A DNA stretch of 39,760 nt from a virus: IMG/VR virus record IMGVR_UViG_3300042465_004089, positions 1 through 39,760 of that record; one strand, 5' to 3'. Positions 1 to 39,760 of the stretch are shown piece by piece; position 1 is the stretch's first letter, and the number at the start of each line of letters is the position of its first letter. The translations under genes were made by a program, and so were the position numbers. The notes beneath the pieces were generated by a model. That model was not told the DNA's origin and did no database searches. It saw only the letters and a program-made list of their open reading frames with translations.

Positions 1-83
1 CATCGAAATGGGTTATGACAATCGTATGGAGTGCTGCTACTGCTGCTGTATATTTTATAGCTAAATTTACAGGTCTTGTTTAA
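1..83 (+). CDS. C-terminal end of a membrane protein, holin candidate (partial)
   Basis: The frame entering from the left edge (first full codon at 3) ends at TAA 81-83 and encodes about 26 residues: SKWVMTIVWSAATAAVYFIA followed by KFTGLV. This is a hydrophobic, Ala-rich transmembrane helix with a short tail. It lies 24 bases before the endolysin and is followed by Rz/Rz1, the place where holins normally sit. Holin is inferred from position and hydrophobicity only; the start and other helices are outside the window. Confidence 0.5.
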   Translation, partial: SKWVMTIVWSAATAAVYFIAKFTGLV

Positions 84-106
84 CTAAATAAATCAGGAAT
101 AATACA

Positions 107-580
107 ATGGATCATAAAAAGAAAATAGTAGCATTCCTGATTAGTGCAGGATTAATCACTGGTGTTGTAAAGCATGAAGGTTTCAGGGATAAAGCTTACA
201 TTCCAGTACCCGGTGATGTACCAACAGTAGGTGTAGGATTTACGAAACGTGAAGATGGTACTCCTGTTCGAATGGGAGATACCATTACTCGTGAACAAGC
301 TGATGCTAGACTAAAGAAAGAACTCTGGAGTTATCGTACAGGTATCGGTAATTGTATCATGGTTCCAGTAACTGAGAATCAAGCTGACGCATTTACTTCA
401 CTTAGTTTTAATATAGGTGTAAGTGCTTTCTGTAAGAGCACATTAACACGTAAGTTAAACCAGTATGATTATGAAGGTGCATGTGCTGAGATTCTGAAGT
501 GGGATAAATTCCAAGGGAAACCATTAAAAGGATTAACCAACAGAAGACAGGACGAATATAAAAAATGTATGCAACCTTAA
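107..580 (+). CDS. Endolysin, T4-lysozyme/GH24-like, probable SAR type
   Basis: 157 aa muramidase expected to cleave the N-acetylmuramic acid to N-acetylglucosamine bond of peptidoglycan. The family signature KHEGFRD (E24 the likely catalytic acid) is followed by YIPVPGDVPTVGVGFT (T40 in the usual triad position). Residues 7-21 form a weakly hydrophobic Gly/Ala-rich segment after MDHKKK, typical of a signal-arrest-release anchor that holds the enzyme inactive in the inner membrane until the holin acts. Cysteines at 82, 109, 125 and 155 could form regulatory disulfides. The gene overlaps Rz by 16 bases. Family confident; SAR behaviour inferred. Confidence 0.93.
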   Translation: MDHKKKIVAFLISAGLITGVVKHEGFRDKAYIPVPGDVPTVGVGFTKREDGTPVRMGDTITREQADARLKKELWSYRTGIGNCIMVPVTENQADAFTSLSFNIGVSAFCKSTLTRKLNQYDYEGACAEILKWDKFQGKPLKGLTNRRQDEYKKCMQP

Positions 581-1146
581 TTAAAATCTCAGCAGTACTA
601 GCTTTAGTAATAGCAGCTTACGTATGGCATGTTAACACGCTTAATAATGCAGTAGAACAAGCTGTAATCAACGAACGTAACTCTTTAGTAGTACAGTACA
701 GTAAACAAGCGATCAAGTTACAGGACAACGCTTATTTAGCTGAAGTTCAGTTGCAAGATAAAATAAAAAGGATAACAGATGATAAGAACAAAGCTCTTTC
801 TGACAGTAATGCTAAGTATAACGATCTTCTTAAGTGGTTGCAGTCACAATCCAACGGTGGTAGTACCGGAAAGCAAACCAGTGTTTCCAACAGCACCAGT
901 ACTGGAGAAAGCACCAAAGGAACTAACGGACAAGGACTACTACAAGGAAATGCAACGGATACTATCAGACTTGATGGTCCGTTAGTTGATCTTATCGAAT
1001 TTGCTAGATCAACAGAAGAACTAAAGTTATACCTGTTGACTTGCGAAAGACAATACGATCAAGTACTGGAAGATCAACGGAAGTTCAGGTTACGGTTCAC
1101 AGAACAGGAACCTTTAAGGTTAGAGAATATGCCTAAAACCGATTAG
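565..1146 (+). CDS. Rz-like inner-membrane spanin subunit
   Basis: 193 aa. An N-terminal membrane anchor (about residues 5-20, ISAVLALVIAAYVW) is followed by a long periplasmic region rich in Gln, Lys and Glu with coiled-coil character (about 30-95), then a Ser/Thr/Gly-rich linker. In phages of Gram-negative hosts such a protein pairs with Rz1 to span the periplasm and fuse the two membranes after wall degradation. It starts inside the endolysin gene and carries the whole Rz1 gene in another frame, which settles the identification better than sequence similarity does. Confidence 0.9.
   Translation: MYATLIKISAVLALVIAAYVWHVNTLNNAVEQAVINERNSLVVQYSKQAIKLQDNAYLAEVQLQDKIKRITDDKNKALSDSNAKYNDLLKWLQSQSNGGSTGKQTSVSNSTSTGESTKGTNGQGLLQGNATDTIRLDGPLVDLIEFARSTEELKLYLLTCERQYDQVLEDQRKFRLRFTEQEPLRLENMPKTD
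779..985 (+). CDS. Rz1-like outer-membrane spanin lipoprotein, nested in Rz
   Basis: 68 aa, wholly inside Rz in the +1 frame. The N-terminus MIRTKLFLTVMLSITIFLSGC is a lipoprotein signal with lipobox LSGC; Cys21 would be lipidated. The mature part is short and Pro-rich (PTVVVPESKPVFPTAPVLEK), as in Rz1 proteins. Such lipoproteins sit in the inner leaflet of the outer membrane and bind the Rz C-terminus. This embedded arrangement is classical. Confidence 0.9.
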   Translation: MIRTKLFLTVMLSITIFLSGCSHNPTVVVPESKPVFPTAPVLEKAPKELTDKDYYKEMQRILSDLMVR

Positions 1147-1203
1147 AACCACCGTAGAAGCGTTCAAAACAACCTCAGAGTACTCTCGGTACTCAACAAT
1201 GAT

Positions 1204-1255
1204 AAACCCCGTATAGCGGCCTATAATCTAGGTTACTATACGGGGTTTCTTTTTA
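1204..1255 (+). terminator. Rho-independent terminator ending the lysis operon
   Basis: A 13-bp perfect stem (1204-1216 with 1236-1248, AAACCCCGTATAG) with a 19-nt loop is followed by CTTTTTA. It lies between the forward lysis genes and the convergent reverse block, whose last stop codon is at 1256. It may also stop reverse transcription, although the reverse-strand T tract is weaker. Confidence 0.85.
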
Positions 1256-1534
1256 TTAGAACAATTCAGACACTATCGCTGCTTTAATTTTAAGTTCATT
1301 AAATTTATTTAAATAACCGATATGCATTATATTACCGTGATAATCTGGTGCTGTAACTAATTTTAGAACTTTATCAGTTTTGTCTAATCCTGCAGTTTTT
1401 ATTACTTCTTCACCGATTATTTCTAAGAGGTTTTTGTTCTTAGAGTTTATTTTTGGTTTATCGCAAAATATTCCATCTTTTAACCATTTATCGTTTCCTT
1501 CTTCATCAACAATTACGGTGTATACGTTAGTCAT
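1256..1534 (-). CDS. Hypothetical protein, 92 aa
   Basis: Last gene of the long reverse block. The start ATG at 1534 has AAGGAG upstream. Mixed-charge soluble protein beginning MTNVYTVIVDEEGNDKW; no motif or membrane segment recognised. Its stop abuts the terminator hairpin shared with the lysis operon. Confidence 0.75.
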   Translation of the reverse strand: MTNVYTVIVDEEGNDKWLKDGIFCDKPKINSKNKNLLEIIGEEVIKTAGLDKTDKVLKLVTAPDYHGNIMHIGYLNKFNELKIKAAIVSELF

Positions 1535-1542
1535 AGTTCTCC

Positions 1543-1974
1543 TTAATTATAAGTAATAACAGATTTCATTTCTTGCATAATATAACTAAAGAAAGAATTA
1601 GTTAACTCAGGTAGAATCTCAATCATTTCAAAATTATACAAAATGTAATATTCTGTACGGTTCCATTCGTTTTCTAGTAGTTCTAACCTTTGTTCAACCA
1701 AGGCTAACTTGTTTCTAAGTTCTTTACCTTCTTCAGTTTCAGTAAAGAATTTTAAATCGGGTTCTTTCTTTGAAGTGTATTTGAAACCAAGGAAGTATTT
1801 ATCTTCTACTTCTTTTTGTACAATACTTTTAAAGTATTCTGTGTTTTCTTTGGTCTTTTCTAGCTTTTCTTTTAGAAACTGATTCTTTAAATTAGTCCAG
1901 ATAACAGACTGTCGTAGGATATACGAATGGTAGTCTTTGATTTTAACTAAGTTTTTAATAGGTTGAATATTCAT
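1543..1974 (-). CDS. Hypothetical protein, 143 aa, helical
   Basis: Lys/Glu-rich protein with long predicted helices (about 25-60 and 85-110) and an aromatic C-terminal part (TEYYILYNFEMIEILPEL). ATG at 1974 follows AAGGAGTAAC, a good ribosome site. No family recognised. It lies between thioredoxin and the 92-aa gene and is probably cotranscribed with them. Confidence 0.75.
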   Translation of the reverse strand: MNIQPIKNLVKIKDYHSYILRQSVIWTNLKNQFLKEKLEKTKENTEYFKSIVQKEVEDKYFLGFKYTSKKEPDLKFFTETEEGKELRNKLALVEQRLELLENEWNRTEYYILYNFEMIEILPELTNSFFSYIMQEMKSVITYN

Positions 1975-1992
1975 GTTACTCCTTATGGTTAA

Positions 1993-2244
1993 TTAACTGA
2001 TGAATTCTACCAGATAATCTCTTGGTTTTGCGCCAGTACAACGTTTAATTTCCATGTTTGTTTCGGTATCAATTAGTACCAATGTAGGTAATGCACGAAC
2101 GCTATGCGCCTTGGCTAATTCTGGTTGTTGATCTACGTCTACTCCAATTAGTTCGATTGAATCAAGGCCGATTGATTGTAGAGTCTTGGACAGTACTTTA
2201 CAAGGCTGACACCATTCCGCGTAGAATTTTAATAATGTTTTCAT
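1993..2244 (-). CDS. Thioredoxin/glutaredoxin-like protein
   Basis: 83 aa. The active-site motif WCQPC (Cys12 and Cys15) follows the first beta strand (LLKFYAEW), and the cis-proline loop is RALPTL at about 52-57. It is shorter than bacterial thioredoxin (about 108 aa), as is common in phages. It lies just downstream of nrdB-nrdA, so its likely role is re-reducing the phage ribonucleotide reductase, whose large subunit ends in the acceptor pair CEACQ. A terminator separates it from nrdA, so it may be transcribed separately. Confidence 0.92.
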   Translation of the reverse strand: MKTLLKFYAEWCQPCKVLSKTLQSIGLDSIELIGVDVDQQPELAKAHSVRALPTLVLIDTETNMEIKRCTGAKPRDYLVEFIS

Positions 2245-2272
2245 TTGTATTCCTTTTGTTAAACGTAAGAAA

Positions 2273-2288
2273 AGAGGCCGAAGCCTCT
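2273..2288 (-). terminator. Terminator after nrdA
   Basis: On the reverse strand AGAGGC-TTCG-GCCTCT forms a 6-bp stem with a UUCG tetraloop, followed by TTTTCTT. It lies 7 bases beyond the nrdA stop codon and before the thioredoxin gene. Confidence 0.85.
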
Positions 2289-2295
2289 GATCTAT

Positions 2296-4005
2296 TTATT
2301 GGCATGCCTCACAGCTATCACCTTTACTTGCCTGTACACCAGCTTGGGTATATACATAGTACAACGCAAGAATATTAGGATCAGTAAAAGCTTCCTGATG
2401 AACTTCAGCAATCCAATTTGGGTCTTCATCAGCAGAGAAGAACAAGTTAAGTGATTGCCATTGATCAATGTATAAAGCCCTAGCAGAAGCTAATCTTAAC
2501 ACAGCTTTCTGATTAATTTCAAATGCAGTCTTAAATACTTCTTTTTCTTCTGGAGTTAACCAGCTTACTTTCTGCACTGAACCTTGATTGTCTGTAATCT
2601 CTTGAATATGTTTCTTAGAGTATACTCCTTTTTTCTTCATTAGTTCCAGCAGTACAACATTTGTTCTATCTACTTCACCAGCAGATGTAGTCTGTGTATA
2701 ACTCATAGCAGGATCAGGATTGATACCTTCGGATACTCCCCCCATTAATAAAGCAGTTGACTTAGTAGGGGCAATAGCGATTAAGTGAGTGTTACGTACA
2801 CCATAACCTTTGCACCACTCTGGTTCGCCTAGTTCCTTAGCCATGTCTTTAGTAGCTCGTGTTGCTTCCTTCATGATTAACGCAGAGATACTTTGACTCA
2901 ACATATGAGCATCAAATGATTCAAACGGAAATCCTTCCTGCATGAATAACGTATGAATACCGCATAGACCTAAACCGAGTGCTCTGGATTTCTCCGTGAA
3001 CTTAACTGCTTTTTCTAATCCACGAATACCTTTAGCTCGTTGAATAAATTCACCAGCAACACAATCAAGGAAAATAGTAGCCCAGTATACAGCATCAGTA
3101 TCTTTCCATTCATTGTACTTAGCACCATTCATTGAAGACAACACACAAGTATAAGTTAATTCATTGCTATTATGAAGCATTATTTCCGAACATAATTGCG
3201 AGTTATTAATAAACAACCCTTTATCTTTGTATATTAACGGACGTTTTTCATTAGCTTTATCAATAAAAAAGAAGTAACCTTTACCAGTTACCATCTTAAC
3301 TTTCATTGCTTTCTGAAACCTATTTACAGCCTCAGGATCACCGTTATTTAAGCGATCAATAAATGATTGTTTAACTGTCCACCCGATATTTAAATCATCA
3401 CCTTCTGCGGATAAATGATCAAGTAATTCGTAGAAGTCTCCGTGTTCAATATCTAAGTAGCAAGCCCACGCTCCCCTACGTGCAGTACCTTGTGCGATAC
3501 TCCGCATAGCGTTAACGTGTTCTTTAACAACAGGTAAAATACCTGATGCTTTACCACCTACACTGATGCTAGAACCACGAGGACGAATAGCACTTAAATC
3601 TGTAGCTGTACCGAATCCATGTTTAGTCAGCATTGCTACCTCATGTAGGTTGGTATAGAAACCATCTACAGAGTCTTCTGCTACTGTTCCTGAGCATGAT
3701 ACAGGCATTCCTCGTGTGGTTCCCATGTTGGCTAGTACTGGTGTACTTGGTGATAACCAACCTTTCCATAACAGTTCAAAGAACTTTGATTCAGCTTCTG
3801 CTTCAAACTTAGTTCCTACTAGATGACTAGCTGCAGTTTTAGCGATACGTTCAAACTGACCACGAACAGATCGACCGTTGGTTTGATACTCATACTTATC
3901 TTTAAACATCTGGAATCCACCAGTTGAGTACCATTCAGGTACTAGACCTTCCTGTTGTAATCGCTTACGTTCTTCGCTAAGTTCTTTGTATATGTTTTTA
4001 CTCAT
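2296..4005 (-). CDS. nrdA: Ribonucleotide reductase class I, large subunit
   Basis: 569 aa. Reduces ribonucleotides to deoxyribonucleotides with NrdB. Visible landmarks are C104 (PVSCSGT), the thiyl-radical region QLCSE (C272, E274), C287 (YTCVLSS), the radical-transfer pair Y549-Y550 (ALYYVYTQ) and the C-terminal redox pair C565-C568 (CEACQ). It is about 190 residues shorter than E. coli NrdA and starts at the catalytic ten-stranded region, so it lacks an ATP-cone and the usual dATP shut-off site. The residue normally Asn before LCxE is Gln270. It overlaps nrdB by 8 bases (translational coupling). Confidence 0.96.
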   Translation of the reverse strand: MSKNIYKELSEERKRLQQEGLVPEWYSTGGFQMFKDKYEYQTNGRSVRGQFERIAKTAASHLVGTKFEAEAESKFFELLWKGWLSPSTPVLANMGTTRGMPVSCSGTVAEDSVDGFYTNLHEVAMLTKHGFGTATDLSAIRPRGSSISVGGKASGILPVVKEHVNAMRSIAQGTARRGAWACYLDIEHGDFYELLDHLSAEGDDLNIGWTVKQSFIDRLNNGDPEAVNRFQKAMKVKMVTGKGYFFFIDKANEKRPLIYKDKGLFINNSQLCSEIMLHNSNELTYTCVLSSMNGAKYNEWKDTDAVYWATIFLDCVAGEFIQRAKGIRGLEKAVKFTEKSRALGLGLCGIHTLFMQEGFPFESFDAHMLSQSISALIMKEATRATKDMAKELGEPEWCKGYGVRNTHLIAIAPTKSTALLMGGVSEGINPDPAMSYTQTTSAGEVDRTNVVLLELMKKKGVYSKKHIQEITDNQGSVQKVSWLTPEEKEVFKTAFEINQKAVLRLASARALYIDQWQSLNLFFSADEDPNWIAEVHQEAFTDPNILALYYVYTQAGVQASKGDSCEACQ

Positions 4006-4966
4006 TTAGTGCCTTCCATTTGAATTCTGATTCATCCCAATTTCTGTTGTATTCCCGACCTACACCCGCAAAGAAATCATTAAATTGAAATTTGTTAATT
4101 CCATCGTAGAATGTTTCTGCAATAGGATTGTATTTAACATCATACTCCTTAGTGTAACCTAATTCTTTCAAACATTCATTAACTCTAGACTGAACAAAGC
4201 ACTCCAATTGATGTGCTGTTACTCCGGGAATATTACCCTTTTCAAACAACATTCCAATAATCTTGCACTCATGTTCATAGATTCTGCGACCGGCTTCACG
4301 TACCGTTTGTTCTAGTTTCACTAAGTATTCTGGTGAATAATTACCTTTAGATAATTTATATTTAAACGACCAAGCACCAGCTAATGAATGTAAGTTTTCA
4401 TCACGTACAGAGAAGTTAATTCCTCTGACTACGTTGAGTAGCTTGTTCTTACCTTGAGACTGATAGTGCTTCAAGAAAGCAAAGCTGCTATAAAGAATAA
4501 CACCTTCAACCATGCTAAATGCTGCCAATGAAATCAAATCATCTTCATGATCAATGATTTCACCAATATGTTCTACTCTAGCTTTCAACACAGGATCATC
4601 CAGATACGACAGATAGAACTCAGGAGTATCGATATGTAGCAACTGATTAATCTTGTTGTAGAACGGTGCATGTACTGCTAGTTCAAACATAGAGAATACA
4701 GAAGCCATACGATGAAACTCCGCACCATCAAACATCTTCTTAAAACGTTCGCCCCAATATTCAGAACCTGCGTGAGTTTCATAAATGCTAAACAGCTTCA
4801 ATGTAGTAATCACTGCATGTTTTTCTGATTCACTAAAGTTAACAAGTACATCCTGAATATCTTTCTGTACGTTAATTTCTTCAGCAGTCCAGAATACTTT
4901 TAGTTGTTGTTCTGCGAATTCAACAGGCTCTGACCTTTCGTTAATAGGTAGTAAATAATTTTCCAT
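3998..4966 (-). CDS. nrdB: Ribonucleotide reductase class I, small subunit
   Basis: 322 aa ferritin-like subunit that generates the radical used by NrdA. Candidate metal-site segments are YETHAG (Glu at the usual Asp84 position), FELAVHAPFY, VEGVILY and VRDENLHS (the last matching DExxH). A Tyr four residues after the His in FELAVHAPFY matches the radical tyrosine position. The first Glu-His pair is spaced ExxxH here rather than ExxH. Start has AAGGAC upstream. It is followed directly by nrdA and later thioredoxin. Confidence 0.95.
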   Translation of the reverse strand: MENYLLPINERSEPVEFAEQQLKVFWTAEEINVQKDIQDVLVNFSESEKHAVITTLKLFSIYETHAGSEYWGERFKKMFDGAEFHRMASVFSMFELAVHAPFYNKINQLLHIDTPEFYLSYLDDPVLKARVEHIGEIIDHEDDLISLAAFSMVEGVILYSSFAFLKHYQSQGKNKLLNVVRGINFSVRDENLHSLAGAWSFKYKLSKGNYSPEYLVKLEQTVREAGRRIYEHECKIIGMLFEKGNIPGVTAHQLECFVQSRVNECLKELGYTKEYDVKYNPIAETFYDGINKFQFNDFFAGVGREYNRNWDESEFKWKALNE

Positions 4967-4974
4967 TATAGTCC

Positions 4975-5307
4975 TTATTCTGTCATTCCACGTAATCTAT
5001 ACAAATCGAACACTAGCTTTGATCCCCCAGCTTTATCCTTAGCTTCTTGTGAAGCATGTCCTGATGTAATCCATTCTTTATCTAAACGCTCATTACCAAC
5101 AAACCTACTACCTGTGATTAAATTACCAAACCTATTACGGTGTTCTACAACTTGACGTTCATAGTTCTGGCTAACTTCCATTCCTAGGCCGTATAACACC
5201 TCTTTAAGCTCTTGTTCAGAGTTATCTACCCAATCCTCGCTGTACTTACGATCAATCGTTTGTAGCTCGGATAAACTGATGTATACCAGTGCGATGATAC
5301 TGCTCAT
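4975..5307 (-). CDS. Hypothetical protein, 110 aa
   Basis: Between thyX and nrdB, 8 bases before nrdB, ATG at 5307 with AAGGAGAATAAC upstream. The N-terminus MSSIIALVYISLSELQ is mildly hydrophobic; the rest is charged and soluble (ERQVVEHRNRFGN, GGSKLVFDLYRLRGMTE). No family recognised. Its position suggests a link to deoxynucleotide synthesis, but nothing in the sequence proves that. Confidence 0.75.
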   Translation of the reverse strand: MSSIIALVYISLSELQTIDRKYSEDWVDNSEQELKEVLYGLGMEVSQNYERQVVEHRNRFGNLITGSRFVGNERLDKEWITSGHASQEAKDKAGGSKLVFDLYRLRGMTE

Positions 5308-5309
5308 TG

Positions 5310-6254
5310 TTATTCTCCTTGTTCTAGTTTTACGTTATTTGGAATAAGCTGACGATATTGAATCCAGTCACGGATATTACCTGACCATAAAACACCGTTT
5401 CGATCAATGTGTGTAATACCTTCAGGCCAATCTTCAGGATAAACAGAATCTTTAGACTCAAATACTTGACACTGATGTTCTGTTGGACTAGCGTGTGTTG
5501 GTTTACTCTCAATTAATCGTTTGTATACTACTTCAGCTTTTTCCAATGATCCATCAGATTTTCTATAAGACACTTGAGCGCAGCTTGAAACTGAAATCAT
5601 TAAAGCTTGTTCTAAAGTAATTTGATTACCTAGTTCATCCCAATACCTCTGTGTACCTAGTTCATCCCAATACCTCTGTGGAAAAGTTCCATTAGCTTTC
5701 TGTGTACGTACATACGGTAAATGCCATGCACCTTCTTCTAACCAGTATGGTTCATTATAATCATACTCATACTTCATCTTAGCTGCAAGCTCTGCAATCG
5801 TCGGATCAGCATCGACATGATCACGTAAATAAAACCAGTTAGCATAGTTCGTAGCAGTCAATACTACCTTCATGTGCTGATAAGGTTCAGTAATACGGTT
5901 AATAACTTGCTTATGTGCTCCGACATCATTCATTACTCTAGCATGAGCCACAGCATCACTACACGCATGTAACCATAACTGCTTAACAGACTCTTTCGAT
6001 ACTGAATCTAGTTCTTCCTTAGCCTGCATTCCGGGTTGATTCTTACCCCACTGTGAAGGCATTGCAGGATTAGCTTCAATTAAATCAATCATTGTCTTGA
6101 CTGGAATAGCTCGTGAACTAGCAGCATTGCGTGAGAACACACGATGCGTCATTAGTTCACTATGGATAATTCGTGGGTATTCCAGTTCAAACGTTGTAAC
6201 TCGGGTTCCTCGTTCGTTAATACTATCTGCAATAATTTTAGCTTGTACTGTCAT
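5310..6254 (-). CDS. thyX: FAD-dependent thymidylate synthase
   Basis: 314 aa. Converts dUMP to dTMP using methylene-tetrahydrofolate, FAD and NADPH. The ThyX signature appears as THRVFSRNAASSRA (residues 36-49), a variant of RHRxxSxNxxSxRY; further family segments are NRITEPYQHMKVVLTATNY and SCAQVSY. It carries a 9-residue in-frame tandem duplication (RYWDELGTQ then RYWDELGNQ, about residues 191-209). It belongs to the nucleotide module with nrdAB and the MazG-like genes. It is longer than the bacterial enzyme (about 220-250 aa), like many phage ThyX proteins. Confidence 0.95.
   Translation of the reverse strand: MTVQAKIIADSINERGTRVTTFELEYPRIIHSELMTHRVFSRNAASSRAIPVKTMIDLIEANPAMPSQWGKNQPGMQAKEELDSVSKESVKQLWLHACSDAVAHARVMNDVGAHKQVINRITEPYQHMKVVLTATNYANWFYLRDHVDADPTIAELAAKMKYEYDYNEPYWLEEGAWHLPYVRTQKANGTFPQRYWDELGTQRYWDELGNQITLEQALMISVSSCAQVSYRKSDGSLEKAEVVYKRLIESKPTHASPTEHQCQVFESKDSVYPEDWPEGITHIDRNGVLWSGNIRDWIQYRQLIPNNVKLEQGE
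5628..5681 (-). repeat. 27-bp tandem duplication inside thyX
   Basis: 5628-5654 and 5655-5681 are identical at 26 of 27 positions and keep the reading frame, adding nine residues to ThyX. The near identity indicates a recent duplication. Confidence 0.95.
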
Positions 6255-6266
6255 AAACCTCCTTAA

Positions 6267-6494
6267 TTAAATCCAGAATGAGTCAAAGGGAGGTTGTTTG
6301 TTCTTCACATGATATTCACCATCATTTACTTCCACTACAACTACCTGCTTATCATCGATGGTAAATTCATCACCTAACTTACGTTCTACCTTTGGTTGAA
6401 CAGTAAATACTTTAGTTGGGTCTTGATCTTTAGTTACTTTCGTATCAAAAGATTCTTGTTGTGTTTGTACAACAGTATTATTTTCTTTTTTCAT
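6267..6494 (-). CDS. Hypothetical protein, 75 aa
   Basis: Polar N-terminal half (MKKENNTVVQTQQESFDTKV) and a beta-rich C-terminal half (LGDEFTIDDKQVVVVEVNDG). Ribosome site AAGGA. First gene after the extended -10 promoter at 6531-6541, so it probably opens the thyX-nrdB-nrdA transcript. Function unknown. Confidence 0.75.
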   Translation of the reverse strand: MKKENNTVVQTQQESFDTKVTKDQDPTKVFTVQPKVERKLGDEFTIDDKQVVVVEVNDGEYHVKNKQPPFDSFWI

Positions 6495-6530
6495 ATATTA
6501 TTCCTTCTTAAAACTAACGTTGGGACTAGT

Positions 6531-6541
6531 ATTATACCACA
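6531..6541 (-). promoter_or_regulatory. Extended -10 promoter upstream of the thyX/nrd operon
   Basis: The reverse strand reads TGTGGTATAAT: a perfect TATAAT preceded by the extended TGn element. No good -35 hexamer is visible. It sits in the only gap (about 57 bases) of this part of the block and matches the same 11-mer before the tRNA-Arg gene. Confidence 0.7.
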
Positions 6542-6551
6542 CTGAACCTAA

Positions 6552-6848
6552 TTATTCAGTTTGTTTTGACGCTATATCGTAGTAATAATTTAGTTTCTTT
6601 TGTTTACCTTTAATATATTCATTGATATCTAAATTATCAACTACTTCTAGTTCTTTGGTTTTATCAAGTTCAGCAATAACTGCAGCTAAATCCAACAGTT
6701 CTTTCTGCAGTTTAACCAAATTACTTTCACCGTTTGTTTCTCGTGGGTCTTTTGATTCATAACCAAAGAGACTGCATTTGATAGCAGCTTGAGCTACTTC
6801 TGCAGCTTCTTCTGCTAGTTTAATCAGTAAGTATTTTTTGTATTTCAT
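6552..6848 (-). CDS. MazG-like nucleotide pyrophosphohydrolase
   Basis: 98 aa all-helical protein with the MazG-type metal motif: LAEEAAEVAQAAIK (EExxE, residues 11-24) and KELLDLAAVIAEL (ExxD) in the second helix. Such enzymes hydrolyse (d)NTPs to monophosphates and pyrophosphate. Its ATG overlaps the stop of the preceding gene (ATGA), and two more predicted pyrophosphohydrolases lie directly upstream. The exact substrate cannot be read from the sequence. Confidence 0.85.
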   Translation of the reverse strand: MKYKKYLLIKLAEEAAEVAQAAIKCSLFGYESKDPRETNGESNLVKLQKELLDLAAVIAELDKTKELEVVDNLDINEYIKGKQKKLNYYYDIASKQTE

Positions 6849-7174
6849 AATGGTTCCTTTAGGTCTTGTTCATTAAGTAGCTCTTTTTCTAAGATAAACA
6901 TCAGGTCTGTAATCGCACAAGCAAGGTGGTGTGTACCTGACTCTTGATCAATCTGTTCACCACGCTTATACGCCCATATATGACGTTGTGCAGCAGCAAA
7001 ATACCTACGTCTACCTTCTGGAACCAATCGCCAGTTATCAGGAGAATATTTTTTAGCTCCAAACGTAAGTACCTTTACAAATTCTTCTAACGCTTCTGGT
7101 GGAATAAGATCATACCGTGATTTCTCTTGATCATATTTGGCACCTTTAGTTTTATCAAATAACACATTACTCAT
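6845..7174 (-). CDS. dATP/dGTP diphosphohydrolase-like protein
   Basis: 109 aa from ATG 7174, chosen because GGAAGGGTG precedes it and it overlaps the upstream stop; an upstream in-frame start at 7222 is less likely. Family segments are GAKYDQEKSRYDLIPPEAL, FGAKKYSPDNW, RRRYFAAAQRHIWAYKRGE and SGTHHLACAITDLMFI, matching the phage MazG-related family described as dATP/dGTP diphosphohydrolase N-terminal domain (DUF5664 type). It probably adjusts purine deoxynucleotide pools. Confidence 0.85.
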   Translation of the reverse strand: MSNVLFDKTKGAKYDQEKSRYDLIPPEALEEFVKVLTFGAKKYSPDNWRLVPEGRRRYFAAAQRHIWAYKRGEQIDQESGTHHLACAITDLMFILEKELLNEQDLKEPL

Positions 7175-7667
7175 TAAAGTCACCCTTCCTTCGCTGTTGA
7201 TTATTTTCTGGAAAACAATCACTTAAATTGTTCTCAATAAATCCTTTTGGTTTTAAGTATTTACCATTAATATCACGGATTACATATTGTTTATACACAG
7301 GATTAAAACTAATTGTAGTTTCTTTACCTTTACTTCGGTAGTATTCTACCGTATCTTCTGCTGTCTGTCGATCTGTTGGAAACTTAGTTAAGTTATTAGA
7401 GCCAGTTTTTAACATAGATTTTTCTAAGTTTGCACCTTGACGTTCTAACTTTTGCATGAATCCAAATACAGTAACAAGGATATCATTACATGCATCTAAT
7501 TGTTCTACTAGGTCTTCTTTGTCAATAGCTTCCAGTAATTCATCAACTTCAGATTGAATATAGCCGTGTTGTTTACGTTTGCTATATTCACTTAATTCTG
7601 TAGCTTGACCTGCAATTACACAGCATTTTTTAGAGTCTTCAAAGAGTTGATTAAGTGGTGTGTTCAT
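7167..7667 (-). CDS. MazG-superfamily pyrophosphohydrolase, phage type
   Basis: 166 aa. SEVDELLEAIDKEDLVEQLD followed by ACNDILVTVFGFMQKL (about residues 39-75) gives the acidic EVxEL...DxxND helices of the all-alpha NTP pyrophosphatases. The C-terminal part (FPTDRQTAEDTVEYYRSKGK, then Tyr/Lys-rich) is typical of the phage proteins annotated as phosphoribosyl-ATP pyrophosphohydrolase-like. It is the first of three consecutive predicted pyrophosphohydrolases and overlaps the next gene by 8 bases. Confidence 0.82.
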   Translation of the reverse strand: MNTPLNQLFEDSKKCCVIAGQATELSEYSKRKQHGYIQSEVDELLEAIDKEDLVEQLDACNDILVTVFGFMQKLERQGANLEKSMLKTGSNNLTKFPTDRQTAEDTVEYYRSKGKETTISFNPVYKQYVIRDINGKYLKPKGFIENNLSDCFPENNQQRRKGDFNE

Positions 7668-7846
7668 TGTACCTCCGTTGGATTCTCTAGTTTAAATTTA
7701 ACTGCTTTATAGTAAGTGAAATAACCGTTATGGCTCATACTCTTAGCTTTACGTTTAGCATCACCTACTCTGGAGTAAAACTGACTTACTCGCTTGTTTG
7801 TGTTGGTGTCAATAACACAAGATACTTCTTCAAACATACTTGACAT
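7664..7846 (-). CDS. Hypothetical protein, 60 aa
   Basis: Small basic protein (SRVGDAKRKAKSMSHNGYFT) with an excellent ribosome site AAAGGAGGTAAT. Its stop overlaps the start of the next gene. It is the first gene after the terminator at 7887-7908. No family recognised. Confidence 0.75.
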   Translation of the reverse strand: MSSMFEEVSCVIDTNTNKRVSQFYSRVGDAKRKAKSMSHNGYFTYYKAVKFKLENPTEVQ

Positions 7847-7880
7847 ATTACCTCCTTTACATTATCTGTTTTACAAATAA

Positions 7881-7908
7881 GAAAACCCTTCAGTATCTCT
7901 ACCGAAGG
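7881..7908 (-). terminator. Terminator after the 3'-5' exonuclease gene
   Basis: On the reverse strand CCTTCGGTA-GAGA-TACTGAAGG forms a 9-bp stem (one G-U) with a GAGA loop, followed by GTTTTC. It separates the exonuclease gene from the pyrophosphohydrolase genes. A promoter-like box lies only about 20 bases upstream of it. Confidence 0.8.
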
Positions 7909-7927
7909 ATTGTCTGTTGTTGTTTTA

Positions 7928-7938
7928 ATTATACCTCA
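7928..7938 (-). promoter_or_regulatory. Promoter-like extended -10 box before a terminator
   Basis: The reverse strand reads TGAGGTATAAT, one mismatch from the recurring TGTGGTATAAT. Transcription from it would start near 7921 and meet the hairpin at 7908-7887 at once, so it would give a very short RNA or an attenuated transcript. It may be functional or chance. Confidence 0.45.
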
Positions 7939-7948
7939 TTTACAAGTT

Positions 7949-8866
7949 TTAGACAAGTAAACTCTTACGTTTTTCTTTAGTGTTAATTGCTGTCTTACTA
8001 CGATGGCGAGAACCACAATCATTACACTCATATTCTTCGTACTCACAAGCAGGAGTATACACTGAATTACCTGTCTTAACAATATCTTCACTATTGCATA
8101 CAGGGCAAATAACAGTAGTATCTTTTGTGAAAATAGCAGAATTAACTGGTAGATTAGAATGCGGAGCTAAACGATGATAAACAGCATAAAGTAAGTCAAC
8201 ATCCTGAATATTGTATTCGAGCATTTCTTTTAGACTATCTTCACTTCCAGCTAAACATCCAATCCAAGTGTTAATACCGCTATGGTCAGCTTTATCACCT
8301 TCACCTAATGCTACACCAAGAGAACCTAGTCGATTACTCTGAAAGCGCATCTGTTTAGCTAACTTAAGAGTATCGATTGTTTTTACTTTCTTCATTGGTA
8401 GCATTCTATTAATAACCATTCTGCTCTTAATTGCAGGTAGATCAAAACGATCAATATTATGACCAATCATAACATCTGCAGTTTCAGCTAGAGCGTAAAG
8501 AACAGCACACAACCTGCTGTCATCGCCAATCTGAGCTTCTTGTGAACTCAAAGCTAACCCCTGAGTTACTGCAGAGTGCATCCAACGCCACGAAATACTA
8601 AGGATAACTCCACCTTCACGTAGGATATTATCTTGGCTTAAATTAGCCTTAAAACGTTTAAATGTAACTGCAATGTCAGGTGACGTTTCAATGTCGATGA
8701 ATAAATATTTAGCATTAGGTTTCTTACTGTATTCAACAGCAGTTCTATTATATGTTTCGTTAACTGAACTTTTAGATACTCCTAGAATTTCAGCAATTCG
8801 TCGTGAGGACCAACCTTTGTTTTTTAGCTCGACAATTTTAGATTGAATTTTAGTTGAATGTTTCAT
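7949..8866 (-). CDS. DnaQ-like 3'-5' exonuclease with N-terminal HTH and C-terminal zinc ribbon
   Basis: 305 aa in three parts. Residues 8-40 form a helix-turn-helix (KGWSSRRIAEILGVSKSSV). Residues 53-230 are a DEDD exonuclease fold: LFIDIETSP (D58, E60), MIGHNIDRFDLP and EYNIQDVDLLYAVYHRL as Exo I-III. The C-terminus holds a Cys4 ribbon, CPVC then CNDC. Likely a 3'-5' nuclease acting in replication or recombination, with two DNA-contacting modules. It directly follows the endonuclease VII gene. Confidence 0.88.
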   Translation of the reverse strand: MKHSTKIQSKIVELKNKGWSSRRIAEILGVSKSSVNETYNRTAVEYSKKPNAKYLFIDIETSPDIAVTFKRFKANLSQDNILREGGVILSISWRWMHSAVTQGLALSSQEAQIGDDSRLCAVLYALAETADVMIGHNIDRFDLPAIKSRMVINRMLPMKKVKTIDTLKLAKQMRFQSNRLGSLGVALGEGDKADHSGINTWIGCLAGSEDSLKEMLEYNIQDVDLLYAVYHRLAPHSNLPVNSAIFTKDTTVICPVCNSEDIVKTGNSVYTPACEYEEYECNDCGSRHRSKTAINTKEKRKSLLV

Positions 8867-9372
8867 TAAGTTTCCTTTACGGTTTTGATTAGATTGAGAA
8901 TAGTAATATAACCATGCTCTCGTTTTAGTATAGCTTTATTTAGTAGCTTTCGACGTTCTTTTAAGTTAGAACCATGTGGTTGACCTAGTTGATTCAATAA
9001 CAAATTCTGTTGTGTTACTTTTAGTTTATTAAACTCAACAATAATTCTCTTAACCCAACCGGGATGACGCCACCGTCTATCCACAGGTTTGTCTAAGTAG
9101 TCTGCACATTGTCTAAGGAAGTCTGACAACTTACCATTATACCAATGATTCAAGTATCTTACTTGTAGGTTCTCAAGTTTACCTAAAAGCATATTAGCAT
9201 TACCATTGAGAGCACCACGTACTAACTGTTCGTCATCATGAGCGTGATCTACGTGTGTTCTAGCTGCAGATAAATCCTGACCTGATATCGCGCATTTGTT
9301 CTGTTGTTCTTTTAGAAGTAATGCGCGTACTCTAGCTACGTCTTTACTGTTGTATAAGTCTTCTGTTTTAAT
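8866..9372 (-). CDS. Endonuclease VII-like Holliday-junction resolvase, apparent AUU start
   Basis: 168 aa. Only an ATT at 9372-9370 can serve as start. The frame is open from the TGA of the upstream gene (9385), contains no ATG, GTG or TTG before the core, and ATT lies 5 bases after AAAGGAGG. The first canonical in-frame ATG (9192) would cut off the catalytic region. Landmarks are VDHAHDD (41-47), LVRGALNGNANMLLGKLEN (50-68) and FLRQCADYL, matching phage recombination endonuclease VII (DHDH...RGxL...N..LGxxEN). Three of four zinc cysteines are absent (CAIS, RGALNGNAN). Such enzymes resolve branched DNA before packaging. Confidence 0.82.
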   Translation of the reverse strand: MKTEDLYNSKDVARVRALLLKEQQNKCAISGQDLSAARTHVDHAHDDEQLVRGALNGNANMLLGKLENLQVRYLNHWYNGKLSDFLRQCADYLDKPVDRRWRHPGWVKRIIVEFNKLKVTQQNLLLNQLGQPHGSNLKERRKLLNKAILKREHGYITILNLIKTVKET

Positions 9373-9384
9373 TGCAGCCTCCTT

Positions 9385-10356
9385 TCATAGTTTTATCCCG
9401 TAATTATTCAAGAATTTATCTAAGTTTAACATGTCATCCTCTGTAGTCATCATCCTAGCACAACAGAAGTATAACTGCAACATCCTACGGTAGTCAGCAA
9501 TATGCATAGAACCGTCCCAAGCAGTATAAGTGAACTCGGAAGGATACCACACCCTGTATTGATCAATAACCGCTTGTAGAGCTTCCTGATGCGTTTTACA
9601 GGTACTCAGTATTTTATATGCAGCTTGTTTACCAAATCTAACGTTAGCTAGTTCACAGGGTTTGTAATCGTCACTTGGGTCGCCATTTAAAAACTGGAAG
9701 CAGAACCAAATGAAACCTTCACCTTTAACTTCCTTATCTGTTTGCCATAGGCTACCAAAATCAGGTACTAATCTAACTTCTGGATTATCTTGAGTATAGT
9801 CATAAAGACTCAATCCTGAGTAAGCAGCAGAGTCTTTGTCAACAGAAATAAGAATAGGTGTGTAACCTTTACCTAAGTACTTATAACCTTGGATGATTAC
9901 ATCATCATCACATTCTCTGTTCTTAGCAACAATACTTGGGTAGTTCTTGTAGAGATAAGTTTTAGCTTCACGTAACCATGTTGGCCTCAGAGTCCCAATT
10001 CTAGAACCTTTGTATTTTGAAGGTAGTGGTAGATCATCCCTCAGATTAGTCAAACCCTGAATACACATAAGCATTTCATCTGCGAATAAATCAGAGTTAA
10101 TCTTTTCAATCTGATTCTTCATGATCTTAATACACTTAGATAACTCACCCGGTACTAACTTATCGGTGAATTCGTAGTTTTCTTTTACGAATTCCATTCC
10201 CTTGTTCTTTAGTACTTCCTTAAATTCTGTTCTGGTGTTGAACTCTTTAGTTCTACCAGATGGTAAATGTTTAACTTCTACTAATCGTTTGTCTACGACT
10301 GCAGCAGCACAGTAAGCTATGGCATCTGAATCGTATATTGTAATAATTTTACTCAT
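9385..10356 (-). CDS. 5'-3' exonuclease / flap endonuclease-like (PIN fold)
   Basis: 323 aa from ATG 10356, which overlaps the upstream stop (ATGA); a longer start at 10374 lies inside the upstream gene. Acidic metal-binding clusters appear in order: YDSDAIAY near the N-terminus, NRECDDDVII, LISVDKDSAAY and FLNGDPSDDYKP. This is the arrangement of T7 gp6/T5 D15-type phage exonucleases, which remove RNA primers and resect DNA 5' ends. It lies beside the resolvase and other replication genes. Confidence 0.85.
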   Translation of the reverse strand: MSKIITIYDSDAIAYCAAAVVDKRLVEVKHLPSGRTKEFNTRTEFKEVLKNKGMEFVKENYEFTDKLVPGELSKCIKIMKNQIEKINSDLFADEMLMCIQGLTNLRDDLPLPSKYKGSRIGTLRPTWLREAKTYLYKNYPSIVAKNRECDDDVIIQGYKYLGKGYTPILISVDKDSAAYSGLSLYDYTQDNPEVRLVPDFGSLWQTDKEVKGEGFIWFCFQFLNGDPSDDYKPCELANVRFGKQAAYKILSTCKTHQEALQAVIDQYRVWYPSEFTYTAWDGSMHIADYRRMLQLYFCCARMMTTEDDMLNLDKFLNNYGIKL

Positions 10357-10766
10357 TCTAAATATTCTTTCCAATCTTCGTGAAAGATGCAGTTATCTGG
10401 AGCTAACTTAAACATAGGTGCAATTTCAGCGTCTGTATATCCTGCAAGACCACAACCGATTTTAGTTACGATGTAATCAAGCTCAGGATTTTCCCGAGCT
10501 AATTTCTTGAACAACATGACTTGAGATTCAATGAGATGCAGACTTAGTGTTTCAATATTTAAATCTTTAGTAGCAATGGCATAACAATCCCCAGTATAAC
10601 CCATACCACACCCCATAACTGCACCAAATTTATTATGTGCAAATCTTGCTGCTCCAGCACCATATAATCCTCCAAGATTGCTACCAAATACAAATATTTG
10701 ATACTTGGATAGTTTAGTTACATTACCAGTGTAGTAAGTGTAGAAATTCTCTTTAACAATTTGCAT
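10353..10766 (-). CDS. Macro-domain-like phage protein (A1S_2505 type)
   Basis: 137 aa. IFVFGSNLGGLYGAGAARFA (about 24-43), YAIATKD and VTKIGCGLAGYTDAEIAPMF are the signature segments of a phage/prophage family with a macro-like fold. Macro domains bind ADP-ribose or related nucleotides; whether this one binds or hydrolyses ADP-ribose is unknown. Its stop overlaps the exonuclease start. Preceded by its own -10 box and by a terminator. Confidence 0.75.
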   Translation of the reverse strand: MQIVKENFYTYYTGNVTKLSKYQIFVFGSNLGGLYGAGAARFAHNKFGAVMGCGMGYTGDCYAIATKDLNIETLSLHLIESQVMLFKKLARENPELDYIVTKIGCGLAGYTDAEIAPMFKLAPDNCIFHEDWKEYLE

Positions 10767-10792
10767 AATTTATCCTTTCATAGTTAGTAGGC

Positions 10793-10801
10793 ATTATACA
10801 A
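10793..10801 (-). promoter_or_regulatory. -10 box TATAAT upstream of the macro-like gene
   Basis: The reverse strand reads TTGTATAATGCC about 27 bases before the ATG at 10766, directly downstream of the terminator 10805-10828. Without a clear -35, it rests on the perfect -10 and on position between transcription units. Confidence 0.55.
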
Positions 10802-10804
10802 TAA

Positions 10805-10828
10805 AACCTTCCGTTTTACGGGAAGGTT
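10805..10828 (-). terminator. Terminator before the macro-like gene
   Basis: On the reverse strand AACCTTCC pairs with GGAAGGTT (8 bp, 8-nt loop) and is followed by TTATTG. It ends the transcript whose last gene stops at 10837. Confidence 0.8.
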
Positions 10829-10836
10829 CATTTAAA

Positions 10837-11058
10837 TTAACTACGAGCTAGTTTAATAGCTGCTAGGATATCTTCAGATTTAGCGTTAAGATCATCCACT
10901 TTATTCTGAACAATACTTTTAGCTACAGCACTTAGGATAGCAGCGTCGAAACCTGCCTCTTTTATACTATCCTTAACCTCTTTAATCTCTTCCTTTATAC
11001 TATCTTCGGCTGTATAGTGACGGACTAGTTCTGCGATATATTCCTTTTGTGTACTCAT
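10837..11058 (-). CDS. Hypothetical helical protein, 73 aa
   Basis: Small Lys/Glu/Ala-rich protein predicted to be two long helices, with core IKEEIKEVKDSIKEAGFDAA. The short stretch IKEVK...GFDAAIL faintly recalls the GapR/DUF2312 coiled-coil DNA-binding family, but too weakly for assignment. Ribosome site AAGGAGTAAACA. Last gene before the terminator. Confidence 0.7.
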   Translation of the reverse strand: MSTQKEYIAELVRHYTAEDSIKEEIKEVKDSIKEAGFDAAILSAVAKSIVQNKVDDLNAKSEDILAAIKLARS

Positions 11059-11068
11059 TGTTTACTCC

Positions 11069-11263
11069 TTATTTACCTGAACGCAGTGCGTAGAAGAAAC
11101 CAGACAACCATATTGTGGATAACCATGTCCAGATGTTGACTGCGATTGCAAGTCCAAATAATGTATTCAATGCAAGGATGGTAATAACTGGTCCTAGACC
11201 GATTAGTGCAATAAGAAGTAGAACTACTAAAACAATTCCGAGAGATTCTGTTAGTTTTGACAT
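11069..11263 (-). CDS. Small membrane protein, two transmembrane helices
   Basis: 64 aa. Two hydrophobic segments, LGIVLVVLLLIALIGLG (about 8-24) and a second over about 27-58 (LNTLFGLAIAVNIWTWLSTI), end in a basic tail LRSGK. No signal cleavage site. Could act at the inner membrane during takeover or lysis control; no family recognised. A TGCTATAAT box lies about 35 bases upstream. Confidence 0.75.
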   Translation of the reverse strand: MSKLTESLGIVLVVLLLIALIGLGPVITILALNTLFGLAIAVNIWTWLSTIWLSGFFYALRSGK

Positions 11264-11275
11264 TTGTATATTCCT

Positions 11276-11824
11276 TTATAGAGTAAGTGAAGATTGAATT
11301 ATAGCAGATTTCTTTCTGTTTTCTGCATTTATTTTACGATGTTCTTTACCGTGACATTCTGTGCATAACCACATTACGTCTAACCAATGTTCTTCTAGAT
11401 ATGACCAATGGTGACCTTCGATTTCACAATCAGTTTTACCACAGGCAGAGCAGATAGTTGGACGAATAAGTTTACCGTCACGTAGTGCATTAGAAAGTTC
11501 ACATTGAGCTTTTCTTTTGATCTTGTTTTTAAGTGCCCACTCAGATTTACTTCTATCTACTTTGGCTTTAAATTCTGGATCAGTTGCATACTTTAATTTA
11601 GTCTTAGCTGAAAATTTACTAGAACGCTCAGAACCCGGATAACTTCGGTTTCTATCGTATTCATTATAATACTCAACTTTATCTAATCTGTTTAGAATAA
11701 CATCTTTCTTGTTGCATTCCTTGCACTTATTAACGTGACCGTCAGCCATCTTATAATGTTTATAAAATGCAGAGAGGGGTTTAATCTCTCCGCACTTAAA
11801 GCACTTTTTATGCTTTTCCTCCAT
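11276..11824 (-). CDS. HNH endonuclease with N-terminal zinc finger
   Basis: 182 aa. Residues 8-38 hold two CxxC pairs (CFKCGEIKP, CKECNKK), a small zinc finger also seen in other phage HNH proteins. The C-terminal half is an HNH module: CSACGKTDCEIEGHHWSYLE and LCTECHGKEHRK, with two zinc-binding pairs and the HH motif. Likely a free-standing homing-type or accessory nuclease. It sits between ssb and the membrane protein gene, 2 bases from the ssb stop. Confidence 0.88.
   Translation of the reverse strand: MEEKHKKCFKCGEIKPLSAFYKHYKMADGHVNKCKECNKKDVILNRLDKVEYYNEYDRNRSYPGSERSSKFSAKTKLKYATDPEFKAKVDRSKSEWALKNKIKRKAQCELSNALRDGKLIRPTICSACGKTDCEIEGHHWSYLEEHWLDVMWLCTECHGKEHRKINAENRKKSAIIQSSLTL
11298..11308 (-). 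promoter_or_regulatory. Extended -10 box before the small membrane protein
   Basis: The reverse strand reads TCTGCTATAAT (TGn plus a perfect TATAAT) inside the 3' end of the HNH gene, about 35 bases before the ATG at 11263. No convincing -35. Confidence 0.5.
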
Positions 11825-11826
11825 TG

Positions 11827-12555
11827 TTAGAAATCATACTTAGCCATTTTACGAGCTTTACTGGTTGTCTGATCAAAGTAAGCTGAACCTGTAATAAATG
11901 GTAGGTCTTCATCCATATCATCATCCTGCGGCTTCGGTGCAGCTTTAGGTTTAGCTTTAGGTGCTTCCTTAGTTTTAGCACTAGGTGGGACTTTGACTGA
12001 ACCTCCGTTATCATCACTTGCGGAATCATCAGCGAATTCATCACCTACTTCATAATCACTTCCACCACCTCCTTCATAAGGAATTAGCTTCGTTACTAAA
12101 ACGTTCTTCAAACGAGCAACCAAACCGTAACGAGTTTCGCCAGCTTCATAAGAGACTGTACCGTAGCTACCATTACCTGCTTTTTCTGTACTAGTCAAAT
12201 CAACAAGTGTAGCCCCTTGTTTTTGTAGTAAACGAGGACGGTATTTAACCGGTAGTGGAATCTTTTCTTGAGTAGCTTTGTCAGTGATTTGAGAATTCTT
12301 CTTTAATGTAATCACATAAAGATTCTTTTCTGAACCTTCAGGTGGTGCACATTTGTAGATACCTTCAAATTCACTACGTTTTACTTTACGTGCAGCTTGT
12401 TTCGGAAACTCTGCTGCAAATGAATCAGCAGTATCTTCGTCAACAACAACTCCGCACTTATACTCTTGTCCTTTATCCTTGTCGAAGCAATCAACAGGTT
12501 TTTCCAAGCAAGCAAATACTAGCATACCGTTTAGTTTCATTGTGTTTGTAGTCAT
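11827..12555 (-). CDS. Single-stranded DNA-binding protein, T7 gp2.5-like
   Basis: 242 aa from ATG 12555 (AAGGATTTAAT upstream; the in-frame TTG at 12570 overlaps the ribosome site). An OB-fold-like body (LNGMLVFACLEKPVD, YKCGVVVDEDTADSF, LYVITLKKNSQI, YGLVARLKNVLVTKLIPY) is followed from about 165 by an acidic, then Ala/Pro/Lys-rich, linker and an acidic-aromatic segment DDDMDEDLPF. The extreme end is KYDF. Proteins of this design coat ssDNA and recruit polymerase and helicase through the acidic tail. The role in this replication module is clear although similarity is diffuse. Confidence 0.8.
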   Translation of the reverse strand: MTTNTMKLNGMLVFACLEKPVDCFDKDKGQEYKCGVVVDEDTADSFAAEFPKQAARKVKRSEFEGIYKCAPPEGSEKNLYVITLKKNSQITDKATQEKIPLPVKYRPRLLQKQGATLVDLTSTEKAGNGSYGTVSYEAGETRYGLVARLKNVLVTKLIPYEGGGGSDYEVGDEFADDSASDDNGGSVKVPPSAKTKEAPKAKPKAAPKPQDDDMDEDLPFITGSAYFDQTTSKARKMAKYDF

Positions 12556-12622
12556 ATTAAATCCTTTCAAGATTCTTGGTTAATTTAGTAGTTTTACAAA
12601 GGTCTACCAACCTTAATTTTAT

Positions 12623-12723
12623 TGGTGGGAGTATCAATATTTCCGACTATCATGGCTTAGATGTATCTAGAATCATCCACGAGTAAGTAATTGATCATCG
12701 AGGCTGGACATTTCTGCACTCCC
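12623..12723 (-). other. tRNA-like segment with 7-bp acceptor-type stem and CCA, unassigned
   Basis: Starting 5 bases after the tRNA-Arg CCA, the reverse strand has GGGAGTG and, 80 bases on, TACTCCC followed by ACCA. The ends pair over 7 bp like an acceptor stem. I cannot fold a normal D, anticodon or T arm in the interior (no GGTTCGAAT-like T loop). It may be a degenerate class II tRNA, a processed structured RNA, or chance. Confidence 0.3.
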
Positions 12724-12728
12724 GTAAT

Positions 12729-12806
12729 TGGTGCGTCTGGAGGGATTCGAACCCCCATGATGGACAATGTAGAAGACTGTTAGCTTATCCGTTAGCTCAC
12801 AGACGC
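12729..12806 (-). tRNA. tRNA-Arg (anticodon UCU)
   Basis: The reverse strand folds as a cloverleaf: acceptor GCGTCTG with CAGACGC, D stem AGCT/AGCT, anticodon stem ACAGT/ATTGT with loop CTTCTAC (anticodon TCT), 7-nt variable loop, T stem GGGGG/CCCTC with loop TTCGAAT, discriminator A and encoded CCA (12729-12731). It reads AGA codons, which are common in this AT-rich genome. An extended -10 promoter lies 14 bases upstream. Confidence 0.93.
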
Positions 12807-12819
12807 ATTTTAAGTTAGC

Positions 12820-12830
12820 ATTATACCACA
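12820..12830 (-). promoter_or_regulatory. Extended -10 promoter of the tRNA-Arg gene
   Basis: TGTGGTATAAT on the reverse strand, overlapping the stop of the 55-aa gene and 14 bases before the tRNA 5' end. Identical to the 11-mer upstream of the thyX/nrd operon. Confidence 0.65.
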
Positions 12831-12988
12831 GTTTCCTCAATCTCTACTCCGTTAATCCTGAAATATTCAATATCAGCTTTAACATTCTTAATACCTACGC
12901 TGTAATCAATATTAACCACTTGATCAGCCTTACCATTAACGTACCGTGTAGCGGTATTACCTTGGATTAATACTAAGTTAGGTTTCAT
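12821..12988 (-). CDS. Hypothetical protein, 55 aa
   Basis: MKPNLVLIQGNTATRYVNGK ... ending EIEETVV. Short beta-rich protein; ATG at 12988 follows a GGGAG-type ribosome site in the 3' end of the preceding gene. Its final codons overlap the tRNA promoter. No family recognised. Confidence 0.7.
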   Translation of the reverse strand: MKPNLVLIQGNTATRYVNGKADQVVNIDYSVGIKNVKADIEYFRINGVEIEETVV

Positions 12989-12991
12989 AAG

Positions 12992-13342
12992 TTACTCCCG
13001 GAAGTACTCTACTTTAGTAACAGGTACTGGTTTACAGAAGAAGAACTCATTGAACTGATAACCATCGTAAGAACTCCAAGTACCTTGCAGAGCTACAACA
13101 ACAGATAAATCCTCCGATTCCTGCTTGAACTCAAGATAAGCTGTACAGTCAGATTCACTATCGTTATCATAATCAAAAGTAGGTGCAGCTTGAATCATTG
13201 ATACTTTCAAACCGTATTCTTTACCGATTGATTTTCCGAAACTATAATCTAGGTTCTTCATCATATCAGTCTTAGTTTCTTTACTTACGTTGGTAAGTGC
13301 TAGTGAAACTAGTGCTTTTAGAATAGTTACTTTATCTACCAT
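12992..13342 (-). CDS. Hypothetical protein of a three-member phage paralogue family (copy 1)
   Basis: 116 aa. A helical N-terminus is followed by an acidic beta-rich domain ending TWSSYDGYQFNEFFFCKP then VPVTKVEYFRE. The ending resembles that of the adjacent gene (13346-13717) and of 16097-16429. Function unknown; small, acidic and soluble. It is 3 bases after its paralogue, a tandem arrangement suggesting duplication. Confidence 0.78.
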   Translation of the reverse strand: MVDKVTILKALVSLALTNVSKETKTDMMKNLDYSFGKSIGKEYGLKVSMIQAAPTFDYDNDSESDCTAYLEFKQESEDLSVVVALQGTWSSYDGYQFNEFFFCKPVPVTKVEYFRE

Positions 13343-13345
13343 GAT

Positions 13346-13717
13346 TTATTCCTCTACCTTAAAATACTGAGTAACCATTACTTCCTTTGGTGCAACAAAG
13401 AAAAATTCATCGAATTCACTTCCGATATACGATTGATACCAACCGCTGAACTTAACAAATACTTCAGCAGTACCTTTGGTAAACTTATACACAGACCAAT
13501 AATCTTCGCCTTCGCCTTCACCACCGTGGTTATCCATGTGTTCGAAACTGATCTTATTTTCAGCTAGTTCATCACGGAAAGCAGTGAATTCTTCGTTATC
13601 GTAATCACTATTGTATTCATCACTCATTTCTGACTCAAAGAAATTATCAATAATTTCACTATCGGCATCCTTCAGGATTGCAGTTACTAGTTGCTTTAGG
13701 TTTGTTGTGTTTGTCAT
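13346..13717 (-). CDS. Hypothetical protein of a three-member phage paralogue family (copy 2)
   Basis: 123 aa, very acidic. Contains WSVYKFTKGTAEVFVKFSGW and WYQSYIGSEFDEFFFVAP followed by KEVMVTQYF, shared in pattern with the neighbouring 116-aa protein and with the 110-aa protein at 16097. No catalytic signature seen; the acidic surface could be DNA-mimic-like, but that is speculation. Preceded by a TGCGGTATAAT box. Confidence 0.78.
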   Translation of the reverse strand: MTNTTNLKQLVTAILKDADSEIIDNFFESEMSDEYNSDYDNEEFTAFRDELAENKISFEHMDNHGGEGEGEDYWSVYKFTKGTAEVFVKFSGWYQSYIGSEFDEFFFVAPKEVMVTQYFKVEE

Positions 13718-13760
13718 TTTAAATATCCTTTACTTAATTTGTTAATTGAACCGAAATTTA

Positions 13761-13771
13761 ATTATACCGCA
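13761..13771 (-). promoter_or_regulatory. Extended -10 box before the paralogue pair
   Basis: The reverse strand reads TGCGGTATAAT, overlapping the final codons (GCG GTA TAA) of the nucleotidyltransferase gene, about 45 bases before the ATG at 13717. One mismatch from the recurring TGTGGTATAAT. Confidence 0.55.
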
Positions 13772-14595
13772 ATTTTACTTAGTTTATCTTTCACACTTAA
13801 AAATTTACCTTCATCGAACAATTCCATTACTTCAGGGTAATTATCGATCGCAAATTCTCTGAACCAACCTTTACATAAAGTAGTACAGACTTTATTCAGA
13901 GCTTTATTATAAGCTAGTTTCGCAGGATATTTCCAATCCTTTGGAACCATGAATCTTTCTGTAGCAATTACATAAGTTTCTTCAGCTACACACTGTAGTT
14001 GTTCTGCGTGTGTTAAACCATCCCATAACTCTTTACTGCACCAAGCTTTAGCATGATCGCGCTGTAATCTAGTATACATCGGTTGTTCTTGATACGCGAA
14101 TAATTTGTGCAAATCGTCGTGAACATACTTCTTCGTTACTGCGTCATCAAAGAAATCATCCACAGCTTGATTTAGGTTTGGACCTTGCTGTGGAAATTGC
14201 TTCTTTGTCAGTTCTGTTCTATTAACAAGCATTGCTTTGTCTTCAATACTCATTGATTTCATATAAGGTGCAAGATGTTTATGGTAGTGCGTCACATGTT
14301 TAGAGAACCCAAGATCACGCCACAAATGACTGCGCTTAACAATACCCAACCCTACTAGATTAACCACATGTACAACCTTATCGTTGTACATGATAGTATT
14401 ATAATATGTTGTATATTTAGCTAATTTATAGTTATCCAGAAAGAACCAAGGATGATGTTCTGCACCTTCTATTGGTTCTTTACTAATGATGTCCCAGTCA
14501 GTATCTGGTTTAATCAAACCAACATCGTGCCAGTAGTCCAACGCACGAGAACCAATCAGTAAGTATTCAGGTTCAACCAAGATATTCTCCATCAT
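13762..14595 (-). CDS. Nucleotidyltransferase-fold protein (Pol beta/MNT superfamily)
   Basis: 277 aa from ATG 14595 (AAGGA five bases upstream). YLLIGSRALDYW (11-22) followed by KPDTDWDII (29-37) gives the GS...DxD signature of minimal nucleotidyltransferases. The remaining 240 residues are rich in His/Trp/Lys and helical (YHKHLAPYMKSMS, DDLHKLFAYQEQPMY). It could transfer a nucleotide to protein or RNA; the target is unknown. Overlaps the previous gene by 23 bases. Confidence 0.75.
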   Translation of the reverse strand: MMENILVEPEYLLIGSRALDYWHDVGLIKPDTDWDIISKEPIEGAEHHPWFFLDNYKLAKYTTYYNTIMYNDKVVHVVNLVGLGIVKRSHLWRDLGFSKHVTHYHKHLAPYMKSMSIEDKAMLVNRTELTKKQFPQQGPNLNQAVDDFFDDAVTKKYVHDDLHKLFAYQEQPMYTRLQRDHAKAWCSKELWDGLTHAEQLQCVAEETYVIATERFMVPKDWKYPAKLAYNKALNKVCTTLCKGWFREFAIDNYPEVMELFDEGKFLSVKDKLSKIAV

Positions 14596-14800
14596 CAAAT
14601 TCCTTATAAATAGTATTCTGTGTTTCTAAAGCAATGATTCTACAGCAATATACTTCCTTATCCAGAACTTCCGAAGTAATTGCATATTTAGTGTTGCTTA
14701 CATTCTCGGAATCAGGATGATCGATTGGGAAAAGCAAAGCGCGATTACCTAGAATAGCAACACCTGCTTTACGACTGAATTGTACTACACGTTTGTTCAT
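14573..14800 (-). CDS. Hypothetical protein, 75 aa
   Basis: Begins MNKRVVQFSRKAGVAILGNR and ends acidic FDDGEYLG; ribosome site AAGGAG. Translation is coupled to the nucleotidyltransferase gene, which starts inside its 3' end. No motif recognised. Confidence 0.72.
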   Translation of the reverse strand: MNKRVVQFSRKAGVAILGNRALLFPIDHPDSENVSNTKYAITSEVLDKEVYCCRIIALETQNTIYKEFDDGEYLG

Positions 14801-14802
14801 TA

Positions 14803-15207
14803 TTACTCCTTATCGTTTTCGCTAGAAGCGATAACTTCCTTATCTACAGATTTTAACCTGCTAGGTGTACCAACGCAAGTATTAGCGTTAATTTTAACCC
14901 ATTCAATAGCTTCACCAACAGTTTTACATTCGCTTTTATGAACATCGTAATTACCACTAGCAAGCCAAAAGTTACCGTCGGTATCTCTAAATCCAGTTTC
15001 AATATCCCTGTAACCAAAACCAGTCATCCTGTTAAGAACAGTAATACTCCCAAGGTTAGTATGGAATGCAAATTGAATATCACGATCACAATCATTGTAG
15101 AAGTCTGGTTTACTCTCAACTAAATGAAAATTATCTGGACTGAATTCTGAGTCTAATTCAACTTCTGACCAACAATGCTTTCCATGATCGTTTATGTATT
15201 GTTTCAT
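14803..15207 (-). CDS. Hypothetical protein, 134 aa
   Basis: Acidic soluble protein with aromatic beta-type segments (FYNDCDRDIQFAFHTNLGS, TGFGYRDIETGFRDTDGN) and C-terminal SSENDKE. ATG preceded by AGGAGTAGTAAATC. It appears to have its own -10 element (15240-15248). No family recognised. Confidence 0.72.
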   Translation of the reverse strand: MKQYINDHGKHCWSEVELDSEFSPDNFHLVESKPDFYNDCDRDIQFAFHTNLGSITVLNRMTGFGYRDIETGFRDTDGNFWLASGNYDVHKSECKTVGEAIEWVKINANTCVGTPSRLKSVDKEVIASSENDKE

Positions 15208-15226
15208 GATTTACTACTCCTGTTAT

Positions 15227-15439
15227 TTAAGATGACTGAATTGTATCATGAATTTCCAATAATTTAAGAACATACATGGAAACTTTATATCGACCTAACG
15301 AACTGGACTTCCACATAAAAGCTGGTGTCTTACCTCCGAATTGATCTGCAGGTATCTTCCACCATTCTTTTACTTTCTGTTTATCCTTAAATGCTAATGT
15401 AAGTACTTCGTTTATTGCTACTTTAGTGTTGTATATCAT
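15227..15439 (-). CDS. Small protein resembling the ParS/MbcA antitoxin toxin-binding domain
   Basis: 70 aa. KDKQKVKEWWKIPADQFGGK followed by TPAFMWKSSSLGRYKV matches the pattern W-x2-P-x3-GG-x-TP...G...V of the DUF2384/Xre-MbcA-ParS C-terminal domain. No toxin-like partner is evident next to it. The resemblance is short, so the assignment is tentative; it could instead be an unrelated DNA-binding protein. Confidence 0.55.
   Translation of the reverse strand: MIYNTKVAINEVLTLAFKDKQKVKEWWKIPADQFGGKTPAFMWKSSSLGRYKVSMYVLKLLEIHDTIQSS
15240..15248 (-). promoter_or_regulatory. Extended -10 promoter candidate
   Basis: The reverse strand reads TGATACAAT (TGn plus TACAAT) inside the end of the 70-aa gene, 33 bases before the ATG at 15207. 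Confidence 0.45.
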
Positions 15440-15442
15440 TTG

Positions 15443-15754
15443 TTATTCCCAAGCAACAGCTACTGTTTCCTGAACACCACTGTGACAAACATAAGCACTC
15501 GCACACCACATACCAGCCTTTAATTTATCATCAAAAGTACGAATAGTATCCAGACCTCGGTTTACCTTGGTTTGTTCTTTCAGATGATCTTCAGCATCAA
15601 CCCAAGGTCTAGCAATTACTAAACATGCACTTGCAACATGACCTACTACATATGCTCGTGGGTATACATGTCGCAATGGTTTGATTGGTTTAATACCTTG
15701 CTTTTCCAGCCAGTTTTTAATCAAAGTACGAGCTTCTTTTTCTTGTTTGTTCAT
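15443..15754 (-). CDS. Hypothetical protein, 103 aa
   Basis: Basic N-terminus (MNKQEKEARTLIKNWLEKQG) then a mixed domain with two Cys (MWCASAYVCHSG) and ending VAVAWE. Good ribosome site AAAGGAACAATAA. Three bases before the ParS-like gene. No family recognised. Confidence 0.72.
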   Translation of the reverse strand: MNKQEKEARTLIKNWLEKQGIKPIKPLRHVYPRAYVVGHVASACLVIARPWVDAEDHLKEQTKVNRGLDTIRTFDDKLKAGMWCASAYVCHSGVQETVAVAWE

Positions 15755-15782
15755 TTATTGTTCCTTTCAATTATTAGACGTA

Positions 15783-16100
15783 TTAATCTTTAAATAAGTC
15801 AAGAGGAATATCAGGACAAGTGTGGTATTCCCACCATTCAGAACCATCGTATTCTCCACGAGTACTCCAAGTTCCGTCAGTATACCAGATTGTACCAAAT
15901 AGTTCTTGACCACCGTAACCTGAGTCATATTCTTTATTTATTTGGTTTAAAAATAATTCTAAATCACATCTGTAGTAACCTAGAGGAATAACATAACTTA
16001 CAGAGTCATGCCATCCGGGATCACCAAAAGTAAGTTTTGCACAAAGGATGGTTTTATTCTTAGTGTGTTCTAGGAATTCTTGGTTAGCGTTTGTGTTCAT
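15783..16100 (-). CDS. Hypothetical protein, 105 aa
   Basis: Acidic protein rich in Trp, Tyr and Gly (FGTIWYTDGTWSTRGEYDGS), suggesting a compact beta fold. Weak ribosome site; overlaps the preceding paralogue gene by 4 bases, so translation is probably coupled. No family recognised. Confidence 0.72.
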   Translation of the reverse strand: MNTNANQEFLEHTKNKTILCAKLTFGDPGWHDSVSYVIPLGYYRCDLELFLNQINKEYDSGYGGQELFGTIWYTDGTWSTRGEYDGSEWWEYHTCPDIPLDLFKD

Positions 16101-16429
16101 GAAAATACACTTTCTGTCTTGTTATATTGAATAAATTTCACCGTCCTTTGCTGTGGGACAACAAAATTACATTCAAAATCACCATAGTAACCACTAACAT
16201 CAACTAAGACGGAAGATTTGTTACGTATAAATTTGTAAACTGTTCCCCACGGTTCATCATCTGGATCATGTTCTACACTAATAATCTCTAGAACAATACC
16301 TTTGCTTTTAAGTGTATCAATAATAAATGGGTCTAGATTTTCAAGTTTCTCTACAACCATTTCTTCAACGTAATCTTCTAGTTCATTTGTTAGTACTGAT
16401 TTGATTACTTTCTTCAATCCTCTAGACAT
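16097..16429 (-). CDS. Hypothetical protein of a three-member phage paralogue family (copy 3)
   Basis: 110 aa from ATG 16429 (AAAGGAAACCAA upstream). Helical acidic N-terminus (LEDYVEEMVVEKLENLD) and a C-terminal part WGTVYKFIRNKSSVLVDVSG then YYGDFECNFVVP, parallel to the ends of the proteins at 12992 and 13346. Overlaps the polymerase gene by 8 bases. Function unknown. Confidence 0.78.
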   Translation of the reverse strand: MSRGLKKVIKSVLTNELEDYVEEMVVEKLENLDPFIIDTLKSKGIVLEIISVEHDPDDEPWGTVYKFIRNKSSVLVDVSGYYGDFECNFVVPQQRTVKFIQYNKTESVFS

Positions 16430-18602
16430 TTGGTTTCCTTTCAATGATTAATTTCTTAGCTTCAGTAATGTAGTAATTATAGTCGATATCCCACTCAAAA
16501 TTCTCAATGTTGTTGCAAGTTTTTACATTCCATTGAGTGTCAATACCTAACTCACGATCTTCCACAGAATCCTTACCTTCCAATGGTGGCATTATCTTGA
16601 TCAACTTACCACCATTTACTGAAGGATAGTACCTACAAATATTCTGTTGCTGAATCTCAATACCATCTTCCATACGCATCACAAGCTTAGAACTACGTGG
16701 TACTTTGGTACGTAACATAAAATCAAACTTTTCCTTGTGACCACGGATAAATTCCTCAACATCAGTACTGTGGATCATCGCAGCTTCAGCAGCCATTGGA
16801 ATAACTAATCCACCTTGATTCTGGTGCCAACCTAAACCTTCATACTGATATGCACCTTTACGTTTAGTCTTACCATTAGTGTACACAGCAATGTAATTAT
16901 TCACATCACGAATATACATCTTAGAATAATCCACAAATTCTAACTGCAAACCAACGTCTTTTTCCCACTGAGCACAAATTTCTTTGTAGTCATCTTCGGT
17001 ATCTCGCAGCATAGCAACGGTAACACCATCGGTGTTCAGTTGAACAAGCTTCAGTCCATTGACCTTCAACAGACGATCTACCAACATCAACAATGATAAT
17101 TGACCGTTGATTGTAATCTGCATAGTGAACTTAGGATCATAGAACACAGAATACTTATCATTGGACTTACCGTAGCACCCATTCAACGCTAACTTCAACA
17201 TAGCATTTTCTGGTGTGCTCTTATCATAGGACTTGCGTTGAATATACAAACCTTCATAAATATCACAGAAAGCTTCGCCTAAGTGTTCAGGATAGATTCG
17301 GTTTGATATGGCAAGGTTAGGGTACATTGAAGCTACATCTGCATCGCGTAGTAAATAACGCTTTGTTTCTGTGACTACAGTTTCCGATAAACTCGCATGG
17401 ATACCACCTACTCCAAAATCAATTCTAAGGCCGTTTATAACAACGTTTAGACATGTGGCAATACGGTAGCAGCCCCAGTAGCTAATCTTCGGTTTACGAG
17501 CCTTTTTCTTCTTCTTGCTGATATCAGGATTACCATCAGCATCCAAAGCATATTCCATTACGTGTTCACCATTAGAATTAAACACATATTCAGTAGCTTT
17601 TAGTTCTTGTTCTTCGATCCATCCTAACGGATGATTTTTCTTGAACAATAATAAATCTTGTTCTGTTGGTTTTTGCTTGAATCGTTCTTTCTTTATTTCC
17701 ATTTCAGCATACTTAGCAACATCACCTAAACGATGTTCTTCAATATCACTGAACACTCCTTTAGTTTCAGTAATAACTTGCTGACTAAACCATTTGTGAA
17801 TAGCTTGAAACTCTGGACGATCAAACTTGTAATAACCAAACAAGCATTCACCGATATTAATCTTGTCGCGTTTGGTCTGCTTCATTACAAGCTTACCACC
17901 TTGGTATTTCTTTAGTTCAATACCAGCTTTCTCCAGTTCCATCTGAAAGAACTCAGCGCCAATTTTAGTGTCATCATCGTTAGTAAAATCACGACCGAGT
18001 TTAATACTCAGTTCATCACGGAATGAAATCTGTGAACTTGACTTGTTGTAGAACTCCAGAGTACACCACACATCGTGCTCGTTGTACTGGATGATCTTAT
18101 CCATATCTTCGCTGGTTAATTCTTGGTCTACAGCGAATGGTAAATCTTCAATGTTTGGTAAACGCATATTGAATTCCAGCATCTTCAAACCAGTAGCTTT
18201 TGCTTTGTTATTGAAGTGCCAAATTCTATAAAGGTCTACTTGTTTAATGAAACGGTCTGCTGTACGAACAGTATTACCAAAGCCATCACGGAAACTATCG
18301 ATCTGTTCCTGTGCGTATTTAAACACGAGTGCAGCAATAGCTTTACCAGTCTCAGGTAAACGCTTACGGTTCTCCATTAGTTTATGGATGATAGGATAGT
18401 CGAATCCAATAGAATTGAATCCAACCATACGGAAGTCTTTATCTTGCAAGTAATCCAAACAAGCGAAGATTTTATCTATTTCGTTCTTGCGTTTGCTTAC
18501 TTCAAATGTGCGCTTATGTTTACCATCTGCACGAATAATACTAAAAGTAAAGCAATGTTTGAAGGTTTCAATATCGTACACGTAATCTTCAAATACATTC
18601 AT
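16422..18602 (-). CDS. DNA polymerase, family B, with 3'-5' exonuclease
   Basis: 726 aa replicative polymerase. The proofreading domain has Exo I VYDIETF (D10, E12), Exo II GFNSIGFDYP (61-70) and Exo III YNEHDVW (173-179). The polymerase domain has motif A DVASMYP (D422), motif B KLALNGCYG (K470-G478) and motif C QLNTDGV (D525), where the first Asp of the usual DTDS is Asn. A KRKGAY segment near the KxY motif follows. Residues 340-375 form a Lys-rich insertion (KKKKKARKPK). Upstream lie the HNH-AP2 gene and the primase-helicase; the polymerase start directly follows a terminator-like hairpin. Confidence 0.95.
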   Translation of the reverse strand: MNVFEDYVYDIETFKHCFTFSIIRADGKHKRTFEVSKRKNEIDKIFACLDYLQDKDFRMVGFNSIGFDYPIIHKLMENRKRLPETGKAIAALVFKYAQEQIDSFRDGFGNTVRTADRFIKQVDLYRIWHFNNKAKATGLKMLEFNMRLPNIEDLPFAVDQELTSEDMDKIIQYNEHDVWCTLEFYNKSSSQISFRDELSIKLGRDFTNDDDTKIGAEFFQMELEKAGIELKKYQGGKLVMKQTKRDKINIGECLFGYYKFDRPEFQAIHKWFSQQVITETKGVFSDIEEHRLGDVAKYAEMEIKKERFKQKPTEQDLLLFKKNHPLGWIEEQELKATEYVFNSNGEHVMEYALDADGNPDISKKKKKARKPKISYWGCYRIATCLNVVINGLRIDFGVGGIHASLSETVVTETKRYLLRDADVASMYPNLAISNRIYPEHLGEAFCDIYEGLYIQRKSYDKSTPENAMLKLALNGCYGKSNDKYSVFYDPKFTMQITINGQLSLLMLVDRLLKVNGLKLVQLNTDGVTVAMLRDTEDDYKEICAQWEKDVGLQLEFVDYSKMYIRDVNNYIAVYTNGKTKRKGAYQYEGLGWHQNQGGLVIPMAAEAAMIHSTDVEEFIRGHKEKFDFMLRTKVPRSSKLVMRMEDGIEIQQQNICRYYPSVNGGKLIKIMPPLEGKDSVEDRELGIDTQWNVKTCNNIENFEWDIDYNYYITEAKKLIIERKPNV

Positions 18603-18618
18603 CCTAACTCCTTAAATG

Positions 18619-18657
18619 ATAAAACGGTAGTCTACCATAAGATAGCTACCGTTTTAT
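18619..18657 (-). terminator. Strong hairpin between the homing endonuclease and polymerase genes
   Basis: On the reverse strand ATAAAACGGTAG pairs with CTACCGTTTTAT (12 bp, 15-nt loop); the descending arm supplies GTTTTAT. It closes the endonuclease gene unit and lies 17 bases before the polymerase ATG. It could terminate or attenuate read-through from the helicase side. Confidence 0.7.
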
Positions 18658-18668
18658 GTTGTTAAATT

Positions 18669-19577
18669 TTATTTTCCATGACGGTCTGTATAACCGGCAC
18701 CTTGTTCATTTACTTCATCAATTAATTTATCTCTGGTTTCTATAGCTAGTTTAAGAGCTAAATCATCGCCGTATTTCACACAAGAGAAACCTCTTGTTTT
18801 CCATTTACCGTTGAACACCACAGACACCGTATATCTTCTAATTAATGTACCTCTGTGATTAAAACCTTCATAATAAGATATACCAGTATAACCTGTATTG
18901 TTATTCTTATTCATTGTTCTATTCCTACCGTTTAAAGCAGGAACTACAATTCTTAGATTTACAATTCTGTTGTCTGATCTATTCCCATTAATGTGGTCTA
19001 TCCACAGTCCTTTTGGTATTTTACCATTGTGTAAAAACCAAATAATTCTGTGTATTTTATAACTGTGTCCAAGACCATGTAATTTCCAATAACCATCTTG
19101 TTCGTCTAATGAACCAACAACATCACCATTGGTTATTTTCGATGATTTAGAAGCTTTTGAAATCCAGCGCAAACCACTTGGACTAGATTCATCATACAGT
19201 AGATAGTCTTTTAATCTATCTGAATATTTTTGATCCAATTTTAAGTAAGTCTCTCTTAGATAAAGATTTTCTATACTAGCATTTAATTTGTTATGATCTT
19301 TAAAATAAACAGAATAACCATCTGGAATTGGACCGTTATGCATTATCCATATAATTTTAGGAATTGAATATAAATTCTTTTCATAATTCAAACTCAAATA
19401 ATTTTCTGAATTTACCCCACCAGCTTGATTGTTATTTGAACGATTTACCAAGGAGTTGTTCCTAGCTTTCCTTTTGTGTTTCCACCTTAGAAAACTTGCA
19501 GACTCCTTGGTATATTCAAATATTTCTGACCATTTTATTGAATTTAATCTTTCATTAGATTTTGTATAATTTGGCAT
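18669..19577 (-). CDS. HNH homing endonuclease with AP2 DNA-binding domain
   Basis: 302 aa from ATG 19577 (AAGGA upstream). The catalytic part is YKIHRIIWFLHNGKIPKG followed by IDHINGNRSDNRIVNLR, the HNH nuclease signature. NNTGYTGISYYEG and FNGKWKTRGFSCVKYG form the AP2-like domain near the C-terminus. An earlier IIWIMHNGPIPDG segment (about 75-87) suggests a degenerate second HNH-like unit. The gene has its own promoter and terminator and separates primase-helicase from polymerase, the pattern of a free-standing mobile gene. Confidence 0.92.
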   Translation of the reverse strand: MPNYTKSNERLNSIKWSEIFEYTKESASFLRWKHKRKARNNSLVNRSNNNQAGGVNSENYLSLNYEKNLYSIPKIIWIMHNGPIPDGYSVYFKDHNKLNASIENLYLRETYLKLDQKYSDRLKDYLLYDESSPSGLRWISKASKSSKITNGDVVGSLDEQDGYWKLHGLGHSYKIHRIIWFLHNGKIPKGLWIDHINGNRSDNRIVNLRIVVPALNGRNRTMNKNNNTGYTGISYYEGFNHRGTLIRRYTVSVVFNGKWKTRGFSCVKYGDDLALKLAIETRDKLIDEVNEQGAGYTDRHGK

Positions 19578-19607
19578 TGATTTCCTTATAATAGTTATGA
19601 ATATGTG

Positions 19608-19618
19608 ATTATAACACA
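19608..19618 (-). promoter_or_regulatory. Extended -10 promoter of the HNH-AP2 gene
   Basis: The reverse strand reads TGTGTTATAAT, one mismatch from TGTGGTATAAT, 31 bases before the endonuclease ATG and just after the primase-helicase stop. Confidence 0.6.
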
Positions 19619-19639
19619 ACTACTATATTTAAGTCAATA

Positions 19640-21376
19640 CTAAAAATTAATTTCTCGACCACTTTCATTCAAATAATCATCCAAGTCATGAAGAGTGTGT
19701 TTCTCATTATCATAGTAATACATTCCAGCGATACCTGTCTTTCCAGTCCAGCGAATCTTAGTTGCCTTCATTGTAGTGGTGTTGCGTTCTATATCATCAG
19801 TTGCTTCTTTGTTTCTACTGAAAAGTAAATTACACGCAGCACTTTTATATAAACCGCTATTTCCCATTAAGTCTTCTTCATGTAGATCAGCACCAGCAGA
19901 GCCTGCTTTCTGACCACCACCAGTTTTTCTGGTGTGACATACGTTCAAGAATGTAACCATGTGAGATTTTACCATACCTTTTTGCCAAGACATAAAGTTC
20001 TCTTGTTCGTCCAATGGCAATGCCGAAATGACATCGTGTATGGGATCGAGCACAATAACTTTACAACCACAGGAGATAATCAAATTCTCAATAGCTGATT
20101 GGATATTTTCAACATCACCATCACGATCATCTACTAAATAGAAACGAGGATTACCATCTTTATCATTAAACAGATCATACTCTTTTTTCTTTACTTCTTC
20201 ACTATCTAATAACTCCATAGCAGTGTCCATGTCAAGTAGTTCAATCTTCTTGGATATGTGTCGTGATAATAACTTAATACCATACTGACCACTAGTACTT
20301 TCTAACGTAACAACTCCTACTTTGTGTGGACTATTGAATAACATGTAATAAAGTATTTCGTCGGTTATTGTGCTTTTGCCTGTACCACTGGCACTACCAA
20401 GGTTTACGATTCGGCCTAAGGGTATACCACCAGCCATCATGTCCTGTAATTTATGCATGAATGGAGGTAATGGGATTTTCTCTGTGTTCATTTCTGAACG
20501 CATTTGAGAAGAAATCTGATTACTCGCTACTACACCGACAGGTACATACAATTCAGCGTTATAGAAGTCCTGAATATACTCTTTCTGTTTACCTTTTTCA
20601 AGATACTCATTATGATCCTTGTATCGAAGTTTCATAATCTTTACTTTACTTTTCGGCAATACCTTGATAGCTTCAGCTTGAGCATCCTGCCCAGCTTTAT
20701 CTGAATCGAATGCACAGATGACGAAATCAAATGTGTTGAAAAATTCATATTGAGCGGCAATTTGCTTCTTTGATTGTGCTCCAGTAGTAGGACTAACTAC
20801 AGCAATTTCAAAGTCAGAACCTTTACTAGTATTGTATTCCTTCATGATCTGGTAAGCTGACAAAGCACAGAGCTCTCCCTCTGCGAGAATTACATACTTA
20901 CCACCACGATTAAACCTGAACTGACCGAACAACTGGCAATCTGCACCTGTACGACCGATACTACGGAAATCCTTTGGTACTGACCTGATCTTATAACCTG
21001 TCAATTGACCGTCTTGTGTACATGGATAGAACTGTTCGTTTACTTCACCGTCATCATCGAACTTATGACGAACAAGAAAATACTTAGTGGTTTCATCTGA
21101 TAATCCACGGAACTCATTACATTCTGTTGTAGCGTCTTTCTTAATCTCTTGTGCTACCTCTGGATCAATTACTGGTTTACTTGGTTTAACTGGTGTTTCA
21201 TCTTGCATAACTTCCTTTCGTTTTCTTGGTTTCTTTTCGTTTAGTAGTTCTTTGTATTCTTCGGATAGTGTAGCGTGCTGACAAACCCAACAATAAGTAC
21301 TGTTGTCATCATACACTGCTTTACCATCAGAACTACCACATTCTTCACAATTTGTGTGTCGGATAAATGCAGCTAT
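19640..21376 (-). CDS. Primase-helicase, T7 gp4-like, apparent AUA start
   Basis: 578 aa if started at ATA 21376-21374, six bases after AAAGGAG. No ATG, GTG or TTG lies between the upstream in-frame TAA and the zinc finger. The first canonical codon is GTG 21316, which removes two zinc ligands. From ATA the protein has C10/C13 (CEECGSSDG) and C29/C32 (CWVC), spaced CX2CX15CX2C exactly as in T7 gp4. A TOPRIM primase domain follows (LAEGELC, FDSDKAG), then a RecA-like helicase (GSASGTGKST Walker A, K334; VIVLDPIHDV Walker B). It unwinds the fork and primes the lagging strand. Confidence 0.93.
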   Translation of the reverse strand: MAAFIRHTNCEECGSSDGKAVYDDNSTYCWVCQHATLSEEYKELLNEKKPRKRKEVMQDETPVKPSKPVIDPEVAQEIKKDATTECNEFRGLSDETTKYFLVRHKFDDDGEVNEQFYPCTQDGQLTGYKIRSVPKDFRSIGRTGADCQLFGQFRFNRGGKYVILAEGELCALSAYQIMKEYNTSKGSDFEIAVVSPTTGAQSKKQIAAQYEFFNTFDFVICAFDSDKAGQDAQAEAIKVLPKSKVKIMKLRYKDHNEYLEKGKQKEYIQDFYNAELYVPVGVVASNQISSQMRSEMNTEKIPLPPFMHKLQDMMAGGIPLGRIVNLGSASGTGKSTITDEILYYMLFNSPHKVGVVTLESTSGQYGIKLLSRHISKKIELLDMDTAMELLDSEEVKKKEYDLFNDKDGNPRFYLVDDRDGDVENIQSAIENLIISCGCKVIVLDPIHDVISALPLDEQENFMSWQKGMVKSHMVTFLNVCHTRKTGGGQKAGSAGADLHEEDLMGNSGLYKSAACNLLFSRNKEATDDIERNTTTMKATKIRWTGKTGIAGMYYYDNEKHTLHDLDDYLNESGREINF

Positions 21377-21395
21377 ATTACTCTCCTTTAATTAT

Positions 21396-22412
21396 TTAAC
21401 CCTTCTTCAAAAGATAGGAATTCCCGATCACCTTGAAGCTAATTGTACTGTCAGTCATTGCTTTATACACATAACCTTCACGAATACACTTAGGATTTAC
21501 AACTGACATACCATCAGCATCCTCTAGGAGATCACTAACAGTACCTACAAGCGTTCCAAAACCCTTCAGTGGTACGTGAGGTAGTCCTAGCTGTTCTACG
21601 AGCTTCCAGCGTTCTTCTGGTAGTAAGTAACAACGGTTATCAATGTCATAGATATCAAACACAGCTAACCGCTGATCATCTAACTGATAGAGATTACCAT
21701 TGATACCTGAACCATAAATTTCACCTTGTACTGCTAGGTTACGACCATTTTGTTTAATCTTTTCAATAACATTGTGTTGGTTCGCTAGTTTCCACCATGT
21801 ATTATCCAGATCATCCTTAAGGTCCAAGTTACGTGAGCATACACCAGAGGTTTCACCATTTACGTAACAAGTAATGGAACTACCATCTAATTTTTCAGTT
21901 ACTTCAAACAGTAAATTATCTGCTTGATACTTTTCAATATCACGACGAATATTCTGTACACGTTCTTGATCTGTTTTAGGAATAAAACTAGGAAAGTTAC
22001 CCTTAGCATTAGCTGCCATAAATTCAGCAGGAGCTTCCCACTTAAGTATACCTAGAAGTTCAGTAACATCAGCACCTTCATTTGTCAGATCAACATCTTC
22101 GATTTGAGCGTGAACAGTTACAGGTAAAATCAAACCTTGGCTGAGTTGTTTCTTGAGCTTTACTGTACGTAGACGCTCACCTTTAACACCCATGTATTCC
22201 CGTGGTTCTTTACCCTTGGATAGAAATGGTGCTAGTTCAGTCGGAACCCAAGAATCAATTTCTAAGAATACCACAAGAGAATTTACTTGAAATTCACCAA
22301 CCTTGGATACAACCCACCAATCGTTAATACGATAAGCGCAGATTAAGTCTGCTTCAGGGATTGGTTTAATTTCAGCTACACGCTGGATGCTTGCGAGTTT
22401 ACGTTCAGTCAT
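21396..22412 (-). CDS. RNA ligase, Rnl5/DRB0094-like
   Basis: 338 aa. Nucleotidyltransferase motif I is EKLDGSS with Lys174 as the adenylylation site; QGEIYG is motif III-like, REGYVYKA motif IV and SFKVIGNSYLL motif V. About 130 residues before the ligase core form an extra N-terminal domain (RVAEIKPIPEADLICAYRIN), the arrangement of the Deinococcus Rnl5 family. It seals nicked RNA in an ATP-dependent way; in phages such ligases can repair tRNAs cut by host nucleases. Located 19 bases before the primase-helicase start. Confidence 0.9.
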   Translation of the reverse strand: MTERKLASIQRVAEIKPIPEADLICAYRINDWWVVSKVGEFQVNSLVVFLEIDSWVPTELAPFLSKGKEPREYMGVKGERLRTVKLKKQLSQGLILPVTVHAQIEDVDLTNEGADVTELLGILKWEAPAEFMAANAKGNFPSFIPKTDQERVQNIRRDIEKYQADNLLFEVTEKLDGSSITCYVNGETSGVCSRNLDLKDDLDNTWWKLANQHNVIEKIKQNGRNLAVQGEIYGSGINGNLYQLDDQRLAVFDIYDIDNRCYLLPEERWKLVEQLGLPHVPLKGFGTLVGTVSDLLEDADGMSVVNPKCIREGYVYKAMTDSTISFKVIGNSYLLKKG

Positions 22413-22603
22413 TTGTATTCTCCATCTTTTCTAAAGTGTTTAATGTTGTGTTTTACTAAATATCGTCTTTGTCGATCACTTGTACCAATATAAGGGTAAA
22501 TTTCGTGCTGAACATATGGTTCAGAATCTTCGTTGATTTTCTGTACAGCTTCCCATATTCTTTTTTCATAATCGTTACAGTAAGGTTTACCTTTGTAGGT
22601 CAT
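22409..22603 (-). CDS. Hypothetical protein, 64 aa
   Basis: Small charged protein (YEKRIWEAVQKINED; SDRQRRYLVKHNIKHFRKDG) that may form a basic helical nucleic-acid binder. Overlaps the RNA ligase gene by 4 bases (ATGA), so expression is coupled to it. No family recognised. Confidence 0.75.
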   Translation of the reverse strand: MTYKGKPYCNDYEKRIWEAVQKINEDSEPYVQHEIYPYIGTSDRQRRYLVKHNIKHFRKDGEYK

Positions 22604-22612
22604 AACATATCC

Positions 22613-23029
22613 TTATTTAATCTTCTCCACAGAAAGTAAATTACCAGTTGAACCACAGTATACCATCTTTACGTTAGCATCTTGCTCATTGCTGTTAATT
22701 AGACAGGTATTACGAGCGATGTAATAATTAACTTGTTCTTTTGGTTTAACACGGTATTTTGAGTTTAAAGCAAATAATGGCGACTCCACAGCATGCCAAT
22801 TTACTCCATCACCTGATAGAACCTGAACATCCTCACCATTAGCCCAAGCGATGATAATATCAGCATGTTTGCGCTTTTTACTAACAGGTTGTACTGGTTC
22901 TTCTACTAGTGTATATGCATTAGGTGATAAATCAAATACAAAAGGACCAGTAAAACCATTATAAATAAATCGTTTACCTTCAGCTTGTGCTTGAAGTAAT
23001 TCCTTTTGTGTTTTGTAATTGTGGTTCAT
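22613..23029 (-). CDS. Phage protein with repeated HADxIxAWAxG...YRVKP domain
   Basis: 138 aa. HADIIIAWANGEDVQVLSGD and ending LNSKYRVKPKEQ (about 55-100) match a small domain widespread in phage accessory proteins and also present in the protein at 26700. It is thought to be a stand-alone beta domain; function unknown. Ribosome site AGGAGTAATAAACA. Confidence 0.75.
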   Translation of the reverse strand: MNHNYKTQKELLQAQAEGKRFIYNGFTGPFVFDLSPNAYTLVEEPVQPVSKKRKHADIIIAWANGEDVQVLSGDGVNWHAVESPLFALNSKYRVKPKEQVNYYIARNTCLINSNEQDANVKMVYCGSTGNLLSVEKIK

Positions 23030-23400
23030 TGTTTATTACTCCTGTAAGTTAATTCGTCGCTAAACACTTTGCGAATACGTTCTTGTAAATGTTTCTGGGT
23101 CTTCAGTATAGCACTGATATGTTCGTCTGTTAAGTCCTTCAGTAAAATATAATGTAATTCTTCTTCACCGTTTTTACCGTAGCTTCCCCATTCGAAATTA
23201 TCCCTAATCTTCTCGTGAGAATCGGTGGAGTAAACGCACAGTGGTTCCATATTTCCACTGTGACGAATGTAATCTAGTCCACCATCACAAAAACTAAACT
23301 CCCCGTTAGCGTCGGTATGACAAACGTAATCATATGTACTACGACTGTGTAAGATTGTACCGTCTTTACAGCGCCATTTATTAACTAGTAAATGTGTCAT
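23026..23400 (-). CDS. Conserved phage protein, 124 aa
   Basis: CKDGTILHSRSTYDYVCHTD followed by DGGLDYIRHSG, FEWGSYGKNG and LKDLTDEHISAILKTQ is the order of conserved segments in a common but uncharacterised phage family. Soluble, no catalytic motif. Overlaps both neighbours by 4 bases. Confidence 0.78.
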   Translation of the reverse strand: MTHLLVNKWRCKDGTILHSRSTYDYVCHTDANGEFSFCDGGLDYIRHSGNMEPLCVYSTDSHEKIRDNFEWGSYGKNGEEELHYILLKDLTDEHISAILKTQKHLQERIRKVFSDELTYRSNKQ

Positions 23401-23594
23401 TCCAAACCTCCGTTTAGTTCTTGTTCAATAATCTCAAAATACTCAGCATCATAATGACTGTCTTCAGAAATCTCATGTTTATGTTGTGCAATGTAAAGTT
23501 CAGCGTTTGATTTACTGCTAAACACTCCACGGACTGAAGTTGAATCAGTTTCGTATGCAAGGTAAACATTGTAGGTTACTACGTATACTATCAT
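23397..23594 (-). CDS. Conserved small phage protein, 65 aa
   Basis: VYVVTYNVYLAYETDSTSVR then GVFSSKSNAELYIAQH and EYFEIIEQEL form a beta-beta-alpha-beta pattern common in short phage proteins. Function unknown. Good AAGGA ribosome site. Confidence 0.75.
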   Translation of the reverse strand: MIVYVVTYNVYLAYETDSTSVRGVFSSKSNAELYIAQHKHEISEDSHYDAEYFEIIEQELNGGLE

Positions 23595-23603
23595 TTCTAT
23601 TCC

Positions 23604-23885
23604 TTAAGTGTTAGCTAAACGGATTCTACTCAGATAATGATTCTTAACTTGCTCTGGCAGGTCAACATAGAAGTTAATCTCTGAGTACTGACCACATATT
23701 CCATCTTGTTGTCCTGAGCATAAATTATTTTTATAATAACTGAACTTGATATAGCTGCCAAATGTTCTTAGAGATAAATCCCTAAAAGAAGCACAGGTTA
23801 CCTCATTGCTATTTTGTTGAACGTACTTATCAAAAGCAGTTTTAGCTTCTGGAAAACTTGAATACAAGTTTAGGATAATTTTCAT
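23604..23885 (-). CDS. Hypothetical protein, 93 aa
   Basis: Contains three Cys (TCASFRD, LCSGQQDGICGQ) and several Tyr/Phe; no signal peptide. Weak ribosome site, but the ATG overlaps the upstream stop. No family recognised. Confidence 0.7.
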   Translation of the reverse strand: MKIILNLYSSFPEAKTAFDKYVQQNSNEVTCASFRDLSLRTFGSYIKFSYYKNNLCSGQQDGICGQYSEINFYVDLPEQVKNHYLSRIRLANT

Positions 23886-24124
23886 TTAAGTTCTTTCTCT
23901 AGAAGTTCAACTGGTTGATATCCTAAATCATTTAATTGTGAAGCTATTACAGTTTTTGTTGTAGGATGATTAACAATAAGACCATCGGATAAAGAAATAA
24001 TTACATACATTCTTAACAGATTACCAACATTAGGATTATAACCAATAATCCATTTTTCTTTAGTATTAGGTAACCCCACTACTCTACCAATATAAACATC
24101 ATTAGCTTCCCAAATAACTTTCAT
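23882..24124 (-). CDS. Hypothetical protein, 80 aa
   Basis: Start ATG 24124 chosen because it overlaps the upstream stop (ATGA) with AAGG seven bases before; a start at 24139 would lie inside the upstream gene. MKVIWEANDVYIGRVVGLPN suggests a small beta barrel; ends LLEKELK. Function unknown. Confidence 0.72.
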   Translation of the reverse strand: MKVIWEANDVYIGRVVGLPNTKEKWIIGYNPNVGNLLRMYVIISLSDGLIVNHPTTKTVIASQLNDLGYQPVELLEKELK

Positions 24125-24294
24125 TTTACTGCCTTCCATCCTCGTTGAGCGTTGATTGTAGCTTGACCAATAATAAAAGTCATTTCACTTTTAACTGCAG
24201 AAAAACCACCACGAATAAGCGCATCAATGACTCGTTGTAATGCCCAATCACAAAATTCATGGAAATCTTGCTTGTTGTTGTTTTCGTCTTTCAT
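24121..24294 (-). CDS. Hypothetical protein, 57 aa
   Basis: MKDENNNKQDFHEFCDWALQ onward, with an amphipathic centre (VIDALIRGGFSAVKSEMTFI). It fills the gap between denV and the next gene exactly, with start and stop overlaps on both sides (ATGA), which supports it as real. No family recognised. Confidence 0.72.
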   Translation of the reverse strand: MKDENNNKQDFHEFCDWALQRVIDALIRGGFSAVKSEMTFIIGQATINAQRGWKAVK

Positions 24295-24695
24295 TTTAGA
24301 TTCCTTTTCAGTTGTTTCTTAGCTTCAGCTTCTATCAATCGAAGATTAATTCTATCACGGTTAATCTGCATTGCAACCTCAGTAGGCTTGTAATCCCAGA
24401 ATAAACTTCTATCGATTCCTTGTTCAAGATCAGTTTTAGCTATGCGATTGCAGTTATAACCTCTGTTCTTCATTTCGTTACATAATGAGTCGTAACGTTC
24501 GCTGATGTACTTTAGCTTGTCAATAAAATGGAGAACATGTCCAGCACCTAATGTATATTCATTAGGAATTTTCTTCTTATGAAGTTCATATTGACACTTA
24601 CGTGCGAGTGCAAACACACGAACTATCTCACGATATTCTGAGACTAGGTGGCTATAGTGAAGTTCTTCTACTGGTACTACGTTAATTCTTGTCAT
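24291..24695 (-). CDS. denV: Pyrimidine-dimer DNA glycosylase, T4 endonuclease V-like
   Basis: 134 aa. The N-terminus MTRINVVPVEEL supplies Thr2, the imine-forming nucleophile of T4 DenV, and SEYREIVRVF supplies catalytic Glu23. TLGAGHVLHFIDKLKYI is the other hallmark segment. Excises UV-induced cyclobutane pyrimidine dimers and nicks the abasic site. Length matches T4 DenV (138 aa). First gene after a terminator and a -10 element. Confidence 0.93.
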   Translation of the reverse strand: MTRINVVPVEELHYSHLVSEYREIVRVFALARKCQYELHKKKIPNEYTLGAGHVLHFIDKLKYISERYDSLCNEMKNRGYNCNRIAKTDLEQGIDRSLFWDYKPTEVAMQINRDRINLRLIEAEAKKQLKRNLK

Positions 24696-24724
24696 GTTGT
24701 TCCTTAATTAATTTAAGACGATCA

Positions 24725-24735
24725 ATTGTACATCA
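24725..24735 (-). promoter_or_regulatory. -10 element upstream of denV
   Basis: The reverse strand reads TGATGTACAAT within TTGATGTACAATT; the same 13-mer occurs at 25666-25678. It lies about 30 bases before the denV ATG and right after a terminator. No -35 recognised. Confidence 0.5.
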
Positions 24736-24747
24736 AAAACAAGAAAA

Positions 24748-24761
24748 GCTCCCGAAGGAGC
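24748..24761 (-). terminator. UUCG-loop terminator before denV
   Basis: On the reverse strand GCTCC-TTCG-GGAGC (extendable by A-T pairs) followed by TTTTCTTG; five bases past the stop of the 54-aa gene. Confidence 0.88.
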
Positions 24762-24766
24762 CTTAA

Positions 24767-24931
24767 TTATTTTTCAGGACTTTTACCAGTAGCACCAACG
24801 TCATGTAGCACAGCTAACAACAAGTTGATACTTTGGATCACCATATGCTGGTGCTGAGGGTGCAGTGCATCCCAAGCTGGTATTCCAACACATGCATTAC
24901 GCAAATTTTCGTAGTACTTTAGAACGTCCAT
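24767..24931 (-). CDS. Hypothetical protein, 54 aa
   Basis: MDVLKYYENLRNACVGIPAW ... SINLLLAVLHDVGATGKSPEK. Helical, with one mildly hydrophobic helix. ATG at 24931 follows a strong AAGGAGAATAAA site and is 1 base after the upstream stop; followed by the UUCG terminator. No family recognised. Confidence 0.75.
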   Translation of the reverse strand: MDVLKYYENLRNACVGIPAWDALHPQHQHMVIQSINLLLAVLHDVGATGKSPEK

Positions 24932-24932
24932 T

Positions 24933-25154
24933 TTATTCTCCTTGTTTGTTACGTTGTTTAATCATTGCATCAGCCCACTTATAAGCACATTCTGCCATTC
25001 CTGCTATACCGTTGGTAAAACTCGAATCTCCTACAGCAAATCCCTGCATAGCTTTGGCAGCAAAGTAATCACGCAATGTCATACCTCCTACTATTTCATT
25101 CGGATATGATGGACTAAATGAAATAGGAAATGCTGTTCCTCCGTTGTCAATCAT
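24933..25154 (-). CDS. Conserved phage protein, 73 aa
   Basis: NGGTAFPISF near the N-terminus, then GGMTLRDYFAAKAMQGFA and AECAYKWADAMIKQR: the segments of a very common phage protein of unknown function. Start overlaps the stop of the upstream gene. Confidence 0.8.
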   Translation of the reverse strand: MIDNGGTAFPISFSPSYPNEIVGGMTLRDYFAAKAMQGFAVGDSSFTNGIAGMAECAYKWADAMIKQRNKQGE

Positions 25155-25339
25155 TATTCACCCCGCTTAAGTTTACGTTGTTCGTCATAATTTCTTTTCT
25201 TACTTTTCGATTTACCATCTGGCGCGCCCTTGTGTTCTTTTGTTTTATTCTTACTCAACTTCGAATAATAACCCACACCACCAAACTCCAGTTCATCATC
25301 AATAAAACGAGCGTAACCAGAAGTTTTTACTTTAGACAT
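25154..25339 (-). CDS. Hypothetical basic protein, 61 aa
   Basis: The C-terminal half is strongly basic and polar (NKTKEHKGAPDGKSKSKKRN), probably disordered and able to bind nucleic acid. Coupled to the next gene (TAATG). No family recognised. Confidence 0.68.
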   Translation of the reverse strand: MSKVKTSGYARFIDDELEFGGVGYYSKLSKNKTKEHKGAPDGKSKSKKRNYDEQRKLKRGE

Positions 25340-25340
25340 A

Positions 25341-25577
25341 TTACAGTTTACCTTCCTTCAAATCCCGGTTTAATGCTTCAACCATTTCAGCACCTTCTTC
25401 AAAGCTCAGATCAACTTCTACTACAGTAATAAGTTCACCTTTCTTATCCACAGCTACAACGTTAACCAACGTGCGATCAGCAATTGATCGTACTAGAGTA
25501 TGTGCGTAAATCTTTTTATTGATGATCTTGATATCAGTTTGTGTACCAGTCTTGATTGGAGCGTATTGTGTAGTCAT
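25341..25577 (-). CDS. Hypothetical protein, 78 aa
   Basis: Beta-rich core (TLVNVVAVDKKGELITVVEV) and a C-terminal helix (EEGAEMVEALNRDLKEGKL). AAAGGAAATCC ribosome site; overlaps the upstream gene by 4 bases. Function unknown. Confidence 0.74.
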   Translation of the reverse strand: MTTQYAPIKTGTQTDIKIINKKIYAHTLVRSIADRTLVNVVAVDKKGELITVVEVDLSFEEGAEMVEALNRDLKEGKL

Positions 25578-25774
25578 TGGATTTCCTTTAAGTTAAAATG
25601 AATCGTGTCAGTGTTACTGTAATTATCCTGCACATGACACCTGAGTTGATCTTCATCTTCAGTTGAATTGTACATCAAATAATCCTGATCTATTGGTTTT
25701 TCTTTAAGTTTCTTTCTTGGCATGTAAACGACGGTTTTACTCTGGTTTGATTTGTTTTGTTTGTTTAACTGCAT
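25574..25774 (-). CDS. Hypothetical protein, 66 aa
   Basis: Polar, Asn/Gln/Lys-rich N-terminus (MQLNKQNKSNQSKTVVYMPR) and acidic middle (YNSTEDEDQLRCHVQDNYS). Carries an internal copy of the TTGATGTACAATT box. Starts at the stop of the 38-aa gene. No family recognised. Confidence 0.65.
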   Translation of the reverse strand: MQLNKQNKSNQSKTVVYMPRKKLKEKPIDQDYLMYNSTEDEDQLRCHVQDNYSNTDTIHFNLKEIQ

Positions 25775-25890
25775 TAATACTTCCCTACTTTAAAAATACG
25801 ATAACGTTTATTATTTATCTTAAGATACAAACCTGCATATTTCCATAGCATTGGAGAGTGCCATATTAGTTTAATTGTCGGTAGATTCAT
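25774..25890 (-). CDS. Hypothetical protein, 38 aa
   Basis: MNLPTIKLIWHSPMLWKYAG ... INNKRYRIFKVGKY. Very short and basic, but placed exactly between neighbours: its ATG overlaps the HU-like stop and its stop overlaps the next ATG. The coupled layout is the main support. Confidence 0.6.
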   Translation of the reverse strand: MNLPTIKLIWHSPMLWKYAGLYLKINNKRYRIFKVGKY

Positions 25891-26195
25891 TCTTGTTTTC
25901 CTTTCCTGTTGTATTCTTTGACCCTGTTCTGCAATGATTGAGATACCTTAAGCCTCATTGTAACACTTTCTGGTGTTTCTTTCATGATACCTTCCTTTAG
26001 ATCATAGTTCATAAAAGATTTATTAATACTAGGCATGAAAGTACCGAAGTTATTCAAGGTTACTTCATGTTTTTCTTTGACTAACTTTTCGATTACTTCA
26101 GTAAAGATTGTAAGGAAATCTTCGTATTCGTATTTGTGATATGCATCACTATGTTTATTTAGTTCTTCGATTAATTGTTTCTGGTTGATTTTCAT
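25887..26195 (-). CDS. HU/IHF-like DNA-binding protein
   Basis: 102 aa. Two N-terminal helices (QKQLIEELNKHSDAYHKYE; IFTEVIEKLVKEKHE) precede VTLNNFGTFMP, matching the V-x-L-x-x-FGTF turn of HU proteins, then a basic arm-like segment and MRLKVSQSLQNRVKEY. Probably a small DNA-bending protein for phage genome organisation or gene control. The arm lacks the usual RNP tip, so binding mode may differ. Confidence 0.7.
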   Translation of the reverse strand: MKINQKQLIEELNKHSDAYHKYEYEDFLTIFTEVIEKLVKEKHEVTLNNFGTFMPSINKSFMNYDLKEGIMKETPESVTMRLKVSQSLQNRVKEYNRKGKQE

Positions 26196-26362
26196 TTAAC
26201 GTCCATTTCTTTTACGTAGTAATCTTGTCCGGGATCACTGCTTTTGCACATTAGTTCTAAGCAGTTATCCTCAGCGTTTTGTTTTTCTTGATACAAATCA
26301 ATAATACATTCGAAGAAATCACAACCATTAAAATAGTTACTAACTAAAGCATAGACTTTCAT
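26192..26362 (-). CDS. Hypothetical protein, 56 aa
   Basis: MKVYALVSNYFNGCDFFECI ... DYYVKEMDVK. Three Cys in the first 40 residues; ends overlapping the HU-like ATG (ATGA). No family recognised. Confidence 0.7.
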   Translation of the reverse strand: MKVYALVSNYFNGCDFFECIIDLYQEKQNAEDNCLELMCKSSDPGQDYYVKEMDVK

Positions 26363-26363
26363 A

Positions 26364-26558
26364 TTAATTTACAAATTCTATAACAGATGTATTCAGTACA
26401 CCATGAGGGATTACTTTAAGTTTACCTTTTACATAAAGTTTGAAGCAACCATTGTTATTTAAAATATTAATAATAATATCAGCGCATTCTTCTTTTGTTT
26501 TATCAATACTATCTGAAACAATCAGACCATGATTAGCTGTTTCTATTACTAATTGCAT
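26364..26558 (-). CDS. Hypothetical protein, 64 aa
   Basis: MQLVIETANHGLIVSDSIDK followed by a helix and beta segments ending VIEFVN; alpha-beta small protein. One base from the following gene. Function unknown. Confidence 0.7.
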   Translation of the reverse strand: MQLVIETANHGLIVSDSIDKTKEECADIIINILNNNGCFKLYVKGKLKVIPHGVLNTSVIEFVN

Positions 26559-26559
26559 A

Positions 26560-26697
26560 TTAACCCTTCACATCATTAGCAGACTGATGCCATTTAGTGA
26601 ATGGAATTACTACTGGTACTGCAGCATTCGGTAGTAGCATCTTAGGCCAGTCTTGGAATTTAGTATCCTTGGTTGGAACTACGATTAATTCTATCAT
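26560..26697 (-). CDS. Hypothetical protein, 45 aa
   Basis: MIELIVVPTKDTKFQDWPKM ... WHQSANDVKG. AAGGAATAAAA ribosome site, fits exactly between its neighbours. No family recognised. Confidence 0.65.
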   Translation of the reverse strand: MIELIVVPTKDTKFQDWPKMLLPNAAVPVVIPFTKWHQSANDVKG

Positions 26698-26699
26698 TT

Positions 26700-27044
26700 T
26701 TATTCCTTACTGTGGATTTTAACTTCTTTTAGTTCCTTGGTTTCACCGTCGAATACTAGTTCTAGTTTGTTGCAGAGAAGTAAATGTGTGTATTTAGAAT
26801 GATAAACATATTCCATACCATACCATGCTCCATCTACACCATGAATATCTTTACTGTTGTCACTATACAACCCAATAAACTTGGAATAATCTGGCTTTGG
26901 TTTAACGCGGTAACTAACTGCAGGAATCCACTCTGGATCATTGTTTTCCACATCTGTCCATTCATATTTCCAGTTCTGAAACTGAATAATAGCACCCGCA
27001 GCCCAAGCGCGGATTAATTTTTTGTGTTTATGTCCTGTTTGCAT
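26700..27044 (-). CDS. Phage protein with AWAxG...YRVKP domain (second copy)
   Basis: 114 aa. HKKLIRAWAAGAIIQFQNW, WTDVENNDPEWIPA and SYRVKPKPD correspond to the domain in the protein at 22613. The C-terminal half is different (YHSKYTHLLLCNKLELVFDG). Unknown role; the domain is common among phage accessory proteins. Confidence 0.75.
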   Translation of the reverse strand: MQTGHKHKKLIRAWAAGAIIQFQNWKYEWTDVENNDPEWIPAVSYRVKPKPDYSKFIGLYSDNSKDIHGVDGAWYGMEYVYHSKYTHLLLCNKLELVFDGETKELKEVKIHSKE

Positions 27045-27069
27045 TTAAGTTCCTTTATTGGTTAATTGG

Positions 27070-27498
27070 TTAATTGAATTGTTCAACTTCTACACCTGCT
27101 GATAACAGTAATTCTACACCAGTTTTTTCTCTGTACAACTCAGAATAAACTAATTTTTTGATACCAGCATTTACCAACATTGCACTGCAAGGTACACACG
27201 GTGACAATGTTGTGTAGATTGTAGCTCCAAAGCATGACACACCTTCCTTAGCAGCTTTAAGTATAGTGTTAAGTTCTGCGTGCACTACCTCATTTTTAGT
27301 AACATAGTGACCAAGGCCTGTAGCATCCATTTCACACTCATTAGAACAGCCTGTAGGCGTTCCGTTATACCCACCGAGTACTACCCCATGTTCTGTGACT
27401 AAACACGCTCCTACCTGCTTACGTTTAGCCTTGGATAGCTTTGAGTATTGAATAGCAATACCCATGTATAAGCTATCGTTTTCTTGTTTAGTTGGCAT
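27070..27498 (-). CDS. dCMP deaminase-like enzyme
   Basis: 142 aa. Zinc site HAE (H73, catalytic E75) and PCVPC (C101, C104); GYNGTPTGCSN is typical of deoxycytidylate deaminases. Converts dCMP to dUMP, the substrate of the phage ThyX, so it links cytidine nucleotides to dTTP synthesis. Ribosome site AAGGAATAATC. Confidence 0.93.
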   Translation of the reverse strand: MPTKQENDSLYMGIAIQYSKLSKAKRKQVGACLVTEHGVVLGGYNGTPTGCSNECEMDATGLGHYVTKNEVVHAELNTILKAAKEGVSCFGATIYTTLSPCVPCSAMLVNAGIKKLVYSELYREKTGVELLLSAGVEVEQFN

Positions 27499-27500
27499 GA

Positions 27501-28154
27501 TTATTCCTTAGAAAAACCATAGAGTTCTATTTCAGCTTTTTCTCTAGCTTTACAAGCATCTTCGAAGTTATCAAAAATACCGAGATATTTGTTGACACCA
27601 TATTGAGAAATAGCAGCTATATATTTACCTCGTCTTTTATTAAAATGAACTCCAGTTTTTCCTGACTTATTACTTGATAATAAGCGTTTATTAAATCCTT
27701 GTTCAGTGGTATCAGACCATTTACAGTTTTCTTTACAGTAATTTGAATTGACATCAATTCTATCCAATTGTAGACCTTCTGGTCTTTTACCCATATCTTT
27801 AAGAAAATTATTGAAATCTTTCCATTCTTCTATATAGGATATACCTCTCATTCCATAAAATTCGTACGAAGGGTTATTAGGATTATCACATCTTGCCTTC
27901 ATTCCAGACCAAATTATATACTCTGTTGAATTAGTTAAACCATGAGTTTTGTGTTTAGTAGGAGCTACTTCTATACTTAGACAGCCACATGATTTTGTGT
28001 TTAATCTAACTAAAGAATCACTTGCAACTACACAATAATTACCACATTCACAAATACATTTCCACGCAACTCTTCCATATTTAGTATTTGCACTTCGTTC
28101 CAATACTGTTAATCTTGAAAATTTTTGTCCTGTTATATCTAACAATTTTACCAT
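27501..28154 (-). CDS. Putative homing endonuclease / DNA-binding protein with zinc region and AP2 domain
   Basis: 217 aa from ATG 28154 (GGAG six bases upstream). LDITGQKFSRLTVLERSANT, CICECGNYCVV and TKSCGCLSIE form the N-terminal zinc region; IIWSGMKARCDNPNNPSYEF then YGMRGISYIEEW and DRIDVNSNYCKENCKW form the HNH-like core of this phage family. SGKTGVHFNKRRGKYIAAIS and KYLGIFDNFEDACKARE form a C-terminal AP2-like domain. Its AT-rich coding differs from the adjacent deaminases, consistent with insertion as a mobile gene. Confidence 0.85.
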   Translation of the reverse strand: MVKLLDITGQKFSRLTVLERSANTKYGRVAWKCICECGNYCVVASDSLVRLNTKSCGCLSIEVAPTKHKTHGLTNSTEYIIWSGMKARCDNPNNPSYEFYGMRGISYIEEWKDFNNFLKDMGKRPEGLQLDRIDVNSNYCKENCKWSDTTEQGFNKRLLSSNKSGKTGVHFNKRRGKYIAAISQYGVNKYLGIFDNFEDACKAREKAEIELYGFSKE

Positions 28155-28172
28155 CTCTATCTCCAATTAATT

Positions 28173-28307
28173 TTAATCTCTATTAAATACAATATATGTT
28201 ATTACTATAGCAATTACGCCAACTGATGCAAAGAACAGTAGTTTTTCCTTGAAGTAAGACGAATCCAAAGGGTTCGGATTCTTGTATTCTTTTTGATCTT
28301 GATTCAT
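28173..28307 (-). CDS. Small single-pass membrane protein, 44 aa
   Basis: Polar N-terminus (MNQDQKEYKNPNPLDSSYFK) and one transmembrane helix (LLFFASVGVIAIVITYIVF) ending NRD. Contains the 29-nt element that recurs at 36701. Could be an inner-membrane early protein; no family recognised. Confidence 0.68.
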   Translation of the reverse strand: MNQDQKEYKNPNPLDSSYFKEKLLFFASVGVIAIVITYIVFNRD

Positions 28308-28316
28308 ATTAGCCTT

Positions 28317-28676
28317 TCAAATATTCCATTCTGTAGGATCAACCTGCACTATACCACAATCCGAGGTGTATCTAACGTACTTAACGCCTGTTTCAACAAT
28401 AGCTATCTTACAACTAATGCAAGGGCAAGCATTAGCCATTGTACCATCCTTATTGAACCTTTGTACCAACAAAGAATGAACCTTCCTGTTTCTACTTGCC
28501 AATAAACACGCGACTTCTGCGTGTAGAAATATTCTTAGTTCCGACAAACCAGCTTTAACTGAGAGTTCCTTTTGCCAAGGGTTGCTCTTGGTATACATGT
28601 TTGTACGTGTAGCTATGATATTCCCACGTTTATCAAATGATGAACAGATCAGTTCAAATTTACTACGAGCAGACAA
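28317..28676 (-). CDS. Second cytidine/deoxycytidylate deaminase-like protein
   Basis: 119 aa. HAE (H52, E54) and CPCISC (C86, C89) give the zinc-dependent deaminase fold; RSKFELICSSFDKRGNIIAT is the usual first strand region. It lacks the dCMP-specific TPTGC loop of the enzyme at 27070, so its substrate may be another cytosine base, nucleotide or RNA/DNA. Follows its own -10 box. Confidence 0.82.
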   Translation of the reverse strand: MSARSKFELICSSFDKRGNIIATRTNMYTKSNPWQKELSVKAGLSELRIFLHAEVACLLASRNRKVHSLLVQRFNKDGTMANACPCISCKIAIVETGVKYVRYTSDCGIVQVDPTEWNI

Positions 28677-28703
28677 TGTTGATTCCTATTTGTTTAAAAC
28701 TAA

Positions 28704-28714
28704 ATTATACCAAA
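28704..28714 (-). promoter_or_regulatory. -10 box before the second deaminase gene
   Basis: The reverse strand reads TTTGGTATAAT overlapping the end of the 92-aa gene, 28 bases before the ATG at 28676; TGn plus perfect TATAAT. Confidence 0.55.
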
Positions 28715-28983
28715 CCACGCTTGAGTACAGCCTGAATTTTGGCAAGTTTATTCCGTTGCTTACGTGCCTTGTCTGTACGCTTAAAATAAAGTTCAGACCT
28801 GTCTTTATCACTTGATTTGAAGCTTTCAGCCACATGTTTGTAATGTCCAATAGACCACTCAAGAGCTTCCAGTTCAGTCTTCAACAGAGCAACCAAGGAT
28901 TGTACTTGTGCTTTACTAAGACCTTGCTTTGGTTTGAAAGTTTTAACGCGCTTTGTCATACGAGGTACTTTTGTGTCGATCAT
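28705..28983 (-). CDS. Hypothetical coiled-coil protein, 92 aa
   Basis: Basic start (MIDTKVPRMTKRVKTFKPKQ) then helices (LSKAQVQSLVALLKTELEAL; KARKQRNKLAKIQAVL). Lys/Arg-rich, possibly nucleic-acid binding. GGAG ribosome site, 1 base after the wall hydrolase stop. No family recognised. Confidence 0.74.
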   Translation of the reverse strand: MIDTKVPRMTKRVKTFKPKQGLSKAQVQSLVALLKTELEALEWSIGHYKHVAESFKSSDKDRSELYFKRTDKARKQRNKLAKIQAVLKRGLV

Positions 28984-28984
28984 T

Positions 28985-29482
28985 TCAAGCTCCTATAAAA
29001 ATATGATTACCAATGATAACATGCTTAGTACCTTTTTTACTAAACCTCGGAATCTTTTTCAAGCTAACCGTATGATAGAACACGTACTCCTTATCCAGAA
29101 CAGGTTTAAATGATCCTACAGCAGCTTCAAACGCCAGTTCCTCTATGGTAGCCTTAACTCGGTGTTCCGAGGGCTTATACGTCGGCTTAACTATGTTCTT
29201 ACCACCGTTTAAATAACTGAACTGATACGGTTGTTTGATCACTGAACAGAAATCACTTGGATAGTCTTTATGTTTGGTACGATTTACAATCACTGACAAT
29301 ACAGCTTTGATTCCTTCCTTTGGTTCTCCCCTTGCTTCGGCATGAAGGGCTGAATTTAGGCACAATACTTGTTTGTTTACTTCTGATACCTTCAGCTTAG
29401 ATACGGCAGGTTGTTCTTTATGTAGTGATGCTGGAAAAATTGAAAATAGCATAAATATATAAATAGTAAATAAAAATTTCAT
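28985..29482 (-). CDS. Cell-wall hydrolase, SleB/Hydrolase_2-like, exported
   Basis: 165 aa. An N-terminal signal-type segment (MKFLFTIYIFMLFSIFPASL) is followed by the SleB domain: LNSALHAEARGEPKEGIKAV (catalytic Glu49), SVIVNRTKHKDYPSDFC, PYQFSYL and a late VIIGNHIFIG. The family cleaves peptidoglycan (lytic transglycosylase/amidase reports). Unusually it is far from the lysis cassette and second in the reverse block, beside the putative regulator. Confidence 0.88.
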   Translation of the reverse strand: MKFLFTIYIFMLFSIFPASLHKEQPAVSKLKVSEVNKQVLCLNSALHAEARGEPKEGIKAVLSVIVNRTKHKDYPSDFCSVIKQPYQFSYLNGGKNIVKPTYKPSEHRVKATIEELAFEAAVGSFKPVLDKEYVFYHTVSLKKIPRFSKKGTKHVIIGNHIFIGA

Positions 29483-30075
29483 GGTTTATTTCTTCGTTCA
29501 AGTTCGTCGGCAGTTTTAGTGTAACTTTCAGTTAATTGTTTAATCTGAATGTGTTGTAAAAGATTTCCACCGTAGCTCATTTGTGTTATAGCACGAGTAA
29601 GACTGTCGATGTATGTTTCATCTAAATCAAGTTCTTGAATTATATCCTGAACTTGTTCATAAACTCTTTCATCTATCAAAGTTACAGCCTGAAGCACAAG
29701 TTGTAAAGATTTATGTGCTTCTTCTGGTTTCATCCAATAAGGACGAACAATAGTATTGTCCACAGCTTTTACCTTAGTCCTTAATCTTTGCATTACTTTA
29801 GCCTCATTTTGAGACTTTTCCTTATCGGTCCAGTCAGGGTTAATTGGGGTTATTTCTGCGGCTTTCTTAAGAATTTCACCAGAAGTTATACCTCTGGTTG
29901 ACTTAGCTTTAGCGACAAGAGCCTTCATTGTATCATTTTCTTTTATGTTTTTCTGAACACTTGAAAGATTTCTTTTGCACCAGTCTATGCTACAATTTAG
30001 CTCCTTAGCAATTGCTGAATAACTCAGACCTTGTTTGCGTAAAAGTGTAGCTTGCTCTAGATTTATTGTTTTCAT
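29479..30075 (-). CDS. Helix-turn-helix protein, candidate regulator
   Basis: 198 aa. Residues 6-36 (ATLLRKQGLSYSAIAKELNC) form a Hin/MerR-type HTH; the rest is helical and basic (MKALVAKAKSTRGITSGEIL; VMQRLRTKVKAVDN). First gene transcribed leftward from the divergent region with a promoter 30 bases upstream, so it is well placed to control early genes and perhaps its own promoter. It could alternatively be an uncharacterised DNA-binding or small-terminase-like protein. Confidence 0.7.
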   Translation of the reverse strand: MKTINLEQATLLRKQGLSYSAIAKELNCSIDWCKRNLSSVQKNIKENDTMKALVAKAKSTRGITSGEILKKAAEITPINPDWTDKEKSQNEAKVMQRLRTKVKAVDNTIVRPYWMKPEEAHKSLQLVLQAVTLIDERVYEQVQDIIQELDLDETYIDSLTRAITQMSYGGNLLQHIQIKQLTESYTKTADELERRNKP

Positions 30076-30103
30076 ATAATTCCTTTGTTGTAGTTATACC
30101 TCA

Positions 30104-30112
30104 ATTATACCA
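30104..30112 (-). promoter_or_regulatory. Leftward promoter of the HTH gene
   Basis: The reverse strand reads TGGTATAATTGAGG: extended -10, perfect TATAAT, 29 bases before the ATG at 30075. No good -35. Confidence 0.65.
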
Positions 30113-30279
30113 CTAAACAACTAGAAAAGATAGTGAAATAGTGTAAAAATACACCAATACACCTTTTTGTAGTATTACTTATATAGTGTATAAAAGTGTA
30201 TAGCACAAATTTGATTATTCGAATATGTTTAGCACAAAAAAACAACACAACTAAAATAAATATTCTGAAGTTTACCGGA

Positions 30280-30300
30280 GGCTTAAATCTGGGGTACAAT
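30280..30300 (+). promoter_or_regulatory. Rightward promoter candidate, GGGTACAAT type
   Basis: GGCTTAAATCTGGGG then TACAAT. It is 18/21 identical to 36274-36294 upstream of another early gene, so it looks like a repeated early-promoter sequence. It lies about 270 bases before the first rightward gene. Confidence 0.5.
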
Positions 30301-30333
30301 AACACTTGTGTTGATACTTAGAGTAATCTAAAG

Positions 30334-30470
30334 TTAAACTTATACTGATCTTATGTTTTATTACTTTTAGATATTTATACTTAAATAATTTATAACTTAC
30401 TATACTTTAGTTAAATCCTAAGTTAATCTTAGGTTATACTTCAGTTGTAACTTAGGTATAGCGTAACTTA
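30334..30470. repeat. Cluster of AACTTA...TATACT repeats
   Basis: Imperfect copies around 30334-30346, 30374-30383, 30394-30410, 30426-30443 and 30448-30458 share AACTTA or CTTAGG followed by TATACT or TATAGC. The copy TTAGGTTATACTT recurs as a close match at 33482-33494. They may be tandem -10 boxes or operator sites for a DNA-binding protein. Confidence 0.5.
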
Positions 30471-30506
30471 AATAAAGTTCAATTTTTAATTTAAAACATC
30501 AAAGTT

Positions 30507-30517
30507 TGTGCTAGAAT
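30507..30517 (+). promoter_or_regulatory. Rightward promoter of the first early gene
   Basis: TGTGCTAGAAT: extended TGn with -10 TAGAAT, 55 bases before the ATG at 30572. It resembles the leftward TGTGGTATAAT boxes. The -35 is weak. Confidence 0.55.
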
Positions 30518-30571
30518 TCGTTCAAGTAATCGCAAGAATACTCTTATCATCTTAACTTAACAAAGGAAATC

Positions 30572-30976
30572 ATGACAACTCAACCTAACCGTTTTATCAC
30601 CCGCTACAGCGCATTTAAACACAAGACAGCTACCAAGGTATCAACCTTTGCTATTCTGCTCGTTGTAGGCTGTTCTATGCTGTCTGGAGTAGCTAATGCC
30701 AAACCTAGCAGTGATGTTAGTAAAGAAGAAATGTGTTATATGGCTGGTGATTTAGCTTATACAGCTACGACTAAGAAAGATGAGCAAAAAGCTATTGCTG
30801 TTTTTGATAAAATCATCAATCAACCAAATCAATCTCCTGCTACAGTAGCTTACGTTACAATGGTTAAAGAACTTGCGTACTATGGCTTGAATAAACAAGG
30901 AGTATTCCAAGGTGATCGTCTGAAGCAATTGATTCGGTCTAAGTGCTTGAGTATTCATTCTAAGTATTTTGATTAA
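30572..30976 (+). CDS. Exported early protein (signal peptide or lipoprotein), 134 aa
   Basis: Residues 20-43 form a signal sequence (KVSTFAILLVVGCSMLSGVA then NAKPSS). Either signal peptidase I cuts after ANA, or the lipobox-like VVGC at Cys34 is lipidated. The mature part is helical with Cys55 and Cys128 that could pair. First gene of the rightward early block, RBS AAAGGAAATC. An early periplasmic or lipid-anchored protein would suit superinfection exclusion or receptor masking, which is inference. Confidence 0.75.
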   Translation: MTTQPNRFITRYSAFKHKTATKVSTFAILLVVGCSMLSGVANAKPSSDVSKEEMCYMAGDLAYTATTKKDEQKAIAVFDKIINQPNQSPATVAYVTMVKELAYYGLNKQGVFQGDRLKQLIRSKCLSIHSKYFD

Positions 30977-30985
30977 GGAGTAGCT

Positions 30986-31300
30986 GTGAAATCAACTAGC
31001 ATAACACCTAAAATGTTTCTACACATTGCAGAAAAGTATTTCAATGATCCTAATTGTGTTAATCCTTACCTAGGAATTTGTCACCATATCTCTTATGAAT
31101 TTTCAAAGAACTCTCAGCATTCGAAGTTAATTTACGATGAAATGGATGATTTTCTAGAACAACTAGGGTATATTTATGGATGGTTTACCTCTGAATCGGG
31201 TTCAAGGTATACTTCTACACATGAAGCATGGGAATCTCGCGCATATATGTGTATTTTTATGGCAGAGATGTTAAAAGATGGTACACTTAAGAATCTATAG
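30986..31300 (+). CDS. Hypothetical protein, 104 aa (GTG start)
   Basis: GTG 30986 follows AAGGAGTAGCT. Soluble, aromatic protein (YFNDPNCVNPYLGICHHISY; GYIYGWFTSESGSRYTS; AWESRAYMCIFMAEML). No motif recognised. Nine bases after the exported-protein gene, likely one operon. Confidence 0.75.
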   Translation: MKSTSITPKMFLHIAEKYFNDPNCVNPYLGICHHISYEFSKNSQHSKLIYDEMDDFLEQLGYIYGWFTSESGSRYTSTHEAWESRAYMCIFMAEMLKDGTLKNL

Positions 31301-31319
31301 ACTAAGGGAGAAAGTTAAA

Positions 31320-31661
31320 GTGGCTAAATCAATCAAACCAAGCACAAAGATTCTACAAGCAATGGAAATTATCGGTGATCGTAAACTTTGGACTAAGAAT
31401 GCAATTGCTAAGGATAAAAATGACCGTATTGTTAAAGTCAATGACAAAGATGCTGTGTGCTTCTGTTCTATTGGAGCTTTAGATAAAGTAAAAGCTTCAT
31501 ATCAAACTAAAGGGTATCTATCAGGAGCAGTGTTCCATGATACTTATGGTTACAGCTTTAATGCAATCGTTGATTATAATGATGCTCCTGAGACTAAACA
31601 CAAGGATGTAATGAACCTTTTCATGACCGCTGCTTTCTTGGCTTTATCTGAAGGGAAATAA
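31320..31661 (+). CDS. DUF6197-like phage protein, 113 aa (GTG start)
   Basis: GTG 31320 chosen over the in-frame ATG 31278 because AGGGAG precedes it and the ATG lies within the previous gene. Segments FCSIGALDKVKA and IVDYNDAPETKHKDVMNLF match the pattern of DUF6197 (CxxGAL...NDxP..t...V). Unknown function, common in phages and actinobacteria. Confidence 0.75.
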   Translation: MAKSIKPSTKILQAMEIIGDRKLWTKNAIAKDKNDRIVKVNDKDAVCFCSIGALDKVKASYQTKGYLSGAVFHDTYGYSFNAIVDYNDAPETKHKDVMNLFMTAAFLALSEGK

Positions 31662-31665
31662 TAAT

Positions 31666-31836
31666 ATGCACTACAACCGTTTTGATGAAATTGAGTACAC
31701 ATGTATTAATGACTATGTACATCACATTGATATTCTGCTTAAACAAATAGCTGAACTTGAGGAACAACTCAAGAAGTATGAACCTGTTAAGCAGAAAGTT
31801 CCAGCGTTGTTTAAACCTATGGATAATATTGTATGA
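31666..31836 (+). CDS. Hypothetical coiled-coil protein, 56 aa
   Basis: MHYNRFDEIEYTCINDYVHH then HIDILLKQIAELEEQLKKYE, a strong coiled coil of four heptads. Stop overlaps the next ATG (ATGA). Perhaps an adaptor peptide; no family recognised. Confidence 0.7.
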   Translation: MHYNRFDEIEYTCINDYVHHIDILLKQIAELEEQLKKYEPVKQKVPALFKPMDNIV

Positions 31837-32123
31837 CACCACAAGATTCATACAATAAAATAGACCGATTCCTGCGTAACAATCTAAACGACGATGATTA
31901 CGCTGAGTATTCTGAAGCGTTGGATTATATGTATCTAGTACCACAAGGTTGGAAATTAGTACCAGTAGAACCAACACAACATATGTGTAATAAAGCATAT
32001 CAGAGGTATCAAGACTGGAGATATCATTCTGATGGTTCACCATATAATTTAAATGGCTATAAGGAAATCTACAAAGCAATGACTTCTGCAGCACCAGAAT
32101 TAAACCAAAATGAACAGAAATAA
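31833..32123 (+). CDS. Conserved phage accessory protein, 96 aa
   Basis: VPQGWKLVPVEPTQHMCNKA and ending YKAMTSAAPELNQ form the common phage pattern LVPxGxxLVPVEPTxxM...YxAMxxAAP. Function unknown in all cases I know. Coupled on both sides. Confidence 0.78.
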   Translation: MTPQDSYNKIDRFLRNNLNDDDYAEYSEALDYMYLVPQGWKLVPVEPTQHMCNKAYQRYQDWRYHSDGSPYNLNGYKEIYKAMTSAAPELNQNEQK

Positions 32124-32418
32124 CAAAAACGGATACTCAACCACAGAACAACAAACACATGAAATAGAAATAAACAATAAGACCTATTCCATACAAGTAG
32201 ATGTTACATTGTTCGTAAAACCACCGGACTATGCCACATGGGATTCTGACTACGATTTTTATGGTTATACGGAAGTTCAGAACATAAAGATCATAAATAT
32301 TTTTACTGAAGATGAAAACGGAGAAATTGGAGAAACAATTGAGGTACAATTCAGTCAGTTATCCAAGCAAGTGCAGAAAGAAATTAATGCTGCTTTGGAT
32401 GTTTTAGTACTAGAGTAA
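32110..32418 (+). CDS. Hypothetical acidic protein, 102 aa
   Basis: Beta-rich N-terminal half (EIEINNKTYSIQVDVTLFVK) and a C-terminal helix (LSKQVQKEINAALDVLVLE). Starts inside the previous gene. Similar layout to other phage proteins of unknown function. Confidence 0.72.
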   Translation: MNRNNKNGYSTTEQQTHEIEINNKTYSIQVDVTLFVKPPDYATWDSDYDFYGYTEVQNIKIINIFTEDENGEIGETIEVQFSQLSKQVQKEINAALDVLVLE

Positions 32419-32431
32419 ACAGGAGATTAAT

Positions 32432-32689
32432 ATGATTGTGAACATTACACTATGCGACAAATGCTCCGTCCAACTAACCAAAGAAGGTGCAGAGTATCTG
32501 TCTGGTATCAATATCAAAGGTAATCTGCTCATGAAAAGTTTGTTTGCTAATCCGATTGAACTACCAGTATATACAGAAGGTGAAATTTTTCATAGCAATC
32601 TGAAACATATTGCAGAAATTTATCTGAAGACTCATGAACTTGGGTTAGAATCACCGTTTACTGATACAATTCAAGTTGAAATTAAATAA
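32432..32689 (+). CDS. Hypothetical protein, 85 aa
   Basis: One N-terminal CxxC-like pair (CDKCSVQL), then alpha-beta sequence ending TDTIQVEIK. Good AGGAG ribosome site. No family recognised. Confidence 0.72.
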   Translation: MIVNITLCDKCSVQLTKEGAEYLSGINIKGNLLMKSLFANPIELPVYTEGEIFHSNLKHIAEIYLKTHELGLESPFTDTIQVEIK

Positions 32690-32699
32690 GGAAATATCA

Positions 32700-32942
32700 A
32701 TGAACAATAACACCCTACAATTAGTCGCTAGTGCTACTGTTGCTTTGCAAAGCACAAGTGATATGCTAGTTAAACAAATGCAGGAGATTGTACGTAAGAC
32801 TGAACTGTTAAAACAAGCGTTGCATGCTCTTGGTCTTAACCGTGTAATGGCTCAAGATGCTAACGGGGATTACACTAAAGAAGTTACTCCCAAGATTCAG
32901 GTTGCAACAATCGAAGCTATTGAGAAGGAACTATCACTATGA
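32700..32942 (+). CDS. Hypothetical helical protein, 80 aa
   Basis: ATG 32700 selected for its AAGGAAATATC site; the longer in-frame start at 32676 overlaps the previous gene. Helical (LQLVASATVALQSTSDMLVK; EIVRKTELLKQALHALGL). The stop overlaps the next start (ATGA). Confidence 0.72.
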   Translation: MNNNTLQLVASATVALQSTSDMLVKQMQEIVRKTELLKQALHALGLNRVMAQDANGDYTKEVTPKIQVATIEAIEKELSL

Positions 32943-33139
32943 CTTGGCGCGTTAATACTCTACCAAAAGACTGCATTGAACTGTATAATCTATCAGAAGA
33001 AGGTGGTCCGGTTATTCGGTGTTATCCTGATGGTAGTATTAATCTATCTGAGATTCCTCAGTATGGTGGAGAGGAAACTGATCATGGGTTATTTCCTACA
33101 ATAAACTCTGCAATGGATTTCTGTAAAGATTGGAATTAA
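32939..33139 (+). CDS. Hypothetical protein, 66 aa
   Basis: MTWRVNTLPKDCIELYNLSE then GGEETDHGLFPTINSAMDF. Acidic soluble protein in a coupled chain of small genes. No family recognised. Confidence 0.7.
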   Translation: MTWRVNTLPKDCIELYNLSEEGGPVIRCYPDGSINLSEIPQYGGEETDHGLFPTINSAMDFCKDWN

Positions 33140-33141
33140 TT

Positions 33142-33480
33142 ATGAGTAAAATTTACACTCCAAATAACTGGCAAATTATTCATGGTCAACCTAAAGATAA
33201 AACCAAAGGTTATTACAGAATCATCGCAGGATGGTCCGGTAGTTATATGTATGGAACTAGCTGGAAAGTTAGCTCTGGTTGTGAACAAGTGTTTGATCTT
33301 GGAGATAGCTGGAAAGTAACGCAGAGTTCAGGTAGCGTTTATAATTTAAGTAAATCTTCGGAGTATTCTAGTGTTGCAACAGCAGGAGTACTAGAGGCTT
33401 TACAGGAGCACTATCTTGCTTGTGATATTACTGTTGTAAAGATGGAAAATATTTTGAAGAATTTTGGTATTTATCTCTGA
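33142..33480 (+). CDS. Conserved phage protein, 112 aa
   Basis: ATG 33142 follows TTGGAATTAATT (weak site), probably coupled to the gene before. YYRIIAGWSGSYMYGTSWKV, SSGCEQV and SVYNLSKSSEYSS are segments of a small phage family rich in Gly, Ser and Trp. Function unknown. Confidence 0.75.
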   Translation: MSKIYTPNNWQIIHGQPKDKTKGYYRIIAGWSGSYMYGTSWKVSSGCEQVFDLGDSWKVTQSSGSVYNLSKSSEYSSVATAGVLEALQEHYLACDITVVKMENILKNFGIYL

Positions 33481-33481
33481 T

Positions 33482-33498
33482 TTAGGTTATACTTTAGG
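33482..33498 (+). promoter_or_regulatory. Repeat-type promoter box before the 80-aa gene
   Basis: TTAGGTTATACTTTAGG, matching the TTAGGTTATACTTCAG copy in the divergent region (30430s), 25-40 bases before the ATG at 33524. TATACT would be the -10. Confidence 0.45.
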
Positions 33499-33523
33499 CT
33501 TACCAACAAACATGGGAATTAAT

Positions 33524-33766
33524 ATGTTTAGACAGAACGACAATAACCTCGGTTACTTCGTGGAGAAAGAATTCAAGCATGAATTTACCTACAGGCTGAC
33601 TACTGATGAATGGGCATTGGATCATGGGTTTAAACACGAAATAGACTGTGGAGAAATCCGCTTTGGTAACGTGAGTAAAACCAGAGCTTATATTTGTAGT
33701 GGTGAAGATGAAGACGGTAGACCTGATGTTGAAACTTGGAATCTATCTAAGCATGTTATTTATTAG
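33524..33766 (+). CDS. Hypothetical acidic protein, 80 aa
   Basis: ATG 33524 has GGGA seven bases upstream; starts at 33464 and 33512 are less favourable. MFRQNDNNLGYFVEKEFKHE ... CSGEDEDGRPDVETWNLSKH. Acidic and soluble. No family recognised. Confidence 0.68.
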   Translation: MFRQNDNNLGYFVEKEFKHEFTYRLTTDEWALDHGFKHEIDCGEIRFGNVSKTRAYICSGEDEDGRPDVETWNLSKHVIY

Positions 33767-33948
33767 GAGATAGGGTGTAAGTGTTGATATATAAAGTATC
33801 AAATAATTTTATACGGATTCATTTTCAAATATCAATTATTTTTGTAGGGATTTGAAAAGATTTTGTGGTAATCCTAACCTGAACTCAAATTTCTATTCAA
33901 ATTTGTATTACAATCTCTACTTGATCAACTAATCCTGAAAGGTAAACC
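33767..33948. other. Non-coding region with a diverged copy of the 44-bp repeat
   Basis: 182 AT-rich bases. CAAATAATTTTAT (33809-33821) and TTTGAAAAGATTTTGTGGTA (about 33852-33871) resemble the two halves of the 44-bp repeat at 34398-34485. No gene seen. TTACAAT at about 33908 could be a -10 for the next gene. Confidence 0.55.
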
Positions 33949-34392
33949 GTGGCTTATATCCAACCTGTTAGCTCTGGTGTTACGGACGAAACCAATGAAG
34001 ATACGAACGATTGTGCTCTGCGTGCTTATTGCAACGTTACAGGTAAATCCTTCAAAGATGCACAGATTATCTTCGCTAAACAAGGCAGGAAATACAAGAA
34101 AGGTACTCAGTATAAAGCCCTGCATAAAATCTACACTAACGCAGGTATGACTGCTGTTTTAATAGGTTATACAAAGCTTTGTAGCTACATTGAGTACATC
34201 AGTGGTATGAAGAGTAAATCACCCGCCAAAACGCTTAAAAACATGCTTATTGACCCTCAGTACAGCAAAGGTAAATACGTGTTCTGTACTGCTCGTCACG
34301 CATTGGCTGTAATCGATGGTAAGGTGGTTGATACATACGCTAATAAAGAAAGTATTCGTGTTTATTTGGTTTACAGTGTACCTGAGGTTTAA
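33949..34392 (+). CDS. Papain-like cysteine-protease-fold phage protein (GTG start)
   Basis: 147 aa from GTG 33949 (AAGGTAAACC upstream). NDCALRAYCNVTG (Cys22) and CTARHALAVIDGKVVDTY (His117, Asp123 or Asp128) give the Cys...His-Asp order of papain-like folds; KSPAKTLKNML lies between them. The pattern matches an uncharacterised phage family. It could process host or phage proteins early in infection; activity is inferred from motif order only. Confidence 0.72.
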   Translation: MAYIQPVSSGVTDETNEDTNDCALRAYCNVTGKSFKDAQIIFAKQGRKYKKGTQYKALHKIYTNAGMTAVLIGYTKLCSYIEYISGMKSKSPAKTLKNMLIDPQYSKGKYVFCTARHALAVIDGKVVDTYANKESIRVYLVYSVPEV

Positions 34393-34710
34393 CTACCAAA
34401 TAATTTTGTAGCCTTTTCAAAAAGATTTCTGTAGTAATTTGAAATAATTTTGTAGCCTTTTCAAAAAGATTTCTGTAGTAATTTGAAATAATTTTGTAAT
34501 TATTCTAAACCGATTTCAAATTTTATTTGGTTTTAATATCGAATATTAATTATGATAACAACTACTGGTTGTTCTTAAGTTTAATAAATCGAATCACTTC
34601 AGTTAAATAATCAGTAAAATACTCAATAAAATCAACAATCTTTTGGTGCTTATTGATTAGAATATCGAATCATATCCAAATAATTTCAATCATTGATAAA
34701 GGTTAAATGC
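34393..34710. other. Non-coding AT-rich region between the protease-like and HNH genes
   Basis: 318 bases. Holds the 44-bp tandem repeat (first third), then AATATCGAAT-type boxes near 34536, 34588 and 34664. No gene or clear promoter beyond AT-rich -10-like sequences. Iteron-like organisation is possible. Confidence 0.6.
34398..34498 (+). repeat. 44-bp tandem direct repeat, two full copies plus a partial
   Basis: 34398-34441 and 34442-34485 are identical over all 44 bases; 34486-34498 begins a third copy that ends after 13 bases. Each unit contains AAATAATTTTGTAG and CAAAAAGATTTCTGTAG. Diverged copies lie upstream of the adjacent gene. Confidence 0.95.
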
Positions 34711-35496
34711 ATGTCTAAAAGTAAATTGAAAGTAGGTGATATCTTCCAGAGCACATCAGGTAATACTTACACTGTTGTGGAGAATCTACCTGACTGTAAA
34801 TCTAGGGTTAGATTCAATGATGAATTTGGGTATGAAGTTGTTAGTGATAACAGTGTTATACGTAGAGGTAGTCTAAAGAATCCGTATTATAGAAAGTTAT
34901 TCGGTAAAGGTTACTTCGGAGTGGGACCGTATAAGAGTAAGATGGGTTCAACAACACAAGGGTTTGCGAATACTAAAGAGTATATGGCATGGATTAACAT
35001 GTTGTCTCGTTGTTACTACGAAAAGTATATCCAAAGAAATACTGGTAATAAAGTGTATGAAGATGCTGAAGTATGTGACGAATGGTTAAATTTCCAAACT
35101 TTTGCAAAATGGTTTACTGAGAAATATGTTTATACTCAGCTTAAAGAACATAATACTAAAGTTGCATTAGACAAAGATATCCTTGGTGAAGGTAGTAAAT
35201 TATACAGTCCAGAAACTTGTGCTCTTGTTCCTGTTGAAATTAACACTGCTTTAATTGGTTGTTCTGGTGTATTATCAGGAAAAGGTAAAATTACTTGTAG
35301 ATTAACTAAAAATGGAAAGTACTCCATTACTTTGACCAATAGAGATGGTACAACTCGTGGTGTTCAAGGTCTTAATTCAGTAGAAGATTGTTTGAGTGTT
35401 TACATGGAGCATAAACGAATTGTATTAAGAGAATTAGCAGAAAAATATAAACACATTTTAGAACATAAAGTTTATGAGAAATTAGCTAAGTTTTAG
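34711..35496 (+). CDS. HNH homing endonuclease-like protein
   Basis: 261 aa from ATG 34711 (AAAGG eight bases upstream). The N-terminus VGDIFQSTSGNTYTVVE is a small beta domain seen in related phage proteins. GYFGVGPYK, YMAWINMLSRCYYEKY, VCDEWLNFQTFAKWF and LDKDILGEG...YSPETCALVP are the hallmark segments of this HNH-type family. Flanked on both sides by long non-coding stretches, as expected for an inserted mobile gene. Confidence 0.85.
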   Translation: MSKSKLKVGDIFQSTSGNTYTVVENLPDCKSRVRFNDEFGYEVVSDNSVIRRGSLKNPYYRKLFGKGYFGVGPYKSKMGSTTQGFANTKEYMAWINMLSRCYYEKYIQRNTGNKVYEDAEVCDEWLNFQTFAKWFTEKYVYTQLKEHNTKVALDKDILGEGSKLYSPETCALVPVEINTALIGCSGVLSGKGKITCRLTKNGKYSITLTNRDGTTRGVQGLNSVEDCLSVYMEHKRIVLRELAEKYKHILEHKVYEKLAKF

Positions 35497-35642
35497 GTTT
35501 AAAAAGGTCAAATGGGCTATGTAAAATATAATTAGAGTGTAATTTTATTCAAAAGTCCAGTTACCAAAATTAACTAGAAAGTCGCCCTATAAGTTGATTT
35601 GCAAAGCCGTAGCACCATATGTCAATCATAGTTTCGCCAACG

Positions 35643-35670
35643 ATATAATATCAAATCATATAATATCAAA
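35643..35670 (+). repeat. Direct repeat ATATAATATCAAA x2
   Basis: Exact 13-bp copies at 35643-35655 and 35658-35670 with 15-bp period. Confidence 0.85.
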
Positions 35671-35763
35671 CGATAAACTATCTTTTAATATACTATTAAT
35701 TTAATAACAAAGTAGAACATAAGGGTATATGACCCGATAGTCTAGTATTTAAATGTATGGTTT

Positions 35764-35806
35764 AGTCTATTAATAGACTGTTCAGTAATAATCTGGATTG
35801 TACAAT
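35764..35806 (+). promoter_or_regulatory. Perfect 16-bp palindrome next to a -10 box
   Basis: AGTCTATTAATAGACT (35764-35779) is fully palindromic and lies 21 bases before TACAAT (35801-35806). The spacing places the palindrome over the -35 position, as an operator would be. No gene starts until 36063. Confidence 0.55.
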
Positions 35807-35944
35807 AAGTGACTAGCTAGTAATATTATCCTTTAGTTTGACAAGGTTAAGCAATCGCTTGATTGCGCTTGTTATGATTTTATGTTACTCGCGTGCGTAT
35901 GCGTGCGCGCTTTCATTCCAGTGCAGCAACGTTTATAGCAGGGT

Positions 35945-36023
35945 TAGCGCTGCAACACGATAATTTGGTTATTTTTCGTAGACCTGACGGTTTAGCGTTT
36001 TTATTGTTAGAATAAACACATGC
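35945..36023 (+). promoter_or_regulatory. Conserved early-promoter block, copy A
   Basis: A 79-bp block from TAGCGCT to ACATGC, closely repeated at 39134-39213. Within it CTGACGG and TAGAAT (36008-36013) fit -35 and -10 boxes with 17-18 bp spacing. It lies 40 bases before the 64-aa gene at 36063. Copy B also precedes a small gene. Confidence 0.75.
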
Positions 36024-36062
36024 CAAGCAATACCGCATAGGCTAACCAAAGGAAAATTTACT

Positions 36063-36257
36063 ATGATGCAAGCTGTTTATCCCTCAAAAAAAGCACTTAA
36101 AGAATCAATTGGTCAACCATTGAAATACAATGAAACTTCATTCTTTGGCCCAGAATACAAACCCGACGGTAAATTTTGCGTTGCAGACTATTCGCCTAAG
36201 CGCAAATGGTTTGCACAAGTGACAATGAAAGAAGGAAAAATATTCAAGGTGGAGTAA
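36063..36257 (+). CDS. Conserved small phage protein, 64 aa
   Basis: MMQAVYPSKKALKESIGQPL, YNETSFFGPEY and KWFAQVTMKEGKIFKVE match the segments of a small protein found in many phages, function unknown. AAAGGAAAATTTACT ribosome site; ATG 36063 or 36066. Confidence 0.78.
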   Translation: MMQAVYPSKKALKESIGQPLKYNETSFFGPEYKPDGKFCVADYSPKRKWFAQVTMKEGKIFKVE

Positions 36258-36267
36258 AAATAAGTTC

Positions 36268-36294
36268 ACCCTAGGTTAAAATCTAGGGTACAAT
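36268..36294 (+). promoter_or_regulatory. Hairpin-associated promoter, GGGTACAAT type
   Basis: ACCCTAG (36268-36274) and CTAGGGT (36283-36289) form an inverted repeat running into TACAAT (36289-36294); TTCACC is a possible -35. It is near identical to 30280-30300. Drives the 52-aa gene. Confidence 0.6.
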
Positions 36295-36325
36295 TAAAAT
36301 TCAATCAATTAATTAGGTAAATATC

Positions 36326-36484
36326 ATGCGTTCTGAATACTCGGCAAACGAACAAATGGCAACTTCTAAAATTCGGGTAAACTATACGCCAGTGAAAGCA
36401 ACCAAAACACAAAAGGCTTTTCCGTGGGTTAATCTCGGTCTGTGGCTGGTGGTGTTGCCTATGGTGGCAAAGTTTGCAAGTTAA
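36326..36484 (+). CDS. Small single-pass membrane protein, 52 aa
   Basis: Polar start MRSEYSANEQMATSKIRVNY, then one membrane helix (FPWVNLGLWLVVLPMVAKFA). RBS TTAGGTAAATATC. Early membrane peptide of unknown role. Confidence 0.68.
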   Translation: MRSEYSANEQMATSKIRVNYTPVKATKTQKAFPWVNLGLWLVVLPMVAKFAS

Positions 36485-36493
36485 GGTGATACC

Positions 36494-36688
36494 ATGTTAA
36501 AATTAGGTGATAATGTAAATATATCAGATTCTTCAATTGATTGTCCTACAATGCAAGGGATAATTATTGACTGTTTATCTTGCGAGGAATTTGAAATTAT
36601 GTATCATGATGGAGTAGAATATACATTCGGATTATTTTATTCATCTGATTTAACCAAAAGTGAAACACAATGGAATTCTCACAATTAA
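36494..36688 (+). CDS. Hypothetical protein, 64 aa
   Basis: MLKLGDNVNISDSSIDCPTM then IIIDCLSCEEFEIMYHDGVE: small beta-barrel-like protein. AAGGTGATACC ribosome site. No family recognised. Confidence 0.7.
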   Translation: MLKLGDNVNISDSSIDCPTMQGIIIDCLSCEEFEIMYHDGVEYTFGLFYSSDLTKSETQWNSHN

Positions 36689-36783
36689 TCGATTTTGTGA
36701 AAGATGAATCCGAAGGGTTCAGATTCATGATAGAATATATGGACTACATCAAGGTTTATTTACTTCAACTTAAAGGGCAATAA
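36670..36783 (+). CDS. Hypothetical protein, 37 aa
   Basis: MEFSQLIDFVKDESEGFRFM ... YIKVYLLQLKGQ. Starts inside the preceding gene; acidic helix followed by a hydrophobic helix. It carries a 29-nt element also present at 28256-28284. Short, so moderate confidence. Confidence 0.55.
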   Translation: MEFSQLIDFVKDESEGFRFMIEYMDYIKVYLLQLKGQ

Positions 36784-36784
36784 A

Positions 36785-36877
36785 ATGAAAACGCAAGCAT
36801 ACAATGAAGATAAACGCAATCAAGGTAAACCCTCGCGTGATAGGAAACAACAAAGAGAAAATAAGCGACAATTTTAA
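36785..36877 (+). CDS. Very basic hypothetical peptide, 30 aa
   Basis: MKTQAYNEDKRNQGKPSRDR then KQQRENKRQF: about one third Lys/Arg. The frame begins 1 base after the previous stop with AAAGGGCAATAAA upstream. Could bind nucleic acid; could also be spurious. Confidence 0.5.
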   Translation: MKTQAYNEDKRNQGKPSRDRKQQRENKRQF

Positions 36878-36894
36878 GCGAAACAGTAAAATAG

Positions 36895-36905
36895 TGTGGT
36901 ACACT
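36895..36905 (+). promoter_or_regulatory. Forward copy of the TGTGGTA extended -10
   Basis: TGTGGTACACT, 9/11 matches to TGTGGTATAAT, 27 bases before the ATG at 36933. Confidence 0.4.
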
Positions 36906-36932
36906 AAAGCTTCATTCAATCAAGGAAATAAG

Positions 36933-37085
36933 ATGTTTAAACCTGAATACATCCAAGAAAATTATTTGTTATTTGGCTATGCTGGTACACTGGAAATAGT
37001 GTACAATCGTTTTCGTAAACTAGGAAAATCCTGTACTATGGCGCGAATCATGGCGCATCAATTAATGATGGTAACAATAAAATAA
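36933..37085 (+). CDS. Hypothetical protein, 50 aa
   Basis: ATG 36933 with AAGGAAATAAG upstream; the long in-frame extension back to 36804 overlaps another gene and lacks a site. MFKPEYIQENYLLFGYAGTL then RFRKLGKSCTMARIMAHQLM. No family recognised. Confidence 0.68.
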   Translation: MFKPEYIQENYLLFGYAGTLEIVYNRFRKLGKSCTMARIMAHQLMMVTIK

Positions 37086-37087
37086 AA

Positions 37088-37141
37088 TTAGACTGATAAA
37101 ATCTTATGATACAATAGGGTTTTATCGGGGTAATTTCACCC
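37088..37141 (+). promoter_or_regulatory. Promoter with two hairpins before the 73-aa gene
   Basis: TACAAT (37110-37115) lies inside the loop of GATAAAA (37095-37101) / TTTTATC (37120-37126). A second hairpin GGGT-AATTTC-ACCC (37128-37141) follows directly in the 5' leader. Possible -35 TTAGAC at 37088. Confidence 0.55.
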
Positions 37142-37164
37142 AACATTAAATAGGTTTTAATATC

Positions 37165-37386
37165 ATGAAATACGTTTCTACATTGATGGTTTCTGGTTAT
37201 TCGTTCTCTACTGTTAAGGTAGGCCAGTGGATTAAATTGTGCGATGGTGCAACTGGCCAATACATGGGGACTACTGCTCAGGGTGTTGACGTTATCAATT
37301 GGAAGAAAAGCACTAAATTTGATGCTACAATGGCAAAAGCGAATAAGCCTCTGCGCAAGTATGCTAAAATCTATGGTGCAAAGTAA
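37165..37386 (+). CDS. Hypothetical protein, 73 aa
   Basis: MKYVSTLMVSGYSFSTVKVG, then GQYMGTTAQGVDVINWKKST and basic C-terminus KPLRKYAKIYGAK. Beta-rich with a basic tail, perhaps nucleic-acid binding. Single gene between two hairpin promoters. Confidence 0.72.
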   Translation: MKYVSTLMVSGYSFSTVKVGQWIKLCDGATGQYMGTTAQGVDVINWKKSTKFDATMAKANKPLRKYAKIYGAK

Positions 37387-37401
37387 ATAGAATTTCAGTT
37401 T

Positions 37402-37442
37402 AACCCCATAGTACAATTGTGGGGTTAGCCGGGAATTTTCCC
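37402..37442 (+). promoter_or_regulatory. Promoter with two hairpins before the 168-aa gene
   Basis: TACAAT (37412-37417) is in the loop of AACCCCA (37402-37408) / TGGGGTT (37420-37426); a second small hairpin GGGA-ATTT-TCCC (37431-37442) follows. Same design as 37088-37141. Confidence 0.5.
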
Positions 37443-37467
37443 TGATGGTAACTTAGGATTAAACACC

Positions 37468-37974
37468 ATGCAAACCCTTACAGTAAACGAACAAGTTATT
37501 AGTGTATTGTCTAACGCTGGAATTAAATTCAATATTATTCCCGCTGGTTCTGGATTAAAGCGCGACAATTGGGAGTGTGATGGCTGGATGCTGCAGTTGC
37601 ATAAAAACAACAATACTCAAATGTTTGAATACTATACGGGTATCGGGCATCGCGAAGTATCCAAGGTCGATGCACAATGGATTACCCGCGAATTCAATTC
37701 AGGCAAATTCCCTCGTGGTAACTTTAAACATAAGATGGAACAGTATACAAAACCTGTAGCCCCCGAAGTATGTGGGATTATCCACACCTTGAATCTAGAT
37801 TCGCAGGCATTGGATGAATCATTCCCTAGCTGGTGCGACAATTTCGGGTATGACTCTGATAGTTTGAAGGCATTAAACGTGTATAATCAATGTTGCGATA
37901 CTGCAAAGAAATACTATTCTATTGTTGATCGTGCAACAAGGGAAGCATTGGAAGTTATACTCTCGGACTATTAA
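37468..37974 (+). CDS. Conserved phage protein, 168 aa
   Basis: WECDGWMLQLHKNN, FEYYTGIGHRE, IIHTLNLDSQALDESFPSWC and NFGYDSDSLKALNVYNQCCD are the conserved blocks of a widespread phage and prophage family without known function. The SFxxWCxxFGYDxDSxKA stretch is the clearest marker. Confidence 0.82.
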   Translation: MQTLTVNEQVISVLSNAGIKFNIIPAGSGLKRDNWECDGWMLQLHKNNNTQMFEYYTGIGHREVSKVDAQWITREFNSGKFPRGNFKHKMEQYTKPVAPEVCGIIHTLNLDSQALDESFPSWCDNFGYDSDSLKALNVYNQCCDTAKKYYSIVDRATREALEVILSDY

Positions 37975-37994
37975 TTGATTGATTAGGTGATAAC

Positions 37995-38186
37995 ATGGCA
38001 CAATTTAAGCTTACGGTTGATATGGATAATGCGGCATTTTCTGACCAATATGATGGAATAGAATTATCTCGGATTCTTCGCATGGTAGCGCAGAAAATCG
38101 AGGATAATGGTATCCCTTGGATGTATCAGAATATCAAGGATATCAATGGTAATGTTGTCGGCAAGTATGCACAAAAAGCAGAGTAA
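37995..38186 (+). CDS. Conserved small phage protein, 63 aa
   Basis: FKLTVDMDNAAFSD, ELSRILRMVAQKIEDNG and IKDINGNVVGKYA follow the pattern of a very common phage protein (DNAAF...ELARILR...RDxNGNxVG). Function unknown. RBS TTAGGTGATAAC. Confidence 0.8.
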   Translation: MAQFKLTVDMDNAAFSDQYDGIELSRILRMVAQKIEDNGIPWMYQNIKDINGNVVGKYAQKAE

Positions 38187-38190
38187 TATA

Positions 38191-39000
38191 ATGAAACAAA
38201 TTAGACCAAAATCCAGCCTAAGTAAACAGTCTAAGCCTGTTTCCTCTGTAATATATCAAGGCCCTTCATTGATTGATGGTAAACCAATTGTATGCATAGC
38301 TATTATTAAAAGTGGCAATATCAAGACAGGGAATGCCATTCAGACCCACATCATAAGAGCCGATATATCCCCTATGGATGCCAGCAAGACCGGGGAGGAC
38401 TATTCTATATGTGGGGATTGTATCCATAGGGGTACGCCTACAGATAACCCGAACAAAAAACAGGCGGTTAATCGTTCGTGCTATGTTACGTTATATCAAG
38501 GGCCTACGGTCGTATATAAGACGTTTAAACGGGGTGCTTACCCTATTGCAAGCGTAGAGGATATTAAGGCTATTGGCAAAGGTCGTATGGTTAGGCTTGG
38601 CAGCTATGGTGACCCTTCGGCAGTACCCCAAAATGTATGGGATGCATTATTGACTGATAGTGTCGGCCATACAGGTTACACTCATCAGCATAACGCGAAG
38701 ACGGATTATTCTAGGCTGATGCATAGTGCAGATAGCAAAGAACAGGCAGAACAGGCGCATAGTACAGGCAAACGTACATTCCGGGTAATACCCGTTAAAG
38801 TATGGGAAAATCAAGGTAAGGCTTCATTATTGCAATCCGAGATTCTATGCCCTGCTAGTAATGAGGCAGGGAATAAGGTAACATGCATTGACTGTAAATT
38901 GTGTGTAGGGTCAAGCATCAAGGCTAAGTCTATTGCTATCGTGTCGCATGGCACTGGTAGGAATATGCTTAACGTAAAGGGTGATAATGCGACAGTCTAA
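38191..39000 (+). CDS. Cys-rich conserved phage protein, 269 aa
   Basis: ATG 38191 is 4 bases after the previous stop; the longer frame from 38107 overlaps that gene. Conserved blocks: SGNIKTGNAIQTHIIRADIS, YSICGDCIHRG (C74, C77), SCYVTLYQGP (C97), RLGSYGDPSAVP, GYTHQHN, and LCPASNEAGN then TCIDCKLCVG. The two Cys clusters could bind zinc or an iron-sulfur centre. The family occurs in many phages and prophages with no assigned function. Base composition is more GC-rich than the rest of the window. Confidence 0.8.
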   Translation: MKQIRPKSSLSKQSKPVSSVIYQGPSLIDGKPIVCIAIIKSGNIKTGNAIQTHIIRADISPMDASKTGEDYSICGDCIHRGTPTDNPNKKQAVNRSCYVTLYQGPTVVYKTFKRGAYPIASVEDIKAIGKGRMVRLGSYGDPSAVPQNVWDALLTDSVGHTGYTHQHNAKTDYSRLMHSADSKEQAEQAHSTGKRTFRVIPVKVWENQGKASLLQSEILCPASNEAGNKVTCIDCKLCVGSSIKAKSIAIVSHGTGRNMLNVKGDNATV

Positions 39001-39130
39001 ACGTAAGCAATCTAGCGCTAATCTAGCATGCTATGGGGCTTTGTTTCATGTTGTAATGGTGATAGGTGTGTTGATTGCACTAGATGTATGGTTCATATGC
39101 TCAGTGTGGTTTAAGGGATGCATACCCTAG
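38987..39130 (+). CDS. Small single-pass membrane protein, 47 aa
   Basis: Basic start MRQSKRKQSSANLACYGALF and one hydrophobic helix (HVVMVIGVLIALDVWFICSV). Overlaps the previous gene by 14 bases, with AAAGGGTGATA before the ATG; ends just before promoter block B. Confidence 0.65.
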   Translation: MRQSKRKQSSANLACYGALFHVVMVIGVLIALDVWFICSVWFKGCIP

Positions 39131-39133
39131 TAC

Positions 39134-39213
39134 TAGCGCTACAGCACGATAATTTGGTTATTTTCCATGTGTCTGACGGATTAGCGTTTTTTATTGTTAG
39201 AATTCATACATGC
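39134..39213 (+). promoter_or_regulatory. Conserved early-promoter block, copy B
   Basis: 80 bp, aligned to 35945-36023 with one extra T in a T run. CTGACGG (39173-39179) and TAGAAT (39198-39203) are conserved. It precedes the 61-aa gene at 39250. Confidence 0.75.
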
Positions 39214-39249
39214 ACCGGGAATCGTCCTAGTGCAAATAAGGAAATCAAA

Positions 39250-39435
39250 ATGCAAGTAAACACTAAGACTCTAATTACAAATATAGCGATCAGTGGATGG
39301 GCCGTCGTGCATGGTAAAGCAATGTTAAAATCAGCTAAAGAACTAGCGTCAACTGGGTTGTTCAAATTAGTTCCATCTACTATAGGTGGTGTTGATTGTT
39401 ATATCATTAAACTAACAATAGAATGCAAGGAATAA
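39250..39435 (+). CDS. Hypothetical protein, 61 aa
   Basis: ATG 39250 with AAGGAAATCAAA upstream; the longer in-frame start at 39118 runs through the promoter block. MQVNTKTLITNIAISGWAVV ... VDCYIIKLTIECKE. Small alpha-beta protein, no family recognised. Confidence 0.72.
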   Translation: MQVNTKTLITNIAISGWAVVHGKAMLKSAKELASTGLFKLVPSTIGGVDCYIIKLTIECKE

Positions 39436-39443
39436 CCCCACAA

Positions 39444-39472
39444 TTGACAAGGGATTAATCATCCCTTACAAT
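39444..39472 (+). promoter_or_regulatory. Near-consensus sigma-70 promoter with palindromic spacer
   Basis: TTGACA (39444-39449), 17-bp spacer, TACAAT (39467-39472). The spacer AGGGAT-TAATC-ATCCCT is itself an inverted repeat, an operator candidate. It lies 35 bases before the ATG at 39508. Confidence 0.85.
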
Positions 39473-39507
39473 GTAACTTCATTCAATCACTTAACTAAAG
39501 GTTTACC

Positions 39508-39760
39508 ATGTTGACAACTACAGTATACAATCAGTCCAACGCTACTATTACAGGCACGTACCACACGTATAAGGGTGAAGGCATAACGGTTGAATTCATG
39601 GGTAGTGCATTGGAATGTGAGTGCTACATGAATGGAGTTTATCAAGCGGATGATGGCACCAATGAAGTGCAGCATGTTACTATCAGGGATAAAGTGAAGA
39701 TGGCAACTCCAGTATCTACGGGCTTTGCATTGCATAATGTCTGGGGTAGTGTGGTGCAAG
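39508..39760 (+). CDS. Hypothetical protein, N-terminal part (runs off the window)
   Basis: ATG 39508 with AAAGGTTTACC upstream; 84 codons are open to the edge. MLTTTVYNQSNATITGTYHT, then ECECYMNGVYQADD and VKMATPVSTGFALHNVWGS. Beta-rich; no family recognised from this part. Confidence 0.7.
   Translation, partial: MLTTTVYNQSNATITGTYHTYKGEGITVEFMGSALECECYMNGVYQADDGTNEVQHVTIRDKVKMATPVSTGFALHNVWGSVVQ

What the first reader, a model, noticed from the sequence alone, without database searches (positions are those of the whole stretch)
9193..9390. Endonuclease VII-like gene apparently initiates at AUU
Seen: the first canonical ATG (9192) leaves only the C-terminal two thirds. The same frame is open upstream to the TGA of the exonuclease gene and encodes the DHAH and RG...N catalytic region. 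AAAGGAGG is followed after five bases by ATT and there is no other start. Known: AUU starts are rare (E. coli infC, pcnB). Automatic annotation would miss the catalytic half.
Basis: partly seen in the sequence, partly recalled or inferred. Interest (0 to 1): 0.72.

Follow-up and report, generated by a model that had tools for sequence, protein, structure and literature searches.

The report
Phage genes starting at AUU/AUA
A phage DNA-cutting enzyme gene has no normal start codon and most likely starts at the rare codon AUU behind an unusually strong ribosome-binding site; the same phage's replication primase/helicase gene shows the same kind of rare start (AUA), and its nearest relatives keep rare starts there too.

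Summary
On the minus strand, AAAGGAGG (9385-9378), five spacer bases and ATT (9372-9370) open a 168-codon endonuclease VII-like gene. No ATG, GTG or TTG lies between the upstream stop and 9192, where the ATG would delete every catalytic residue. The AUU start is an inference, well supported. A second contig (L002) keeps SD and ATT unchanged behind a different upstream gene. A 90%-identical relative (L003) has ATG one codon downstream, and 52 of 54 family loci have a credible canonical in-frame start. The SD is among the strongest in the window. The predicted full-length fold matches T4 endonuclease VII.

Beyond the finding: the window's primase/helicase gene also lacks a canonical start and most likely begins at AUA (21376-21374). 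The three relatives grouping with it (68-96% identical) use only AUU or AUA there, and AUU recurs in a separate group. Nearly all relatives conserve an internal ATG, mostly with an AAAGGA motif, just after the zinc finger, like T7 gene 4A/4B. The EndoVII AUU is a new member of a known kind (infC, pcnB); the primase pattern is the more interesting part. No protein-level evidence exists.

The parts
8866..9372 (-). endonuclease VII-like gene read from AUU, 168 codons plus stop
   Evidence: PF02945 E=4.8e-8; phrog_423 E=4.3e-19; model matches T4 EndoVII
9370..9372 (-). ATT, inferred start codon
   Evidence: at the start position of homologues, one codon upstream of the ATG of L003
9378..9385 (-). 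Shine-Dalgarno AAAGGAGG, 5 nt before ATT, duplex energy -11.6 kcal/mol
9190..9192 (-). first canonical ATG (codon 61), SD only -2.8 kcal/mol, would remove all catalytic residues
9193..9249 (-). catalytic stretch D42-H43-x-H45 ... R52-G53 ... N60 (codons 42-60)
   Evidence: invariant D42, H43, H45, R52, N60 in alignments; aligned with T4 EndoVII
9368..9388 (-). mini-ORF MKGGCN* whose ATG overlaps the exonuclease stop and whose TAA overlaps the ATT; its KGGCN* is identical to the end of the Lar-like gene in L002
9385..10356 (-). exonuclease gene immediately upstream (ATG 10356), same frame as the EndoVII gene
   Evidence: phrog_107 E=6.2e-44
7949..8866 (-). downstream DnaQ-like DNA polymerase exonuclease subunit, ATG start overlapping the EndoVII stop by one base
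   Evidence: phrog_403 E=2.7e-73
19640..21376 (-). primase/helicase gene read from AUA, 578 codons; second near-cognate start of the window
   Evidence: phrog_239 match improves from E=3.9e-161 (GTG start) to 2e-167 (AUA start)
21374..21376 (-). ATA, inferred start codon of primase/helicase; SD AAAGGAG 21389-21383, 6-nt spacer
21206..21208 (-). internal in-frame ATG (codon 57) of primase/helicase, AAAGGA 21218-21213, candidate start of a T7 4B-like short form

Best explanation
The gene is a functional, zinc-cysteine-poor endonuclease VII-like branched-DNA nuclease of a tailed phage, translated from AUU. A very strong SD at good spacing positions the initiator tRNA on AUU and partly makes up for the weak codon, probably helped by ribosomes ending translation at the exonuclease stop 12 nt upstream. 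Expected output is a low but real level of full-length enzyme, sensitive to host IF3. Shown here: gene, frame, SD, absence of canonical starts, conservation of the SD-ATT unit in a second contig, position relative to homologues. Inferred: AUU decoding, low level, coupling, IF3 sensitivity. Likely origin (inferred): genes are inserted between exonuclease and EndoVII (Lar-like gene in L002, HNH gene in L003), and in this lineage such an event removed the native ATG (ATG-ACT-GAA-GAC in L003 versus ATT-AAA-ACA-GAA-GAC here) while leaving a strong SD and AUU.
For: No canonical start from the upstream stop to codon 61. Catalytic residues and the N-terminal helix lie only in the AUU form; the 168-residue model has pLDDT 94.6 and matches T4 EndoVII 1en7/2qnf/1e7l, E about 8e-5 to 9e-5, probability 1.00. 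L002 keeps GAAAGGAGGCTGCAATTAAAACAG while its upstream gene differs; similarity starts at window position 9392, just above the SD. Homologues start at the same place with ATG; 52 of 54 loci have a credible canonical in-frame start. Codons 3-63 evolve as coding: dN 0.007/dS 0.08 against L002 and dN 0.066/dS 0.20 against L003, few changes. SD -11.6 is among the window's strongest. Experimental precedents elsewhere: Y. pestis RcsD-Hpt (PMC10191623), Borrelia pncA (PMC13398362), S. aureus cvfC1 AUU with extended SD, about 10% of AUG output (PMC13009471).
Against: No ribosome profiling, peptide or reporter data. The ATT is found in only two contigs (window and L002). L002 has an in-frame TTG 13 codons upstream, without an SD (-0.5), and a second, ATG-started EndoVII copy, so there the AUU copy could be dispensable. 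dN/dS counts are small. An assembly chimera at the L002 junction cannot be excluded.
Confidence: 0.83

Rival explanations
1. Readthrough of the exonuclease TGA gives an exonuclease-EndoVII fusion; the two genes are in the same frame.
For: The frames are identical and only TGA separates them.
Against: In L002 the upstream gene is a Lar-like gene in another frame and the EndoVII frame is closed 45 nt above ATT. Relatives keep separate genes with their own ATG. A strong SD at correct spacing would be pointless.
Confidence: 0.04
2. A +1 frameshift from the mini-ORF ATG-AAA-GGA-GGC-TGC-AAT-TAA (window), or from the Lar gene (L002), into the EndoVII frame, with the SD as stimulator as in prfB.
For: SD-like AGGAGG lies 4 nt before the AAT of AAT-TAA, and the Lar and mini-ORF tails KGGCN* share the frame in both contigs.
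Against: AAU to AUU gives poor tRNA re-pairing (established pairing rules). The upstream initiation context differs between the two contigs. A Lar-EndoVII fusion is not expected. The SD-to-ATT spacing of 5 nt is ordinary for initiation.
Confidence: 0.05
3. The gene lost its start in recombination and is not, or hardly, expressed (a decaying copy).
For: L002 carries a second, ATG-started EndoVII paralogue. The junction upstream of the gene is arranged differently in the closest relatives.
Against: The frame is intact with all catalytic residues, dN is below dS, and the window itself has no second copy. The SD is one of the strongest in the window, which decay does not explain.
Confidence: 0.06
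4. Sequencing or assembly error hides an ordinary start.
For: One changed base (ATT from ATG) would suffice.
Against: A separate contig, 96.8% identical over 1.5 kb and with different upstream DNA, has the same ATT.
Confidence: 0.02

Closest known systems
E. coli infC (IF3) and pcnB, AUU starts (cited in PMC5472188 and PMC13009471)
   Same: AUU start limiting expression, inferred here from sequence
   Different: Cellular genes with experimental proof; infC is autoregulated by IF3; here a phage nuclease, no regulation shown
S. aureus cvfC1 (AUU) and ccpN (AUA) with extended SD (PMC13009471)
   Same: Near-cognate AUU/AUA behind an unusually strong SD
   Different: Start sites mapped by Ribo-Ret and reporters; here sequence evidence only
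Borrelia burgdorferi pncA/BBE22 (AUU; PMC13398362)
   Same: Annotation from the next canonical start deletes a catalytic residue; the AUU form restores the enzyme
   Different: Proven genetically, biochemically and by structure
T4 gene 26 internal AUU start (recalled: Nivinskas et al. 1992; not found in the held library)
   Same: AUU initiation in a phage gene
   Different: Internal start of a smaller peptide; not verified here
T4 endonuclease VII (gene 49; 1en7, 1e7l, 2qnf)
   Same: Fold and catalytic D-H-x-H and N positions
   Different: 19% identity; zinc cysteines not kept
T7 gene 4A/4B primase-helicase (for the second gene)
   Same: Conserved internal ATG with SD after the zinc-finger region, allowing full-length and short forms
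   Different: Here the upstream start is often UUG, AUU, AUA or GUG; the short form is inferred only

Membership tests
Endonuclease VII family (PF02945 / phrog_423) | Significant profile match above the curated cut-off | tested here: met
   33.2 bits against cut-off 23.6; phrog_423 E=4.3e-19
Endonuclease VII family (PF02945 / phrog_423) | Catalytic Asp-His-x-His and Asn | tested here: met
   D42, H43, H45, N60 invariant in 28 homologues and aligned with T4 EndoVII
Endonuclease VII family (PF02945 / phrog_423) | Fold of T4 EndoVII | tested here: met
   Model pLDDT 94.6; Foldseek E about 8e-5, probability 1.00, TM 0.54-0.63 to three T4 entries
T4-type zinc-binding EndoVII | Two CxxC zinc-binding pairs | tested here: not met
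   Of the four positions only C27 is a cysteine in the window protein; so it is filed as EndoVII-like, not as a T4-type zinc-binding enzyme
Endonuclease VII family (PF02945 / phrog_423) | Cleavage of Holliday junctions and branched DNA | not testable with these tools
   needs enzyme assay
Bacterial AUU-initiated genes with a strong SD | No ATG/GTG/TTG at the homologous start, SD at 5-9 nt | tested here: met
Bacterial AUU-initiated genes with a strong SD | Near-cognate codon conserved in relatives | tested here: inconclusive
   Kept in L002 behind different upstream DNA; the other relatives use ATG or another canonical start
Bacterial AUU-initiated genes with a strong SD | Initiation at AUU shown by mutation, profiling or N-terminal peptide | not testable with these tools
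   no experimental data
Bacterial AUU-initiated genes with a strong SD | IF3-dependent repression | not testable with these tools
   host unknown
T7 gene 4A/4B-type dual-start primase-helicase (for the second gene) | Conserved internal start with SD after the zinc finger | tested here: met
   AAAGGA/AAGGGA in the 21 nt before the internal ATG in 35 of 40 unique sequences, against 0.6% of codons and 5 of 873 other in-frame ATGs
T7 gene 4A/4B-type dual-start primase-helicase (for the second gene) | Both full-length and short protein made | not testable with these tools
   needs protein detection

The most novel reading that the evidence does not exclude
A group of tailed phages keeps near-cognate AUU/AUA start codons in DNA-metabolism genes as a selected control. 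The primase/helicase start is AUU or AUA in all four members and differs between them without being AUG, while the downstream 4B-like internal AUG is kept, so the weak start would set the ratio of full-length primase-helicase to helicase-only protein. EndoVII (window, L002) and a ribonucleotide reductase small subunit (contig G007) would be further genes drawn into the same regime.
Probability: 0.4. Interest if true: 0.75.

Novelty: new member of a known kind. Interest (0 to 1): 0.55.

Why it matters
Gene callers that accept only ATG/GTG/TTG would report this nuclease without its active site and this primase with a broken zinc finger, and would miss any control acting through the start codon. 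If confirmed, this phage group offers a rare case of AUU/AUA starts retained over substantial divergence in replication genes. It would also tie a weak start to the long-known full-length/short-form choice of T7-type primase-helicases, which can be tested directly with reporters.

Tried and rejected
Stop readthrough and +1 frameshift were examined and set aside (see rivals). RNA folding around the start is unremarkable (z 0.28 window, 0.68 L002), so no structure-based control is proposed. A phage initiator-like tRNA was looked for: the window has only tRNA-Arg(tct); DC31 has a tRNA-Met not examined further. The SD-ATT pattern gave no hit in genome contigs and one contig in viral contigs. The exonuclease query found no relatives in viral contigs, though direct search of records did. 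Relatives of the Lar-like gene do not share the KGGCN tail, so the direction of the exonuclease/Lar/EndoVII rearrangement stays open. The AAGGAGG in L056/L057 falls inside a longer ATG-started frame (ATG at -87 nt) and was not counted as a near-cognate start. Near-cognate hits in control contig G010 and the CTG hit in G006 were not followed and are not counted. Literature searches for phage AUU starts returned no phage case.

Full report
What is there. On the minus strand the exonuclease gene (phrog_107) ends ...GGG ATA AAA CTA TGA (9387-9385). The stop runs into AAAGGAGG (9385-9378), then CTGCA, then ATT (9372-9370), which opens 168 codons ending at 8868-8866 next to a DnaQ-like gene. The protein matches endonuclease VII: PF02945, 33.2 bits against a cut-off of 23.6, phrog_423, and T4 EndoVII by profile. 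No ATG, GTG or TTG occurs between the upstream stop and codon 61 (9192). An ATG-only reading loses helix 9-22, strands 39-43 and 51-56 and every catalytic residue. The AUU-started model is confident (pLDDT 94.6) and its only PDB matches at E below 0.001 are T4 EndoVII. The zinc cysteines of T4 EndoVII are mostly absent.

Is ATT the start? Three lines agree. (1) Position: in nearly all relatives a canonical start lies at or close to this place. L003, 90% identical, reads ATG ACT GAA GAC where the window reads ATT AAA ACA GAA GAC. Of 54 family loci 52 have a credible canonical in-frame start (for L056/L057 it lies 87 nt upstream); the exceptions are the window and L010, which is the L002 contig and has only an upstream TTG without SD. 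(2) A natural experiment: L002 shares the window's DNA from position 9392 downward (96.8% over 1.5 kb) but has a Lar-like gene upstream, in another frame. The SD-spacer-ATT unit is unchanged. That speaks against any mechanism needing the exonuclease and makes a sequencing error unlikely. (3) Signal strength: the SD energy, -11.6 kcal/mol, is reached at 0.06% of positions, and of the gene starts listed only one (7846, -12.2) is stronger. Codons 3-63 have dN below dS, though the counts are small.

How it probably works. AUU is decoded by initiator tRNA at reduced efficiency, with the strong SD compensating. In S. aureus, AUU/AUA starts with extended SDs gave about 10% of the AUG level in poor medium (PMC13009471). 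In Y. pestis and Borrelia, AUU starts were shown to make functional proteins. IF3 represses such starts (PMC5472188). Ribosomes ending at the exonuclease stop 12 nt upstream, or at the mini-ORF MKGGCN* whose TAA overlaps ATT, could feed initiation; this is inferred.

Where the AUU came from. The exonuclease/EndoVII junction is an insertion site: an HNH gene in L003, a Lar-like gene behind an exonuclease C-terminal fragment in L002, and nothing but MKGGCN* in the window. KGGCN* is identical to the end of L002's Lar-like gene. The simplest account is that such an exchange displaced the native ATG, and a strong SD with AUU took over. This is inference, and the direction of the exchange is open. 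Contigs G006 and G007 (next of kin by primase) and L002's second EndoVII copy use ATG, so this AUU is lineage-specific and probably recent.

The second case. A scan of the window for near-cognate codons with a strong SD and no canonical start nearby returned two genes of known family: EndoVII and the primase/helicase. The latter's first canonical start, GTG 21316, cuts the zinc finger. ATA at 21376 with AAAGGAG six nt upstream restores it, and the phrog_239 match improves. Among 69 full-length loci (58 different proteins) the start codon at the homologous place is ATG 38, TTG 23, ATT 4, ATA 2, GTG 2 (loci include near-copies, and start positions were assigned by alignment and SD). In a tree built without the N-terminal 30 residues, window (ATA), L084 (ATT, the L002 contig), L086 (ATT) and L085 (ATA) form one supported group, and L096/L097 (ATT) lie apart (quick method, so support is provisional, and L085 is a long branch). 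Start class changes at least 20 times on the tree. Contig G007 also has a ribonucleotide reductase small subunit (PF00268) whose frame opens at ATT with SD, first canonical start 10 codons on.

A possible reason. Sixty-seven of the 69 primase/helicase loci keep an internal in-frame ATG around codons 55-71 (L095 and L100 do not). Among the 40 different sequences at this site, AAAGGA or AAGGGA precedes it in 35, against 0.6% of codons in general and 5 of 873 other in-frame ATGs. Lysine there is AAG in 38 of 45 cases, against 243 of 756 elsewhere before a G-starting codon, so the DNA motif and not just the protein seems kept (related sequences, so not independent counts). This is the layout of T7 gene 4A/4B (a 56-kDa short component; T7 gene 4 has a 7-kDa region needed for priming but not for helicase activity; works cited in PMC9198812, and general knowledge). 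A weak upstream start would lower the full-length:short ratio. This is a hypothesis: no short form has been shown.

Verdict. Taken alone, one more AUU-started gene is a new member of a known kind. The recurrence in the same genome and over a group of relatives raises the interest. Limits: sequence evidence only, host unknown, two contigs for the EndoVII AUU, possible chimerism of L002, metagenome collections not searched.

Noticed in passing
window 19640-21376 (-), start 21376-21374: Primase/helicase most likely starts at AUA; first canonical GTG (21316) would cut its zinc finger. Relatives use ATG, TTG, ATT, ATA or GTG at this place.
   Followed up: yes
window 21206-21218 (-) and homologous places in L083-L155: Conserved internal in-frame ATG with AAAGGA motif in primase/helicase, like the T7 4B start (motif in 35 of 40 unique sequences).
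   Followed up: yes
L177 3910-4929 (contig G007:43910): Ribonucleotide reductase small subunit frame opens at ATT with SD AGGAG; first canonical start is 10 codons further on.
   Followed up: partly
L002 1063-1554: Second EndoVII-like gene (ATG start) in the same contig as the AUU-started copy, with a DNA methyltransferase-like frame between them.
   Followed up: partly
L002 2426-2739: Remnant resembling the EndoVII end/DnaQ start followed by an exonuclease C-terminal fragment: traces of repeated gene exchange at this junction.
   Followed up: partly
L003 148-690: HNH endonuclease-like gene inserted between exonuclease and EndoVII, overlapping both neighbours.
   Followed up: no
window 12729-12806 (-): Single tRNA gene, tRNA-Arg(tct).
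   Followed up: no
window 11276-11824, 18669-19619, 27501-28166 (-): Three further HNH/endonuclease-like genes among replication genes.
   Followed up: no
window 9193-9306 (-), EndoVII residues 23-60: The family lacks most zinc-binding cysteines of T4 EndoVII while keeping the catalytic residues and fold.
   Followed up: partly
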